Part shown: positions 1-36,680 of the stretch, piece by piece
Layout of the letters: every line of letters begins with the position of its first letter
How positions within the stretch are numbered: position 1 is the stretch's first letter
Virus record (IMG/VR): IMGVR_UViG_3300036766_000436
Location: 1-36,680 of that record
Source of the DNA: a virus
Strand: one strand, 5' to 3'
DNA length: 36,680 bases
Translations under genes and position numbers: made by a program
The notes under the pieces: generated by a model
Databases searched by the model: none
The model's input: the letters and a program-made list of their open reading frames with translations, nothing else
Told to the model about the DNA's origin: nothing

Positions 1-1878
1 AATATTGTCACCTTTGTTAATAAGACTTAGGATTTCAAGGTTACCCGTTTGTCTGTTAAGTACAAACTGTCCAGTTTGACCAGTAGACGTCGTAGGCTGC
101 GTAGGAAACATTTTGGCAAGTAGAGTTCCACCAGAGACATTAAGTGCTGAAGACGCACCACTCTGATTTGAATTTATCTTCATCGTCTGATTAGCTGTTG
201 CTATTGCCGTAATACCAGCAAATTGACTATTAAAGGCCCTTACCCAATCTGCTAACGTTAATGATGCAAAAGTAGACGCACCAGGAAAGCTACTTAGGTT
301 GAAGGTTCTATCTTGCTCAGGCGTATTATCAACTGAGATAATCAGATCTTCTGCGCTTATAACGTTCCATGATGCAAATGGGGCCGACTCAACGTGGGCA
401 GTAATAGATTTTTCTCTAAGTATGTCATTATTCTGATACAGAGATATAAAAGAGAACTCAGATACCGGAAACTGTAAGAGACTGTTGACGTAAAGTGAAG
501 GTACGTCTAATGGTTGTTGAGGAACAACTTGGATAATCTCAGCGTCAAACGCCTTTGGATATAAAAGAATATTGTTTGAATTGTTTGTTAATCTAGCACT
601 AAAATTTATAGACTGACTATTTATTGCTACAACTATCTCAGCAACTTGAGCAGCAGATATGTTAACGAAATCGGTCGTACGGAAGATTATAGTTTCTTCT
701 TCACCATCTACGGAAACATTGAGAAAGGACTGATCGACAATAGAAAAGGGTCCTATGCCAACATTGACAACTTGTGGCCTAGCTACGGGATAGTTGGCGA
801 GTTGTAAGAATTTTTCCTTACCGGTTGCGTTAGTTAGAAGCGTATCAACAGATTGACCCGCGTATGAGGGTTGAAAACCATGTCCATCATCGATGTATAG
901 AATCGCTGGTTCACCAACACTCGGAGGTTCTGCTATGACCGCTGATGCAACCTGTTTACTATCGCTTGAGTCAGATACTCCGTATACGGCGGCAAGAATA
1001 GCTGCCCCCGTACCCCTAGCAAGAGTGTTTATGTACGACTTTATTCTGTTCCTTAGTTCTTGATCTGTTTCTACATCGGTACCACCGGTAAACGCCGAAG
1101 CGTTAGATACTGCAGCACTTGTGAACGGTATGGTTTGAAACTGAATAATAGTGTTGATGGGGGCGTTACCTATCGAGCCAGCTATTAAGGCGTTTGCAGG
1201 CACGTTCTCTACTTGAGTTTCTCCAGCCAGTAAGACTGCGTCTCTCAACGTTATAAAGTCAATTTCTGGATTTTGATTGTTGGCAGGTATAGAAACCATT
1301 GTTCCTGCGGCAATAACCCTATCTGGTTGTCCTTGTGAATTAATGACCGTATCAGACATTAAGTGATTATTTTGTAAGGCGGAAGATAGATTTATCTGCG
1401 AGAACGTTGGAAAAACCGTAATAGACGAATAAGTAATCGGTCCTTCAAATGAGTTTGTTCCTCTACCAATATATAGCGTCCCACTTGATGCCCAATCGGT
1501 TGTATTATTGACAAATAGAACTGTCTGACCAGCAACAGGAGCTGGTTTAATGACGTATAAACTGGTACTCTGTTTAGTAATACCGTTGTTAAAGAAGGTA
1601 ACATTTCCAGATGAGCGCACGGTAGATTGACGAGTTAAACCAAGATCAGCGGCCCTATTATCTAGATCTGTATTAGACACTATATCTATGTTTAATAAGT
1701 TAAGTAAACTTAGAATTGCTGTCGAATTTTCAAAGTCATTAGCAGCTGCTGCTTCTAAAATAGTAAGTAATACAGAACCTTGATTGACGTCACTAAGGGG
1801 CGTATTAGCAATGATGGCACGTATCATTGCTCCGAGAAACTGATTAAAGCTCTGTATTTTGATCTGTGATGCAGCCAT
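1..1878 (-). CDS. Baseplate J-like wedge protein (C-terminus cut by window edge)
   Basis: The frame is open from the ATG at 1878 to the window edge, giving 626 codons without a stop, so only the C-terminus is missing. About residues 260-330 carry the baseplate_J signature: an FTGGTDVETDQELRNRI stretch, then an RGTGAAI segment and a YIDDG strand. Proteins of this family (P2 gpJ, T4 gp6) form the baseplate wedge ring that triggers sheath contraction. It is the last gene of the tail operon visible here, 25 nt after the LysM/gp25-like gene, the usual neighbour order. There is no clear Shine-Dalgarno; a TAGAAT hexamer lies 7 nt before the ATG. Family assignment is firm; the remaining C-terminal domain is unseen. 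Confidence 0.88.
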   Translation of the reverse strand, partial: MAASQIKIQSFNQFLGAMIRAIIANTPLSDVNQGSVLLTILEAAAANDFENSTAILSLLNLLNIDIVSNTDLDNRAADLGLTRQSTVRSSGNVTFFNNGITKQSTSLYVIKPAPVAGQTVLFVNNTTDWASSGTLYIGRGTNSFEGPITYSSITVFPTFSQINLSSALQNNHLMSDTVINSQGQPDRVIAAGTMVSIPANNQNPEIDFITLRDAVLLAGETQVENVPANALIAGSIGNAPINTIIQFQTIPFTSAAVSNASAFTGGTDVETDQELRNRIKSYINTLARGTGAAILAAVYGVSDSSDSKQVASAVIAEPPSVGEPAILYIDDGHGFQPSYAGQSVDTLLTNATGKEKFLQLANYPVARPQVVNVGIGPFSIVDQSFLNVSVDGEEETIIFRTTDFVNISAAQVAEIVVAINSQSINFSARLTNNSNNILLYPKAFDAEIIQVVPQQPLDVPSLYVNSLLQFPVSEFSFISLYQNNDILREKSITAHVESAPFASWNVISAEDLIISVDNTPEQDRTFNLSSFPGASTFASLTLADWVRAFNSQFAGITAIATANQTMKINSNQSGASSALNVSGGTLLAKMFPTQPTTSTGQTGQFVLNRQTGNLEILSLINKGDNI

Positions 1879-1885
1879 TAGACTA

Positions 1886-1891
1886 ATTCTA
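1886..1891 (-). promoter_or_regulatory. Weak TATAAT-like box next to the baseplate J start
   Basis: TAGAAT (5 of 6 to TATAAT) ends 7 nt before the ATG at 1878, with no ribosome site between. It resembles the better boxes upstream of 4539 and 12248 and would give a leaderless transcript. It is one of the weaker examples. Confidence 0.3.
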
Positions 1892-1903
1892 CTCTAAACC
1901 ATG

Positions 1904-3499
1904 TTATGTATAGTTCACATTAAAGCTAATTGGGATAACCTGATTGCTTGCGCCTGCTAGTCTTACTTCCATGGATATAACAAAGATAGGACTAGTGTCT
2001 TTTGTTGCGTTATAGAAAACATCAAGTGTTTCTATCCTGTCAAATCTTGAATCTTGAGATACCTGTGTCGTCAAGGATCCTATTATGGAACCCTTTATTG
2101 CGTCTAAATTGCTGTTTTTATTACCAATTACGTCAACTAGACCAAATCCGGGGTGATATCTTAGTTCTCCTAGTTCAGTAACTATCTTAAGTCTCATAGC
2201 TTGAACGTCATTTTGTAGTCCATAACTTAAACTTAAGTCGTGATTTGATGTAAACATCAAGTCATCTGTGCTTGATAAAAGTAAATCTATCCCAGCTCTT
2301 TTTTCATCTTCAGCGCTTTTAGCTAAGAACCAAGGCATTGTTTCTTGTCTTGGGTTGGGCAGTGGTTGCGTAGATGGAATCAATATGAATAGTGAACTGT
2401 TTATGGTATGAGGAGCGTAAACTAAAATGCTGGCGTTATCTACCGTTGTGTATATGTTTAAGTTAGTATCACCGTCCAAGGTTAAAACTAAATCATTAGA
2501 AACGGGTATTCGCTTTATGTTAATTATGCTTCTTTGGTTAGGAAATTTTTGGGTATTAGACTGTAAAAATATTGTTTGATTAATGTAAAATTTTTCGCTA
2601 TTACTTATGCCAAAACTATCAACGCCTGCAATGTTAATTTGATTTCCGTTTCCATTAGATTGTAATAGAATATTCTGCCCTATCTCATCTATATACGGTG
2701 GTTGAAGACCATTAGCAATTGCTATATCAATCCATTTTGCTGGATCTCCTAGGTATCTAGTAGCCAATTTTTCTAAGTCATCTTCGTAGTTAAATCTAAC
2801 AAGTTGTCCAGATGAATATTGACCTATGTTAATATCAGGATTATTGGCGTTAGCTCTTGCTACCGTAAATGGATCTACTGCCGTATCAACGGCAAATAAG
2901 TTTGCCAATATAAAATCAATTGTTTTTATTGTGTTTTCTAGTGTGGCAAGATATTGTATATCTGTTACGCCAACTGTTTTTTGACTAGCTATAGGACTTC
3001 TATCGTATGTGGAGTTATAAGTAAGATCAGTTAATCCAAATATATCTGCTTGGGCATCTCTATAAGAAGATAAGTTTTTCTTAAGACCTAAAAAATCATT
3101 TTTAGTATACTGAGATACGGTAGTAATAGTGGTTTGCAAAATGGTATTTTCTTGTACACTGAGATTTATTGATTGTATCTTAATGTAATCAAATACTGTG
3201 TAAAATCTATAAAGTATTGATGAGTCAGAGAATGGGTTTATGATAGTTGAACTATTTCTTTGTGCATCTACAAAGTTCGTTAAATCGTTCAACTGTTGCT
3301 TGAACAAGTCTGGAAATTCTTGACCGCTTACTTGTTTTAACAGACTGGGTAATAATTGATTCCACGTGTCACTAAAGTATGTCCATCTTAATGGAATTAT
3401 CGCAGGCACATCAGCTAACGTCAGCTGATCACCGGCCTGTAGTTTGAACCATAAGTTTAGATTCGCAATGTCCTGATATACCTGTACGACAGTGGACAT
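1904..3499 (-). CDS. Baseplate wedge protein with LysM-like and gp25-like domains
   Basis: This 531-residue protein has three parts. Residues 1-230 are a helical region of no recognised family. Residues 231-300 look like the LysM-type domain of baseplate proteins (ATRYLGDPAKWIDIAIANG, then PPYI). Residues 404-531 resemble T4 gp25/gpW wedge proteins: a DDL start, QAMRLKIVTELGELRYHPG, then the SQDSRFDRIE strand. In T4 the LysM-type wedge protein gp53 and gp25 are separate polypeptides; here they appear joined. The gene lies between the tube-initiator-like gene (2 nt gap) and the baseplate J gene, fitting wedge assembly. GTAGGTAACT precedes the ATG as a ribosome site. The gp25-like end is more certain than the LysM part. 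Confidence 0.75.
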   Translation of the reverse strand: MSTVVQVYQDIANLNLWFKLQAGDQLTLADVPAIIPLRWTYFSDTWNQLLPSLLKQVSGQEFPDLFKQQLNDLTNFVDAQRNSSTIINPFSDSSILYRFYTVFDYIKIQSINLSVQENTILQTTITTVSQYTKNDFLGLKKNLSSYRDAQADIFGLTDLTYNSTYDRSPIASQKTVGVTDIQYLATLENTIKTIDFILANLFAVDTAVDPFTVARANANNPDINIGQYSSGQLVRFNYEDDLEKLATRYLGDPAKWIDIAIANGLQPPYIDEIGQNILLQSNGNGNQINIAGVDSFGISNSEKFYINQTIFLQSNTQKFPNQRSIINIKRIPVSNDLVLTLDGDTNLNIYTTVDNASILVYAPHTINSSLFILIPSTQPLPNPRQETMPWFLAKSAEDEKRAGIDLLLSSTDDLMFTSNHDLSLSYGLQNDVQAMRLKIVTELGELRYHPGFGLVDVIGNKNSNLDAIKGSIIGSLTTQVSQDSRFDRIETLDVFYNATKDTSPIFVISMEVRLAGASNQVIPISFNVNYT

Positions 3500-3501
3500 A
3501 G

Positions 3502-4539
3502 TTACCTACCTAGTAAGCTGGCACCATTTACTACTGATCCAACAACTGCTTTAGCGTTGCCAGATATGCTCTTAATGGTGGATAATAATGAAGAAGATTT
3601 AACGCCGTCAAGACCTAAATCTTTCAATCTTTGATTGATGTCTTCATTTGGCAAACTTTCACCTGACGATCTTATGTTATAGGCTCTCATGGTGATGGAG
3701 TAAAAGTAAAGCATTGGATTGTCGGCGGACTTTCTTAATACGAAACTTCTTATTGCTACATCATATTCATTACCGTCTTTATAGTTAAAAAAAGTTAACG
3801 GATGACGAGACGGTGCCGGTAGACCCGGAGTCCCATCATCTCGCAACCCAGATGCGTCCTGCTTGTACTTCTTAAGAAAGCGATATAGATTGTGAAAAGC
3901 CATATATCCTGTTTGATCCACATAGAGACCAGTTTCAGGTTGTGCTTGCTCAGCGCCAAATAGACCGCCTATTGCACTTACGGCCTTATTTGCCTGATTA
4001 AGCACATTAGTTATTTGACCAATAGTACTTGAGAAGAATCCACCGAGCGGTACTGGCGAGTTTATAGAATACTTAGCTCTTCCTGGCTGCTGTAGACTGT
4101 TATAGGCACTAGCGTCGTTATTTGCCCCATTAGAACTAGTAGCTCCAGCACTAGAAGGTGTAGTATCAATTGGAGATACAAACTTTGGAGCCATACCCGT
4201 AGTACCCTCTATAACTATGTCATAATATCTAATGTCGGAATGTTCTTCAACAGTTCCATATAAGGTGGGTATTATGTTCGTTGCAAAGTTAGTAATAATA
4301 TTTATGTTACTAGGATTAATGGGTAGAAACATCGTAAACTGTTTTCCTGCTCTAGTATTAAGTCTAAAACCGTAAGGTTTTGCACTATACCAGTTGGCTG
4401 GATTTACCTGATATGCGCCAGCGTCTAAATTTAGACCTCGCGCCTTGTTTAGATCGTTTATTGCTCCTCTTCCGCTCTGAGAAGGAGTTGGAGCACTTAG
4501 ACCAAGACGTTCTTGAAGTGAACTGAACAAATTTCCCAT
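3502..4539 (-). CDS. Putative baseplate hub / tail tube initiator protein
   Basis: A 345-residue protein. An N-terminal block around residues 55-110 has FTMFLPINPSNINIITNFA, then PTLYGTVEEHS and YYDIVIEGTTGM. I associate this pattern with tube-initiator or hub-proximal proteins of large myoviruses. The middle is Ser/Ala/Asn-rich linker; residues 215-300 form another beta-rich block containing HPLTFFNYKDG. It sits between the spike gene and the wedge gene, where a tube-initiating hub protein (T4 gp48/gp54 or XkdP position) would be encoded. The start is ATG 4539 with no Shine-Dalgarno, and TATAAT lies 6 nt upstream. The exact role is inferred mainly from position. Confidence 0.5.
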   Translation of the reverse strand: MGNLFSSLQERLGLSAPTPSQSGRGAINDLNKARGLNLDAGAYQVNPANWYSAKPYGFRLNTRAGKQFTMFLPINPSNINIITNFATNIIPTLYGTVEEHSDIRYYDIVIEGTTGMAPKFVSPIDTTPSSAGATSSNGANNDASAYNSLQQPGRAKYSINSPVPLGGFFSSTIGQITNVLNQANKAVSAIGGLFGAEQAQPETGLYVDQTGYMAFHNLYRFLKKYKQDASGLRDDGTPGLPAPSRHPLTFFNYKDGNEYDVAIRSFVLRKSADNPMLYFYSITMRAYNIRSSGESLPNEDINQRLKDLGLDGVKSSSLLSTIKSISGNAKAVVGSVVNGASLLGR

Positions 4540-4545
4540 ATAGTT

Positions 4546-4551
4546 ATTATA
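4546..4551 (-). promoter_or_regulatory. TATAAT box 6 nt before ATG (candidate leaderless promoter)
   Basis: On the minus strand the order is AGT-TATAAT-AACTAT-ATG, so the -10 box ends 6 nt before the ATG of the gene starting at 4539. Normal spacing from a -10 box would place the transcript start on or next to the A of ATG. No Shine-Dalgarno is present. Confidence 0.55.
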
Positions 4552-4563
4552 ACTCGCTACGAC

Positions 4564-5520
4564 TTAGAGTGTCCCTTTAATCTGATTGATCTTAGACTTG
4601 ATCTGTTCCACTTGAGGCCACTGTGGAGTCTTACTTAATGCCGTACAAGGCCCTACTGGAGAGATGGGTATTACCTTGCCAAGTGCATCAATTAACTGTG
4701 TTAACTCATTTAACAACTCAATACCCTCTGTTCCTATGGCAACCTTTGGACTATTTATCTTAACGCTGGTGCTAGCCGTCATAGCGAACGTTTTACATAT
4801 TAGATCAACAGATTGAGGCGTTTTACTTAGCACCAAAGATATTTGACCAGAATTTACAGTGATAGTACCAGCAGTCTTATTGATATGTATCAACTGAGGG
4901 TCGCTGTTTGCATTGTCGTTTATTATCCAACTACCCGTCTTGTCGAGTTTCATGTAAGTGGTACCTACAACGGTGTCATACATTGGTTCGGCTATCTTTT
5001 CTCGCGGAACATTTTTAAGAGTACTTAAATTAGTTGGTTGTCCCCTAAATGTTAACGTCCATTCTCCATCAGCGTTTATGCTTGTTTTTATTCCATTAAA
5101 CTCGGATTGATATTGAGGACCTAAAGATGGGTCGAGTTGTATAGATCTAGCGGCATGTGTTATACCGCCTAAGATGACCCCTTCTCTTCCTTCTCCGTTT
5201 AAGAATGCTACTATAACAATATCTCCAGCTTTTGCTTCCCAATTCTGTATTGGATCTGGTATATCGTTAGTACTGTAACCTCTATAAATCACATCTTCAT
5301 AGTTATAAACTCCACCAAACCTACGCATCATACGACAGTTGATATTTATCTTGTCATTTCTATCCTGTATCTCAACTAGGTAACGGATATCGTTGCGCGT
5401 TTTATCTGCTGTTGCAAATTTTACGACTCCCATTCGCAGAAAAGGATCCTTACCACGTCCTGTTCTGAGTGTGGAAGGGTCAAACCAAATCGAACTGTCT
5501 TTTACGGTATCATTAGACAT
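4564..5520 (-). CDS. Baseplate central spike protein (gpV/gp5-like OB-fold)
   Basis: A 318-residue protein. Residues 27-120 form an OB-fold typical of tail spikes: FLRMGVVKF near the start, then GDIVIVAFLNG and GVILGGITHAAR at 98-124. This matches the GDxVxVxFxxG...VxLGG pattern of P2 gpV and the T4 gp5 N-terminal domain. Residues 150-260 are short beta repeats (INADGEWTL, LDKTGSWII, INKTAGTITVNSG) expected for a trimeric beta-helix needle. No lysozyme domain is seen, unlike T4 gp5. Its start overlaps the hub gene stop in TAATG, indicating translational coupling, and hub and spike proteins bind each other in known tails. Confidence 0.8.
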   Translation of the reverse strand: MSNDTVKDSSIWFDPSTLRTGRGKDPFLRMGVVKFATADKTRNDIRYLVEIQDRNDKININCRMMRRFGGVYNYEDVIYRGYSTNDIPDPIQNWEAKAGDIVIVAFLNGEGREGVILGGITHAARSIQLDPSLGPQYQSEFNGIKTSINADGEWTLTFRGQPTNLSTLKNVPREKIAEPMYDTVVGTTYMKLDKTGSWIINDNANSDPQLIHINKTAGTITVNSGQISLVLSKTPQSVDLICKTFAMTASTSVKINSPKVAIGTEGIELLNELTQLIDALGKVIPISPVGPCTALSKTPQWPQVEQIKSKINQIKGTL

Positions 5521-7253
5521 TATGTACCTCTAACCTTCTGAGGATCAGGATCGCTAGTGTCTGAGGTTGAAACGGTATTAGTAGTATTTTTATCGTCAGC
5601 GGGAGACATACTTGAGGCATATCTATCGAGTAGTCCGCCATTAATAGGTTGACCGTTGGCCTCAACCAGTATTCCCCTAACAAATTGTATAGTCGTGATA
5701 AACTGTCTAGCGCCATTCTCTTTTACGGTAAAACTATGCTGAACGTTCTCTACATGTGCTAATAGGTAGTTATTGGTTTGGTTATTCACAGAGCTACTAG
5801 TTAAGTTTGGAGTTGGACTAATAAGATCGGCGTTTATTTTTATATTATCTCCAACACCAATGTAAGTATTCTGACCAATTATAGTCATCGTGCCGTTCAA
5901 CAATCTGTGAGTGTTAAAATACCACTCTGCCATAAGTGCAGTCCAGCTTGTAAGAGCATCATAATTAATGGCCTTAATAAGATCGTTTTCAGATTCCGCC
6001 GCCCCATGTCCTACTTTTGCTGGAAATTGTTTTGTATCAACTATGAGTGGTCTAAAACCTTCTCTAGAAAAAGCATTGGCATCGCTTCTTTGTGCCTTCT
6101 GTTTGTACCATTTTGCGTATATCTCGTAGAACTGAAACTGCGGCTTAATCTCTATGAAGTTATATTTGTCGTTCCAGTTGGTTCCAGCGTTGACGCTTAT
6201 AACATCTATATCATCTATATCAACCGTACGCACGTTCTGGAAGTAAGATTTTAGTCCGCCGTACTCATCTTGACCTGGGTTAAAATCGCTGAATGAGAAT
6301 GGTTTAATTCTATTGTATAGAACTAACTTAAGACCACCATTTTCCCACCTAAGATCACACAGCATCTCGTTTAAAGCAGGATTACTATTATCCTGAAGTA
6401 CTTGCCAAAACGTATGTTGGCCCTGCAAGCTATAAGGATCTATAAATCCAACAGCTTCAGCTTCTCCGTTATAAGTATCACTTGATGTCAAACTTCCAGT
6501 TTTAAGAGTTAATATCTCGTTTAACTTTTGCGATTCGGATGTCTCTTCGTTTGGACCTATAAAATTGAAGTAAGTAACCATCTGTTGCGGTATTAAAAAG
6601 TTATACACAGCATTAGCTAGACGATTTATATCCTTACCTTGTTCTGTAAAACCCCGAATTGGTTGCCCAAACAATCCTATTAAACTTCTTAATAACGATG
6701 GTACAGTATCACTCTTTGGTACTCCATCCTTACCAAACAGCATGTGTTGCATGGCTGTTGCCACACCTTGACCCTGTGTTTTAGGTTCACCGCTAGCAGA
6801 TAGATAGTTATCAACATAAATTGAGTTGTTAAAGATATACCCCCAATCAATGCCAGTAACTATATATTGAGTTCTGCGAGTGCCTGTGTCATCTATGCTA
6901 GTATCGACTCGTACGCTGTCTATCTTACCTATCATCTTAACTTTATCTGGATCTGCCCTATTTAAGTCATCGGCGGTTATAGGCTTTTGAGACATAAGCA
7001 AAACACACCAACTGCCGGGCGTTATCGTAGAAATCCAATCTTTATATGGAGACAAGATTAATCTGAATGAACCTTGTGGGTTAGACTTTGTTTTCTCAGT
7101 GGTTATTGATATACAAGATAAGGTACTTATAATTTTTTGTTTAACGTCGTTTACGGAAGTTGGAGTGAATGGTTGTAATCCCCCCTTATCATCGTAGTTC
7201 CAAACAATCACTGCTGCGTGTGGTGCCGTAATTTTATGTTGAGGGGCAGCCAT
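5520..7253 (-). CDS. Baseplate hub protein (gp27/gpD-like)
   Basis: At 577 residues this is the probable hub that joins the tail tube to the spike. The first 150 residues have the hub pattern of two beta-barrels: ISTLSCISITTEKT, FRLILSPYKDWIS, PGSWCVLLMSQ and KMIGKIDSVRVD, the last followed by a strand ending in VTGIDWGYIFNNSIYVD. A late segment (GTMTIIGQNTYIGVGDNIKI) is the strand typical of gpD/XkdQ hubs. It overlaps the tape-measure stop and the spike start by one base each (TAATG), so tape measure, hub and spike are translated as a coupled set. The C-terminal 40 residues are Ser/Thr/Asp-rich and probably disordered. Confidence 0.75.
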   Translation of the reverse strand: MAAPQHKITAPHAAVIVWNYDDKGGLQPFTPTSVNDVKQKIISTLSCISITTEKTKSNPQGSFRLILSPYKDWISTITPGSWCVLLMSQKPITADDLNRADPDKVKMIGKIDSVRVDTSIDDTGTRRTQYIVTGIDWGYIFNNSIYVDNYLSASGEPKTQGQGVATAMQHMLFGKDGVPKSDTVPSLLRSLIGLFGQPIRGFTEQGKDINRLANAVYNFLIPQQMVTYFNFIGPNEETSESQKLNEILTLKTGSLTSSDTYNGEAEAVGFIDPYSLQGQHTFWQVLQDNSNPALNEMLCDLRWENGGLKLVLYNRIKPFSFSDFNPGQDEYGGLKSYFQNVRTVDIDDIDVISVNAGTNWNDKYNFIEIKPQFQFYEIYAKWYKQKAQRSDANAFSREGFRPLIVDTKQFPAKVGHGAAESENDLIKAINYDALTSWTALMAEWYFNTHRLLNGTMTIIGQNTYIGVGDNIKINADLISPTPNLTSSSVNNQTNNYLLAHVENVQHSFTVKENGARQFITTIQFVRGILVEANGQPINGGLLDRYASSMSPADDKNTTNTVSTSDTSDPDPQKVRGT

Positions 7254-10114
7254 TAACGTTTACCTGATTTATTGGCTTCTGCCGCTGGAACCCTTACCCC
7301 TATGTTCCTAGCAAAGTTATTTAGTATTGTTCCAAAGTTTGTAACACCTGTTGTGAAGGTCTCTGCCCCCATCTCAAAGCTCTTCGCGGCCTCTGCTGAA
7401 GAAGCCATCACCTTATCAGAGGTTTTGTCGCCTAATTTACCGGCTAAAGCGGCCGACGCTTTATCTATCTTCTCCAATGCGGCGCTCACACCACCTAATT
7501 GTTCTGCTGCAGCCTTAGCCTCTTTGGTCATCTCAGTAAACTGTCTAGTTGCGAGATCATCAAGAACCTTTTGAGCTTCTCCCTTACCACTTAGAAGACT
7601 TTCTGCTTTTGCGGCACCAGAAGCTGTAACTCCTAGTCCTTCTCCTCTTGTGGCAGCTTCTCTACCAGTCAGTCCTAACATAGCAGGAGCCGCTTTTGTA
7701 ACTGCAGCAAATAGATCAGGAAATTTAGTCTTTGCTTGTTCTAAAGACATCTGACCTGTAGAAAGTTCTGAAAAGCCTGGAAGACTTGGGTTTATACCTG
7801 GTATTAACTTTCTATAAATTTGCTGATTTGCTGCTTCTAAACCTGTTAATAATCCCTTAGTGTTAACAGTAGAACCCTTAGTAAAATCAATAAGGCCAGC
7901 ACTAACAAGTTGATCGGCTAATTTAGCTTCGGCGCCTGCTCTATCTGCTCCCGTCATTTTTTGTATTCTTAATGCTTCGGTCTTTAAGGCATCACGATCT
8001 TGATTTTTTAACCCTCTTAGGTTAACTGCTGTGAGCCAATCTTTCCCTGTAGCGCGAGCCACGGCGGTAGTGCCCGCCATCTCGGCAAATCCCGTGCCCA
8101 TGTTGGTATTAACGTCGTTAAGTATTCCCGCGGCCGTAGCAGCTCTATTAACAGCCATTGGTTCATTTTTTAAGTCTGGATTTACAAGGTTAGCAAGAAT
8201 TCTAGCAGAACTACCAGTTGTGTCAAGTCCCATCATGGTATTGCCAACACTTGCCGCTGCCATAGCAGCAGTATTTTGAACCATCATATCGAGAACCTTA
8301 GAACCATCTAAAGACTTAGTGAATGCAGCTTCTAGGACGGACTGTAATCCCGTTAGTGGATTGTTAGATCCAGCTTGTGCCAGAGTTCCCATTCTTTCCA
8401 TGTTTCGTCCCATGGAACCAAAACTAGCACGCTCCATAGCGCGCGCCGCATATATCTGCTCTGTGTCAAACACGTTTCCTTGCTGACCAAAACCTTGTGC
8501 AGCAAATGCGCTAAACTGTTCAGTGCCTATGCGGGCCCTTTGCATACGTCCTAAATTATTAGCACTGCCGGTACCTACAGTTTGATTTAAAAAGTCTGCC
8601 CCTGCCCAACCTCCGGCTTCTAGAGCAGCTCCTCTAGCACCCATACTAAAATCGTAAAGTCTCTGTCGATAGGCGCCAGGAACATGAGCCATTTCCGCAG
8701 CTAGAGCTATTTGTCTCTGCTCTTCAGCAAGCTTCTCTGCGTTTGAATCAGCGCCGCGCATAACATTGATACCCTTTATGGCGCCTCCAATGGCCATTGT
8801 TGCTCCACCTATCATCATCATTGGTACACCAAGCGCGGCTCCAATACCTGTAGACGATGCAAGTGCACCAGCGGCAGCTATAGTAGCGCCACCACCTATT
8901 AATCCTCCAGCACCCATTAGGCTATCCGTTATGGCAGACGTCCTTTTATTAACCGCTCCTTCTGCTTGTGCTCCTTGAAATACGCCACTAGTTAACATAG
9001 TTAACTGGGTCATATCTCCAGCTAGAGCTGCTCTTCTACGATCAAATAAGTTGTTTGTCAGCGAGGCCGCAGTGATACTGTTACCGGTTATGGTGTTGGT
9101 TTGACCTAGAAAAATCTCTTGACTGGCCTTACCAGCTAAACCAAGAACGGCTCCCAATCCTTGTCCCCAGTTACCAAAACCTCGTCCACCTGAACCAATT
9201 TGCCTTTTAGCTTCCTGTATTTCTTTTAACTTAGCACCTGTCTCCTCGGCAGTTTTCAAAAAGCCTGTCTTTGCATCACCCGCCGCATTATCTAAATTCT
9301 TAAGTGTTTGTATGAGTTTATCTGCCGCAGCGGCTTCATCTTCTTTTAACTGCTTTAAACTTCTTGCTCCCAACCCCTGTCCAGATGCTAATTCTGTTCC
9401 GACTTGTCCAGGCATCACTATGCCTTCATTAGCTCGCGCAGCCTGTCTACGAACAGAGGCTATTCTAGACTCAGGATCTAATCCTAATCTTTCTTGCTGA
9501 GTAACAGCAGCATTTATAGTGCCTAGTTCCATAGTGAGCTGATTAGCTAGTCCAGTTCTTCGCTCCATTCCAGCTTGAACGTTTGGATCAACGCGTCCTC
9601 TACGCGTAAAGAAACCCGCAGCTTGCGTATTAATAGCTCCAATAGATTTTATTTGATTTATAAGTTCAGAACGACGCCCAATATTCTCTTCGTACGATGT
9701 ACCCATCATGCCGGTCGCCGCCATCTGCACGTTAGGCAGATCGCTAATTTCTCTCATCTTACGAGCTATCCCAACATCACTAAATTCAGAAGAAATAGCA
9801 TTTACGGCTTGTAGGTTGTGTCTTTGTTCGCTCGATTCTACACCGATCCTAATTCTAGGCTCTTTTCTAAGTCCATTGACCGCAGTACGATGTAACCACT
9901 GACCAAACTCTCCCATGCGATCCTGTGGGGTAAGTTTACTGTAAGCAGCAAGATTTCTTCTACCTTCTCTAGCTGCAGCTCTTAATCCTTCTTGCTCGGC
10001 CGAGATAATGCCTGCAGATCTACCTATGTCGGACATTCTAGACATGCCAAAATCAAAGGGTCGATTGGGTACGTTTTGATTACCGCTTCTATTGATGTCG
10101 TCGTTGTCGGCCAT
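7253..10114 (-). CDS. Tail tape measure protein
   Basis: This 953-residue protein is mostly helical and Ala/Gly/Gln-rich. Its only strongly hydrophobic part is about residues 398-452 (GGLIGGGATIAAAGALAS, then GVPMMMIGGATMAIGGAI), which is the usual hydrophobic centre of tape-measure proteins. It lies directly downstream of the overlapping chaperone pair and upstream of the hub gene, the canonical position. No lytic transglycosylase or peptidase motif is visible. By the usual length rule a protein this size corresponds to a tail of roughly 140 nm. The start is ATG 10114, with TATAAT 7 nt upstream and no Shine-Dalgarno. Confidence 0.8.
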   Translation of the reverse strand: MADNDDINRSGNQNVPNRPFDFGMSRMSDIGRSAGIISAEQEGLRAAAREGRRNLAAYSKLTPQDRMGEFGQWLHRTAVNGLRKEPRIRIGVESSEQRHNLQAVNAISSEFSDVGIARKMREISDLPNVQMAATGMMGTSYEENIGRRSELINQIKSIGAINTQAAGFFTRRGRVDPNVQAGMERRTGLANQLTMELGTINAAVTQQERLGLDPESRIASVRRQAARANEGIVMPGQVGTELASGQGLGARSLKQLKEDEAAAADKLIQTLKNLDNAAGDAKTGFLKTAEETGAKLKEIQEAKRQIGSGGRGFGNWGQGLGAVLGLAGKASQEIFLGQTNTITGNSITAASLTNNLFDRRRAALAGDMTQLTMLTSGVFQGAQAEGAVNKRTSAITDSLMGAGGLIGGGATIAAAGALASSTGIGAALGVPMMMIGGATMAIGGAIKGINVMRGADSNAEKLAEEQRQIALAAEMAHVPGAYRQRLYDFSMGARGAALEAGGWAGADFLNQTVGTGSANNLGRMQRARIGTEQFSAFAAQGFGQQGNVFDTEQIYAARAMERASFGSMGRNMERMGTLAQAGSNNPLTGLQSVLEAAFTKSLDGSKVLDMMVQNTAAMAAASVGNTMMGLDTTGSSARILANLVNPDLKNEPMAVNRAATAAGILNDVNTNMGTGFAEMAGTTAVARATGKDWLTAVNLRGLKNQDRDALKTEALRIQKMTGADRAGAEAKLADQLVSAGLIDFTKGSTVNTKGLLTGLEAANQQIYRKLIPGINPSLPGFSELSTGQMSLEQAKTKFPDLFAAVTKAAPAMLGLTGREAATRGEGLGVTASGAAKAESLLSGKGEAQKVLDDLATRQFTEMTKEAKAAAEQLGGVSAALEKIDKASAALAGKLGDKTSDKVMASSAEAAKSFEMGAETFTTGVTNFGTILNNFARNIGVRVPAAEANKSGKR

Positions 10115-10121
10115 GAGTTAT

Positions 10122-10127
10122 ATTATA
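10122..10127 (-). promoter_or_regulatory. TATAAT box 7 nt before the tape-measure ATG
   Basis: The minus-strand order is AAGT-TATAAT-ATAACTC-ATG in the 24-nt gap between the chaperone and tape-measure genes. No ribosome site lies in between, so a transcript starting here would be leaderless or nearly so. Confidence 0.5.
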
Positions 10128-10138
10128 ACTTAAAAGAC

Positions 10139-10654
10139 TTAAGATTGTGGCTCGTCAAAGTTAGTCTCAATGTCTTCCCCAAATGAGTCCCCATGTACCT
10201 TTTTAGCTAACTTAATCTGCTCTTCCATCCACTTTATGTTATCTGGGTCCTTTGTTGGGTCTTGAATCTTTGCGGCTTCTTTAGCGATTTGAGCGGTTTT
10301 GGCTTTCTCCATCTCCTCTCGCTCCATCTTCTCGGCCCAATCTTGAACAGCCTTTTCTTTAGTATCTTCTTGCTTTTCCTCTTCCGCCTTTATGCGCTCT
10401 TCTTCGGCAGTCTTTCGCTCAATGCGGTCGTAGAACTCATATAGTAGTTCTTCAAGAGTATAAGATAACAATAGTGGATCTTTTAGAGGACGATTATAGG
10501 TTCTAGACCACCAACTCTTAAGAAATAGGAGAAGTTGATCCTCGTTTGTAAGACTGGCCCTAGCATTGCTAGCAGCAATCTGTCTTATTGCGTCTGCGGT
10601 TGAGAGTTCGGCTGCTCCTTCGGTGCTGCCATCTCTTTCACTTTCTCGCGCCAT
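10139..10654 (-). CDS. Tail assembly chaperone, downstream frame (T-like)
   Basis: A 171-residue frame that overlaps the end of the upstream chaperone by 70 nt and lies in its -1 frame. It begins with a helical segment containing LLLFLKSWWSRTYNRPLKDP and LEELLYEFYDRIER, followed by a very Lys/Glu-rich helix (residues 85-140). Two adjacent small ORFs in -1 register just before the tape-measure gene are the hallmark of the lambda G/GT chaperone system. It may therefore be made mainly as the C-terminal part of a frameshift fusion of about 279 residues. An ATG at 10654 has only a weak AAAGG upstream, so independent translation is possible but not favoured. Confidence 0.65.
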   Translation of the reverse strand: MARESERDGSTEGAAELSTADAIRQIAASNARASLTNEDQLLLFLKSWWSRTYNRPLKDPLLLSYTLEELLYEFYDRIERKTAEEERIKAEEEKQEDTKEKAVQDWAEKMEREEMEKAKTAQIAKEAAKIQDPTKDPDNIKWMEEQIKLAKKVHGDSFGEDIETNFDEPQS

Positions 10655-10977
10655 TCGGTTTCTGCCTTTAAGATCTTATTGTATACTTCCACTAAGACAT
10701 TTTCATCTTTTATAGTAGCTCCACCCTGACTTTGCTTCCAAAACTCAGGACCATCGATAACCTTAGCTCTTAGGTTGGCAAAGATTATTGCTATACCCAC
10801 AAGATCCTCTGTTGGATTTGCATAGTTACCTAACAGGCGCGTCTTCTCCAACTCCATGGCGTGTTTCTGACCCATGGTGAGGATGCAACGCACATTGAAT
10901 TGCCCTTCATAACGCTTAAATGTTGTGTCGCCTACGACATCTATATCAAATGTAGTCTCGTTGTTAGGTAGTTCCAT
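10585..10977 (-). CDS. Tail assembly chaperone, upstream frame (G-like)
   Basis: A 130-residue protein located between the tube-fold genes and the tape measure. It has a beta-rich start (TFDIDVVGDTTFKRYEG) followed by helices (RCILTMGQKHAMELEKT, LVGIAIIFANLRAKV) and a Gln/Pro-rich tail. Lambda gpG-type chaperones coat the tape-measure protein during tail assembly and share this place and size. AGAGG lies upstream of ATG 10977, with a TATAAT box 18 nt before the start. The last 70 nt are shared with the downstream frame. The role is inferred from context; sequence families of these chaperones are very diverse. Confidence 0.65.
   Translation of the reverse strand: MELPNNETTFDIDVVGDTTFKRYEGQFNVRCILTMGQKHAMELEKTRLLGNYANPTEDLVGIAIIFANLRAKVIDGPEFWKQSQGGATIKDENVLVEVYNKILKAETEWREKVKEMAAPKEQPNSQPQTQ
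10666..10672 (-). other. Candidate -1 frameshift site in the chaperone overlap
   Basis: On the minus strand, C-TTA-AAG is read in the upstream chaperone frame. A -1 slip here continues as Gly-Arg-Asn-Arg-Met into the downstream frame, which is open from a TAA three codons earlier. It is not a perfect X-XXY-YYZ heptamer, since the first base is C instead of T. It is the best candidate I found in the 90-nt window where a slip would work. Confidence 0.4.
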
Positions 10978-10995
10978 GGATTAAACCTCTATGCT

Positions 10996-11001
10996 ATTAT
11001 A
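10996..11001 (-). promoter_or_regulatory. TATAAT box upstream of the chaperone operon
   Basis: The minus-strand sequence TTAG-TATAAT-AGCATAGAGG lies 18 nt before ATG 10977. Here a short leader with an AGAGG ribosome site is present, unlike the leaderless-type boxes. No clear -35 box was found. Confidence 0.4.
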
Positions 11002-11652
11002 CTAAGTAATATTGCCGTTTGGCGTACCATTTGCATTAAGTACCTTTGGTAAATTAGAGCTACCATTGTCATTTCCCACTAGACTTGTCTTAGGAGCACT
11101 AGGTCCACCAGGTGAAGTTGGAGGAGCAGGCTGATTATAGTTGTTAGGTGTAACAGGAGTTTTCTCATCTAAGAAGCCGATAGCTCTCCATCTAAGCGTA
11201 ATGTTAGACAATGAATCAATCTTTATATCTTCTGTGCGACTAATTATGGTTGCCTTATCTGTAGCAAATATTATCTGGTTAGTAGCAGCATCTCTTGCCT
11301 CTATAGCGATATATGGAGCAAACAAAAAAGAAAGTACATCTGGTTGCCATGCAAGTGTTGTCGCACTTATGCCTGGAGGATGAAGGGCCGATATCGTTCC
11401 TTCTACTGTAACTCTCTGAGGAGCTAGTTCATAAGGAAGATAGTCATCTATGGTATTAATTTCAGTTACCATGGTATTTATAGTCCAACTTATGCCAAAT
11501 GCAAAACCTACAAGTTGTCCATTAACTTTAAGTGTGCATCTCGCACCACTCATGAATTTTGCGTTAGGACGGGTGCTTAATATGCCCGCAACATTGCCAG
11601 CAATGTTAGTAACGATATTTGGATTATTGTCAAAACCTGTATTTGGTGCCAT
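11002..11652 (-). CDS. Tail tube-fold protein, paralog 3
   Basis: A 216-residue protein whose first 150 residues align by eye with the two upstream tube-like genes. It has FMSGARCTLKVNGQLVGFA, then VTEINTIDDYLPYELAP and VTVEGTISAL, corresponding to the FITG, YE...EP and VxGxxSxVR positions of the others. A Pro/Thr/Asn-rich tail (residues 165-216) is extra. The tube fold is shared by tail tubes, hub rings and tube initiators, so it may form a specialised ring near the baseplate or the tail tip. It lies 2 nt after the previous paralog, in the same operon. Confidence 0.6.
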   Translation of the reverse strand: MAPNTGFDNNPNIVTNIAGNVAGILSTRPNAKFMSGARCTLKVNGQLVGFAFGISWTINTMVTEINTIDDYLPYELAPQRVTVEGTISALHPPGISATTLAWQPDVLSFLFAPYIAIEARDAATNQIIFATDKATIISRTEDIKIDSLSNITLRWRAIGFLDEKTPVTPNNYNQPAPPTSPGGPSAPKTSLVGNDNGSSNLPKVLNANGTPNGNIT

Positions 11653-11654
11653 AT

Positions 11655-12248
11655 TTAGCTATTCTGCTGACCTGTTCCTGATGCCTTAGCTTGAGTGACG
11701 TCCCCATCGACGTACAGCGCGACAAAATCAAATCTATCCATCGCGGGAGCTTTCTTGCTGACGCCAAAATCAGCCTTAGTTATCCTGGCTGATCTTATCT
11801 TTATGACGCCCAACATGCTGTCTTCGGCGATGCTGCCATTGATGCTTTGATAAACTTCTATGTCGAACGTAGTTCCTTGAGAGTACGTACTAGGATCAAG
11901 GGCCTCGTGTGCTCTACCTTGAGCACCACCAATTGTTGACAGCACGTTTCCGTAGCCACCGCTGCCCCAAGTACCAGCACTATTACCAACATCAAGTGGA
12001 CTGACGCCAGGTGGTGCTGTGCCTATATTTGCTATAGCGTTATGAACATACCTAACAATGCTAAAGCTACCAGACACATTGTAAGAAAGTGGTTCTACGC
12101 TGACTCCCTCATAAACACCCAAAACATGCGGAGTTTGATGTATGATCTGGATAGAGCACGTTAAATCGGTAGCGAAGGCTATAGTTTTGCCATCTAGCCT
12201 AATTTTAAGCTTGTCTCCAGTAATAAAAAATGGTTTAATGCCAGCCAT
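11655..12248 (-). CDS. Tail tube-fold protein, paralog 2
   Basis: A 197-residue protein related to the probable major tube protein just upstream. The shared positions include FFITGDKLKIRLDGKTIAFA, then YEGVSVEPLSYNVSG and SIVRYVHNAI. It keeps the same length and order of strands but has its own central Gly-rich loop. It is separated from the tube gene by a strong terminator and has its own TATAAT box 6 nt before ATG 12248, so it is probably expressed at a different level. It may be a minor tube ring or an alternative tube subunit. Confidence 0.62.
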   Translation of the reverse strand: MAGIKPFFITGDKLKIRLDGKTIAFATDLTCSIQIIHQTPHVLGVYEGVSVEPLSYNVSGSFSIVRYVHNAIANIGTAPPGVSPLDVGNSAGTWGSGGYGNVLSTIGGAQGRAHEALDPSTYSQGTTFDIEVYQSINGSIAEDSMLGVIKIRSARITKADFGVSKKAPAMDRFDFVALYVDGDVTQAKASGTGQQNS

Positions 12249-12254
12249 ACGCTA

Positions 12255-12260
12255 ATTATA
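12255..12260 (-). promoter_or_regulatory. TATAAT box 6 nt before ATG (candidate leaderless promoter)
   Basis: The minus-strand order is GACT-TATAAT-TAGCGT-ATG, just downstream of the tube terminator. There is no Shine-Dalgarno. This would restart transcription for the two minor tube-like genes and the chaperones. Confidence 0.55.
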
Positions 12261-12280
12261 AGTCTGAACGGGTTAACTTA

Positions 12281-12314
12281 GAAACAAAAATGGGTACCGG
12301 TTAAGGTACCCATT
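12281..12314 (-). terminator. Intrinsic terminator after the tail tube gene
   Basis: On the minus strand a perfect 10-bp stem (AATGGGTACC / GGTACCCATT) closes a TTAACC loop and is followed by TTTTTGTTT. It lies 26 nt after the stop of the tube gene, so tube mRNA should end here. Confidence 0.85.
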
Positions 12315-12339
12315 ATCGCGACTTAATTGAGTTTAAGGA

Positions 12340-12900
12340 TTAACCGCTGCTGAGGTCAATGTCACCAGAGTGCGTTGCTGAGAAAGAATCATCTTGAAGC
12401 ATGATGCCAACAAACGATAGGCGATCTACTAGGATGCCGCGCTTGTTAATGCCTGCTGTCATTCTGTTGAATCTACAGTCGGAGATATTGATGAATGCGA
12501 TCTCGTTAGAATCAGGAAGAGTGTTCTGTGTCTTCTGGTATACGTTGAGGTCCCATGACTTAGACATCAAGATGTTTCCAGGATTGATGTGATTAGAGAG
12601 TGGCTGTCCACCAACGTTTACGTTTCCGAGACCGTTGCCGGTACCGACACTGCCTCGTGGAGGAGTAACCTGACCTGCCAACGTCGCAGCTAATTTAGTG
12701 TAGCGAACCACACTAAGTTCACCAGCTACGCTGTAGTTTACGGGTTCGTTCGTTACTGCTTCGTAACGGCCCATGGTCTCAATAGGCACCGTGTCAACGA
12801 CTACCTGGTAAGAGACGTCCGATGCGTACGCGAACGTAACTCCGCCAACGGAGATGCGCGCGTTTGCGCCAGTGATAAAAGATGGTAATGTACCTGCCAT
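12340..12900 (-). CDS. Probable major tail tube protein
   Basis: A 186-residue protein with the T4 gp19/XkdM-like tube pattern: FITGANARISVGGVTFAYA, then IETMGRYEAVTNEPVNYSVA and SVVRYTKLAATL. Its length is typical of myovirus tubes. It is the tube-like gene nearest the sheath. It has a strong ribosome site (AGGAG before ATG 12900) behind a small leader hairpin and is closed by a strong terminator. All this suits a very abundant protein, so I prefer it over its two paralogs as the major tube subunit. The tube forms the inner channel around the tape measure. Confidence 0.7.
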   Translation of the reverse strand: MAGTLPSFITGANARISVGGVTFAYASDVSYQVVVDTVPIETMGRYEAVTNEPVNYSVAGELSVVRYTKLAATLAGQVTPPRGSVGTGNGLGNVNVGGQPLSNHINPGNILMSKSWDLNVYQKTQNTLPDSNEIAFINISDCRFNRMTAGINKRGILVDRLSFVGIMLQDDSFSATHSGDIDLSSG

Positions 12901-12910
12901 AATAACTCCT

Positions 12911-12927
12911 GCCAGTTCGGTTCTGGC
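12911..12927 (-). promoter_or_regulatory. Leader hairpin ahead of the tube ribosome site
   Basis: The minus-strand GCCAG-AACCGAA-CTGGC hairpin stands immediately before AGGAGTTATT-ATG of the tube gene. It could expose the ribosome site or stabilise the mRNA end. A TACAAT hexamer lies further upstream at 12952-12957. Confidence 0.4.
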
Positions 12928-12989
12928 TTACCTAGAATTTAAATCCACAACATTGTAGACACTTATAGAATACCATAGAGTTAGTTAAG

Positions 12990-13559
12990 TTACTCATCAT
13001 CTCTTTGGCCACTTAAACGATGTCTTACTTTAGCATCTCTGGCCATGTGAAAATTAGTCATACCTTGAGCTAAATGCTTAATGTTCTTTGACTGATCCAC
13101 CATCAAGGAAGCTTTTCCTTTGTTGTGCTCATGTGCATTACTACTTTTTATTGCTTCATGGGCTATTGCCTTAGCAGCCTCATGATGAGGGGCAGTAGCT
13201 ACACTACGAATATGATCCATACTAAATATGTGGTTAGATTTTACGCCTGGTATGGCTTTTTCTAATAACTCAATCATTTCATCCAGTAAATTTTCACATT
13301 TAGTTATTTTTTTAGGCATTTCGCGAGATGCTGTATCGGCTGCCACATGCAGCCAGTTAGTGCCTGATCTACCAGGTGTAATCTGCTTCATTCCTTCTGG
13401 ACGAACGCCTTCGCCGGTATCAGCATCTTGAACTCTACTTTTTTTAGGAGTCTGCTTACTAGGAAGATTAGCGAGAGTCTTTCTAGACTTTATGTCAATG
13501 ATCTGAGCTTTATCTAAACTCCACTGACCATTCTTATCAAATTTTAATACTTCGCCCAT
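12990..13559 (-). CDS. Unknown virion-operon protein with N-terminal KNGQW tag
   Basis: A 189-residue protein between the sheath and tube genes, a place where most myoviruses have nothing. The first 18 residues (LKFDKNGQWSLDKA core) closely match the start of the gene at 23923-24207 (LSFAKNGQWTLHKA); the rest of the two proteins is unrelated. Residues 20-70 are basic and Thr/Pro/Gly-rich, probably disordered. The C-terminal 80 residues are helical and His/Lys-rich (HHEAAKAIAHEAIKSSNAHE). AAGG lies just before ATG 13559. I do not recognise the family; a virion-associated role is inferred only from operon position. Confidence 0.7.
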   Translation of the reverse strand: MGEVLKFDKNGQWSLDKAQIIDIKSRKTLANLPSKQTPKKSRVQDADTGEGVRPEGMKQITPGRSGTNWLHVAADTASREMPKKITKCENLLDEMIELLEKAIPGVKSNHIFSMDHIRSVATAPHHEAAKAIAHEAIKSSNAHEHNKGKASLMVDQSKNIKHLAQGMTNFHMARDAKVRHRLSGQRDDE

Positions 13560-13571
13560 ATTGCCTTAAAT

Positions 13572-13599
13572 AAAAGGCCCCACCGAAGTGGAGCCCTTT
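13572..13599 (-). terminator. Intrinsic terminator after the tail sheath gene
   Basis: On the minus strand AAAGGGCTCCAC-TTCG-GTGGGGCCTTTT forms a 12-bp stem (two G-U pairs) with a UUCG tetraloop, followed by a T-rich stretch. It starts only a few bases after the sheath stop. The next gene, at 13559, begins just after it. Confidence 0.85.
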
Positions 13600-13603
13600 A
13601 AGC

Positions 13604-16444
13604 TTACGCTGTTGAGGTTGCTCTCTGTAGAGTAATCGTAGCCAATACGAAGTCAATACCTTCGACGAGCTTAACGACAACAGAGATGTTGATCGTATTT
13701 CCAACGATCTGAACAACTAGCTGCTTATAGCCGTTAGGAGCATCAGAGGTAGATACCGTAATACCTTGAGCTAGATAACCAGTCAAGATAGAGTCACAAG
13801 AACTCTTTACGGCGGCAGCCGAAACCGTGTTCTTTACGCCGATATATAGAGCTTCAAGTTGATTACGGAAATCATATTGAAGAACGTCGGCAGCATATTG
13901 AACGTGGGCACGGTTAAATACCCAATTCCCATCAGCACCGTAAGTTGTATTGTCCACAACAAGACGGAAGCCACCAGTTTGAGGATGCTCCCAGAAGGTG
14001 ATACCGTTCTGGATGGCGTCTTCGTACTGAGTACCAGGATTGAAGTCCATGACGATCTGTACTTCAGGCGTAGTCATAGCCTGTGCGGTCTGGCGAATAC
14101 CCGACATGTTGAAGAACTTGTGGGTCATTGGCAAACCTACTGGTGCACCGCCGCGAGCGCCGGCTAGCAAGCAAGCTCCAGCCCATGGCATGAACCACTG
14201 CAATCCGCCCTGCGAGTTAACCTGACGAATGTCCTGAATAACAAGTTGGCAGCGTGAAGAGGCTAAGTTCTGAGACTCAATCTTACAGTTTAGATATGTG
14301 TCCTTGAGAGATAGATATCCTTGACGTTCAGATCTCGCCTTCGTAGTTGCCATCAAGCTAAGATGTGTCTTAACGGCTTGATGAATACCAAGAATGGTGT
14401 AGTTAGAGCTTCCGTCAGTAAGACCATCGATGATGTCTGCTGCAGCGTCTCTCGAGAAGAGAGGAACTACAGAGTTAACACGGATTGCCTGAAACTGTGA
14501 AAGTGCATTAGCGATGTCTGCCGTAGACGTGGCGCCAAGTGTTCCACCGGTGAGGTATTGTTCTGCGGCTGCAGCTGGAAGACCAACTATGCCTTGTCCA
14601 GATGTCTGGATGAGTGAAGCCATAGAAGACTGAGCGAAGAACTGAGCAACCTCATAGGCATCTTTAACGATCTGAGCAGGCATGTCACCTGTATATGCTG
14701 ACATGGCACCCAAGTTTGTTACCTTATCAAGCACTGAAGTAGGAAGTTGTCCGAAGAGTGTGCTTCCAAGTGCAGCAGACCAGAATCCGCCAGTGCTTGA
14801 ATTAATGAACGCAACCAATTGAGCAACGGTGCCAAAATCAGCTAGGTTCATGGAATATTCAGTTACAGAGTTGTTGATAAGCAAGATCTGCGTTGCGTTG
14901 ATGGTTACCTTAGGAGCAACTCCACCAGCACCAAAACGACCAAGCTTGAGGACAACGTTTCCGCCGACCACACCAGACTCATCTATAAGATCGCGCTTGT
15001 TGGAAAGCGTAATCATTGCTTGATTCTCTGAACTAGATACGACAAGACCAATAGGAATGTTGAATCTACCATTTCCAGATCCCAGCAAAGATCCGCTTAC
15101 AAGTTCGAAATTACCAGAGCTCACCATAGAGATAGTTAGGTCTGCTGCAGCTTCGGAAAGTCCGCCAACAATAAAGTTAATACCGCTTGGAAGACCGCCA
15201 GACCAGTTAGCACCGTTACTTAGTGCAGCCTGAAGAGCGGCACGCGTGACAATGGGACCAGGAACCGTGAAGGTGTTAATAGTTGCAGCGCCGTTTAAGC
15301 GAAGAACTAATGTTCCACCAGCTGAAAGAATCATTCCAGGTGAGAATCCAGTTACAGTTCCTGTTGGACTTGAACCTACTTCACCGTTAATAACGCTACC
15401 AGCAAAGAGAGTAACGGCTGCTGAAGCCAAGATACCGAAACTTGCTGCTGCACCTAACTGACTTGACATCTGTGCATTAACGACAGCAGCAGCACTCAAC
15501 GTTACTGCGGCACCAAGAGCAATCATACTTCCGTTAACAGTGCCACCCATTGTATCTGTGATACTTGTCGTAGCGATGATGTTACCATTGAATACGCCAG
15601 CGGTACCTACATTTATAGTTGCCGTAGAACCAATAAGCCAGAATACGTTAGAAGCTAGTACGCCACCAGATAGTGTAATAGTTGGCATGCCACCAGCACC
15701 AGTTGTTAACGTGCTTGGTGTCTTAAACACAAACACATCAGAAGCTGAACCAGTAAGGGTTAACGTTCCAGGGCCAGATTGTGCTAAGTTTACATCGCCA
15801 GGTGCAAATGTATAGTTACCCGCTGATAAACTTTGTCCATCGAGTACGTTAGGAATCGTAGAGAAACTTAAACCAGCTAAAGAGACGTAAGCAGCAGCGG
15901 CATCAACTTGAGCAGCTTGAGATTCCGCATCGTTTAGATGTGGAGCACCAACGCCGCCAGAAAAATAACCGCTAGACAAATCAAACGTCGCAGAAGAAGC
16001 TTCTGAAGCAGGAGAAGCTGGAACAAGAACATTTTTATATGTAATCTTGTTACCGCCAGTACCCCACTCAAGAGCTTGCACTGTTCCAAAGTTGCTTGCG
16101 ATCGCTAGCGATGCGCGAGCAGAAGCATTCGTCTTGTAGATATATACTGCTTGAGCTCCACCAGGAAGTGCGCCATCAGCGCCAGGTGCGAACAAGAAGT
16201 TGCATGCATCAACAAGTGGTCCGCTACCATAAATACTGCGGATCATTGGAAGTTGATCTGGTGAAAATACGTTTTGCGAAAGATCAGGAACCTGAGATCC
16301 AGGAGGACCTGCTAACGATTCGCCGAATATTGCGATGAGGCCAGTTGGGCTCAGAGGAAATCCACCGCCAAGGTCGATTAGCTCTCTAGAGTAAGCGCCT
16401 GGCTTGTAAATTGTAGCTCCATTAAATGATACATTGATTGCCAT
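13604..16444 (-). CDS. Tail sheath protein with an inserted ice-binding-like (DUF3494) domain
   Basis: A 946-residue contractile sheath protein, much longer than the roughly 350-700 residues usual for sheaths. The start (YKPGAYSRE, then LSPTGLIAIFGES) and the C-terminal 230 residues (SRCQLVIQDIRQVNSQGG, WFMPWAGACLLAGARGG, GNWVFNRAHVQYAADVL) are typical sheath. Residues about 170-370 match the DUF3494 ice-binding/adhesin beta-helix, but with the family's N-terminal block placed last. Residues 375-560 are beta-rich domains with LQAAL/WSGGLPSG elements. TAGGAG gives a strong ribosome site, a TATAAT box lies 33 nt upstream, and a terminator follows. The insertion probably sits on the outer sheath surface. 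Confidence 0.88.
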   Translation of the reverse strand: MAINVSFNGATIYKPGAYSRELIDLGGGFPLSPTGLIAIFGESLAGPPGSQVPDLSQNVFSPDQLPMIRSIYGSGPLVDACNFLFAPGADGALPGGAQAVYIYKTNASARASLAIASNFGTVQALEWGTGGNKITYKNVLVPASPASEASSATFDLSSGYFSGGVGAPHLNDAESQAAQVDAAAAYVSLAGLSFSTIPNVLDGQSLSAGNYTFAPGDVNLAQSGPGTLTLTGSASDVFVFKTPSTLTTGAGGMPTITLSGGVLASNVFWLIGSTATINVGTAGVFNGNIIATTSITDTMGGTVNGSMIALGAAVTLSAAAVVNAQMSSQLGAAASFGILASAAVTLFAGSVINGEVGSSPTGTVTGFSPGMILSAGGTLVLRLNGAATINTFTVPGPIVTRAALQAALSNGANWSGGLPSGINFIVGGLSEAAADLTISMVSSGNFELVSGSLLGSGNGRFNIPIGLVVSSSENQAMITLSNKRDLIDESGVVGGNVVLKLGRFGAGGVAPKVTINATQILLINNSVTEYSMNLADFGTVAQLVAFINSSTGGFWSAALGSTLFGQLPTSVLDKVTNLGAMSAYTGDMPAQIVKDAYEVAQFFAQSSMASLIQTSGQGIVGLPAAAAEQYLTGGTLGATSTADIANALSQFQAIRVNSVVPLFSRDAAADIIDGLTDGSSNYTILGIHQAVKTHLSLMATTKARSERQGYLSLKDTYLNCKIESQNLASSRCQLVIQDIRQVNSQGGLQWFMPWAGACLLAGARGGAPVGLPMTHKFFNMSGIRQTAQAMTTPEVQIVMDFNPGTQYEDAIQNGITFWEHPQTGGFRLVVDNTTYGADGNWVFNRAHVQYAADVLQYDFRNQLEALYIGVKNTVSAAAVKSSCDSILTGYLAQGITVSTSDAPNGYKQLVVQIVGNTINISVVVKLVEGIDFVLATITLQRATSTA
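15335..15937 (-). other. Circularly permuted DUF3494-like beta-helix domain within the sheath
   Basis: This covers sheath residues about 170-370. The order is: helix with AAQVDAAAAYVSLAG (177-191), LDGQSLSAGNYTF (201-213), DVFVFKTPSTLTTGAG (236-251), SNVFWLIGSTATINVG (265-280), FNGNIIATTSI plus GTVNGSMIALGAAVTL (285-316), then LGAAASFGILASAAVT (330-345) and TGTVTGFSPG (361-370). In ordinary DUF3494 proteins the LGxAxxFxxLA and TVTGFxPG blocks come first and the AAQxD helix follows them. Here they come last, so the normal N- and C-termini are joined near residue 328. Basis: motif recall, not alignment. Confidence 0.78.
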
Positions 16445-16477
16445 AGCAATTCTCCTAAGTCAGTTAAGTCAATCCTA

Positions 16478-16483
16478 ATTATA
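16478..16483 (-). promoter_or_regulatory. Extended TATAAT promoter of the sheath gene
   Basis: The minus-strand sequence is TGT-TATAAT-TAGG, an extended -10 (TGN) box 33 nt before ATG 16444. A TAGGAG ribosome site lies in the leader. No -35 consensus was found at 16-18 nt. Confidence 0.5.
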
Positions 16484-16501
16484 ACATGATGCTATAGTTA
16501 G

Positions 16502-16693
16502 TTAGCTCAATTTCAAGCCGTACTTCTTCAGTGCCTCGTTATAGGACTGCATAGTTTCCTTTGAAGACAATCCCCTAGCACGAAAATCAGCTTGAATGAT
16601 CTCTTTATAGTGATGTCCAGGAATCTTATTCTCTGTGAGAATCCACCAAGCGTCAAAATCTAATTTTGCGGCTTCTTGATGCATTTCGGTCAT
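16502..16693 (-). CDS. Small protein of unknown function
   Basis: A 63-residue protein. I choose ATG 16693 because AAGGAG lies 7 nt before it; a longer frame back to 16768 would run into the preceding gene and lacks a ribosome site. It is helical and charged, with FDAWWILTENKIPGHHYKEI and a C-terminal SYNEALKKYGLKL. No family is recognised. It lies in the virion operon between the tail-completion-like gene and the sheath. Confidence 0.65.
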   Translation of the reverse strand: MTEMHQEAAKLDFDAWWILTENKIPGHHYKEIIQADFRARGLSSKETMQSYNEALKKYGLKLS

Positions 16694-16730
16694 ATCTTGC
16701 TCCTTACTTAATATTAACGCACTTAAGTAG

Positions 16731-17504
16731 TTAAATGTTGGCCTTATCAATGTCATCTTCGTCACCATCTATGAGCGGATCGTACTCGTCATTGCTAGCT
16801 GGACGTTCTGCTATAACGCCCTTATTCGCTGTTCTATCAACCCTGTCCAAATCGACGTCTAAACTAGCCGCTATGTCCTCAGAAGGATCCTCTAAGATCG
16901 CAGCATGAGTATTGATGTCCTCGAATTCTCTAAGTGGATCGGCGTCCCAAAAGTTCTGAGTTGTACACCTAAATCTGACCCATCTGGTCCAGATACTGTT
17001 GGCCATCTTGTCTGCGTCTTTACTATAGTCAGAGGCACTATACGTTTGTAATTTTAAACCCAATCTGTGAGCCATCGGCTTATACTTAAACAATATGTAT
17101 GAAACTATGTAATATAGCCACAAAACGTGATCGCCGCCCCTAGCAGTATGAATACCAACGTCTACCATGACAGTGAATACCCCAGTGCCCATGTCAGAAT
17201 CGGCACCGACCCCCGCTATGTCGTCAAAAGCTGCCTTAGACTCATCTTCTGTCTCGTTAGCTAAGTGAATGCTTATGCACGGAATCTTTTGAGCATTAAA
17301 GGACCAAGCTTGAACTACAGGAATCTTAGTGGTGCTGAACCACTGCCAAATTTGATCTCTGTACTCAGGACCATAGTCCTTATTAAGTTCATCTTGAAGA
17401 AACATAGCAAACAGATCATCGAAGGCTGGCTTATTCTGTCTAAGTTGCTTTATTCCAAAGTCAATTAACTTTCTAACTACGATTTCTGGGAAAACAAACG
17501 GCAT
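16731..17504 (-). CDS. Putative tail completion / tail terminator protein
   Basis: A 257-residue protein. The first half has VRKLIDFGIKQLRQ and DQIWQWFSTTKIPVV followed by strands (IPCISIHLA, GVFTVMVDVGIHT). This resembles the compact alpha/beta fold of tail-completion proteins that cap tube and sheath. A helix pair follows (HVLWLYYIVSYILF), then a strand segment with WTRWVRFRCTTQNFWD. The last 60 residues are very acidic and probably flexible. Position directly upstream of the sheath favours a tail terminator or neck role (T4 gp15 or gp3 position), but there is no diagnostic motif. AATAGGGTG lies before ATG 17504. Confidence 0.45.
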   Translation of the reverse strand: MPFVFPEIVVRKLIDFGIKQLRQNKPAFDDLFAMFLQDELNKDYGPEYRDQIWQWFSTTKIPVVQAWSFNAQKIPCISIHLANETEDESKAAFDDIAGVGADSDMGTGVFTVMVDVGIHTARGGDHVLWLYYIVSYILFKYKPMAHRLGLKLQTYSASDYSKDADKMANSIWTRWVRFRCTTQNFWDADPLREFEDINTHAAILEDPSEDIAASLDVDLDRVDRTANKGVIAERPASNDEYDPLIDGDEDDIDKANI

Positions 17505-17506
17505 AA

Positions 17507-17983
17507 TTACACCCTATTTCCCTTAATTATGTTGTCTCTAGCAGGAAGATGTTGTAGATTCCACGGCGTATGCAATCCGCTGACATTTTCACCCTGTAAT
17601 GGAACTACGTGATCTACATGATAACCTTCTGGGCACGACTCATACATATATTTAATTTGATCCCAATGTTCCTCAGTGAGCCATTTAGGGGTGGCATTCA
17701 ACTTTGCTGCCCTTCTCTTTGCTTCCTTAAAATTATGCTCTTCAGGATGCTTTTTAAACCAATCGTGATTGTTGCACTGAGTTGAACAGTATTTGGTAGA
17801 TATCTTTTGAGCCGCAAAAACAGTATTACATACTGCGCATGACTTTTCTAAGTTAACAGACGCCTTTCTATTAGCATTTTTCTTCTGGTACCAACAATGG
17901 TTAGAGCAAAAATTACCAGGACAGTGGCTATTCCACTCTTTCTGACACCGTAAACATTTGTTTTGATACTTACTTTTATACAT
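17507..17983 (-). CDS. HNH homing-type endonuclease
   Basis: A 158-residue HNH nuclease. The N-terminal half has two Cys clusters (CLRCQ...CSNHC and CAVCN...CSTQC) that probably bind zinc. The C-terminal half has the nuclease core: YHVDHVVPLQG, GLHTPWNLQHL and NIIKGNR. A KLNATPKWL block just before the core is shared with the HNH gene at 18610. I place the start at ATG 17983, just after the upstream TGA (TGATATG), with GAAGAAGG as ribosome site; an ATG at 18001 would add six residues inside the previous gene. Such free-standing nucleases usually spread themselves between phages and have no virion role. Confidence 0.85.
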   Translation of the reverse strand: MYKSKYQNKCLRCQKEWNSHCPGNFCSNHCWYQKKNANRKASVNLEKSCAVCNTVFAAQKISTKYCSTQCNNHDWFKKHPEEHNFKEAKRRAAKLNATPKWLTEEHWDQIKYMYESCPEGYHVDHVVPLQGENVSGLHTPWNLQHLPARDNIIKGNRV

Positions 17984-17984
17984 A

Positions 17985-18617
17985 TCAAAACCCTTCTTCA
18001 TAACTTCTAATGATGTCTCTAACTATGCTGTCCATAGTTCTCACTAGTTCATTATTTATGGAACGCATCTCCTGAGAGAAATCTTTAGTTTGAACAGGCT
18101 TAACCCATTGAGTACTTGCATCTTGCTTACTGGTCGCTGTGCGAAACTTTGATTCCTTAGGACTTACAGAGCTATATTGCTTCTTAGCACTTTCAATGCG
18201 CTCAGCGTTTATCTTCTTCATTGCGTCATAGATATTGGTGGACACTTTAGGTCTATTGCCGCTAGGTCCTCCAACTGGAATTATTTTATATACTCCGCTG
18301 CCATCCTTCATGGGCTTAGCGTTCTGCAGGAGACGTGACAACATCGGATATGGTGGCTCTGTAAACTCCATGTTGCCTGACTCTGTTGTTAACTCCATAT
18401 TGACGTTGTCCATCTGAAGTTCATTTATGAACTCAGCTGAACGCTTCTCGACACCAGACTCAATGGCTAGCTGCATAGCCGCTTCTGCTTGCTGCGTAAA
18501 CGCAGCATTGATCTCGCGACTAGCATTGCTCACTATAGTCTCAACGCTACTTGAATCCAATCCCTTATTCCTAAGGGTGTATCTTAATTGTTCTAGTTCG
18601 AAAAGAATGTTAGGCAT
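17985..18617 (-). CDS. Unknown virion-operon protein
   Basis: A 210-residue protein, helical in residues 1-75 (LFELEQLRYTLRNKGL, INAAFTQQAEAAMQLAIESG). It has a Gly/Pro-containing middle (SGVYKIIPVGGPSGNRP) and a C-terminal helix (MRSINNELVRTMDSIVRDII). It lies between two HNH genes in the head-to-tail part of the operon. It overlaps the upstream HNH stop by 8 nt, and AAGGGAAA precedes ATG 18617. No family is recognised. A neck or connector-associated role is only a guess from position. Confidence 0.65.
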   Translation of the reverse strand: MPNILFELEQLRYTLRNKGLDSSSVETIVSNASREINAAFTQQAEAAMQLAIESGVEKRSAEFINELQMDNVNMELTTESGNMEFTEPPYPMLSRLLQNAKPMKDGSGVYKIIPVGGPSGNRPKVSTNIYDAMKKINAERIESAKKQYSSVSPKESKFRTATSKQDASTQWVKPVQTKDFSQEMRSINNELVRTMDSIVRDIIRSYEEGF

Positions 18618-19122
18618 TGCGATTTCCCTTACTACAATTTTCAGAAATCGTCAAATATTGCAAATTCCAGGGTACGTGAAGTCCTCTTACTTCTTTACCT
18701 TGTAGTGGCACTATATGATCTACGTGGCAAATCTTAGGTCTATTTTTATAAAACAACTCTATAGCTATTTTTTGTTCATCATTTAACCACTTAGGTGTTG
18801 CCGTTAGTTTAGAGGCTCTATATTGAGCAGATATTTTTGCTTTCTTATGTGGATTATTTTTAGCCCAATTAGCACTAACCTTTTTAGCTCTATCTTTGTT
18901 GTTTTGATACCAAGCTTTATTTTTTGCTAATGTTTTTTCTCTAGGTATGGAAGCTATACGAGCTCTTACCTTTTCCTTTTCTAATTGATACCTATTGGCA
19001 GAATACTCTTTATGTTTATTGCTCCATTTACGTGTATACATTACACGTCTATGTCTTTGACAATAGACTCCTCTTGTTCTTTTGCTTAACTCTGCTGTGC
19101 AACCCTCGAATGTGCAAGTCAT
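18610..19122 (-). CDS. HNH homing-type endonuclease
   Basis: A 170-residue nuclease related to the one at 17507. The N-terminus has a Cys/His cluster (CTFEGCTAEL, then YCQRHRR), followed by a long Lys-rich helix with YQNNKDRAKKVSANW. The core is KLTATPKWL, HVDHIVPLQG, GLHVPWNLQYL and NCSKGNR. It overlaps the Nudix gene by ATGA upstream and the next gene by 8 nt downstream, so insertion left both neighbours intact. GAAGGAAAA gives the ribosome site. It differs from the other copy in its N-terminal DNA-binding half, suggesting a different target. Confidence 0.85.
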   Translation of the reverse strand: MTCTFEGCTAELSKRTRGVYCQRHRRVMYTRKWSNKHKEYSANRYQLEKEKVRARIASIPREKTLAKNKAWYQNNKDRAKKVSANWAKNNPHKKAKISAQYRASKLTATPKWLNDEQKIAIELFYKNRPKICHVDHIVPLQGKEVRGLHVPWNLQYLTISENCSKGNRNA

Positions 19123-20663
19123 TTTTCCTTCTTACCGAGGGCTTTTACCCTAAGATCTTTAAGGAAGTTTTCCTTCTCAAGATCCTGCCAATCATGGGCA
19201 AACGTTATAGTAATCTTACCGCTGGGTGATATCTCTATCTTAGGCTTGCTAAGATACGAGTAATACTCATCGTGAACCTTATCCTTGTTTGCAGGATTAG
19301 CAGAGAAGGCTTCCACTACTTGCGGACCTTTATCTACATCTTCGATTTTGTTTTGAAGTTCTCTTAATTTTGACTCAAGTTCGTCTATGTCTTTACCCAC
19401 AGATTCCACTAGATGATTGTGCTTGCCGGTGATGTCGTGCATCACTGTTTCAAGTTTGTCAAATAAACCCATTATCCTTGATTCAACTTGCTGAAGATCC
19501 ACTGCCATCCCATTGCGAAGTTGCTCACGTATGGTTTCCATCTCTTCGTATATGTCGCCGATATTGTGTCTTTTATAATTTTCAATAAGCGTATTTAGAC
19601 CACCATGAATAGCGTCGTCAGAGATTCCATCGTCGTATAGGGCGTGAAGTTCCTTCTCATCTTCTGGAAGATACCATTCAAAGACGCTCATTAGGGCGGC
19701 AGTGAGTTCAGGAAGAGACTTGTTTGTGAATTGGTATACGGTTTTATGCCCATCGTTGAGTCTACCAGAGTAGACGTCGTTCATATGTTTCCTAATACTT
19801 AGGACGTGCGTGTCGATATGAACGTCTTTAAAATCTTCGTCGCCCATACCCTTTACGATAGAGCGAAGAGTTCTAAACATGCCGTTACCAACCAGCTTGA
19901 GAGCATCGCCGTGCGTTACCTCAAATACAGCGTCGCCTTTCTGGCGGATAATGTTTTTTTCTAAAGTTTCTAAGGCAATCATGCCCTTGAGGGATTTACC
20001 AAATCTTTTTGCTACGAATTCTTTAATGGGTTTCTTGCAGCAGTCACGAAGTTTATCCCAAGGAATCTGGTCTAGCTCATACCATTTCCAATCGGTCATG
20101 GATTCGTAACCCTTGTCACTCTTAGTACTCTTAGGTTTACCGCTTACGATCTCTGCCAGATATACAACTGTCTCGTTACTATCGGTTGTGCCTCTGAAGA
20201 TCTCAGTGGACAATCTACCAACCACACCTGCTTCTTCGTGAAGTTCTCTAAGTGCAGCTTGCTCAAAGCCTTCGTTGTTTTCTAAATGTCCACCAGGGAA
20301 AGCTAGTCCGCCCTTGTTGTGGGTTCCAAGCAGAATTCTATTGTGCTGGTCCATAATCATGGTGGCAGCGCACTTACCCTTTATCTTCTTCTCAAGATAT
20401 TCGTCAAAAGCTTTCTTTAAGTCCTTCTTGGACTTCTTTCTCTTTATGCGATCTTCTTTCACTTTTTCCTTGGCTGCTGCGTGATGCTTCTCGCCCCACG
20501 TGCCGCCTCTATCTTCGTGCTTTGAATCAGGAGCATCCTTACCAGGACTGGTATATTTGGCCGCAACCGACTTTGGGGGACGACCACGCGGTCCGTCCTT
20601 CACGTTACCGTGAACGATGGCCATCATCATGCGATATTGTCTTCTAGAGACCGCTTGTGGCAT
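19119..20663 (-). CDS. Nudix hydrolase-domain protein of the virion operon
   Basis: A 514-residue protein with three parts. Residues 1-90 are very basic (GRPPKSVAAKYT, GGTWGEKHHAAAKEK). Residues 95-225 are a Nudix domain with a complete Nudix box at 125-147 (GHLENNE, then REL and EEAGV, fitting GX5EX7REUXEEXGU), so it should bind divalent metal and cleave a nucleoside diphosphate-linked substrate. Residues 240-514 are helical, with a likely coiled coil at 385-450 (a MGLFDKLETVMHDI to LESKLRELQNKI stretch). No frameshift is seen. Placement among connector and tail genes suggests a packaged or structural enzyme; the substrate is unknown. TATAAT lies 33 nt before ATG 20663. Confidence 0.75.
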   Translation of the reverse strand: MPQAVSRRQYRMMMAIVHGNVKDGPRGRPPKSVAAKYTSPGKDAPDSKHEDRGGTWGEKHHAAAKEKVKEDRIKRKKSKKDLKKAFDEYLEKKIKGKCAATMIMDQHNRILLGTHNKGGLAFPGGHLENNEGFEQAALRELHEEAGVVGRLSTEIFRGTTDSNETVVYLAEIVSGKPKSTKSDKGYESMTDWKWYELDQIPWDKLRDCCKKPIKEFVAKRFGKSLKGMIALETLEKNIIRQKGDAVFEVTHGDALKLVGNGMFRTLRSIVKGMGDEDFKDVHIDTHVLSIRKHMNDVYSGRLNDGHKTVYQFTNKSLPELTAALMSVFEWYLPEDEKELHALYDDGISDDAIHGGLNTLIENYKRHNIGDIYEEMETIREQLRNGMAVDLQQVESRIMGLFDKLETVMHDITGKHNHLVESVGKDIDELESKLRELQNKIEDVDKGPQVVEAFSANPANKDKVHDEYYSYLSKPKIEISPSGKITITFAHDWQDLEKENFLKDLRVKALGKKEK

Positions 20664-20696
20664 AGATTAACGTAGCTCCCATCCAGTGCTATATAT

Positions 20697-20702
20697 ATTA
20701 TA
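20697..20702 (-). promoter_or_regulatory. TATAAT box upstream of the Nudix gene
   Basis: The minus-strand sequence is AAGT-TATAAT-ATATATAG, 33 nt before ATG 20663, the same distance as for the sheath gene. GGGAG lies in the leader, 12 nt before ATG. It occupies the 59-nt gap before the next gene. Confidence 0.45.
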
Positions 20703-20722
20703 ACTTAAGTCAAGAGTTAACG

Positions 20723-21586
20723 TCATGGTTTAACTACGGTTTCGGAGGCGGTAGGCAAGAAATCTCTCTTTACGAGAATCTGTTGAGGTAATTTTCTAGG
20801 TGTCTTCTGACCACCCACCATTTCCTGTGTTATCCTAAGTTCACGCAGGCACTGCACTACTAGGTACACGGGGTTAGATTGAAAGGACCAAGTGAGAACT
20901 TCACCGTGCTCAGTGTTAGGGTCGTAGTCGGGAGTTTTGCCGGCTACCCAAGCTATATCTCCATCACTATTTATGTTAAAGTCTACACCTTCTTGAAACT
21001 GCTTTAATGTTTTGCCATCTCTTGAGATGGTGCTAACGTACTCAACCTTCTTTATAGGATAACGCAATTCCTGAATATTACCTGGGCGAGGTTCGTATTC
21101 TTTAAGTTCCCAAAGTCTAACCATAAAATCAGGCAACGTAAGTTTATCAAAGCTATTAAAGTCAGCAGGGGTAATGCCGTCTGGATAGTGAGTAGGTAGA
21201 GTTATAACTGCGCTACCGATTTCCCATACACCGTGCGCTTCAAACGTCTTCTGTATCGAGTTGCCAGAGAATACTCCCCAGATTTCTTCTTTTCCATAAT
21301 GTAGAAATCCGTTGTTGTCACAGAAGGGACAGTTGGGCTCGTGAGCATTGCTGTCAACAGTGAGAATATTTGGACACGGAGTTGCCTTCTCGTGGATCAT
21401 ACGAATCCCACGCTGTTGAAGTATCTGATCAAAGCTCGCACCTCTTATGCTGACATCTGGGTTAAAGAATGGCATCTCGCTAGGTACAGATGTAGGAGTT
21501 ATAGCGGGCGCTGGATATACCGCTGATGCACCAAACGGCCCTTCAAAAGGCTTGTCAGTTTCTGGAGGTTGATTTCCTTGATTCAC
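20723..21586 (-). CDS. Putative head-tail connector/neck protein with Cys cluster
   Basis: A 287-residue protein starting at GTG 21586. The first 45 residues are Pro-rich. Around residues 70-90 there is a CPNILTVDSN...CPFCDNNGF cluster resembling a zinc site; the rest is beta-rich (VWEIGSAVITLPTHYP, VEYVSTISRDGKTL, VLTWSFQSNPVYLVVQCLRE). It is the first gene of the minus-strand virion operon visible here, upstream of the Nudix gene, where neck or connector proteins are common. I recognise no exact family. A TATAAT box lies 23 nt upstream in the divergent gap. Confidence 0.45.
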   Translation of the reverse strand: MNQGNQPPETDKPFEGPFGASAVYPAPAITPTSVPSEMPFFNPDVSIRGASFDQILQQRGIRMIHEKATPCPNILTVDSNAHEPNCPFCDNNGFLHYGKEEIWGVFSGNSIQKTFEAHGVWEIGSAVITLPTHYPDGITPADFNSFDKLTLPDFMVRLWELKEYEPRPGNIQELRYPIKKVEYVSTISRDGKTLKQFQEGVDFNINSDGDIAWVAGKTPDYDPNTEHGEVLTWSFQSNPVYLVVQCLRELRITQEMVGGQKTPRKLPQQILVKRDFLPTASETVVKP

Positions 21587-21609
21587 GGGTCACTTAATTC
21601 CTAGACTCA

Positions 21610-21615
21610 ATTATA
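21610..21615 (-). promoter_or_regulatory. Extended TATAAT promoter of the virion operon (divergent gap)
   Basis: The minus-strand sequence is TGG-TATAAT-TGAG, in the 86-nt gap between the minus-strand operon (start 21586) and the plus-strand gene at 21673. On the plus strand the same gap has a TACAAT hexamer at 21644-21649, a weaker candidate for the opposite direction. Confidence 0.45.
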
Positions 21616-21672
21616 CCATCGACGACCCTAGTAGATTGTCCTGTACAATAGAAGAACGGGATTTCCGATTCT

Positions 21673-21921
21673 ATGGATGGGGTATCGATACTTGAGCGCA
21701 TTATTGCAGAAGAAGGCAGCTGTTGTTGGGCTAGACCAGCCATATGTAAGGATTGTCCGTTGAGTCGCTTAACTAGGTCAGATAACGGTAGTTTTATGAG
21801 TTGTGTAGAAGCACTTAACATAGATGGATTAAGTGAAGAAGAAGCAGATACAAGGTATAAAGAAGCTGCCATTAGTAAACACGCAGATATAACGCTTCAA
21901 AGAATTATTGAGGCAGACTGA
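21673..21921 (+). CDS. Small Cys-motif protein (paralog A)
   Basis: An 82-residue protein with GSCCWARPAICKDCPLSRL near the start, then a helical C-terminus. The next gene has the same layout (GQCLESNRCKRCPFRAICL), so the two look like a tandem duplication. The C...C..CP pattern could bind zinc or an iron-sulphur cluster. This reading is preferred over an antisense frame at 21594-21872 because the paralogy lies in this frame and the genes abut as TGAATG. The ribosome site is weak (GGGA some way upstream). Function unknown. Confidence 0.65.
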   Translation: MDGVSILERIIAEEGSCCWARPAICKDCPLSRLTRSDNGSFMSCVEALNIDGLSEEEADTRYKEAAISKHADITLQRIIEAD

Positions 21922-22161
21922 ATGGCACTCACTGACAGCGATAAAGATGTCCTTGAGGAGATAGCGAAGTTAGACGGGCAATGCCTAGAATCTAACAGGT
22001 GTAAACGATGTCCATTCAGAGCCATATGCTTGCCAGAGTTCTTAAATCCAATCCCTCCCAGCCAACCGCAGAGATTAAAGATGGCGCAGGATGTTCTGGC
22101 TCATCATTATCTGGTAGACGAGGACATGGAGATAACGGATCACAAGTGGGACAAAAAGTAG
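21922..22161 (+). CDS. Small Cys-motif protein (paralog B)
   Basis: A 79-residue protein beginning directly after the stop of paralog A. It shares the VLEEIAK-type helix and then C...C..CP...C (GQCLESNRCKRCPFRAICL), and ends in a helix with KMAQDVLAHHYL. GAGGC lies 11 nt before the ATG inside the previous gene. Function unknown; both proteins are acidic and cytoplasmic by appearance. Confidence 0.65.
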   Translation: MALTDSDKDVLEEIAKLDGQCLESNRCKRCPFRAICLPEFLNPIPPSQPQRLKMAQDVLAHHYLVDEDMEITDHKWDKK

Positions 22162-22265
22162 TTACGGACGTAAAAGAATTAGAGAGAGCTCACCACGATT
22201 TTAAGATGAAGATGGATCTTATTATCTTTGTCTATAAGCTTTTAGGTTACATCAAGCCAATCTAA
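22146..22265 (+). CDS. Possible 39-residue microprotein
   Basis: A GTG-initiated frame overlapping the end of the previous gene by 16 nt, with GGAG further upstream than usual. It is a charged helix followed by MDLIIFVYKLLGYIKPI. The ending resembles the LLxLLxKLGI motif of the microprotein family described elsewhere in this window, with one extra Leu. The start is uncertain and the gene may not be real. Confidence 0.35.
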   Translation: MGQKVVTDVKELERAHHDFKMKMDLIIFVYKLLGYIKPI

Positions 22266-22278
22266 ACTCAAAATCTGC

Positions 22279-22284
22279 TATAAT
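22279..22284 (+). promoter_or_regulatory. Extended TATAAT promoter
   Basis: TGC-TATAAT-ATTCC is a good extended -10 box upstream of the small ORFs at 22324-22529. No -35 consensus is present at the normal distance. Confidence 0.5.
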
Positions 22285-22388
22285 ATTCCTTAGCCGTACT
22301 AGCTATGGCGGATGGGAGAACCAATGGCTAAATCATTAAGACCACTGAACATCTCATCTTTCTGTTCACCCTCAGCAAAGGACACTAT

Positions 22389-22529
22389 ATGGAAGGCCGC
22401 ATCGATAAGATTGATGTTAAGCGCGATCATAAAGAGCTCATCGACCTCTTTTACCGCATGGAACTCAGGGCTTTCATACAAACTCTATTGCACGAGCACC
22501 GTACCCGATGCGGAGTGAAGTCTAACTAA
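22389..22529 (+). CDS. Possible small protein, start uncertain (perhaps frameshifted)
   Basis: A 46-residue frame of normal composition (MEGRIDKIDVKRDHKELIDL...). It has no ribosome site at its ATG. A strong GGGAG site stands before ATG 22324 in a different frame, whose product is Ser-rich and unlike a protein after the first ten residues. The frame of this ORF is open back to 22332. So the likely gene begins at 22324 and has changed frame by one base, or uses a non-ATG start. Confidence 0.35.
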   Translation: MEGRIDKIDVKRDHKELIDLFYRMELRAFIQTLLHEHRTRCGVKSN

Positions 22530-22553
22530 CTATATTTCCCGACATTGCGCATA

Positions 22554-22706
22554 TCAGGATTTCCAGTCGCCCTGAACGCGTCGAAGAAACTCCTGAAAAT
22601 TTTCGAGTCGCAAGAAGAGTGGACTCCTTGCAGACTTAATACCGAGTTTCGCTAATAAGTCGAGTAGATCCTCTTTAGATCTATCTCTCAAGTCGTCTTT
22701 TACCAT
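22554..22706 (-). CDS. KLGI-motif microprotein (50 residues)
   Basis: This small gene overlaps the end of the PagL-like gene by 7 nt, with GGAG five bases before ATG 22706. The product starts MVKDDLRDRSKEDLL and contains KEDLLDLLAKLGIKSARSP, an excellent match to the LLxLLxKLGI motif. An amphipathic FLRLENFQEFLRRVQ helix follows. It is a motif-first member, with the motif in the middle and a charged tail, like 27639-27794. Function unknown. Confidence 0.65.
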   Translation of the reverse strand: MVKDDLRDRSKEDLLDLLAKLGIKSARSPLFLRLENFQEFLRRVQGDWKS

Positions 22707-23197
22707 GGGATCTCCACGTGAACTACTATAAAATCTCTACCCATGTTAGGAGTGTAGATGCCTCCAGAAGAGATATGTTTATAGTCGAAGCCAATCATGC
22801 GGTTTCTATCATCTCTGACGCCTATGAATAAATCTTGGTTAAATTCAAACCAACCGCCCAACATAGAATCTGACGTGGTTATAACTCCAATGCCCCACAG
22901 AGATCTCATCACGAAGTATCCAGGATTTACCTCGATGCCGATGGAGTAGTTTCCGTATCCAGAACCCTTCCTACCGCCACCGCCGCTGTCGGTAAATAGC
23001 CCAATCTCATATTGTCTGATTAATGGACCAAACCATTCCTCCTCGTATCCTAGCGAGAAAGTTTTAGATTCTCCAGTGCCATACTCACTACTGTTAAAAA
23101 CCCCAAGACCATATCTTAAGAATGTCCCAGACTTGGCAATGGTTGGCACTAATATTAGTAAAGCTGTAATAAGTAGGGTTACAACAAATTTCTTCAA
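22700..23197 (-). CDS. PagL-like outer-membrane lipid A 3-O-deacylase
   Basis: A 165-residue protein. Residues 1-22 form a signal peptide (basic MKKF, then VVTLLITALLILVPTIA). The mature part is beta-barrel-like, with alternating aromatic strands and Gly-rich turns, and ends in a C-terminal aromatic (Trp). Near the end, YKHISSGGIYTPNMGRD reproduces the PagL HxS active-site segment; the residue 14 after the His, normally Glu in PagL, is Asp here. PagL removes an acyl chain from lipid A in the outer membrane. The start is TTG 23197, overlapping the previous stop as TTGA with GAGGAAA upstream. The fold call is good; activity with Asp at the third position is unproven. Confidence 0.65.
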   Translation of the reverse strand: MKKFVVTLLITALLILVPTIAKSGTFLRYGLGVFNSSEYGTGESKTFSLGYEEEWFGPLIRQYEIGLFTDSGGGGRKGSGYGNYSIGIEVNPGYFVMRSLWGIGVITTSDSMLGGWFEFNQDLFIGVRDDRNRMIGFDYKHISSGGIYTPNMGRDFIVVHVEIPW

Positions 23198-23424
23198 TCT
23201 TTCCTCGCTTCATATATAACCATATAGTGATCCATGGGTATCACCTTAGAATATCGAAGTGGATTCCAAAGCTGGTACTCCTTGCTATGCGCAAAGTAAT
23301 GTTGCCTCTCTAAACTTGGATCTTGTATGTTAGGGAAAAATCTCAGCTTACAATTTGCGGCCTCTTTGTCGGTGAGGTAGGGTTCGTATCTACTGGCACC
23401 GATATGTACATAGTGGGTACTCAT
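23194..23424 (-). CDS. Small protein of unknown function
   Basis: A 76-residue protein beginning MSTHYVHIGASRYEP. I choose ATG 23424 because GAGAAGG lies six bases before it; a TTG at 23463 or ATGs between are possible. It is rich in Tyr/Arg/His (LERQHYFAHSKEYQLWNPL), with no hydrophobic segment. It is translationally coupled to the PagL-like gene by a TTGA overlap. No family is recognised. Confidence 0.55.
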   Translation of the reverse strand: MSTHYVHIGASRYEPYLTDKEAANCKLRFFPNIQDPSLERQHYFAHSKEYQLWNPLRYSKVIPMDHYMVIYEARKD

Positions 23425-23495
23425 CCGTCGCCTTCTCTTTCCCATCATGAGGGTTTTATACAACTACCTCTTTAAAGAGTGTGCTCGCTCTCTTT

Positions 23496-23510
23496 CCTGA
23501 TGCAATCAGG
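23496..23510 (-). terminator. Small hairpin after the 23525 gene
   Basis: On the minus strand CCTGAT-TGC-ATCAGG is a perfect 6-bp stem downstream of the stop at 23525. It is not followed by a U-run, so it is a weak terminator candidate or an mRNA 3'-end hairpin. A CTCTTTAAAGAG palindrome lies next to it at 23470-23481. Confidence 0.35.
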
Positions 23511-23524
23511 CGGCCCTCCCTCCC

Positions 23525-23719
23525 CTAAGTCGGATCATAGTTCTTGCACTTCTTTCTCAACTTGTCAAACCTGTACGGGCTCATATAATTAGCCATGCGA
23601 GTATACTGCGCCTCGTTACCTATCCGTAGGCTCTGCAGCAGGTGCAGAAGGTCCACGACAGAGTTGTAGCACCTCTCGCTCTCGCTGAGAGCGATGACGT
23701 ACCTTAAGTACACCTTCAT
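23525..23719 (-). CDS. KLGI-motif microprotein (64 residues)
   Basis: It overlaps the upstream microprotein gene as ATGA. VVDLLHLLQSLRIGNEAQY matches the LLxLLxKLGI pattern with Ser and Arg at the Lys and Gly positions. A tail rich in Tyr/Lys/Arg follows (YRFDKLRKKCKNYD). Function unknown. The motif, the small size and the coupling to another member make it a plausible real gene. Confidence 0.55.
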   Translation of the reverse strand: MKVYLRYVIALSESERCYNSVVDLLHLLQSLRIGNEAQYTRMANYMSPYRFDKLRKKCKNYDPT

Positions 23720-23910
23720 CTTAACGGTCCCCTCAAGATATACTCTCCCGCGCCGTCTTGCCAGACGGACGCGCGTATGCCGAACTTATTAAGCAGAACA
23801 ACTAGATTGAACATGGCTATAAACTTATAACTCTCTGGCGAGGGCACGCAGCGGTTATACTTCTGATGATAAGAGCAGTACGCGCAAGCACAGGTCATCC
23901 CGTGGATCAT
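23716..23910 (-). CDS. Cys/His cluster plus KLGI-motif microprotein (64 residues)
   Basis: The N-terminus has MTCACAYCSYHQKYNRC, a possible zinc site. Residues 30-52 are MFNLVVLLNKFGIRASVWQ, matching the shared motif. This zinc-then-motif layout recalls the genes at 27171 and 27415 on the other strand. The start is ATG 23910 with TATAAT 6 nt upstream and no Shine-Dalgarno; a second in-frame ATG lies four codons later. Confidence 0.55.
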   Translation of the reverse strand: MIHGMTCACAYCSYHQKYNRCVPSPESYKFIAMFNLVVLLNKFGIRASVWQDGAGEYILRGPLR

Positions 23911-23916
23911 TGCGAA

Positions 23917-23922
23917 ATTATA
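23917..23922 (-). promoter_or_regulatory. TATAAT box 6 nt before ATG (candidate leaderless promoter)
   Basis: The minus-strand order is ATAG-TATAAT-TTCGCA-ATG. It lies between the KNGQW-tagged gene and the microprotein gene at 23910. There is no ribosome site. Confidence 0.55.
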
Positions 23923-24207
23923 CTATTGGCCCACACCGGGGTTTGTGTCGGCGTACACGGAGTCCACGCGATGGGACACCTCGCCCCACGTCTTGCGACC
24001 GATGAGGTGCGCAGGCTTCGGGCGCTTTCCTCCGCCGAAGTCGTGGAGAGCACCTTGAGTACCGCGGTCATCGCGAAGACGCCCTTCTTGCGTGGCCTGC
24101 GAGTAAGACTTAAACGGCTTGCCGCCGGGTTTGTCCATGTCCTTCGGCGCGTCTAGCGCCTTATGCAAGGTCCACTGCCCGTTCTTAGCGAAAGAGAGGT
24201 ACTCCAT
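23923..24207 (-). CDS. KNGQW-tagged small protein
   Basis: A 94-residue protein whose start (LSFAKNGQWTLHKA) matches the first residues of the virion-operon gene at 12990-13559. The remainder is basic, Gly/Pro/Arg-rich and predicted disordered (KPGGKPFKSYSQATQEGR, GGGKRPKPAHLIGRKTWG). The coding DNA is visibly more GC-rich than the tail genes. The start at ATG 24207 has TACAAT 6 nt upstream and no ribosome site. The shared tag may mark both proteins for one destination, for example the virion. Confidence 0.6.
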   Translation of the reverse strand: MEYLSFAKNGQWTLHKALDAPKDMDKPGGKPFKSYSQATQEGRLRDDRGTQGALHDFGGGKRPKPAHLIGRKTWGEVSHRVDSVYADTNPGVGQ

Positions 24208-24213
24208 AACTTG

Positions 24214-24219
24214 ATTGTA
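24214..24219 (-). promoter_or_regulatory. TACAAT box 6 nt before ATG (candidate leaderless promoter)
   Basis: The minus-strand order is CTGA-TACAAT-CAAGTT-ATG, with a TGA extension. It lies in the 22-nt gap after the microprotein stop at 24230. There is no ribosome site. Confidence 0.5.
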
Positions 24220-24229
24220 TCAGGTGTAG

Positions 24230-24388
24230 CTATATGTAGAGAGTAGCGAACCGGTGATGAGCTTTAGGAGATAAGAGGTTGAGGGCGTTGCTGTTGCCGT
24301 ATGGGACCTTGATGATGTTGAGCTTCAGGAGCAAGATGAGTAGGTTGCGGGTGGGCTGCGTATCGGGTTGAAGTATTGCCGTGAACAT
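24230..24388 (-). CDS. KLGI-motif microprotein (52 residues, starts MFT)
   Basis: Starts MFTAILQPD; TRNLLILLLKLNIIKVPYG follows. The MFT start is shared with plus-strand members at 27639 and 28177, which supports common ancestry across strands. A Leu/Ala/His-rich tail ends in YI. The gene begins 2 nt after the stop of the preceding member, so the two are probably co-translated. Function unknown. Confidence 0.55.
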   Translation of the reverse strand: MFTAILQPDTQPTRNLLILLLKLNIIKVPYGNSNALNLLSPKAHHRFATLYI

Positions 24389-24390
24389 AT

Positions 24391-24519
24391 TTATTGGTGA
24401 GGGTAGAGAACGCTTAAGTAGTGTTTGTAGGTTTTATAGTTAATAACTTTCAGTTGCCACAAGAGATACATCAGTTTGCGGTGTGGCAGGTAATTTGGGT
24501 ATCGCTGAGATGTTAACAT
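24391..24519 (-). CDS. KLGI-motif microprotein (42 residues)
   Basis: Starts MLTSQRYPN; RKLMYLLWQLKVINYKTYK carries the motif, followed by a Tyr-rich end. The start is set by a TATAAA box exactly 6 nt before ATG 24519, the same geometry as other minus-strand leaderless-type genes. A longer reading frame upstream crosses the operator-like region and is not favoured. Function unknown. Confidence 0.5.
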   Translation of the reverse strand: MLTSQRYPNYLPHRKLMYLLWQLKVINYKTYKHYLSVLYPHQ

Positions 24520-24525
24520 TTTATA

Positions 24526-24531
24526 TTTATA
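24526..24531 (-). promoter_or_regulatory. TATAAA box 6 nt before ATG
   Basis: The minus-strand order is AGG-TATAAA-TATAAA-ATG for the gene at 24519. The operator-like repeat region starts at the upstream edge of this box. Confidence 0.45.
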
Positions 24532-24570
24532 CCTATTAGGAGGTACTGGTACCTGAGTTGACCTATTAGG
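24531..24570. promoter_or_regulatory. Operator-like region: paired direct repeats around a palindrome
   Basis: ACCTATTAGG occurs at 24531-24540 and 24561-24570, start to start 30 bp (about three helical turns). Between them, at 24541-24554, lies the palindrome AGGTAC-TG-GTACCT. The block abuts the TATAAA box of the minus-strand gene at 24519, where a -35 element would be. This suggests a protein-binding site controlling the divergent junction. Confidence 0.45.
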
Positions 24571-24717
24571 AAAGTGGTCACGTGCATAGTAGGCGCGCAG
24601 CGGGTGCCGGTCCCGACTCAAGGGATCCCTTGTAAGGCAAGGCCAGCGGGCCCTGTTTTAAACTCGGGCAGCTTAGAAACCCGAGACTATACAACACTAA
24701 GAGATAACGGAGGACGT
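24571..24717. other. GC-rich gene-free divergent junction
   Basis: No gene is supported in this stretch. It holds a perfect palindrome CAAGGGATCCCTTG at 24619-24632, a CCTTG/CAAGG mini-hairpin just after it, and the hairpin CTCGGG...CCCGAG at 24663-24685. A CTATACA box (24687-24693) and a GGAGG ribosome site serve the gene at 24718. I tested it for a tRNA cloverleaf and found none that closes. Confidence 0.5.
24663..24693 (+). promoter_or_regulatory. Hairpin plus CCCGAGACTATACA box before the small-gene cluster
   Basis: The stem CTCGGG/CCCGAG closes an 11-nt loop, and ACTATACA follows at once. Similar CCCGA-N2-CTATACA or CTATATA strings recur at about 25359, 25574 and 25622, so this looks like a repeated promoter-type element. 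The transcription start is not known. Confidence 0.4.
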
Positions 24718-24831
24718 ATGAGAGTTTACTTTGAGACTGAGAAGGTGAGTGAGGCCGAGTATAGGAAGGCAGTATGGAGACTGCTGGCGGTAGGGATTGG
24801 GATCGTGCTGGTCGTCTGGCTGAGCATCTGA
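24718..24831 (+). CDS. Small single-pass membrane protein (37 residues)
   Basis: A charged N-terminal half (MRVYFETEKVSEAEYRK) is followed by one membrane helix of about 18 residues (LLAVGIGIVLVVWLSI). ACGGAGG six to seven bases before ATG 24718 is a strong ribosome site, which is why this start is preferred over the longer upstream frame. It is the first gene of the plus-strand cluster. Function unknown; such peptides in phage early regions often act on host membrane processes. Confidence 0.65.
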   Translation: MRVYFETEKVSEAEYRKAVWRLLAVGIGIVLVVWLSI

Positions 24832-24858
24832 AACTAAGGAAGGACATAAGGAGAGATT

Positions 24859-25086
24859 ATGAGAACCAAAGAGAGTTTGATGGTGGAGATAAGAGAGCTG
24901 AGCAGGGACTTGGCTGTCAACGGGATGAACTGCAGCATGGCCAAGAGAGGCGGGAACGTAGACCGCATGATAGAGCTTCTGCTGGGAAGGACCGAGATCC
25001 TGAAGAGCATCGCTCACCGGCAGGGATTGTTGATCGAGATCCTTGGGAACGAGATTGAATACTCAACTGAAAGGAAGGTGGCATGA
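24859..25086 (+). CDS. Small helical protein (75 residues)
   Basis: AAGGAGAGATT-ATG gives a clear start. The protein is nearly all helix (VEIRELSRDLAVNGMNC, VDRMIELLLGRTEILKSIAH) with no membrane segment. No family is recognised. Its stop overlaps the ATG of a possible 23-residue ORF (ATGA). Confidence 0.65.
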   Translation: MRTKESLMVEIRELSRDLAVNGMNCSMAKRGGNVDRMIELLLGRTEILKSIAHRQGLLIEILGNEIEYSTERKVA

Positions 25087-25154
25087 GGTTAATCCTGTGG
25101 TTGGTAAGGACACTTCGGTGTCCAAGAAAGGAGGATGCATGGCTGGCAAGATGA
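25083..25154 (+). CDS. Possible 23-residue leader-type ORF
   Basis: The frame starts with an ATGA overlap behind AAGGAAGG and encodes MRLILWLVRTLRCPRKED plus five more residues. It spans the UUCG hairpin and the ribosome site of the next gene and overlaps that gene by 16 nt. Its main effect may be to control translation of the next gene. The protein itself is doubtful. Confidence 0.3.
   Translation: MRLILWLVRTLRCPRKEDAWLAR
25108..25123 (+). promoter_or_regulatory. UUCG-tetraloop hairpin before a ribosome site
   Basis: GGACAC-TTCG-GTGTCC is a perfect, very stable stem-loop. It ends 4 nt before AAAGGAGG, the ribosome site of the gene at 25139. It may protect the mRNA or shape access to that site. 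Confidence 0.45.
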
Positions 25155-25279
25155 AGGAGAAGGCGATAGTGATTGAGGACGAGAAGACAGAGGACATGAA
25201 GGCGTTCGAGGACTTCATGGAGGACCAAGACGAGCACACCTGCACCTGCAGGGAGTGCACGCAGGACTGCGAGGACTAG
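25139..25279 (+). CDS. Small acidic protein with C-terminal Cys cluster (46 residues)
   Basis: AGGAGG lies four bases before ATG 25139. The protein is highly acidic (IEDEKTEDMKAFEDFMED) and ends in CTCRECTQDCED, a likely metal-binding knuckle. It is the last gene before a 430-nt gene-free stretch. Function unknown. A longer upstream start at 25043 would cross the UUCG hairpin and is not favoured. Confidence 0.6.
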   Translation: MAGKMKEKAIVIEDEKTEDMKAFEDFMEDQDEHTCTCRECTQDCED

Positions 25280-25298
25280 GAGATAGGTGTAGGGATGA

Positions 25299-25322
25299 GG
25301 CGGGAGCATAGTCGCTCCTGCC
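25299..25322 (+). terminator. Hairpin after the 25139 gene
   Basis: GGCGGGAGC-ATAGTC-GCTCCTGCC forms a 9-bp stem (one G-U pair), extendable with GATG/CATC. There is no U-run, so it may be a processing or pausing hairpin instead of a strict intrinsic terminator. The 15-bp element follows 14 nt later. Confidence 0.5.
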
Positions 25323-25336
25323 CATCGCCTATGCTA

Positions 25337-25351
25337 CTGACACTGCTACGC
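25337..25351 (+). repeat. 15-bp intergenic element, copy 1
   Basis: CTGACACTGCTACGC. It is followed after 14 nt by CTATATATGAG. It lies behind a hairpin and has no gene immediately downstream. Confidence 0.65.
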
Positions 25352-25516
25352 ACAGGTCCCCGATTCTATATATGAGCATAAGATGACGACGTCAGAGCCG
25401 ATAGGCATTCGGTCGTTAAAATTATAACTTAGCATTGGTCTTATGCGGTCGAGCAAGTACATCTCAAGCCTGAAATAAGGCCGATGATGGAACGGTCCTG
25501 CAGCTCAAGAGATCCG

Positions 25517-25550
25517 GATGGACTGGGAGAAATCCTGGTCCATCTATTTT
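25517..25550 (+). terminator. GNRA-loop hairpin with T-rich tail
   Basis: GATGGACTGGGA-GAAA-TCCTGGTCCATC forms a 12-bp stem with two G-U pairs and a GAAA loop, followed by TATTTTATT. This is a good intrinsic terminator, directly before element copy 2. Confidence 0.65.
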
Positions 25551-25551
25551 A

Positions 25552-25566
25552 TTGACACTGCTACGC
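25552..25566 (+). repeat. 15-bp intergenic element, copy 2
   Basis: TTGACACTGCTACGC, followed after 14 nt by TATACATGAG. It is the nearest copy upstream of the gene at 25711. The TTGACA start resembles a -35 box, but the TATACA is 23 nt away, too far for standard sigma-70 spacing. Confidence 0.65.
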
Positions 25567-25710
25567 CCGAGGCCCGACGCTATACATGAGATCGATATGA
25601 TCCAGATATGAATCACGATTTCCCGACTCTATACATAGTCATAAGAACGATAGCAAATCGGAAACAAGAAATTCCGAAACTATCAAAACACATAACGGAG
25701 GATATTAGTT

Positions 25711-26184
25711 ATGAGTAAGATGACCCAAAAGGCAGCGGTATTCGCGGCAATGTGCAACGTGTTCGAAGTCGAGAGTTTCGACGCAAGAGTCGAGCCGACC
25801 AAGGAACAGCGGGCGACGGTGAACCAGATCTTGTTCGAAGGGTTTCGGGCAGGTCGGATCGAGTTGGATCGTGAGTACGACGACTCAGGACTCAAGGCAT
25901 ACGTCTCAGGTCTTCAGAGCAACTGGCTTCGGAAGGACAAGCGACTGAACGGCAACGTGACGTATGTCGCGAAGAATCCCGGAAGTCGAGCCGGCTCGAA
26001 AGATCCTCAGATCACGGCGATGAGATTGCTTCTGCAGACGAAGTCGGACCCAGCCGATCGCGCTGAGATTCAGAAGTTCATCGACGCCCGAGTGGCTGAG
26101 ATCAAGCCGACCAAGTCGGTCGAACTCACCACTGAGCAGATCGAGTCGCTGAAGTCCCTCGGACTCGGCCACCTCGTCGGATAA
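25711..26184 (+). CDS. Conserved-looking phage protein of unknown function (157 residues)
   Basis: ACGGAGG precedes ATG 25711. The N-terminal helix has MTQKAAVFAAMCNVFEVE; the middle has SGLQSNWLRKDKRLNG followed by NPGSRAGSKDPQI. I have the impression of this NWLRKDKRLNG/NPGSRxG pattern in other large phages, always without assigned function. The C-terminal helix is charged, and an EQIESLKSLGLGHLVG end is reminiscent of the LGI motif but probably unrelated. The gene is markedly GC- and CGA/TCG-rich compared with the tail genes. A hairpin terminator follows. Confidence 0.75.
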   Translation: MSKMTQKAAVFAAMCNVFEVESFDARVEPTKEQRATVNQILFEGFRAGRIELDREYDDSGLKAYVSGLQSNWLRKDKRLNGNVTYVAKNPGSRAGSKDPQITAMRLLLQTKSDPADRAEIQKFIDARVAEIKPTKSVELTTEQIESLKSLGLGHLVG

Positions 26185-26197
26185 GTAAACAGTTCGA

Positions 26198-26226
26198 GTG
26201 GGATCGGGCATCTAGCTCGGTCCCAC
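26198..26226 (+). terminator. Hairpin terminator after the 25711 gene
   Basis: GTGGGATCGGG and CTCGGTCCCAC pair over 11 positions (with G-U pairs) around a short loop. It begins 14 nt after the stop. The 15-bp element begins 5 nt later. No U-run follows. Confidence 0.55.
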
Positions 26227-26230
26227 CCAA

Positions 26231-26245
26231 CTGACACTGCTACGC
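26231..26245 (+). repeat. 15-bp intergenic element, copy 3
   Basis: CTGACACTGCTACGC right after a hairpin; CTATCCCAATG follows 12-13 nt later. It lies upstream of the gene at 26328. Confidence 0.65.
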
Positions 26246-26327
26246 ACCGACCATGCCCTATCCCAATGTTCTGAAACTATAAATTATTATAAGCGGCAAT
26301 AAAGCAGCTTATAAATAGGAGCAAACA

Positions 26328-26531
26328 ATGAGCAAATTCATATTGAACACAATCGGCAATAAGACCTATGTCCAACTCCGCACGCCTGTCGGCAATGCCA
26401 CAGTGGCTGAGCTCGAAGGGGACACACTGACACTTGGCAAATACCCAATGGCCCCAAATTGGCATGCACGTGATCTGACACAGGTCGAAGTGGACATGAT
26501 CTTGGACCTGCTCAACTTTGACGCAGCATAA
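26328..26531 (+). CDS. Small protein of unknown function (67 residues)
   Basis: ATAGGAG precedes ATG 26328. The product is beta-rich at first (FILNTIGNKTYVQLRT, VAELEGDTLTLG) and ends in a helix (VEVDMILDLLNFDAA). It is compact and soluble. No family is recognised. It is preceded by element copy 3 and followed within a few bases by the shortened element copy. Confidence 0.65.
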   Translation: MSKFILNTIGNKTYVQLRTPVGNATVAELEGDTLTLGKYPMAPNWHARDLTQVEVDMILDLLNFDAA

Positions 26532-26534
26532 GTA

Positions 26535-26545
26535 TTGACACACGC
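26535..26545 (+). repeat. Shortened copy of the intergenic element
   Basis: TTGACACACGC equals the 15-bp element with the central TGCT missing. CCCCGAATCAATGAGCATA follows, matching the ATGAGCATA that follows copy 1. It begins 3 nt after the preceding stop and serves the gene at 26607. Confidence 0.45.
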
Positions 26546-26606
26546 CCCGAATCAATGAGCATATAACAAATGGTCGAATGATTCGACTTAACTCGAAGGA
26601 GAATGT

Positions 26607-26795
26607 ATGAAGACTAAGAACCAAGAGAAGAAAGAGCAACGAAACGACTATCACTTTAAAGGCATGATTCACTCAGCTGCCACCAACTCGTGGAACTACG
26701 TGGCCAACAAGCAACATGAGATGAATCGTCGCCAACCTGTCAAAGTGTTCACAAAAGAAGAGATCGAAGCATATAAGAAGTCCAAAGGCATCTAG
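26607..26795 (+). CDS. Small basic protein (62 residues)
   Basis: GAAGGAG precedes ATG 26607. The product is Lys/Gln/Asn-rich and helical (MKTKNQEKKEQRNDYHFKG, VKVFTKEEIEAYKKSKGI). No family is recognised. It stands alone between two copies of the intergenic element. Confidence 0.6.
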   Translation: MKTKNQEKKEQRNDYHFKGMIHSAATNSWNYVANKQHEMNRRQPVKVFTKEEIEAYKKSKGI

Positions 26796-26860
26796 ACTTT
26801 CCCCGAGTAGGCTCATGGACGAGCTGATCTATATCGGTAGGCCAACCGACAGCAGCCCGA

Positions 26861-26883
26861 CTACCTACTACCTACTACCTACT
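26861..26883 (+). repeat. 7-bp tandem repeat (CTACCTA x 3.3)
   Basis: Three exact CTACCTA units plus CT run directly into element copy 4. It could pair with the GTAGG at 26837-26841 as an alternative hairpin. Confidence 0.6.
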
Positions 26884-26896
26884 GACACTGCTACGC
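26882..26896 (+). repeat. 15-bp intergenic element, copy 4
   Basis: CTGACACTGCTACGC immediately after the CTACCTA repeat. It is the only copy upstream of the tandem KLGI-motif gene array that begins at 27055. Confidence 0.65.
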
Positions 26897-27054
26897 CGAA
26901 CCCCATATCCCACCCGACTCATATCCTGATCCTAATACCTCACATGGATGTGTGGGAGAGAAGTGTCCGGAAGGCCGAGGTGGCATACAGTAATGCCATG
27001 CTTACTTCCCTGAACGCAAGATGGCTGCACTTCCCGAATGCTAGGAGGGATGTT

Positions 27055-27171
27055 ATGATGGCAATATCATGCCTCGCGTTGGTTAAGTTGCTAGCTAAGT
27101 TAAATTCTAGGTCATACATGGCCACTCAGAGGGCGTCGGCCCTTAGTGGGTTTACGCGGGGTATGCCCTAG
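27055..27171 (+). CDS. KLGI-motif microprotein (38 residues)
   Basis: AGGAGG lies six bases before ATG 27055, so this start is preferred; the frame is open upstream to an ATG at 26944 that has no ribosome site. The product contains LALVKLLAKLNSRSYM, a divergent copy of the motif, then a short polar tail. The stop overlaps the GTG of the next gene by one base (TAGTG). It is the first member of the tandem array. Confidence 0.55.
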   Translation: MMAISCLALVKLLAKLNSRSYMATQRASALSGFTRGMP

Positions 27172-27425
27172 TGAAATCAGCAGGTTGGATGTTCAGCCAT
27201 TGCATAGTGTGCAGAGAGGAGAGGCCTACCTCTAGTAAGCCTTACATACGGAGTACGCATGGCGACTGGTGGGGTAGATGGGTATGCAATCAGCTGGCCA
27301 AAGGTGTGGATAAGAAGATGAACTCAGGTACGTGCCCAAGATGCGCTGAAGTATGGGCTAAACGGTATGCGGTGCTAGGCGGATTCTTGAAGAAGCTAGG
27401 AGTAATACCTAAGTATGAACGATAA
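27171..27425 (+). CDS. Zinc-ribbon-like protein ending in KLGVIPK (84 residues)
   Basis: GTG start coupled to the previous stop. HCIVCREE near the start and GTCPRCAEVW near residue 60 give two CxxC pairs, a likely zinc ribbon, with a Trp-rich loop between (GDWWGRWVCNQ). The last residues are GGFLKKLGVIPKYER, the shared motif in its IPK form. Its terminal codons (CTAGGAGTAATACC) contain an AGGAG that lies 12 nt before the ATG of the next gene, which overlaps it by 11 nt. Confidence 0.65.
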   Translation: MKSAGWMFSHCIVCREERPTSSKPYIRSTHGDWWGRWVCNQLAKGVDKKMNSGTCPRCAEVWAKRYAVLGGFLKKLGVIPKYER

Positions 27426-27654
27426 GGTGAAATGCCCTTATTGCGGAAAGGTTGAGCTGCCGAATGGAACTTGGACTAGAGATTCTGGCGATGGAAGCTG
27501 GTATCACCGTTGGAGTCAAACTAGGGTGAGGCATACTAAGTACAGGAGTAGATGCAATAGCGAGGTGTGCGTGCATAACTACATTGTGGCCCACTGTTTC
27601 TTAGGCGCGCTTCTATTTAAGTTGGGAATAATACCAAAGTGTTCACGGATATAG
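27415..27654 (+). CDS. Zinc-ribbon-like protein ending in KLGIIPK (79 residues)
   Basis: Same architecture as the preceding gene: VKCPYCGKVE at the start, further Cys (RCNSEVCVHN) later, and the end CFLGALLFKLGIIPKCSRI. Between the Cys pairs there is a WYHRW-type aromatic loop like that of its neighbour. The gene overlaps both neighbours by 11-16 nt. It is clearly a tandem paralog. Function unknown. Confidence 0.65.
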   Translation: MNDKVKCPYCGKVELPNGTWTRDSGDGSWYHRWSQTRVRHTKYRSRCNSEVCVHNYIVAHCFLGALLFKLGIIPKCSRI

Positions 27655-27794
27655 TAGCGTACAATCGTGCAGTAAGACTTCTCGTGGTGCTGGATAAGCT
27701 GGGCATAAACAGCGCGCGGGAGATATGGAGAGACGAGATAGATAGGTTTGTAGACAGGATGGAAGAGTTGGAGGTAATACACCGAGATGAGTGA
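27639..27794 (+). CDS. KLGI-motif microprotein, motif-first type (51 residues)
   Basis: Starts MFTDIVAYNRAVRLLVVL; DKLGINSAREIWRDEIDRF follows, then a charged helix ending in EELEVIHRDE. The GTG start lies at the position inside the preceding LGIIPK codons that matches the starts used by its neighbours. The tail after the motif is acidic and helical, as in the gene at 28177. No Cys cluster. Confidence 0.6.
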   Translation: MFTDIVAYNRAVRLLVVLDKLGINSAREIWRDEIDRFVDRMEELEVIHRDE

Positions 27795-27879
27795 TCCCAC
27801 GCAAACATGTCGCGTTGTCGTCCGTGGTGGCGCAGCTCTGCGGGTCAACGCCTACTTGTTTCAACTCCGCAGTGGATAG
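27787..27879 (+). CDS. Short ORF at the conserved start position (30 residues, possibly a broken gene start)
   Basis: Its ATG stands behind GGAGGTAATACACCGAG, the same spacing and nearly the same bases as the ribosome site used by other members of the array. The product (MSDPTQTCRVVVRGGAALRV...) looks protein-like but stops after 30 codons. The zinc/KLGV part continues in the -1 frame. Either the gene at 27807 lost its original start by an indel, or the two are separate. Confidence 0.35.
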   Translation: MSDPTQTCRVVVRGGAALRVNAYLFQLRSG

Positions 27880-28034
27880 AAGATCTTGTGTATAGCGAGG
27901 ATACTCTCACCTTCTGTGCTAGAAGCTGCGATGGCAAGTGCTATGGATGCATGGGACTAGCTGAGGAAAAGATAAAGAGATTAGCTCTATTGCTGCATAA
28001 GTTGGGAGTAATACCTAAATGTCAGCGTCGCTGA
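27807..28034 (+). CDS. Cys-cluster protein ending in KLGVIPK (75 residues; N-terminus uncertain)
   Basis: The C-terminal 50 residues are convincing: LTFCARSCDGKCYGCMGL (four Cys) followed by RLALLLHKLGVIPKCQRR. The first 20 residues (MSRCRPWWRSS...) are less so, and ATG 27807 lacks a ribosome site. The neighbouring frame at 27787 has the expected start, so a one-base frameshift is suspected. The stop region overlaps the next gene (ATG 28019) by 16 nt, in the same arrangement as the other members. Confidence 0.5.
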   Translation: MSRCRPWWRSSAGQRLLVSTPQWIEDLVYSEDTLTFCARSCDGKCYGCMGLAEEKIKRLALLLHKLGVIPKCQRR

Positions 28035-28135
28035 TGGCTATGAGTGAATCTGTCGCTAAGCTTTTAGACTTGTTAGAATCTTTAGGTGTTAAGGCGGCAG
28101 GTGCTGAATATGGACATGAAGTCCGACTATGCTAA
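28019..28135 (+). CDS. KLGI-motif microprotein, probably truncated by a frameshift (38 residues)
   Basis: ATG 28019 follows GGGAG placed within the preceding LGVIPK codons. The product has VAKLLDLLESLGVKAAGAEY, then stops soon after. The next frame (28110-28187) carries a DYANDGYIDVYVERIRKD tail that resembles what follows the motif in intact members. So a +1 change near 28100 probably split one gene. Confidence 0.5.
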   Translation: MSASLMAMSESVAKLLDLLESLGVKAAGAEYGHEVRLC

Positions 28136-28187
28136 CGATGGCTATATCGATGTGTATGTTGAGAGGATAAGAAAAGATGTTCACTAG
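28110..28187 (+). CDS. Possible C-terminal fragment of the preceding microprotein (25 residues)
   Basis: MDMKSDYANDGYIDVYVERI plus five residues, in the +1 frame relative to 28019. It resembles the IDRFVDRMEE and IDEFVEKMET tails of its neighbours. It could start on its own behind GGCAGG, but a split gene is at least as likely. It overlaps the next gene by 11 nt. Confidence 0.35.
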   Translation: MDMKSDYANDGYIDVYVERIRKDVH

Positions 28188-28314
28188 CGGATATGATTCT
28201 GCTATCAACCTTCTAATCTTGCTGTATAAGCTGGGCATCGATACGGCTGACATGTATCAACATGATATTGATGAGTTTGTTGAGAAAATGGAAACAAAGA
28301 TGTATGAAAGGTAA
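28177..28314 (+). CDS. KLGI-motif microprotein, motif-first type (45 residues)
   Basis: Starts MFTSGYDSAINLLILLYKLG, the best match to the motif, followed by IDTADMYQHDIDEFVEKMET. MFT starts and the ID.FV..ME tail link it to 27639, and MFT plus NLLILL link it to 24230 on the other strand. The start lies behind AGAGGATAAG. It overlaps both neighbours by 11 nt. Confidence 0.6.
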   Translation: MFTSGYDSAINLLILLYKLGIDTADMYQHDIDEFVEKMETKMYER

Positions 28315-28489
28315 GCTATCTAGGAAAGATGAGAAGCGCATGGAAGATATGTGGAGAGCGCTCAATTGTCTCCTCGATCTTATAGTTGCCTTAGGAATAA
28401 ATAATGCTTCAGAAGACGTGATGTGTAATAAGTGGAATACTACATATTACGCGGAAGGCTATATCAAGAGGAGACTGGGGCGCTATTGA
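28304..28489 (+). CDS. KLGI-motif microprotein (61 residues)
   Basis: A basic/acidic start (MKGKLSRKDEKRMEDMW) precedes NCLLDLIVALGINNASED, then a Tyr-rich tail (YYAEGYIKRRLGRY). ATG 28304 overlaps the end of the previous member by 11 nt; the ribosome site is poor, and ATG 28340 is an alternative. It is the last member of the tandem array, followed by a 36-nt gap with a new ribosome site for an unrelated gene. Confidence 0.55.
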   Translation: MKGKLSRKDEKRMEDMWRALNCLLDLIVALGINNASEDVMCNKWNTTYYAEGYIKRRLGRY

Positions 28490-28525
28490 TTCTGACCCTA
28501 TTAATACATAGGAGGAATTTAACGT

Positions 28526-29191
28526 ATGGAACAGAGTGATAAGGACTTAGTGAGGCTTTGTGTTCTGATGCATACTAAAAACGAGTTCCAAGCCATGAGA
28601 CATACGGCTAGGAAGCAAGAACTCAGGTATTCTGAAGCCCTTGACATTAAACGCGCAATGAAGCAGAAAGTGAGTTTGGAGCGTAAGGCGAGTGCTGCGA
28701 CGAACGTAGACATGAAGAAGATCGCTGATATCGCTGGCATCACTGAGACGATGAGTTACTCCCCGCGTCGCATTCTTAAGCAGGTAATCTCAGCCGCTGA
28801 AGATTGCACAAAGCGCGAGATTGAGGGATTTAAGGTGCAAGCGGCCAACATTCGCATACCGCATAGTAGGAATACATCGAATAAGCTCTTGAAGACGCGC
28901 AGCACCGATCTTATCATCCTCAAGCGCGAAGCTCATATTGCCAATGAAACGGCTAAGCTGAACATAGCTAAGTTCACGAGAGAGAATCGCAAGGAAATGG
29001 CGGCGATATGTAAGCGCAATGGCTGGACTATCGCTATGGATCGCTACAACGGCTATTATGTAGGCGTTCGTAAGCCCACAGATAGCGGAGATTATAAGGC
29101 GTCATTCTTAGTTTATAACCGAGACGCGATTGCTGTTCAGGCAGCAACTCAGGTATTAGAGGATGCAATGGTGAGTGCAGACATGGAATAG
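28526..29191 (+). CDS. Basic helical protein of unknown function (221 residues)
   Basis: TAGGAGG precedes ATG 28526. Residues 1-160 are helical and rich in Lys/Arg/Ala (FQAMRHTARKQELRYSEAL, ANETAKLNIAKFTRENRK). The last 60 residues are a mixed fold with AMDRYNGYYVGVRKP. There are no membrane segments or catalytic motifs I can name. Its size and charge would suit nucleic-acid binding, but nothing shows this directly. The long antisense frame over its 3' end is a shadow. Confidence 0.7.
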   Translation: MEQSDKDLVRLCVLMHTKNEFQAMRHTARKQELRYSEALDIKRAMKQKVSLERKASAATNVDMKKIADIAGITETMSYSPRRILKQVISAAEDCTKREIEGFKVQAANIRIPHSRNTSNKLLKTRSTDLIILKREAHIANETAKLNIAKFTRENRKEMAAICKRNGWTIAMDRYNGYYVGVRKPTDSGDYKASFLVYNRDAIAVQAATQVLEDAMVSADME

Positions 29192-29255
29192 ATCTAAGCG
29201 AAGACTGCGGTGATTGTCTTAGGTTGTATATACACGAGAAGGTGAGGACGAGACC

Positions 29256-29726
29256 ATGAGTATTCTTTATTATCATAAGTGTGATGATTGCTTGACCCCA
29301 TTTTCTAGCACAGAAAGACGCATCGATCTGTGCGACTGCGATGGACATGTCACTTTTATGGGGCAGGTTCATGGCGATAAGTACGTCAAAACAGAGAATC
29401 GAGCTCCTTGCGACGGGAGATGCACTCATGCGTGCGGTCCTGTGTGCGACTGCGCGTGTGGTGGAGTCAACCATGGAACAGGTCGTCTCGTACAGACTAT
29501 CGTCAAAGAGGGAAAAGTAAAAGCGATCGACTTCTCTGAAGAAGATATGCTGAGAGCGTATAAGTATCGAGAACTTCGAGACTTTGCTATTAAGCAACGC
29601 GATGCGATTACGCACGCATACGACGCTATTGTAGCGAGAAGGCAGTTGGATAAGATCATCGGCATGCGAGTGTATGAGCCAAGACAGAAGGCATTGATCG
29701 ACTTCATCGTTAAGCATAAGAGGTAA
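29256..29726 (+). CDS. Cys-rich zinc-binding protein (156 residues)
   Basis: Starts with HKCDDCLTPF and LCDCDG, then PCDGRCTHACGPVCDCACGG followed by VNHG. This dense CxxxC/CxCxC/HG cluster is a pattern I associate with small zinc-binding proteins of phages and plasmids, of unknown function. Residues 85-156 are helical and charged (RAYKYRELRDFAIKQRDAI). GAAGGTGAGGACGAGACC precedes ATG 29256. Confidence 0.68.
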   Translation: MSILYYHKCDDCLTPFSSTERRIDLCDCDGHVTFMGQVHGDKYVKTENRAPCDGRCTHACGPVCDCACGGVNHGTGRLVQTIVKEGKVKAIDFSEEDMLRAYKYRELRDFAIKQRDAITHAYDAIVARRQLDKIIGMRVYEPRQKALIDFIVKHKR

Positions 29727-29728
29727 GT

Positions 29729-29950
29729 GTGAGCAAATTTAAAGAAGGAGACATAGTTTCCAGAGATCGAGATCCCATTGTCATACTTGGCACGCATGAG
29801 TTTCCAGATGGAACTCCTGCTTATAGGTATAGATCATGCTTACCTCAGTATGATTTAGAAGATGGCTCGGAACTATGGCCCGATAAGGATAGCTATAACT
29901 CTCAAGAGTACATTGACAGATTGCCACTATTGTGGAGGAAGAGTGAGTAA
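29729..29950 (+). CDS. Small protein with KOW/SH3-like start (73 residues)
   Basis: GTG 29729 behind AGAGGTAAGT. The sequence FKEGDIVSRDRDPIVILG resembles the strand-turn-strand start of small SH3-like barrels, a layout repeated in the protein at 35699 (RFIVGDIISDKTIEVEIL). It is Asp/Tyr-rich afterwards. It overlaps the next gene by 8 nt. Function unknown. Confidence 0.6.
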   Translation: MSKFKEGDIVSRDRDPIVILGTHEFPDGTPAYRYRSCLPQYDLEDGSELWPDKDSYNSQEYIDRLPLLWRKSE

Positions 29951-30476
29951 AAAGACGACATGCAAGAAATGCGGTGCTTCTGATCTTACTTGGTGTCAAG
30001 ATTTTGACGGTAGGTGGAAACTTGCATCTCTTGATGCCAACGCGGTCTTCCATTTCCATGCTTGTCCTGTTATTGAAGTGAAAACTGTAACCTGTAAATA
30101 CTGCGGTGCGAACGATCTATACTGGTCTAAAGAGAAAATGGAAGACAGTACAATCAAGAATGTATTGATGGAATCGTTTGGAATACCTCATGGATGCGAT
30201 GAGCGAAGAGTGCAACTCGATGCTGCAAAGCAAGCATTAAAGGATACATATGCTAAAGAAAAAGCTAGACTCGACTCTATACCAAACGGGACAAGTTGCG
30301 GGGTATGCACTAACGGGTATCTTAGTGGCATCACTTATAGGAATTCTGCTTGCCCAGTGCGCTGCACGGTTTGTGGTGGAAGTGGCGCGATCACAGATAA
30401 AGTAAAGAAACGAATGCTTTTTCAACTTCGCGAGAAGTTATGGCCAGGTATATCAATAAGGAGGAAAACTAAATGA
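29943..30476 (+). CDS. Multi-zinc-ribbon protein (177 residues)
   Basis: GTG 29943 sits behind GGAGGAAGA and gives a start without the spurious N-terminal extension seen in a longer reading. Two similar ribbons open the protein (TCKKCGASDLTWCQ and, about 45 residues on, TCKYCGANDLYWSK). A charged helix follows, then a DnaJ-type cluster (CGVCTNGYLSG, CPVRCTVCGGSG). Duplication of the first ribbon is clear. A nucleic-acid or protein-binding role is possible. It overlaps the following gene as ATGA. Confidence 0.68.
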   Translation: MSKKTTCKKCGASDLTWCQDFDGRWKLASLDANAVFHFHACPVIEVKTVTCKYCGANDLYWSKEKMEDSTIKNVLMESFGIPHGCDERRVQLDAAKQALKDTYAKEKARLDSIPNGTSCGVCTNGYLSGITYRNSACPVRCTVCGGSGAITDKVKKRMLFQLREKLWPGISIRRKTK

Positions 30477-30874
30477 CTAGACTTGATTGGCTTGAGGAGC
30501 AATTGGAGAATGGCGATCTAGACGAAGAGACTAGAGCGAAATACGAGAGAGAAGCTAATAGTATAGCTGAAGCTCAAACCGCAGCTCAGCGAGCGCGTAA
30601 GCAAAAAGAACAAGAACTCAAGTTAAAGATCAATAATATCAAGAGTTTATATGAAGGCGGGTCACGAAAAGAATTGGTAAAACTATATGGCGATGAGTTC
30701 ATCCAAGATTACGAGACGATACAAGAGGGTGAAGAGTTCGTGGTGTATTCAGCAGTCGCGCGTGACTTCCAAAACACAAGATGGGTATGTACATCGGCTC
30801 AAACCGCGGAAGAAAAGATCGTGGAATTACTAGGTCATAGAGTATATGACCATTATGTCAGAGACAGGCAATGA
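30473..30874 (+). CDS. Unknown protein with coiled-coil start (133 residues)
   Basis: GGAGG precedes the ATG. Residues 1-55 are a charged coiled coil (LDWLEEQLENGDLDEE, RARKQKEQELKLKIN). Residues 60-133 are a small alpha/beta region with IQEGEEFVVYSAVARDF and a TAEEKIVELLGHRVYDHY helix. It is coupled to both neighbours by ATGA overlaps. No family is recognised. Confidence 0.65.
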   Translation: MTRLDWLEEQLENGDLDEETRAKYEREANSIAEAQTAAQRARKQKEQELKLKINNIKSLYEGGSRKELVKLYGDEFIQDYETIQEGEEFVVYSAVARDFQNTRWVCTSAQTAEEKIVELLGHRVYDHYVRDRQ

Positions 30875-31083
30875 GCGACGAGAAAGTAACACTCAAAGAC
30901 TACACTTCTCATTCTAATAGGATACTGAACCGTCTTATTAAGCTGAGAGAGAAACAGATTCGAAAAGCCGAAGAAGAAAAGTCTACAACCACCAAAAGCT
31001 TAGCACAACTTAAGTTTGAACTAGAAACTATGACTACCACCTTAATGGAGCGGTCAATGCATAAAATAGGAGAAGATGTATGA
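30871..31083 (+). CDS. Small coiled-coil protein (70 residues)
   Basis: Starts by ATGA overlap. It is almost wholly helical and highly charged (ILNRLIKLREKQIRKAEEEK, LAQLKFELETMTTTLMER). No family is recognised. It probably works with its coupled neighbours. Confidence 0.6.
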   Translation: MSDEKVTLKDYTSHSNRILNRLIKLREKQIRKAEEEKSTTTKSLAQLKFELETMTTTLMERSMHKIGEDV

Positions 31084-31970
31084 GTCATTTTACTGTATTA
31101 GTCATCGGAGATAATCCTGAGGCGCAACTCGAGCCGTATCAAGAGAACAACATGGGCGATTGTCCCAAAGAATACATGACGTTTAACGATATCGAAGCTA
31201 ATGAGAGAGCAGATTACTTAGCTGCAGATAAAGATATCAAGAAGAAATATCCTACGTTTGAAGAATACATAGAGGACTACGTTGGATATAAGAAGGACGA
31301 GAAGACTGGCAAATACGGATACTGGTCTAATCCTAACGCTAAGTGGGATTGGTATACTCTAGGTGGTCGATGGCATGATTTCTTCAAGCTGAAGCAAGGA
31401 ACTAGTGGGTACAAGGGCACCAATCGCTCAGATGAGAAGGAAAAAGATGGCTACGCAGATTCAGCCCAAATGAAAGACATCGATTTTAAGGGAATGTGCG
31501 ACGATGCAGCCAAGGAGGCCGCAGAGCGCTACCGTAAGCTTGAGCGTTTGCTTGGTGGAACCATTCCAACTATAATTTCTTGGGAAGAAATCTCTGATGA
31601 GAAGGGCGCGTATAGGAGTATCGATATTGATAAGAAGAGAGAACTATATCACGGCCAAGCTGCAAAAAAGGCAGTAGTATTAGCTGGTGGTGCGCCTGGA
31701 ATATCTAAGGAAGACAAAGAGTTCTTGCAGTGGCTTGATCTCGAAGACTATCAGATGAGTTTTGAAGAATACGTCGAGAGAGCTTATAACTCAGCAATCT
31801 CTACGTTTGCTGTCATTAAAGATGGCAAGTGGTACGAGCGCGGAGAGATGGGATGGTTTGGGTGCGCTACCAACGAAAAAGATGTAGGGGAATGGAATAA
31901 GCAATATACCCAGCTTCTCGCTAGTCTTCCTGAAGATACGTTGGTGTCTGTATACGATTGCCACACCTAG
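31080..31970 (+). CDS. Conserved phage protein of unknown function (MSHFTVLVIG family)
   Basis: A 296-residue protein behind ATAGGAG. The start (MSHFTVLVIGDNP, then LEPYQENNMGDCP) and the WSNPNAKWDWYTLGGRW block are, to my recollection, a family seen in many phages and some bacteria without known function. The C-terminal part has FAVIKDGKWYERGEMGWFG. The protein is soluble, acidic and Trp/Tyr-rich. It is one of the few genes of the early cluster with a recognisable wide-spread family. Confidence 0.78.
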   Translation: MSHFTVLVIGDNPEAQLEPYQENNMGDCPKEYMTFNDIEANERADYLAADKDIKKKYPTFEEYIEDYVGYKKDEKTGKYGYWSNPNAKWDWYTLGGRWHDFFKLKQGTSGYKGTNRSDEKEKDGYADSAQMKDIDFKGMCDDAAKEAAERYRKLERLLGGTIPTIISWEEISDEKGAYRSIDIDKKRELYHGQAAKKAVVLAGGAPGISKEDKEFLQWLDLEDYQMSFEEYVERAYNSAISTFAVIKDGKWYERGEMGWFGCATNEKDVGEWNKQYTQLLASLPEDTLVSVYDCHT

Positions 31971-31973
31971 TTC

Positions 31974-32156
31974 ATGGAACAGATCTTTGAGAAAGCCTGC
32001 GCTGTGGCCTCTATCTATCGTCTTCGCTCTTTGTTGTATAAACTTCGTGTTATAACTCCCTCAGAAGATAACATGAAGACAATTAGGGAAGTCAACGAGT
32101 TCTATCACAACTATTACAGGAGTCTACATGAGAAAGTGCGACCAGAAGAGACTTAA
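31974..32156 (+). CDS. KLGI-motif microprotein (60 residues)
   Basis: SIYRLRSLLYKLRVITPSED is the motif with Arg in place of Gly; a helical tail with REVNEFYHNYYRSLHEK follows, like the tails of array members. There is no good ribosome site; it starts 3 nt after the previous stop. It overlaps the next gene by 29 nt, which uses an AGGAG lying within its codons. Confidence 0.55.
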   Translation: MEQIFEKACAVASIYRLRSLLYKLRVITPSEDNMKTIREVNEFYHNYYRSLHEKVRPEET

Positions 32157-32418
32157 GAAGATTAAGCAGCAGCAGAAGATTGCTAGATGCAAGAATCGCT
32201 TTCGCGCTAGCTATTTAAGTTGCTGCATCGGCAACAAGGTTGATCCTATGAGTCCAAACATTGAGGTTCTAGTACAAACTATTCAACTTACTGGATTAAA
32301 AGACTTAAAAGTGATGGTTGCAAATCCTGGGAGATTCTCTCTATTCCCATTACATGAGCACATTATCAGACTCGCTAAGGATGAGATCGTGCTACGCGCC
32401 CTCAATCTCGATTCCTGA
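32128..32418 (+). CDS. Small basic protein (96 residues)
   Basis: CAGGAG precedes ATG 32128. It has a very basic start (KCDQKRLKKIKQQQKIARC), then a segment with NIEVLVQTIQLTGLKDLKVM and a C-terminal helix. Possibly nucleic-acid binding. No family is recognised. Confidence 0.55.
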   Translation: MRKCDQKRLKKIKQQQKIARCKNRFRASYLSCCIGNKVDPMSPNIEVLVQTIQLTGLKDLKVMVANPGRFSLFPLHEHIIRLAKDEIVLRALNLDS

Positions 32419-32444
32419 ACCTAATATATTCAACGGAGATCTTT

Positions 32445-32657
32445 ATGGAAAAATTTGCAGCGTTTATTGGCGGCGCATTGATCATATTTCTGATGGTTGT
32501 TCTCATGGCATTGCTCTTCGCCATCATCACTCAGTGGGCATGGGCAGGATCAGTCGGACAGATATTCCATCTTCCTGATCTTACCTTCTTCCAAGCATTC
32601 TGGCTGAACGTTTTTGGCGGAATGGTTTTCAAAGGGTCCTCAGCGTCTTCCAAATAA
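32445..32657 (+). CDS. Small membrane protein (70 residues)
   Basis: ACGGAG precedes ATG 32445. One long membrane helix (residues 8-32, FIGGALIIFLMVVLMALLFA) and a second amphipathic hydrophobic segment (FFQAFWLNVFGGMVF) with a short polar end. Function unknown; it is not obviously a holin because lysis genes are not recognised next to it. Confidence 0.6.
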   Translation: MEKFAAFIGGALIIFLMVVLMALLFAIITQWAWAGSVGQIFHLPDLTFFQAFWLNVFGGMVFKGSSASSK

Positions 32658-32666
32658 GGAGAAAGT

Positions 32667-33146
32667 ATGGGCTATACCACCGATTTCACTGGTAGCTTTT
32701 CTCTCAACAAGAAGCTTGACTTTGAGACACACGAATACCTAAATAGGTTTAGTGAATCTCGGCGCATGAAGCGTAAGTTGGAAGGATATGGAATTGATGG
32801 AGAGTTCTATCTTGGTAGTGGTGATTCTGGTCAGGATCACGAAGATAACATCGTCAACTATAACGAACCTCCACTTACTCAACCTGGTTTATGGTGTAAT
32901 TGGAAGCCAAACGACTGTGGTACGGCCATAGAATGGAACGGAGCAGAGAAGTTTTATTGCTATACTTTATGGCTGAAGTATATCATCACTAACTTCCTCG
33001 CACCGAAAGGATACGTGCTCAATGGCAGGGTCGCATATCAAGGCGAAAATGAAGAAGACTTTGGCGTCATCATCGTCGAAAACAACAAGATCTACGTCAC
33101 AGAGGGCGTCACGCACAAAGACTACGGGCCGCCTAAAGAAATCTAA
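32667..33146 (+). CDS. Conserved phage protein of unknown function (MGYTTDFTGSF family)
   Basis: A 159-residue protein behind AAGGAG. The start MGYTTDFTGSFSLNKKL, the FSESRRMKRK helix, PPLTQPGLWCNWKP and the APKGYVLNGRVAYQGE strand form a pattern I recall from several large phages, without assigned function. It is compact and soluble. Its 3' end overlaps the following gene by 98 nt in another frame. Confidence 0.72.
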   Translation: MGYTTDFTGSFSLNKKLDFETHEYLNRFSESRRMKRKLEGYGIDGEFYLGSGDSGQDHEDNIVNYNEPPLTQPGLWCNWKPNDCGTAIEWNGAEKFYCYTLWLKYIITNFLAPKGYVLNGRVAYQGENEEDFGVIIVENNKIYVTEGVTHKDYGPPKEI

Positions 33147-33459
33147 GTTCCCATCGTACAATAGAGGTGACTTAGTAACCGGTAAAGATAGGTCTTATAA
33201 AAGATCTATCTATAAATACATTGGACCATCGGTTGATCCTTTGTATGGCGAGTTTGAGTTTGTAACGTTGGGCGAAAATACAGCTGAGCAATATATGCGC
33301 GGCCATCGGTTTACTGATAAGTCAGCGATTACTTTTAGAAGGCTTTTTGCCGAGTTTAGAAAAGCCACTCCCAAAGAGATCAAGAAGTCGAACCAAACTA
33401 GGGCTAGGTACCTATTACGCTTCCTTCTGTTTCGATTGGGTATTCTCGCTTTCGTCTGA
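33049..33459 (+). CDS. KLGI-motif protein with basic N-terminus (136 residues)
   Basis: The start at ATG 33049 behind AAGGCGAAA overlaps the previous gene by 98 nt. Residues 1-36 are Ser/Thr/Lys/Arg-rich and probably disordered. Residues 37-110 include YNRGDLVTGKDRSYKRS and GEFEFVTLGENTAEQYM. The very end, RYLLRFLLFRLGILAFV, matches the motif of the microprotein family. The overlap is unusually long, so a later non-ATG start is possible. Confidence 0.5.
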   Translation: MKKTLASSSSKTTRSTSQRASRTKTTGRLKKSKFPSYNRGDLVTGKDRSYKRSIYKYIGPSVDPLYGEFEFVTLGENTAEQYMRGHRFTDKSAITFRRLFAEFRKATPKEIKKSNQTRARYLLRFLLFRLGILAFV

Positions 33460-33491
33460 AACAATATCTCCTCAAGAAATGAGGAGGATTT

Positions 33492-33713
33492 ATGAGGTAT
33501 GCAATCAATGTACGCATGAAGAACCCTGGTCCTGCCAAGTATCTCATTGAGTCGAGAGATTCAAGCGACTACATGGTCGCACACTACATTGCGCAGCATC
33601 TGTGCGCCAAGGCAGACAAAGATCATTTTGTGGAGATCGTGGATGATAACACTGGCGAGCAGCTCGCTTGCTTTAACAATGAGGAGAATGTCGGTGAAAC
33701 TGTTCCAGTGTGA
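33492..33713 (+). CDS. Small protein of unknown function (73 residues)
   Basis: GAGGAGG precedes ATG 33492. It is an alpha/beta layout with YAINVRMKNPGPAKYLIE, a helix (YMVAHYIAQHLCAKAD) and FVEIVDDNTGEQLACF. No family is recognised. The AATGAGGAG near its end is the ribosome site of the next gene. Confidence 0.6.
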   Translation: MRYAINVRMKNPGPAKYLIESRDSSDYMVAHYIAQHLCAKADKDHFVEIVDDNTGEQLACFNNEENVGETVPV

Positions 33714-33891
33714 TGATTGTGAAGAAGAGTTCGAAGTGTCAAATGATTTTAAAAGGGATGGTTGTTACGTTACATGTAGAGAGTGTACAAAGAAAGTTAA
33801 AAGTTATGAAACTGAATTGGCTCCATCCAAGCGCAAGAAAAGCAAAAATCAGCAAAAAGTTAAACAAAAAGTACAACGACGTCTTCGGTAA
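33688..33891 (+). CDS. Small zinc-finger protein with basic tail (67 residues)
   Basis: ATG 33688 follows GAGGAGA and overlaps the previous gene by 26 nt. FQCDDCEEEFEVSNDF and CYVTCRECTKK give two CxxC pairs, a zinc-ribbon fold. A strongly basic tail follows (KRKKSKNQQKVKQKVQRRLR). This suggests nucleic-acid binding. A hairpin with T-run follows the stop. Confidence 0.65.
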   Translation: MSVKLFQCDDCEEEFEVSNDFKRDGCYVTCRECTKKVKSYETELAPSKRKKSKNQQKVKQKVQRRLR

Positions 33892-33896
33892 AAACA

Positions 33897-33928
33897 TTCC
33901 TTCCATCCAAGGATGGAATGAGGTTTTT
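33897..33928 (+). terminator. Hairpin with T-run after the zinc-finger gene
   Basis: TTCCATCC-AA-GGATGGAA (33901-33918) is a tight 8-bp stem, extendable outward with CATT/AATG; GAGGTTTTT follows. The T-run is five bases and lies 5 nt from the stem. The GAGG doubles as the ribosome site for ATG 33929, so it may be a leaky terminator or a translation control hairpin. Confidence 0.45.
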
Positions 33929-34063
33929 ATGCGTCTAACTTCAGAAGAAATTATCTACATAAGCAAGTATAAGTGGCGTGGTTCGCTAGACCAAAACGCT
34001 TTATTTCAGGAAGCCTTGTCTACTGCACTATTCGAATTAACATTTGGACTGAGATTAGAGTAA
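33929..34063 (+). CDS. Small protein (44 residues)
   Basis: ATG 33929 behind GAGGTTTTT. The product has MRLTSEEIIYISKYKWRG and a hydrophobic helix near the end (ALFQEALSTALFELTF). A longer start upstream would read through the hairpin. Its 3' end converges on and overlaps the minus-strand endonuclease gene by 58 nt. Function unknown. Confidence 0.45.
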   Translation: MRLTSEEIIYISKYKWRGSLDQNALFQEALSTALFELTFGLRLE

Positions 34064-34527
34064 AAAATTAAGTAGTCGCTAGCCGCGCGACAAACGGTTG
34101 GATTATCTTTTAGGTTACCAATTCCTCTATTGCAAGAGTTGCACAATAAACCTCTTATTTTGTTGGTGACATGACAATGATCTACGCATAGTTCTTTTGT
34201 TTTGTCTGTTGTTTTATCTACTACTGTTTCTGGTTGCTTACATATGGCGCATTTATTGTTTTGAACTACAACCATTTGATTGTATTGATCTAAGGTTATA
34301 CCATACATACTTACCAGCCTATTGTTCTTTCTATGGGTTGGGTTTTTGTTTGTCCAATTTTTGTAGTTCTTTTTCATTTTCTTCTTATTTGTAAGCCAAT
34401 AAACCCTATTGTCCTCAACAACACAAGATTTGCATCTACTTTGATATGAGGTAGAGTTTGTATAACGTAGATTAAATTCTTGAATTGGTTTGGTTTTTTC
34501 GCATTTTGCACATTGTTTTGTCTTCAT
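34006..34527 (-). CDS. Endonuclease VII-like HNH nuclease
   Basis: A 173-residue protein. The N-terminal CAKCEKTKPIQEFN and CKSCVVEDN form a zinc site. The core follows the recombination endonuclease VII pattern: YGITLDQYNQMVVVQNNKC, CAICK, LCVDHCHVTNKIRGLLC, CNRGIGNLKDN. It is the only long minus-strand gene inside the plus-strand early cluster, so it probably arrived as a mobile nuclease gene. It has its own TACAAT box 6 nt before ATG 34527. Its C-terminal 19 residues run over the end of the plus-strand gene. T4-like use in resolving DNA branches is possible, but homing is more likely given the setting. Confidence 0.82.
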   Translation of the reverse strand: MKTKQCAKCEKTKPIQEFNLRYTNSTSYQSRCKSCVVEDNRVYWLTNKKKMKKNYKNWTNKNPTHRKNNRLVSMYGITLDQYNQMVVVQNNKCAICKQPETVVDKTTDKTKELCVDHCHVTNKIRGLLCNSCNRGIGNLKDNPTVCRAASDYLIFYSNLSPNVNSNSAVDKAS

Positions 34528-34533
34528 TGTTCT

Positions 34534-34539
34534 ATTGTA
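34534..34539 (-). promoter_or_regulatory. TACAAT box 6 nt before ATG (candidate leaderless promoter)
   Basis: The minus-strand order is ATGT-TACAAT-AGAACA-ATG, with a TGT extension, for the endonuclease VII-like gene. No ribosome site is present. Confidence 0.5.
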
Positions 34540-34580
34540 ACATACATTTCCGATCTTATATAAACATAGGAGAAATTAAT

Positions 34581-34805
34581 ATGTTTATTTGTGCTGCAAC
34601 GGGAGTTCTTACGAAAGCCAACGAACCTGCTCATAGGTTGGTGACTCATGTTCGCAACAAGAACTACACGCGTCGCAACCACAAGACGAACAATGACGAG
34701 GTGATTGGCAGTGGACAGGAAATTGTCCGCGAGATTCTCGTCTGTAAGGAATACTACGAGAACGTGATGGCTAAGGGATTTACACCTGAAGTTGTGAGGT
34801 CATAA
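34581..34805 (+). CDS. Small protein of unknown function (MFICAATG type, 74 residues)
   Basis: ATAGGAG precedes ATG 34581, which rules out the longer frame running antisense through the endonuclease gene. FICAATGVLTKANEPAHRLV and a C-terminal QEIVREILVCKEYYENVM helix are seen; the layout reminds me of small conserved phage proteins without known function. The stop overlaps the next ATG (TAATG). Confidence 0.65.
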   Translation: MFICAATGVLTKANEPAHRLVTHVRNKNYTRRNHKTNNDEVIGSGQEIVREILVCKEYYENVMAKGFTPEVVRS

Positions 34806-34960
34806 TGCACACGGCGCTATCAATCGTTGACCTAGTTTATGCAGCGGTGAATGGCTTTTGGCTATATTTAGCTTTACAAAGACCCGACATCTATCCTAGG
34901 TGGTACGCGTGGTTCTGTGGTCTTGGTATGGCATTCTGCCTATTCGTCGCGTTCATATGA
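34805..34960 (+). CDS. Small two-helix membrane protein (51 residues)
   Basis: Coupled by TAATG to the previous gene. Two hydrophobic segments, IVDLVYAAVNGFWLYLAL and WFCGLGMAFCLFVAFI, are separated by QRPDIYPRWYA, giving a hairpin in the membrane. The stop overlaps the next small frame as ATGA. It is followed by a lipoprotein gene, so it may belong to an envelope-acting set. Confidence 0.55.
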   Translation: MHTALSIVDLVYAAVNGFWLYLALQRPDIYPRWYAWFCGLGMAFCLFVAFI

Positions 34961-35016
34961 TGACGATATGGTTGTTCGGCGTATGCATGCTCATACTGTG
35001 CATATACTTCAGCTAA
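34957..35016 (+). CDS. Possible 19-residue membrane peptide
   Basis: An ATGA-coupled frame encoding MMTIWLFGVCMLILCIYFS. It is a single membrane span, and the start of the lipoprotein gene is nested in it in another frame. It may be a real micropeptide or just the translational bridge to the lipoprotein. Confidence 0.35.
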   Translation: MMTIWLFGVCMLILCIYFS

Positions 35017-35423
35017 TACCCATATTAGCTTTGGTTGCATGCGGTAAGCAGGAACCTATTGTGGTTGATACCATACTCGCATCCTACTTTGATAGGTTCG
35101 TTAGAGATGTAGGCGCGAGCGTGCAGGGTATCAGCGGTAGCTTTGGAACCATAACGTTGCCAGCTGTTGCTTACTGCACCATATCGACTGATGGAAGAAG
35201 CATCACGGTGGATAGGACGTTCTGGAATAAGTCATCTGAGAATCAGAGAGAAGAACTCATCTATCACGAGTTGGGGCACTGCGCTTTAAATCGAGATCAC
35301 GATAGTTCCATGCAACAGAATTCCTTCTGTCCTTACACGATCATGTATCCGTATTCGTTTGGTGACTCAGAATGCTATGCAAATGAGAAACCTTATTACT
35401 TTCATGAACTTGCGCGACGCTAG
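34968..35423 (+). CDS. Metzincin-like lipoprotein (putative zinc metalloprotease)
   Basis: About 151 residues from ATG 34968 (ATG 34983 is an alternative). A lipoprotein signal ends in the lipobox ALVAC, then GKQEP, so the mature protein should be lipid-anchored in the cell envelope. The catalytic site is EELIYHELGHCALNRDHD: HExxH with Asp or His at the third-ligand position. It is followed by SFCPYTIMYPYSFGD, whose IMYP is a metzincin-type Met-turn. Six Cys in the mature part suggest disulphides or Zn. A secreted envelope protease from a phage could alter the host surface or exclude other phages; this is inference. It converges on a minus-strand gene with a 4-nt overlap. Confidence 0.65.
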   Translation: MVVRRMHAHTVHILQLIPILALVACGKQEPIVVDTILASYFDRFVRDVGASVQGISGSFGTITLPAVAYCTISTDGRSITVDRTFWNKSSENQREELIYHELGHCALNRDHDSSMQQNSFCPYTIMYPYSFGDSECYANEKPYYFHELARR

Positions 35424-35605
35424 TTAGCGTTCTTAAGCGCAATAACCTGAGCCAACTTACGCTTGCGCGACGTCTTCTTCTTGAACGGCTTGCTGATTCT
35501 TTTTACTACTTTATAGCGCTGATCTATAGCATACGCGACCTTGCAAATTACCTTAGCAGATAGGTCTGCCAACATTATCACTACAAACCATTGAAGTTGT
35601 TCCAT
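35420..35605 (-). CDS. Small basic protein with hydrophobic start (61 residues)
   Basis: FVVIMLADLSAKVICKVAYA at the N-terminus could be a membrane anchor, followed by a very basic stretch (KVVKRISKPFKKKTSRKRK). The start at ATG 35605 has TATAAT exactly 6 nt upstream, which supports it as a real gene despite the lack of a family match. It lies alone on the minus strand within the plus-strand cluster. Confidence 0.5.
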   Translation of the reverse strand: MEQLQWFVVIMLADLSAKVICKVAYAIDQRYKVVKRISKPFKKKTSRKRKLAQVIALKNAN

Positions 35606-35611
35606 ATCCTA

Positions 35612-35617
35612 ATTATA
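35612..35617 (-). promoter_or_regulatory. TATAAT box 6 nt before ATG (candidate leaderless promoter)
   Basis: The minus-strand order is CTGG-TATAAT-TAGGAT-ATG, with a TGG extension. The AGGAT is a weak ribosome-like string but lies too close to the ATG. Confidence 0.5.
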
Positions 35618-35638
35618 CCAGGCCCGCTTTCCCAGGCG

Positions 35639-35653
35639 CCGACACTGTTACGC
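35639..35653 (+). repeat. 15-bp intergenic element, copy 5 (diverged)
   Basis: CCGACACTGTTACGC differs at two positions from the consensus. It is embedded in a GGCGCCG...CGGCGC inverted repeat and stands 45 nt before the gene at 35699. It is nearly 9 kb from the other copies. Confidence 0.55.
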
Positions 35654-35698
35654 CGGCGCTACTCATGTCCTGAACATATCTATTAACGGAGGGTTTCT

Positions 35699-36052
35699 AT
35701 GCCAAGATTTATAGTTGGTGACATCATCTCAGATAAGACGATCGAAGTTGAAATACTTGAGGTGCAGCCAATCAAGTACAGGTATAGAGTTACTAGGGTA
35801 GTACTCGCCGGCTATTATCAGCCTAATGTAGTAGGCAACATTGCAGAAGCAAGCATTGCTCATGTTGACAACGTCTGCTATTTGGTCTGTTCTACGACTT
35901 CAAAATCAACGTATAAAGAACCCGCAAAGGAACAGATAAGGAAAACTGAAGCTCATCTTTGCAAATTACAGCATTACGAGGGTCTCACTGAGATCTATTG
36001 CTTCTGCGTAATGTGCGATCGCAAGTATCCATGCAACTGCAAAAGGAAATGA
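35699..36052 (+). CDS. Unknown protein with SH3-like start and Cys-rich end (117 residues)
   Basis: ACGGAGG precedes ATG 35699. RFIVGDIISDKTIEVEILEV and IKYRYRVTRVVLAGYY suggest a small beta-barrel, similar in layout to the start of the protein at 29729. The end, EIYCFCVMCDRKYPCNCKRK, is a Cys cluster likely to bind metal. Function unknown. Confidence 0.6.
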   Translation: MPRFIVGDIISDKTIEVEILEVQPIKYRYRVTRVVLAGYYQPNVVGNIAEASIAHVDNVCYLVCSTTSKSTYKEPAKEQIRKTEAHLCKLQHYEGLTEIYCFCVMCDRKYPCNCKRK

Positions 36053-36053
36053 G

Positions 36054-36416
36054 ATGATGTGTCCTGCTCATAGATATGAAGCTAAAGACATCAAGTATTC
36101 CGAAGAACTTGGCAAGGTTTATATCCGTTGCGAACTCCACACATTTACGTTTGATTACACGTTTATGTGTAAGGTATCCGCAGCGCCTTTCCCTGTACAT
36201 CACTTTTTTAATATGAAAACAGGTAAGGTGTTAGTGACAGCCCGTAACTCTCTTCATGAATTATATAGCTGTTACGTATTAGGTTTTTGGGTGACAGATG
36301 ATCTACCAGTTCTATCGGCTAGAATCTGGGACAAAGACATCTATCCCGATAGGTTTAAAGAAGACTTTAAGGAGAAGTACGCTGCGTATCTCATTGATAA
36401 GGCAATAAATTCTTGA
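36054..36416 (+). CDS. Unknown protein (120 residues)
   Basis: Starts one base after the previous stop, with AAAGGAAATGAG as ribosome site. MCPAHRYEAKDIKYSEELG, then strands (VYIRCELHTFTFDYTFMC) and a FKEDFKEKYAAYLIDKA helix. It is probably co-expressed with the preceding gene. No family is recognised. Confidence 0.6.
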   Translation: MMCPAHRYEAKDIKYSEELGKVYIRCELHTFTFDYTFMCKVSAAPFPVHHFFNMKTGKVLVTARNSLHELYSCYVLGFWVTDDLPVLSARIWDKDIYPDRFKEDFKEKYAAYLIDKAINS

Positions 36417-36432
36417 AAGTATAACATCTCAT

Positions 36433-36609
36433 GTGAGAAAAGAATTTATTAACGAAAAGTTCGATTATAGGTGGCGCAGCATCTACTCCATTAGATGCCA
36501 AAAAATGGTCGAGGCAAACTATGGCCGCAAGTTGTCAAACAGAGAGTCTTATGTTCGTATATACTTCCTGTGTGAGTTCTTATGGAAACTAGGTATCTTG
36601 AAGTTGTAA
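36433..36609 (+). CDS. KLGI-motif microprotein (58 residues)
   Basis: A GTG-initiated frame. A basic N-terminal half (MRKEFINEKFDYRWRSIY) is followed by the ending VRIYFLCEFLWKLGILKL, a clean copy of the shared motif at the C-terminus. There is no ribosome site; TATAAC stands 7 nt before the GTG. The next gene starts 28 nt before its stop. Confidence 0.5.
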   Translation: MRKEFINEKFDYRWRSIYSIRCQKMVEANYGRKLSNRESYVRIYFLCEFLWKLGILKL

Positions 36610-36680
36610 AACCTACTCGCGAGCCTGATTATGTTGCTAGTTATGGTAGCGCGTACTGGTGGCAAGAAATGGTTTATGTG
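36582..36680 (+). CDS. Start of a gene running off the window
   Basis: ATG 36582 opens a frame of 33 codons to the window edge (METRYLEVVKPTREPDYVAS...). It overlaps the preceding microprotein gene by 28 nt, within the codons of its motif, the same relation seen inside the array at 27171-28489. Too little is visible to name it. Confidence 0.4.
   Translation, partial: METRYLEVVKPTREPDYVASYGSAYWWQEMVYV

Follow-up and report, generated by a model that had tools for sequence, protein, structure and literature searches.

A contractile tail sheath gene in the 36,680-nt metagenomic virus record IMGVR_UViG_3300036766_000436 (the whole stretch analysed here, hereafter the window) raises two questions: why a sheath should contain a domain known from ice-binding proteins, and why the two blocks of that domain should stand in reversed order. 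The gene is a single open frame of 946 codons at 13604-16444 on the minus strand, on which all sheath features given below also lie. Residues 517-944 of its product matched the tail sheath core (PHROG 279, E 7.8e-31), and a Foldseek search with the predicted structure retrieved the phi812 sheath (8q1i_O, E 8.6e-21, TMt 0.54) as well as several other sheaths, identifying the protein as the contractile tail sheath of an uncultured bacterial virus. Ahead of this main core match, residues 159-377 form an insert with a third-codon GC of 0.26, compared with 0.40 for the remaining gene, which fits an acquired piece. We propose, with a probability of about one in two, that this insert is a virion-surface adhesion module, most likely ice-binding, made of a permuted DUF3494 domain set in a hairpin loop of the sheath and travelling as a mobile cassette.

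Two other genes of the window are worth recording. An HNH/endonuclease VII-like gene at 17507-18001 on the minus strand (PHROG 1271, E 6.5e-10), probably a homing endonuclease, lies between two structural genes that adjoin each other in loci L003 and L005. The structural module also encodes a 514-aa protein with a NUDIX hydrolase domain (19119-20663, minus strand; PF00293, E 4.1e-14), apparent homologues of which, of similar size, occupy the same place in L003 and L005.

A circularly permuted DUF3494 domain in the tail sheath

Searches against Pfam-A assigned the insert to the Ice_binding family (PF11999, DUF3494) with an E-value of 3.7e-28 and 99.1 bits, against a curated cut-off of 28.7. The match came in two pieces, the main one placing sheath residues 166-321 on profile positions 48-207 and the second placing residues ~338-395 (15260-15433) on positions 1-58 (E 1.9e-4), so that the end of the profile precedes its start. 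Separate HMMs for the two blocks found the C-block at residues 169-321 (E 1e-71) followed by the N-block at 330-370 (E 8e-18), and the solved ice-binding proteins 7bwx, 6eio, 6bg8 and 8x1p aligned to the sheath in the same two swapped pieces. The canonical order of N-block then C-block is therefore absent, and residues ~159-377 are confirmed as a circularly permuted variant rather than a canonical member of DUF3494. A reading of the sequence alone had proposed a DUF3494 domain at 15335-15937 (residues 170-370), permuted by a cut just before the A-A-Q-x-D helix, and would have been refuted by a profile search without a DUF3494 match; identity, cut point and coordinates were all borne out.

The whole insert (~219 aa, 15314-15970) comprises the permuted unit and short linkers, together filling a hairpin loop within an accessory domain of the sheath. 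The unit proper covers residues ~168-370 (15335-15943) and opens with the block that is normally second (residues 169-321, 15482-15940), consisting of a long helix and then strands b2 to b6. In the AlphaFold2 model this helix (residues 173-190, 15875-15928) is now the first element of the domain; strand b4, STATIN (residues 273-278, 15611-15628), was located by alignment to 7bwx. The old C-terminus is joined to the old N-terminus by a new linker, VNAQMSSQ (residues 322-329, 15458-15481), which in the alignment has related, NAQxSPLL-like counterparts in other permuted copies. The normally first block follows (residues 330-370, 15335-15457), running from LGAAASFGILA to TVTGFSPG, and the host domain resumes with the sheath strand TLVLRLNG (residues 378-385, 15290-15313).

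Structure prediction, proposed earlier as a check, returned a beta-helix with a long helix. The full-length sheath protein, modelled with AlphaFold2 together with 58 sheaths, had a mean pLDDT of 85, with the insert mostly at 86-97, and within the same model that matched the phi812 sheath Foldseek also detected ice-binding 6eio (rmsd 1.8 Å over 154 columns). Modelled alone with 16 permuted relatives, the domain formed one compact unit (pLDDT 94.3, pTM 0.91) for which only ice-binding (DUF3494) proteins in the PDB gave convincing E-values; the comparison with 7bwx (TMq 0.65, rmsd 1.9 Å, 165 columns) showed the discontinuous beta-helix braced by a long alpha-helix. In a library of viral models there was no convincing phage match to the domain, the best three being DUF3494 proteins of a giant virus. 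Because Foldseek aligns sequentially, the structural comparison covers the C-block only, and the packing of the N-block, expected to be on the last C-terminal coil, rests on the confident AlphaFold2 model without a permutation-aware superposition.

The geometry of the canonical fold offers a rationale for the permutation. The sheet order of AnpIBP is loop-b1-b6-b5-b4-b3-b2 (PMC7277481), and since b1 lies beside b6, joining b6 to b1 gives an unbroken helix b2-b3-b4-b5-b6-b1. Opening the chain before the long helix would, as inferred from the published structure, let the new ends meet at the cap beside the long helix, an arrangement suited to insertion into a loop. The swapped order could also arise without true permutation, if the N-block were left over from a second tandem copy since lost, with blocks exchanged between adjacent subunits so that they complete each other. 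Tandem duplication is the usual route to circular permutation, and the tandem ice-binding protein 5uyt aligned to the domain over 253 columns, longer than one domain, as expected if the C-block and the next N-block are matched together. We nevertheless consider such swapping very improbable, given that the monomer was modelled as one compact domain (pLDDT 94, pTM 0.91) and that block HMMs found no upstream N-block beside any permuted copy.

Sheaths lacking the insert locate its boundaries. The 732-aa sheath of L003, ~65-68% identical to that of the window (68% over the whole alignment), lacks precisely the insert and continues at the insertion site as FDLTVGGVGTSNLVVKVNG, where the window has FDLSSGYF, the insert and TLVLRLNG. 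Insertion into a sheath loop, as the sequence-only reading had suggested, is thus supported by a relative that reads straight through the site, and the full-length model agrees. The sheath nearest to the window's, in L038 (73% identical), is also without the insert. The site itself varies: in window-type sheaths the domain stands before the LVLRLNG strand, and in L006, L012 and L020 after the corresponding strand. An 809-aa sheath nested among the carriers (L098:1751-4177) has no DUF3494 domain and bears another insert of ~75 aa near residues 115-190. The sheath of Myxococcus phage Mx1 (L004:8001-10862), the only cultured phage sheath that matched the window's, contains, in the corresponding region, a different large insert that includes two related repeats.

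Distribution and mobility of the permuted unit

We scanned viral contigs from several seeds, namely the window protein, the domain by itself, the sheath, and the L007 protein either complete or as its C-terminal part; these scans were pattern-based and biased towards the queries, so that copy counts are lower bounds and not frequencies. The phage loci recovered contained 28 distinct permuted and 71 distinct normal-order DUF3494 copies. The window is a metagenomic virus record, for which an artefact of assembly or gene calling might be suspected, but this explanation is already refuted, since phage contigs hold 28 distinct permuted copies, every one of them within an open frame, which excludes chance or misassembly. 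A search of other sheaths for the same insert, also suggested beforehand, succeeded, as no fewer than 23 distinct sheaths of the window's family contain the permuted unit. The 28 copies divide into 23 in sheaths of this family and five in other virion-type proteins, namely a baseplate-J-like protein of 2417 aa (L009), one of 2288 aa in which a normal-order copy is also present (L227), a pair of 523-aa proteins in which chitobiase-C-type domains accompany the unit (L210 and L223) and a 349-aa protein encoded just after a likely major capsid gene (L007). Among the copies recovered, none in the window's sheath family was in normal order, an association with a Fisher p of 5e-18 that is only indicative because the copies are related by descent.

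No permuted copy was found in 80 cellular loci, many of them from cold-living genera as judged by their titles; every classifiable copy was in normal order, some could not be classified, and one, in L130, was weakly matched by the N-block on either side. Cultured phages yielded little. In tblastn searches of 50,697 phage records, the window domain, the copies of L007, L024, L027 and L263 and a hand-typed generic DUF3494 consensus gave no match, and L250 gave only a marginal one to a tail fibre (E 0.08). No cultured phage record searched thus carries the domain convincingly, with the caveat that BLAST low-complexity filtering may hide some matches.

In two unrelated sheath families (L025:4738-7986 and L245:5233-8640) the DUF3494 domain keeps its normal order. 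A sheath can thus display the domain without permutation, and the hypothesis that sheaths accept permuted copies only was abandoned. These two families, apparently independent, indicate that contractile sheaths probably acquired DUF3494 on more than one occasion. Both orders can also occur together. A 171-kb contig (L012 and L013) and a 42-kb contig (L088 and L017) each combine a permuted copy in the sheath with one in normal order carried by a second, very large protein, and the 2288-aa protein of L227 (3742-10605) contains a normal-order copy at residues 799-947 and a permuted one at 1071-1194, possibly an intermediate of permutation. Neighbouring related genes, one without and one with a normal-order domain, were seen after a likely major capsid gene in L018 (5169-5540 and 5554-6966) and also in L015 (1357-2034 and 2042-3367). 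A contig scan with the C-terminal part of the L007 host protein found no relative other than itself; a likely insert-free homologue of this protein was found in L018.

The phylogenies suggest that the permuted unit is mobile. The domain was present in 14 of 67 distinct sheaths in the sheath tree, in a patchy distribution implying seven changes, at least four of them forced by well-supported branches. In the domain tree the window copy adjoined that of L005, the sheath of which is not sister to the window's. The window and L006 domains are 64% identical, compared with 40% for their sheaths, as expected of a cassette that moves, and they occupy different insertion sites. Taken with the trees, these comparisons suggest, at the level of sequence, that the unit probably moved ready-made between sheaths. 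Most phage copies of both orders fell into one well-supported group with the permuted copies nested among those in normal order, and the normal order is therefore likely to be ancestral. The permuted copy of L078 was placed with cellular copies and may represent a second permutation event; a single permuted clade was not rejected by the AU test (p 0.138), and one origin remains compatible with the data.

The putative ice-binding face and its ligand

The ice-binding face was mapped by alignment from the published site of AnpIBP (7bwx) and not measured on coordinates. At the outward positions of the B-face, permuted copies had 95% T/S/A/G/N and no charged residues, with Thr at 91% of column-4 positions and at 100% in four of the five strands. 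Normal-order phage copies were close to this (94% T/S/A/G/N, 3% charged, 89% column-4 Thr), and cellular copies were less regular (77%, 10% and 58%, respectively). S273 and T276 of strand b4 correspond in the alignment to the AnpIBP residues S153 and T156; full ice-binding activity of AnpIBP depends on these two, and their change to tyrosine cuts it to 17% (PMC7277481). The flat, uncharged, Thr/Ser-rich face thus appears intact in the permuted copies, as far as aligned residues alone can tell, and its composition is the strongest argument for favouring ice rather than glycans as the ligand. DUF3494 is also present in organisms of temperate habitats (PMC12337378). In the absence of binding data, a Thr-rich flat face could recognize other ordered surfaces.

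Extra Ig-like domains are common in sheaths and were proposed to bind cell-surface carbohydrate weakly (PMC9230969). By analogy with such domains on other virions, the permuted domain may be displayed for adhesion to something other than ice, such as host-surface glycans, plant or fungal polysaccharide or mineral particles. The presence of the domain in large baseplate and fibre-like proteins, and the chitobiase-C-type domains that accompany the copies of L210 and L223, lend this alternative some weight. A glycan-binding site normally relies on aromatic residues together with charged or amide groups. The face has neither charge nor aromatics and presents a regular Thr ladder, its regularity exceeding that of cellular copies, and we regard a non-ice ligand as possible but doubtful.

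A structural spacer or tail stabilizer without any external ligand is less likely still. A role for additional sheath domains in cementing adjacent subunits to one another has been suggested (PMC9230969), but close sheath relatives manage without the domain, the permuted unit also occurs in baseplate-type and capsid-adjacent proteins, and the conserved pattern of the face is that of ice binders.

We therefore return to an adhesion module with ice as its most likely ligand. The permuted unit would behave as a mobile cassette, transferred by phages from sheath to sheath and also into further kinds of virion protein, and every sheath subunit would display it on the tail exterior, giving multivalent surface adhesion. 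Outward placement is inferred from the position of additional domains in other sheaths (PMC9230969) and not from a model of the assembled tail; likewise, hundreds of copies per tail are assumed from general sheath architecture. With the ice-binding face intact, the most likely target in freezing soils would be ice, or ordered water at interfaces with ice and brine, although ice binding is untested. Several of the IMG datasets are probably from boreal or Arctic soils; the habitats of the contigs could not be verified. The benefit, also inferred, may be that virions are held where hosts concentrate or are protected through freeze-thaw.

Relation to known systems and implications

The domain resembles characterized DUF3494 proteins (AnpIBP, 7bwx; EfcIBP, 6eio; SfIBP, 6bg8) in its profile match, its predicted beta-helix with a long helix and its Thr/Ser face pattern, and differs in that its blocks are permuted and embedded in a virion protein, known members being secreted or part of a cell-surface adhesin. 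Like the phi812 sheath and the 112 contractile tail sheath proteins surveyed by Evseev et al. (2022), the window sheath has a conserved core with domains added in a variable region, but in the parts of that survey accessible to us the additions are mostly Ig-like beta-sandwiches, rarely mostly helical, with no mention of a beta-helix or ice-binding type (PMC9230969). Ig-like and Hoc-type phage display domains are likewise exchanged horizontally, present in many copies on the virion and proposed to act in adhesion, but they differ in fold and are not circularly permuted to fit a loop. The ice-binding domain of the Marinomonas primoryensis ice adhesin MpIBP, a bacterial RTX adhesin unlike the phage protein, is presumably not DUF3494. 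It offers a parallel as an ice-binding domain that serves as a surface anchor (PMC5014055). PF11999 genes on viral contigs of Arctic viromes were reported as auxiliary genes protecting the host; as far as the accessible text of that study goes, they were not reported as virion domains and block order was not discussed (PMC11515562). Our literature search found no paper joining DUF3494 with phage or ice-binding with a tail sheath, and the initial impression that no such sheath had been described holds for the literature searched. The domain family is thus known, and what is new is its permuted, mobile and presumably virion-displayed form.

Natural cases in which circular permutation helps to make a domain portable are seldom caught in progress. 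Because close relatives here show related domains in both block orders, inserted and not inserted, the steps of the route can be retraced. For protein engineers, the permuted unit, its two ends lying side by side, could also serve directly as an ice-binding insert. Tail sheaths are seldom regarded as adhesive surfaces. An ice-adhering phage, with hundreds of permuted ice-binding domains along its contractile tail supplied by a mobile, pre-permuted cassette for virion-protein loops, is a picture that we find plausible, though short of probable. If the face does bind ice, such virions would attach to ice in a manner analogous to the attachment of phages to mucus, and the structure of the virion would be linked, concretely and testably, to survival or host encounter in freezing soils.
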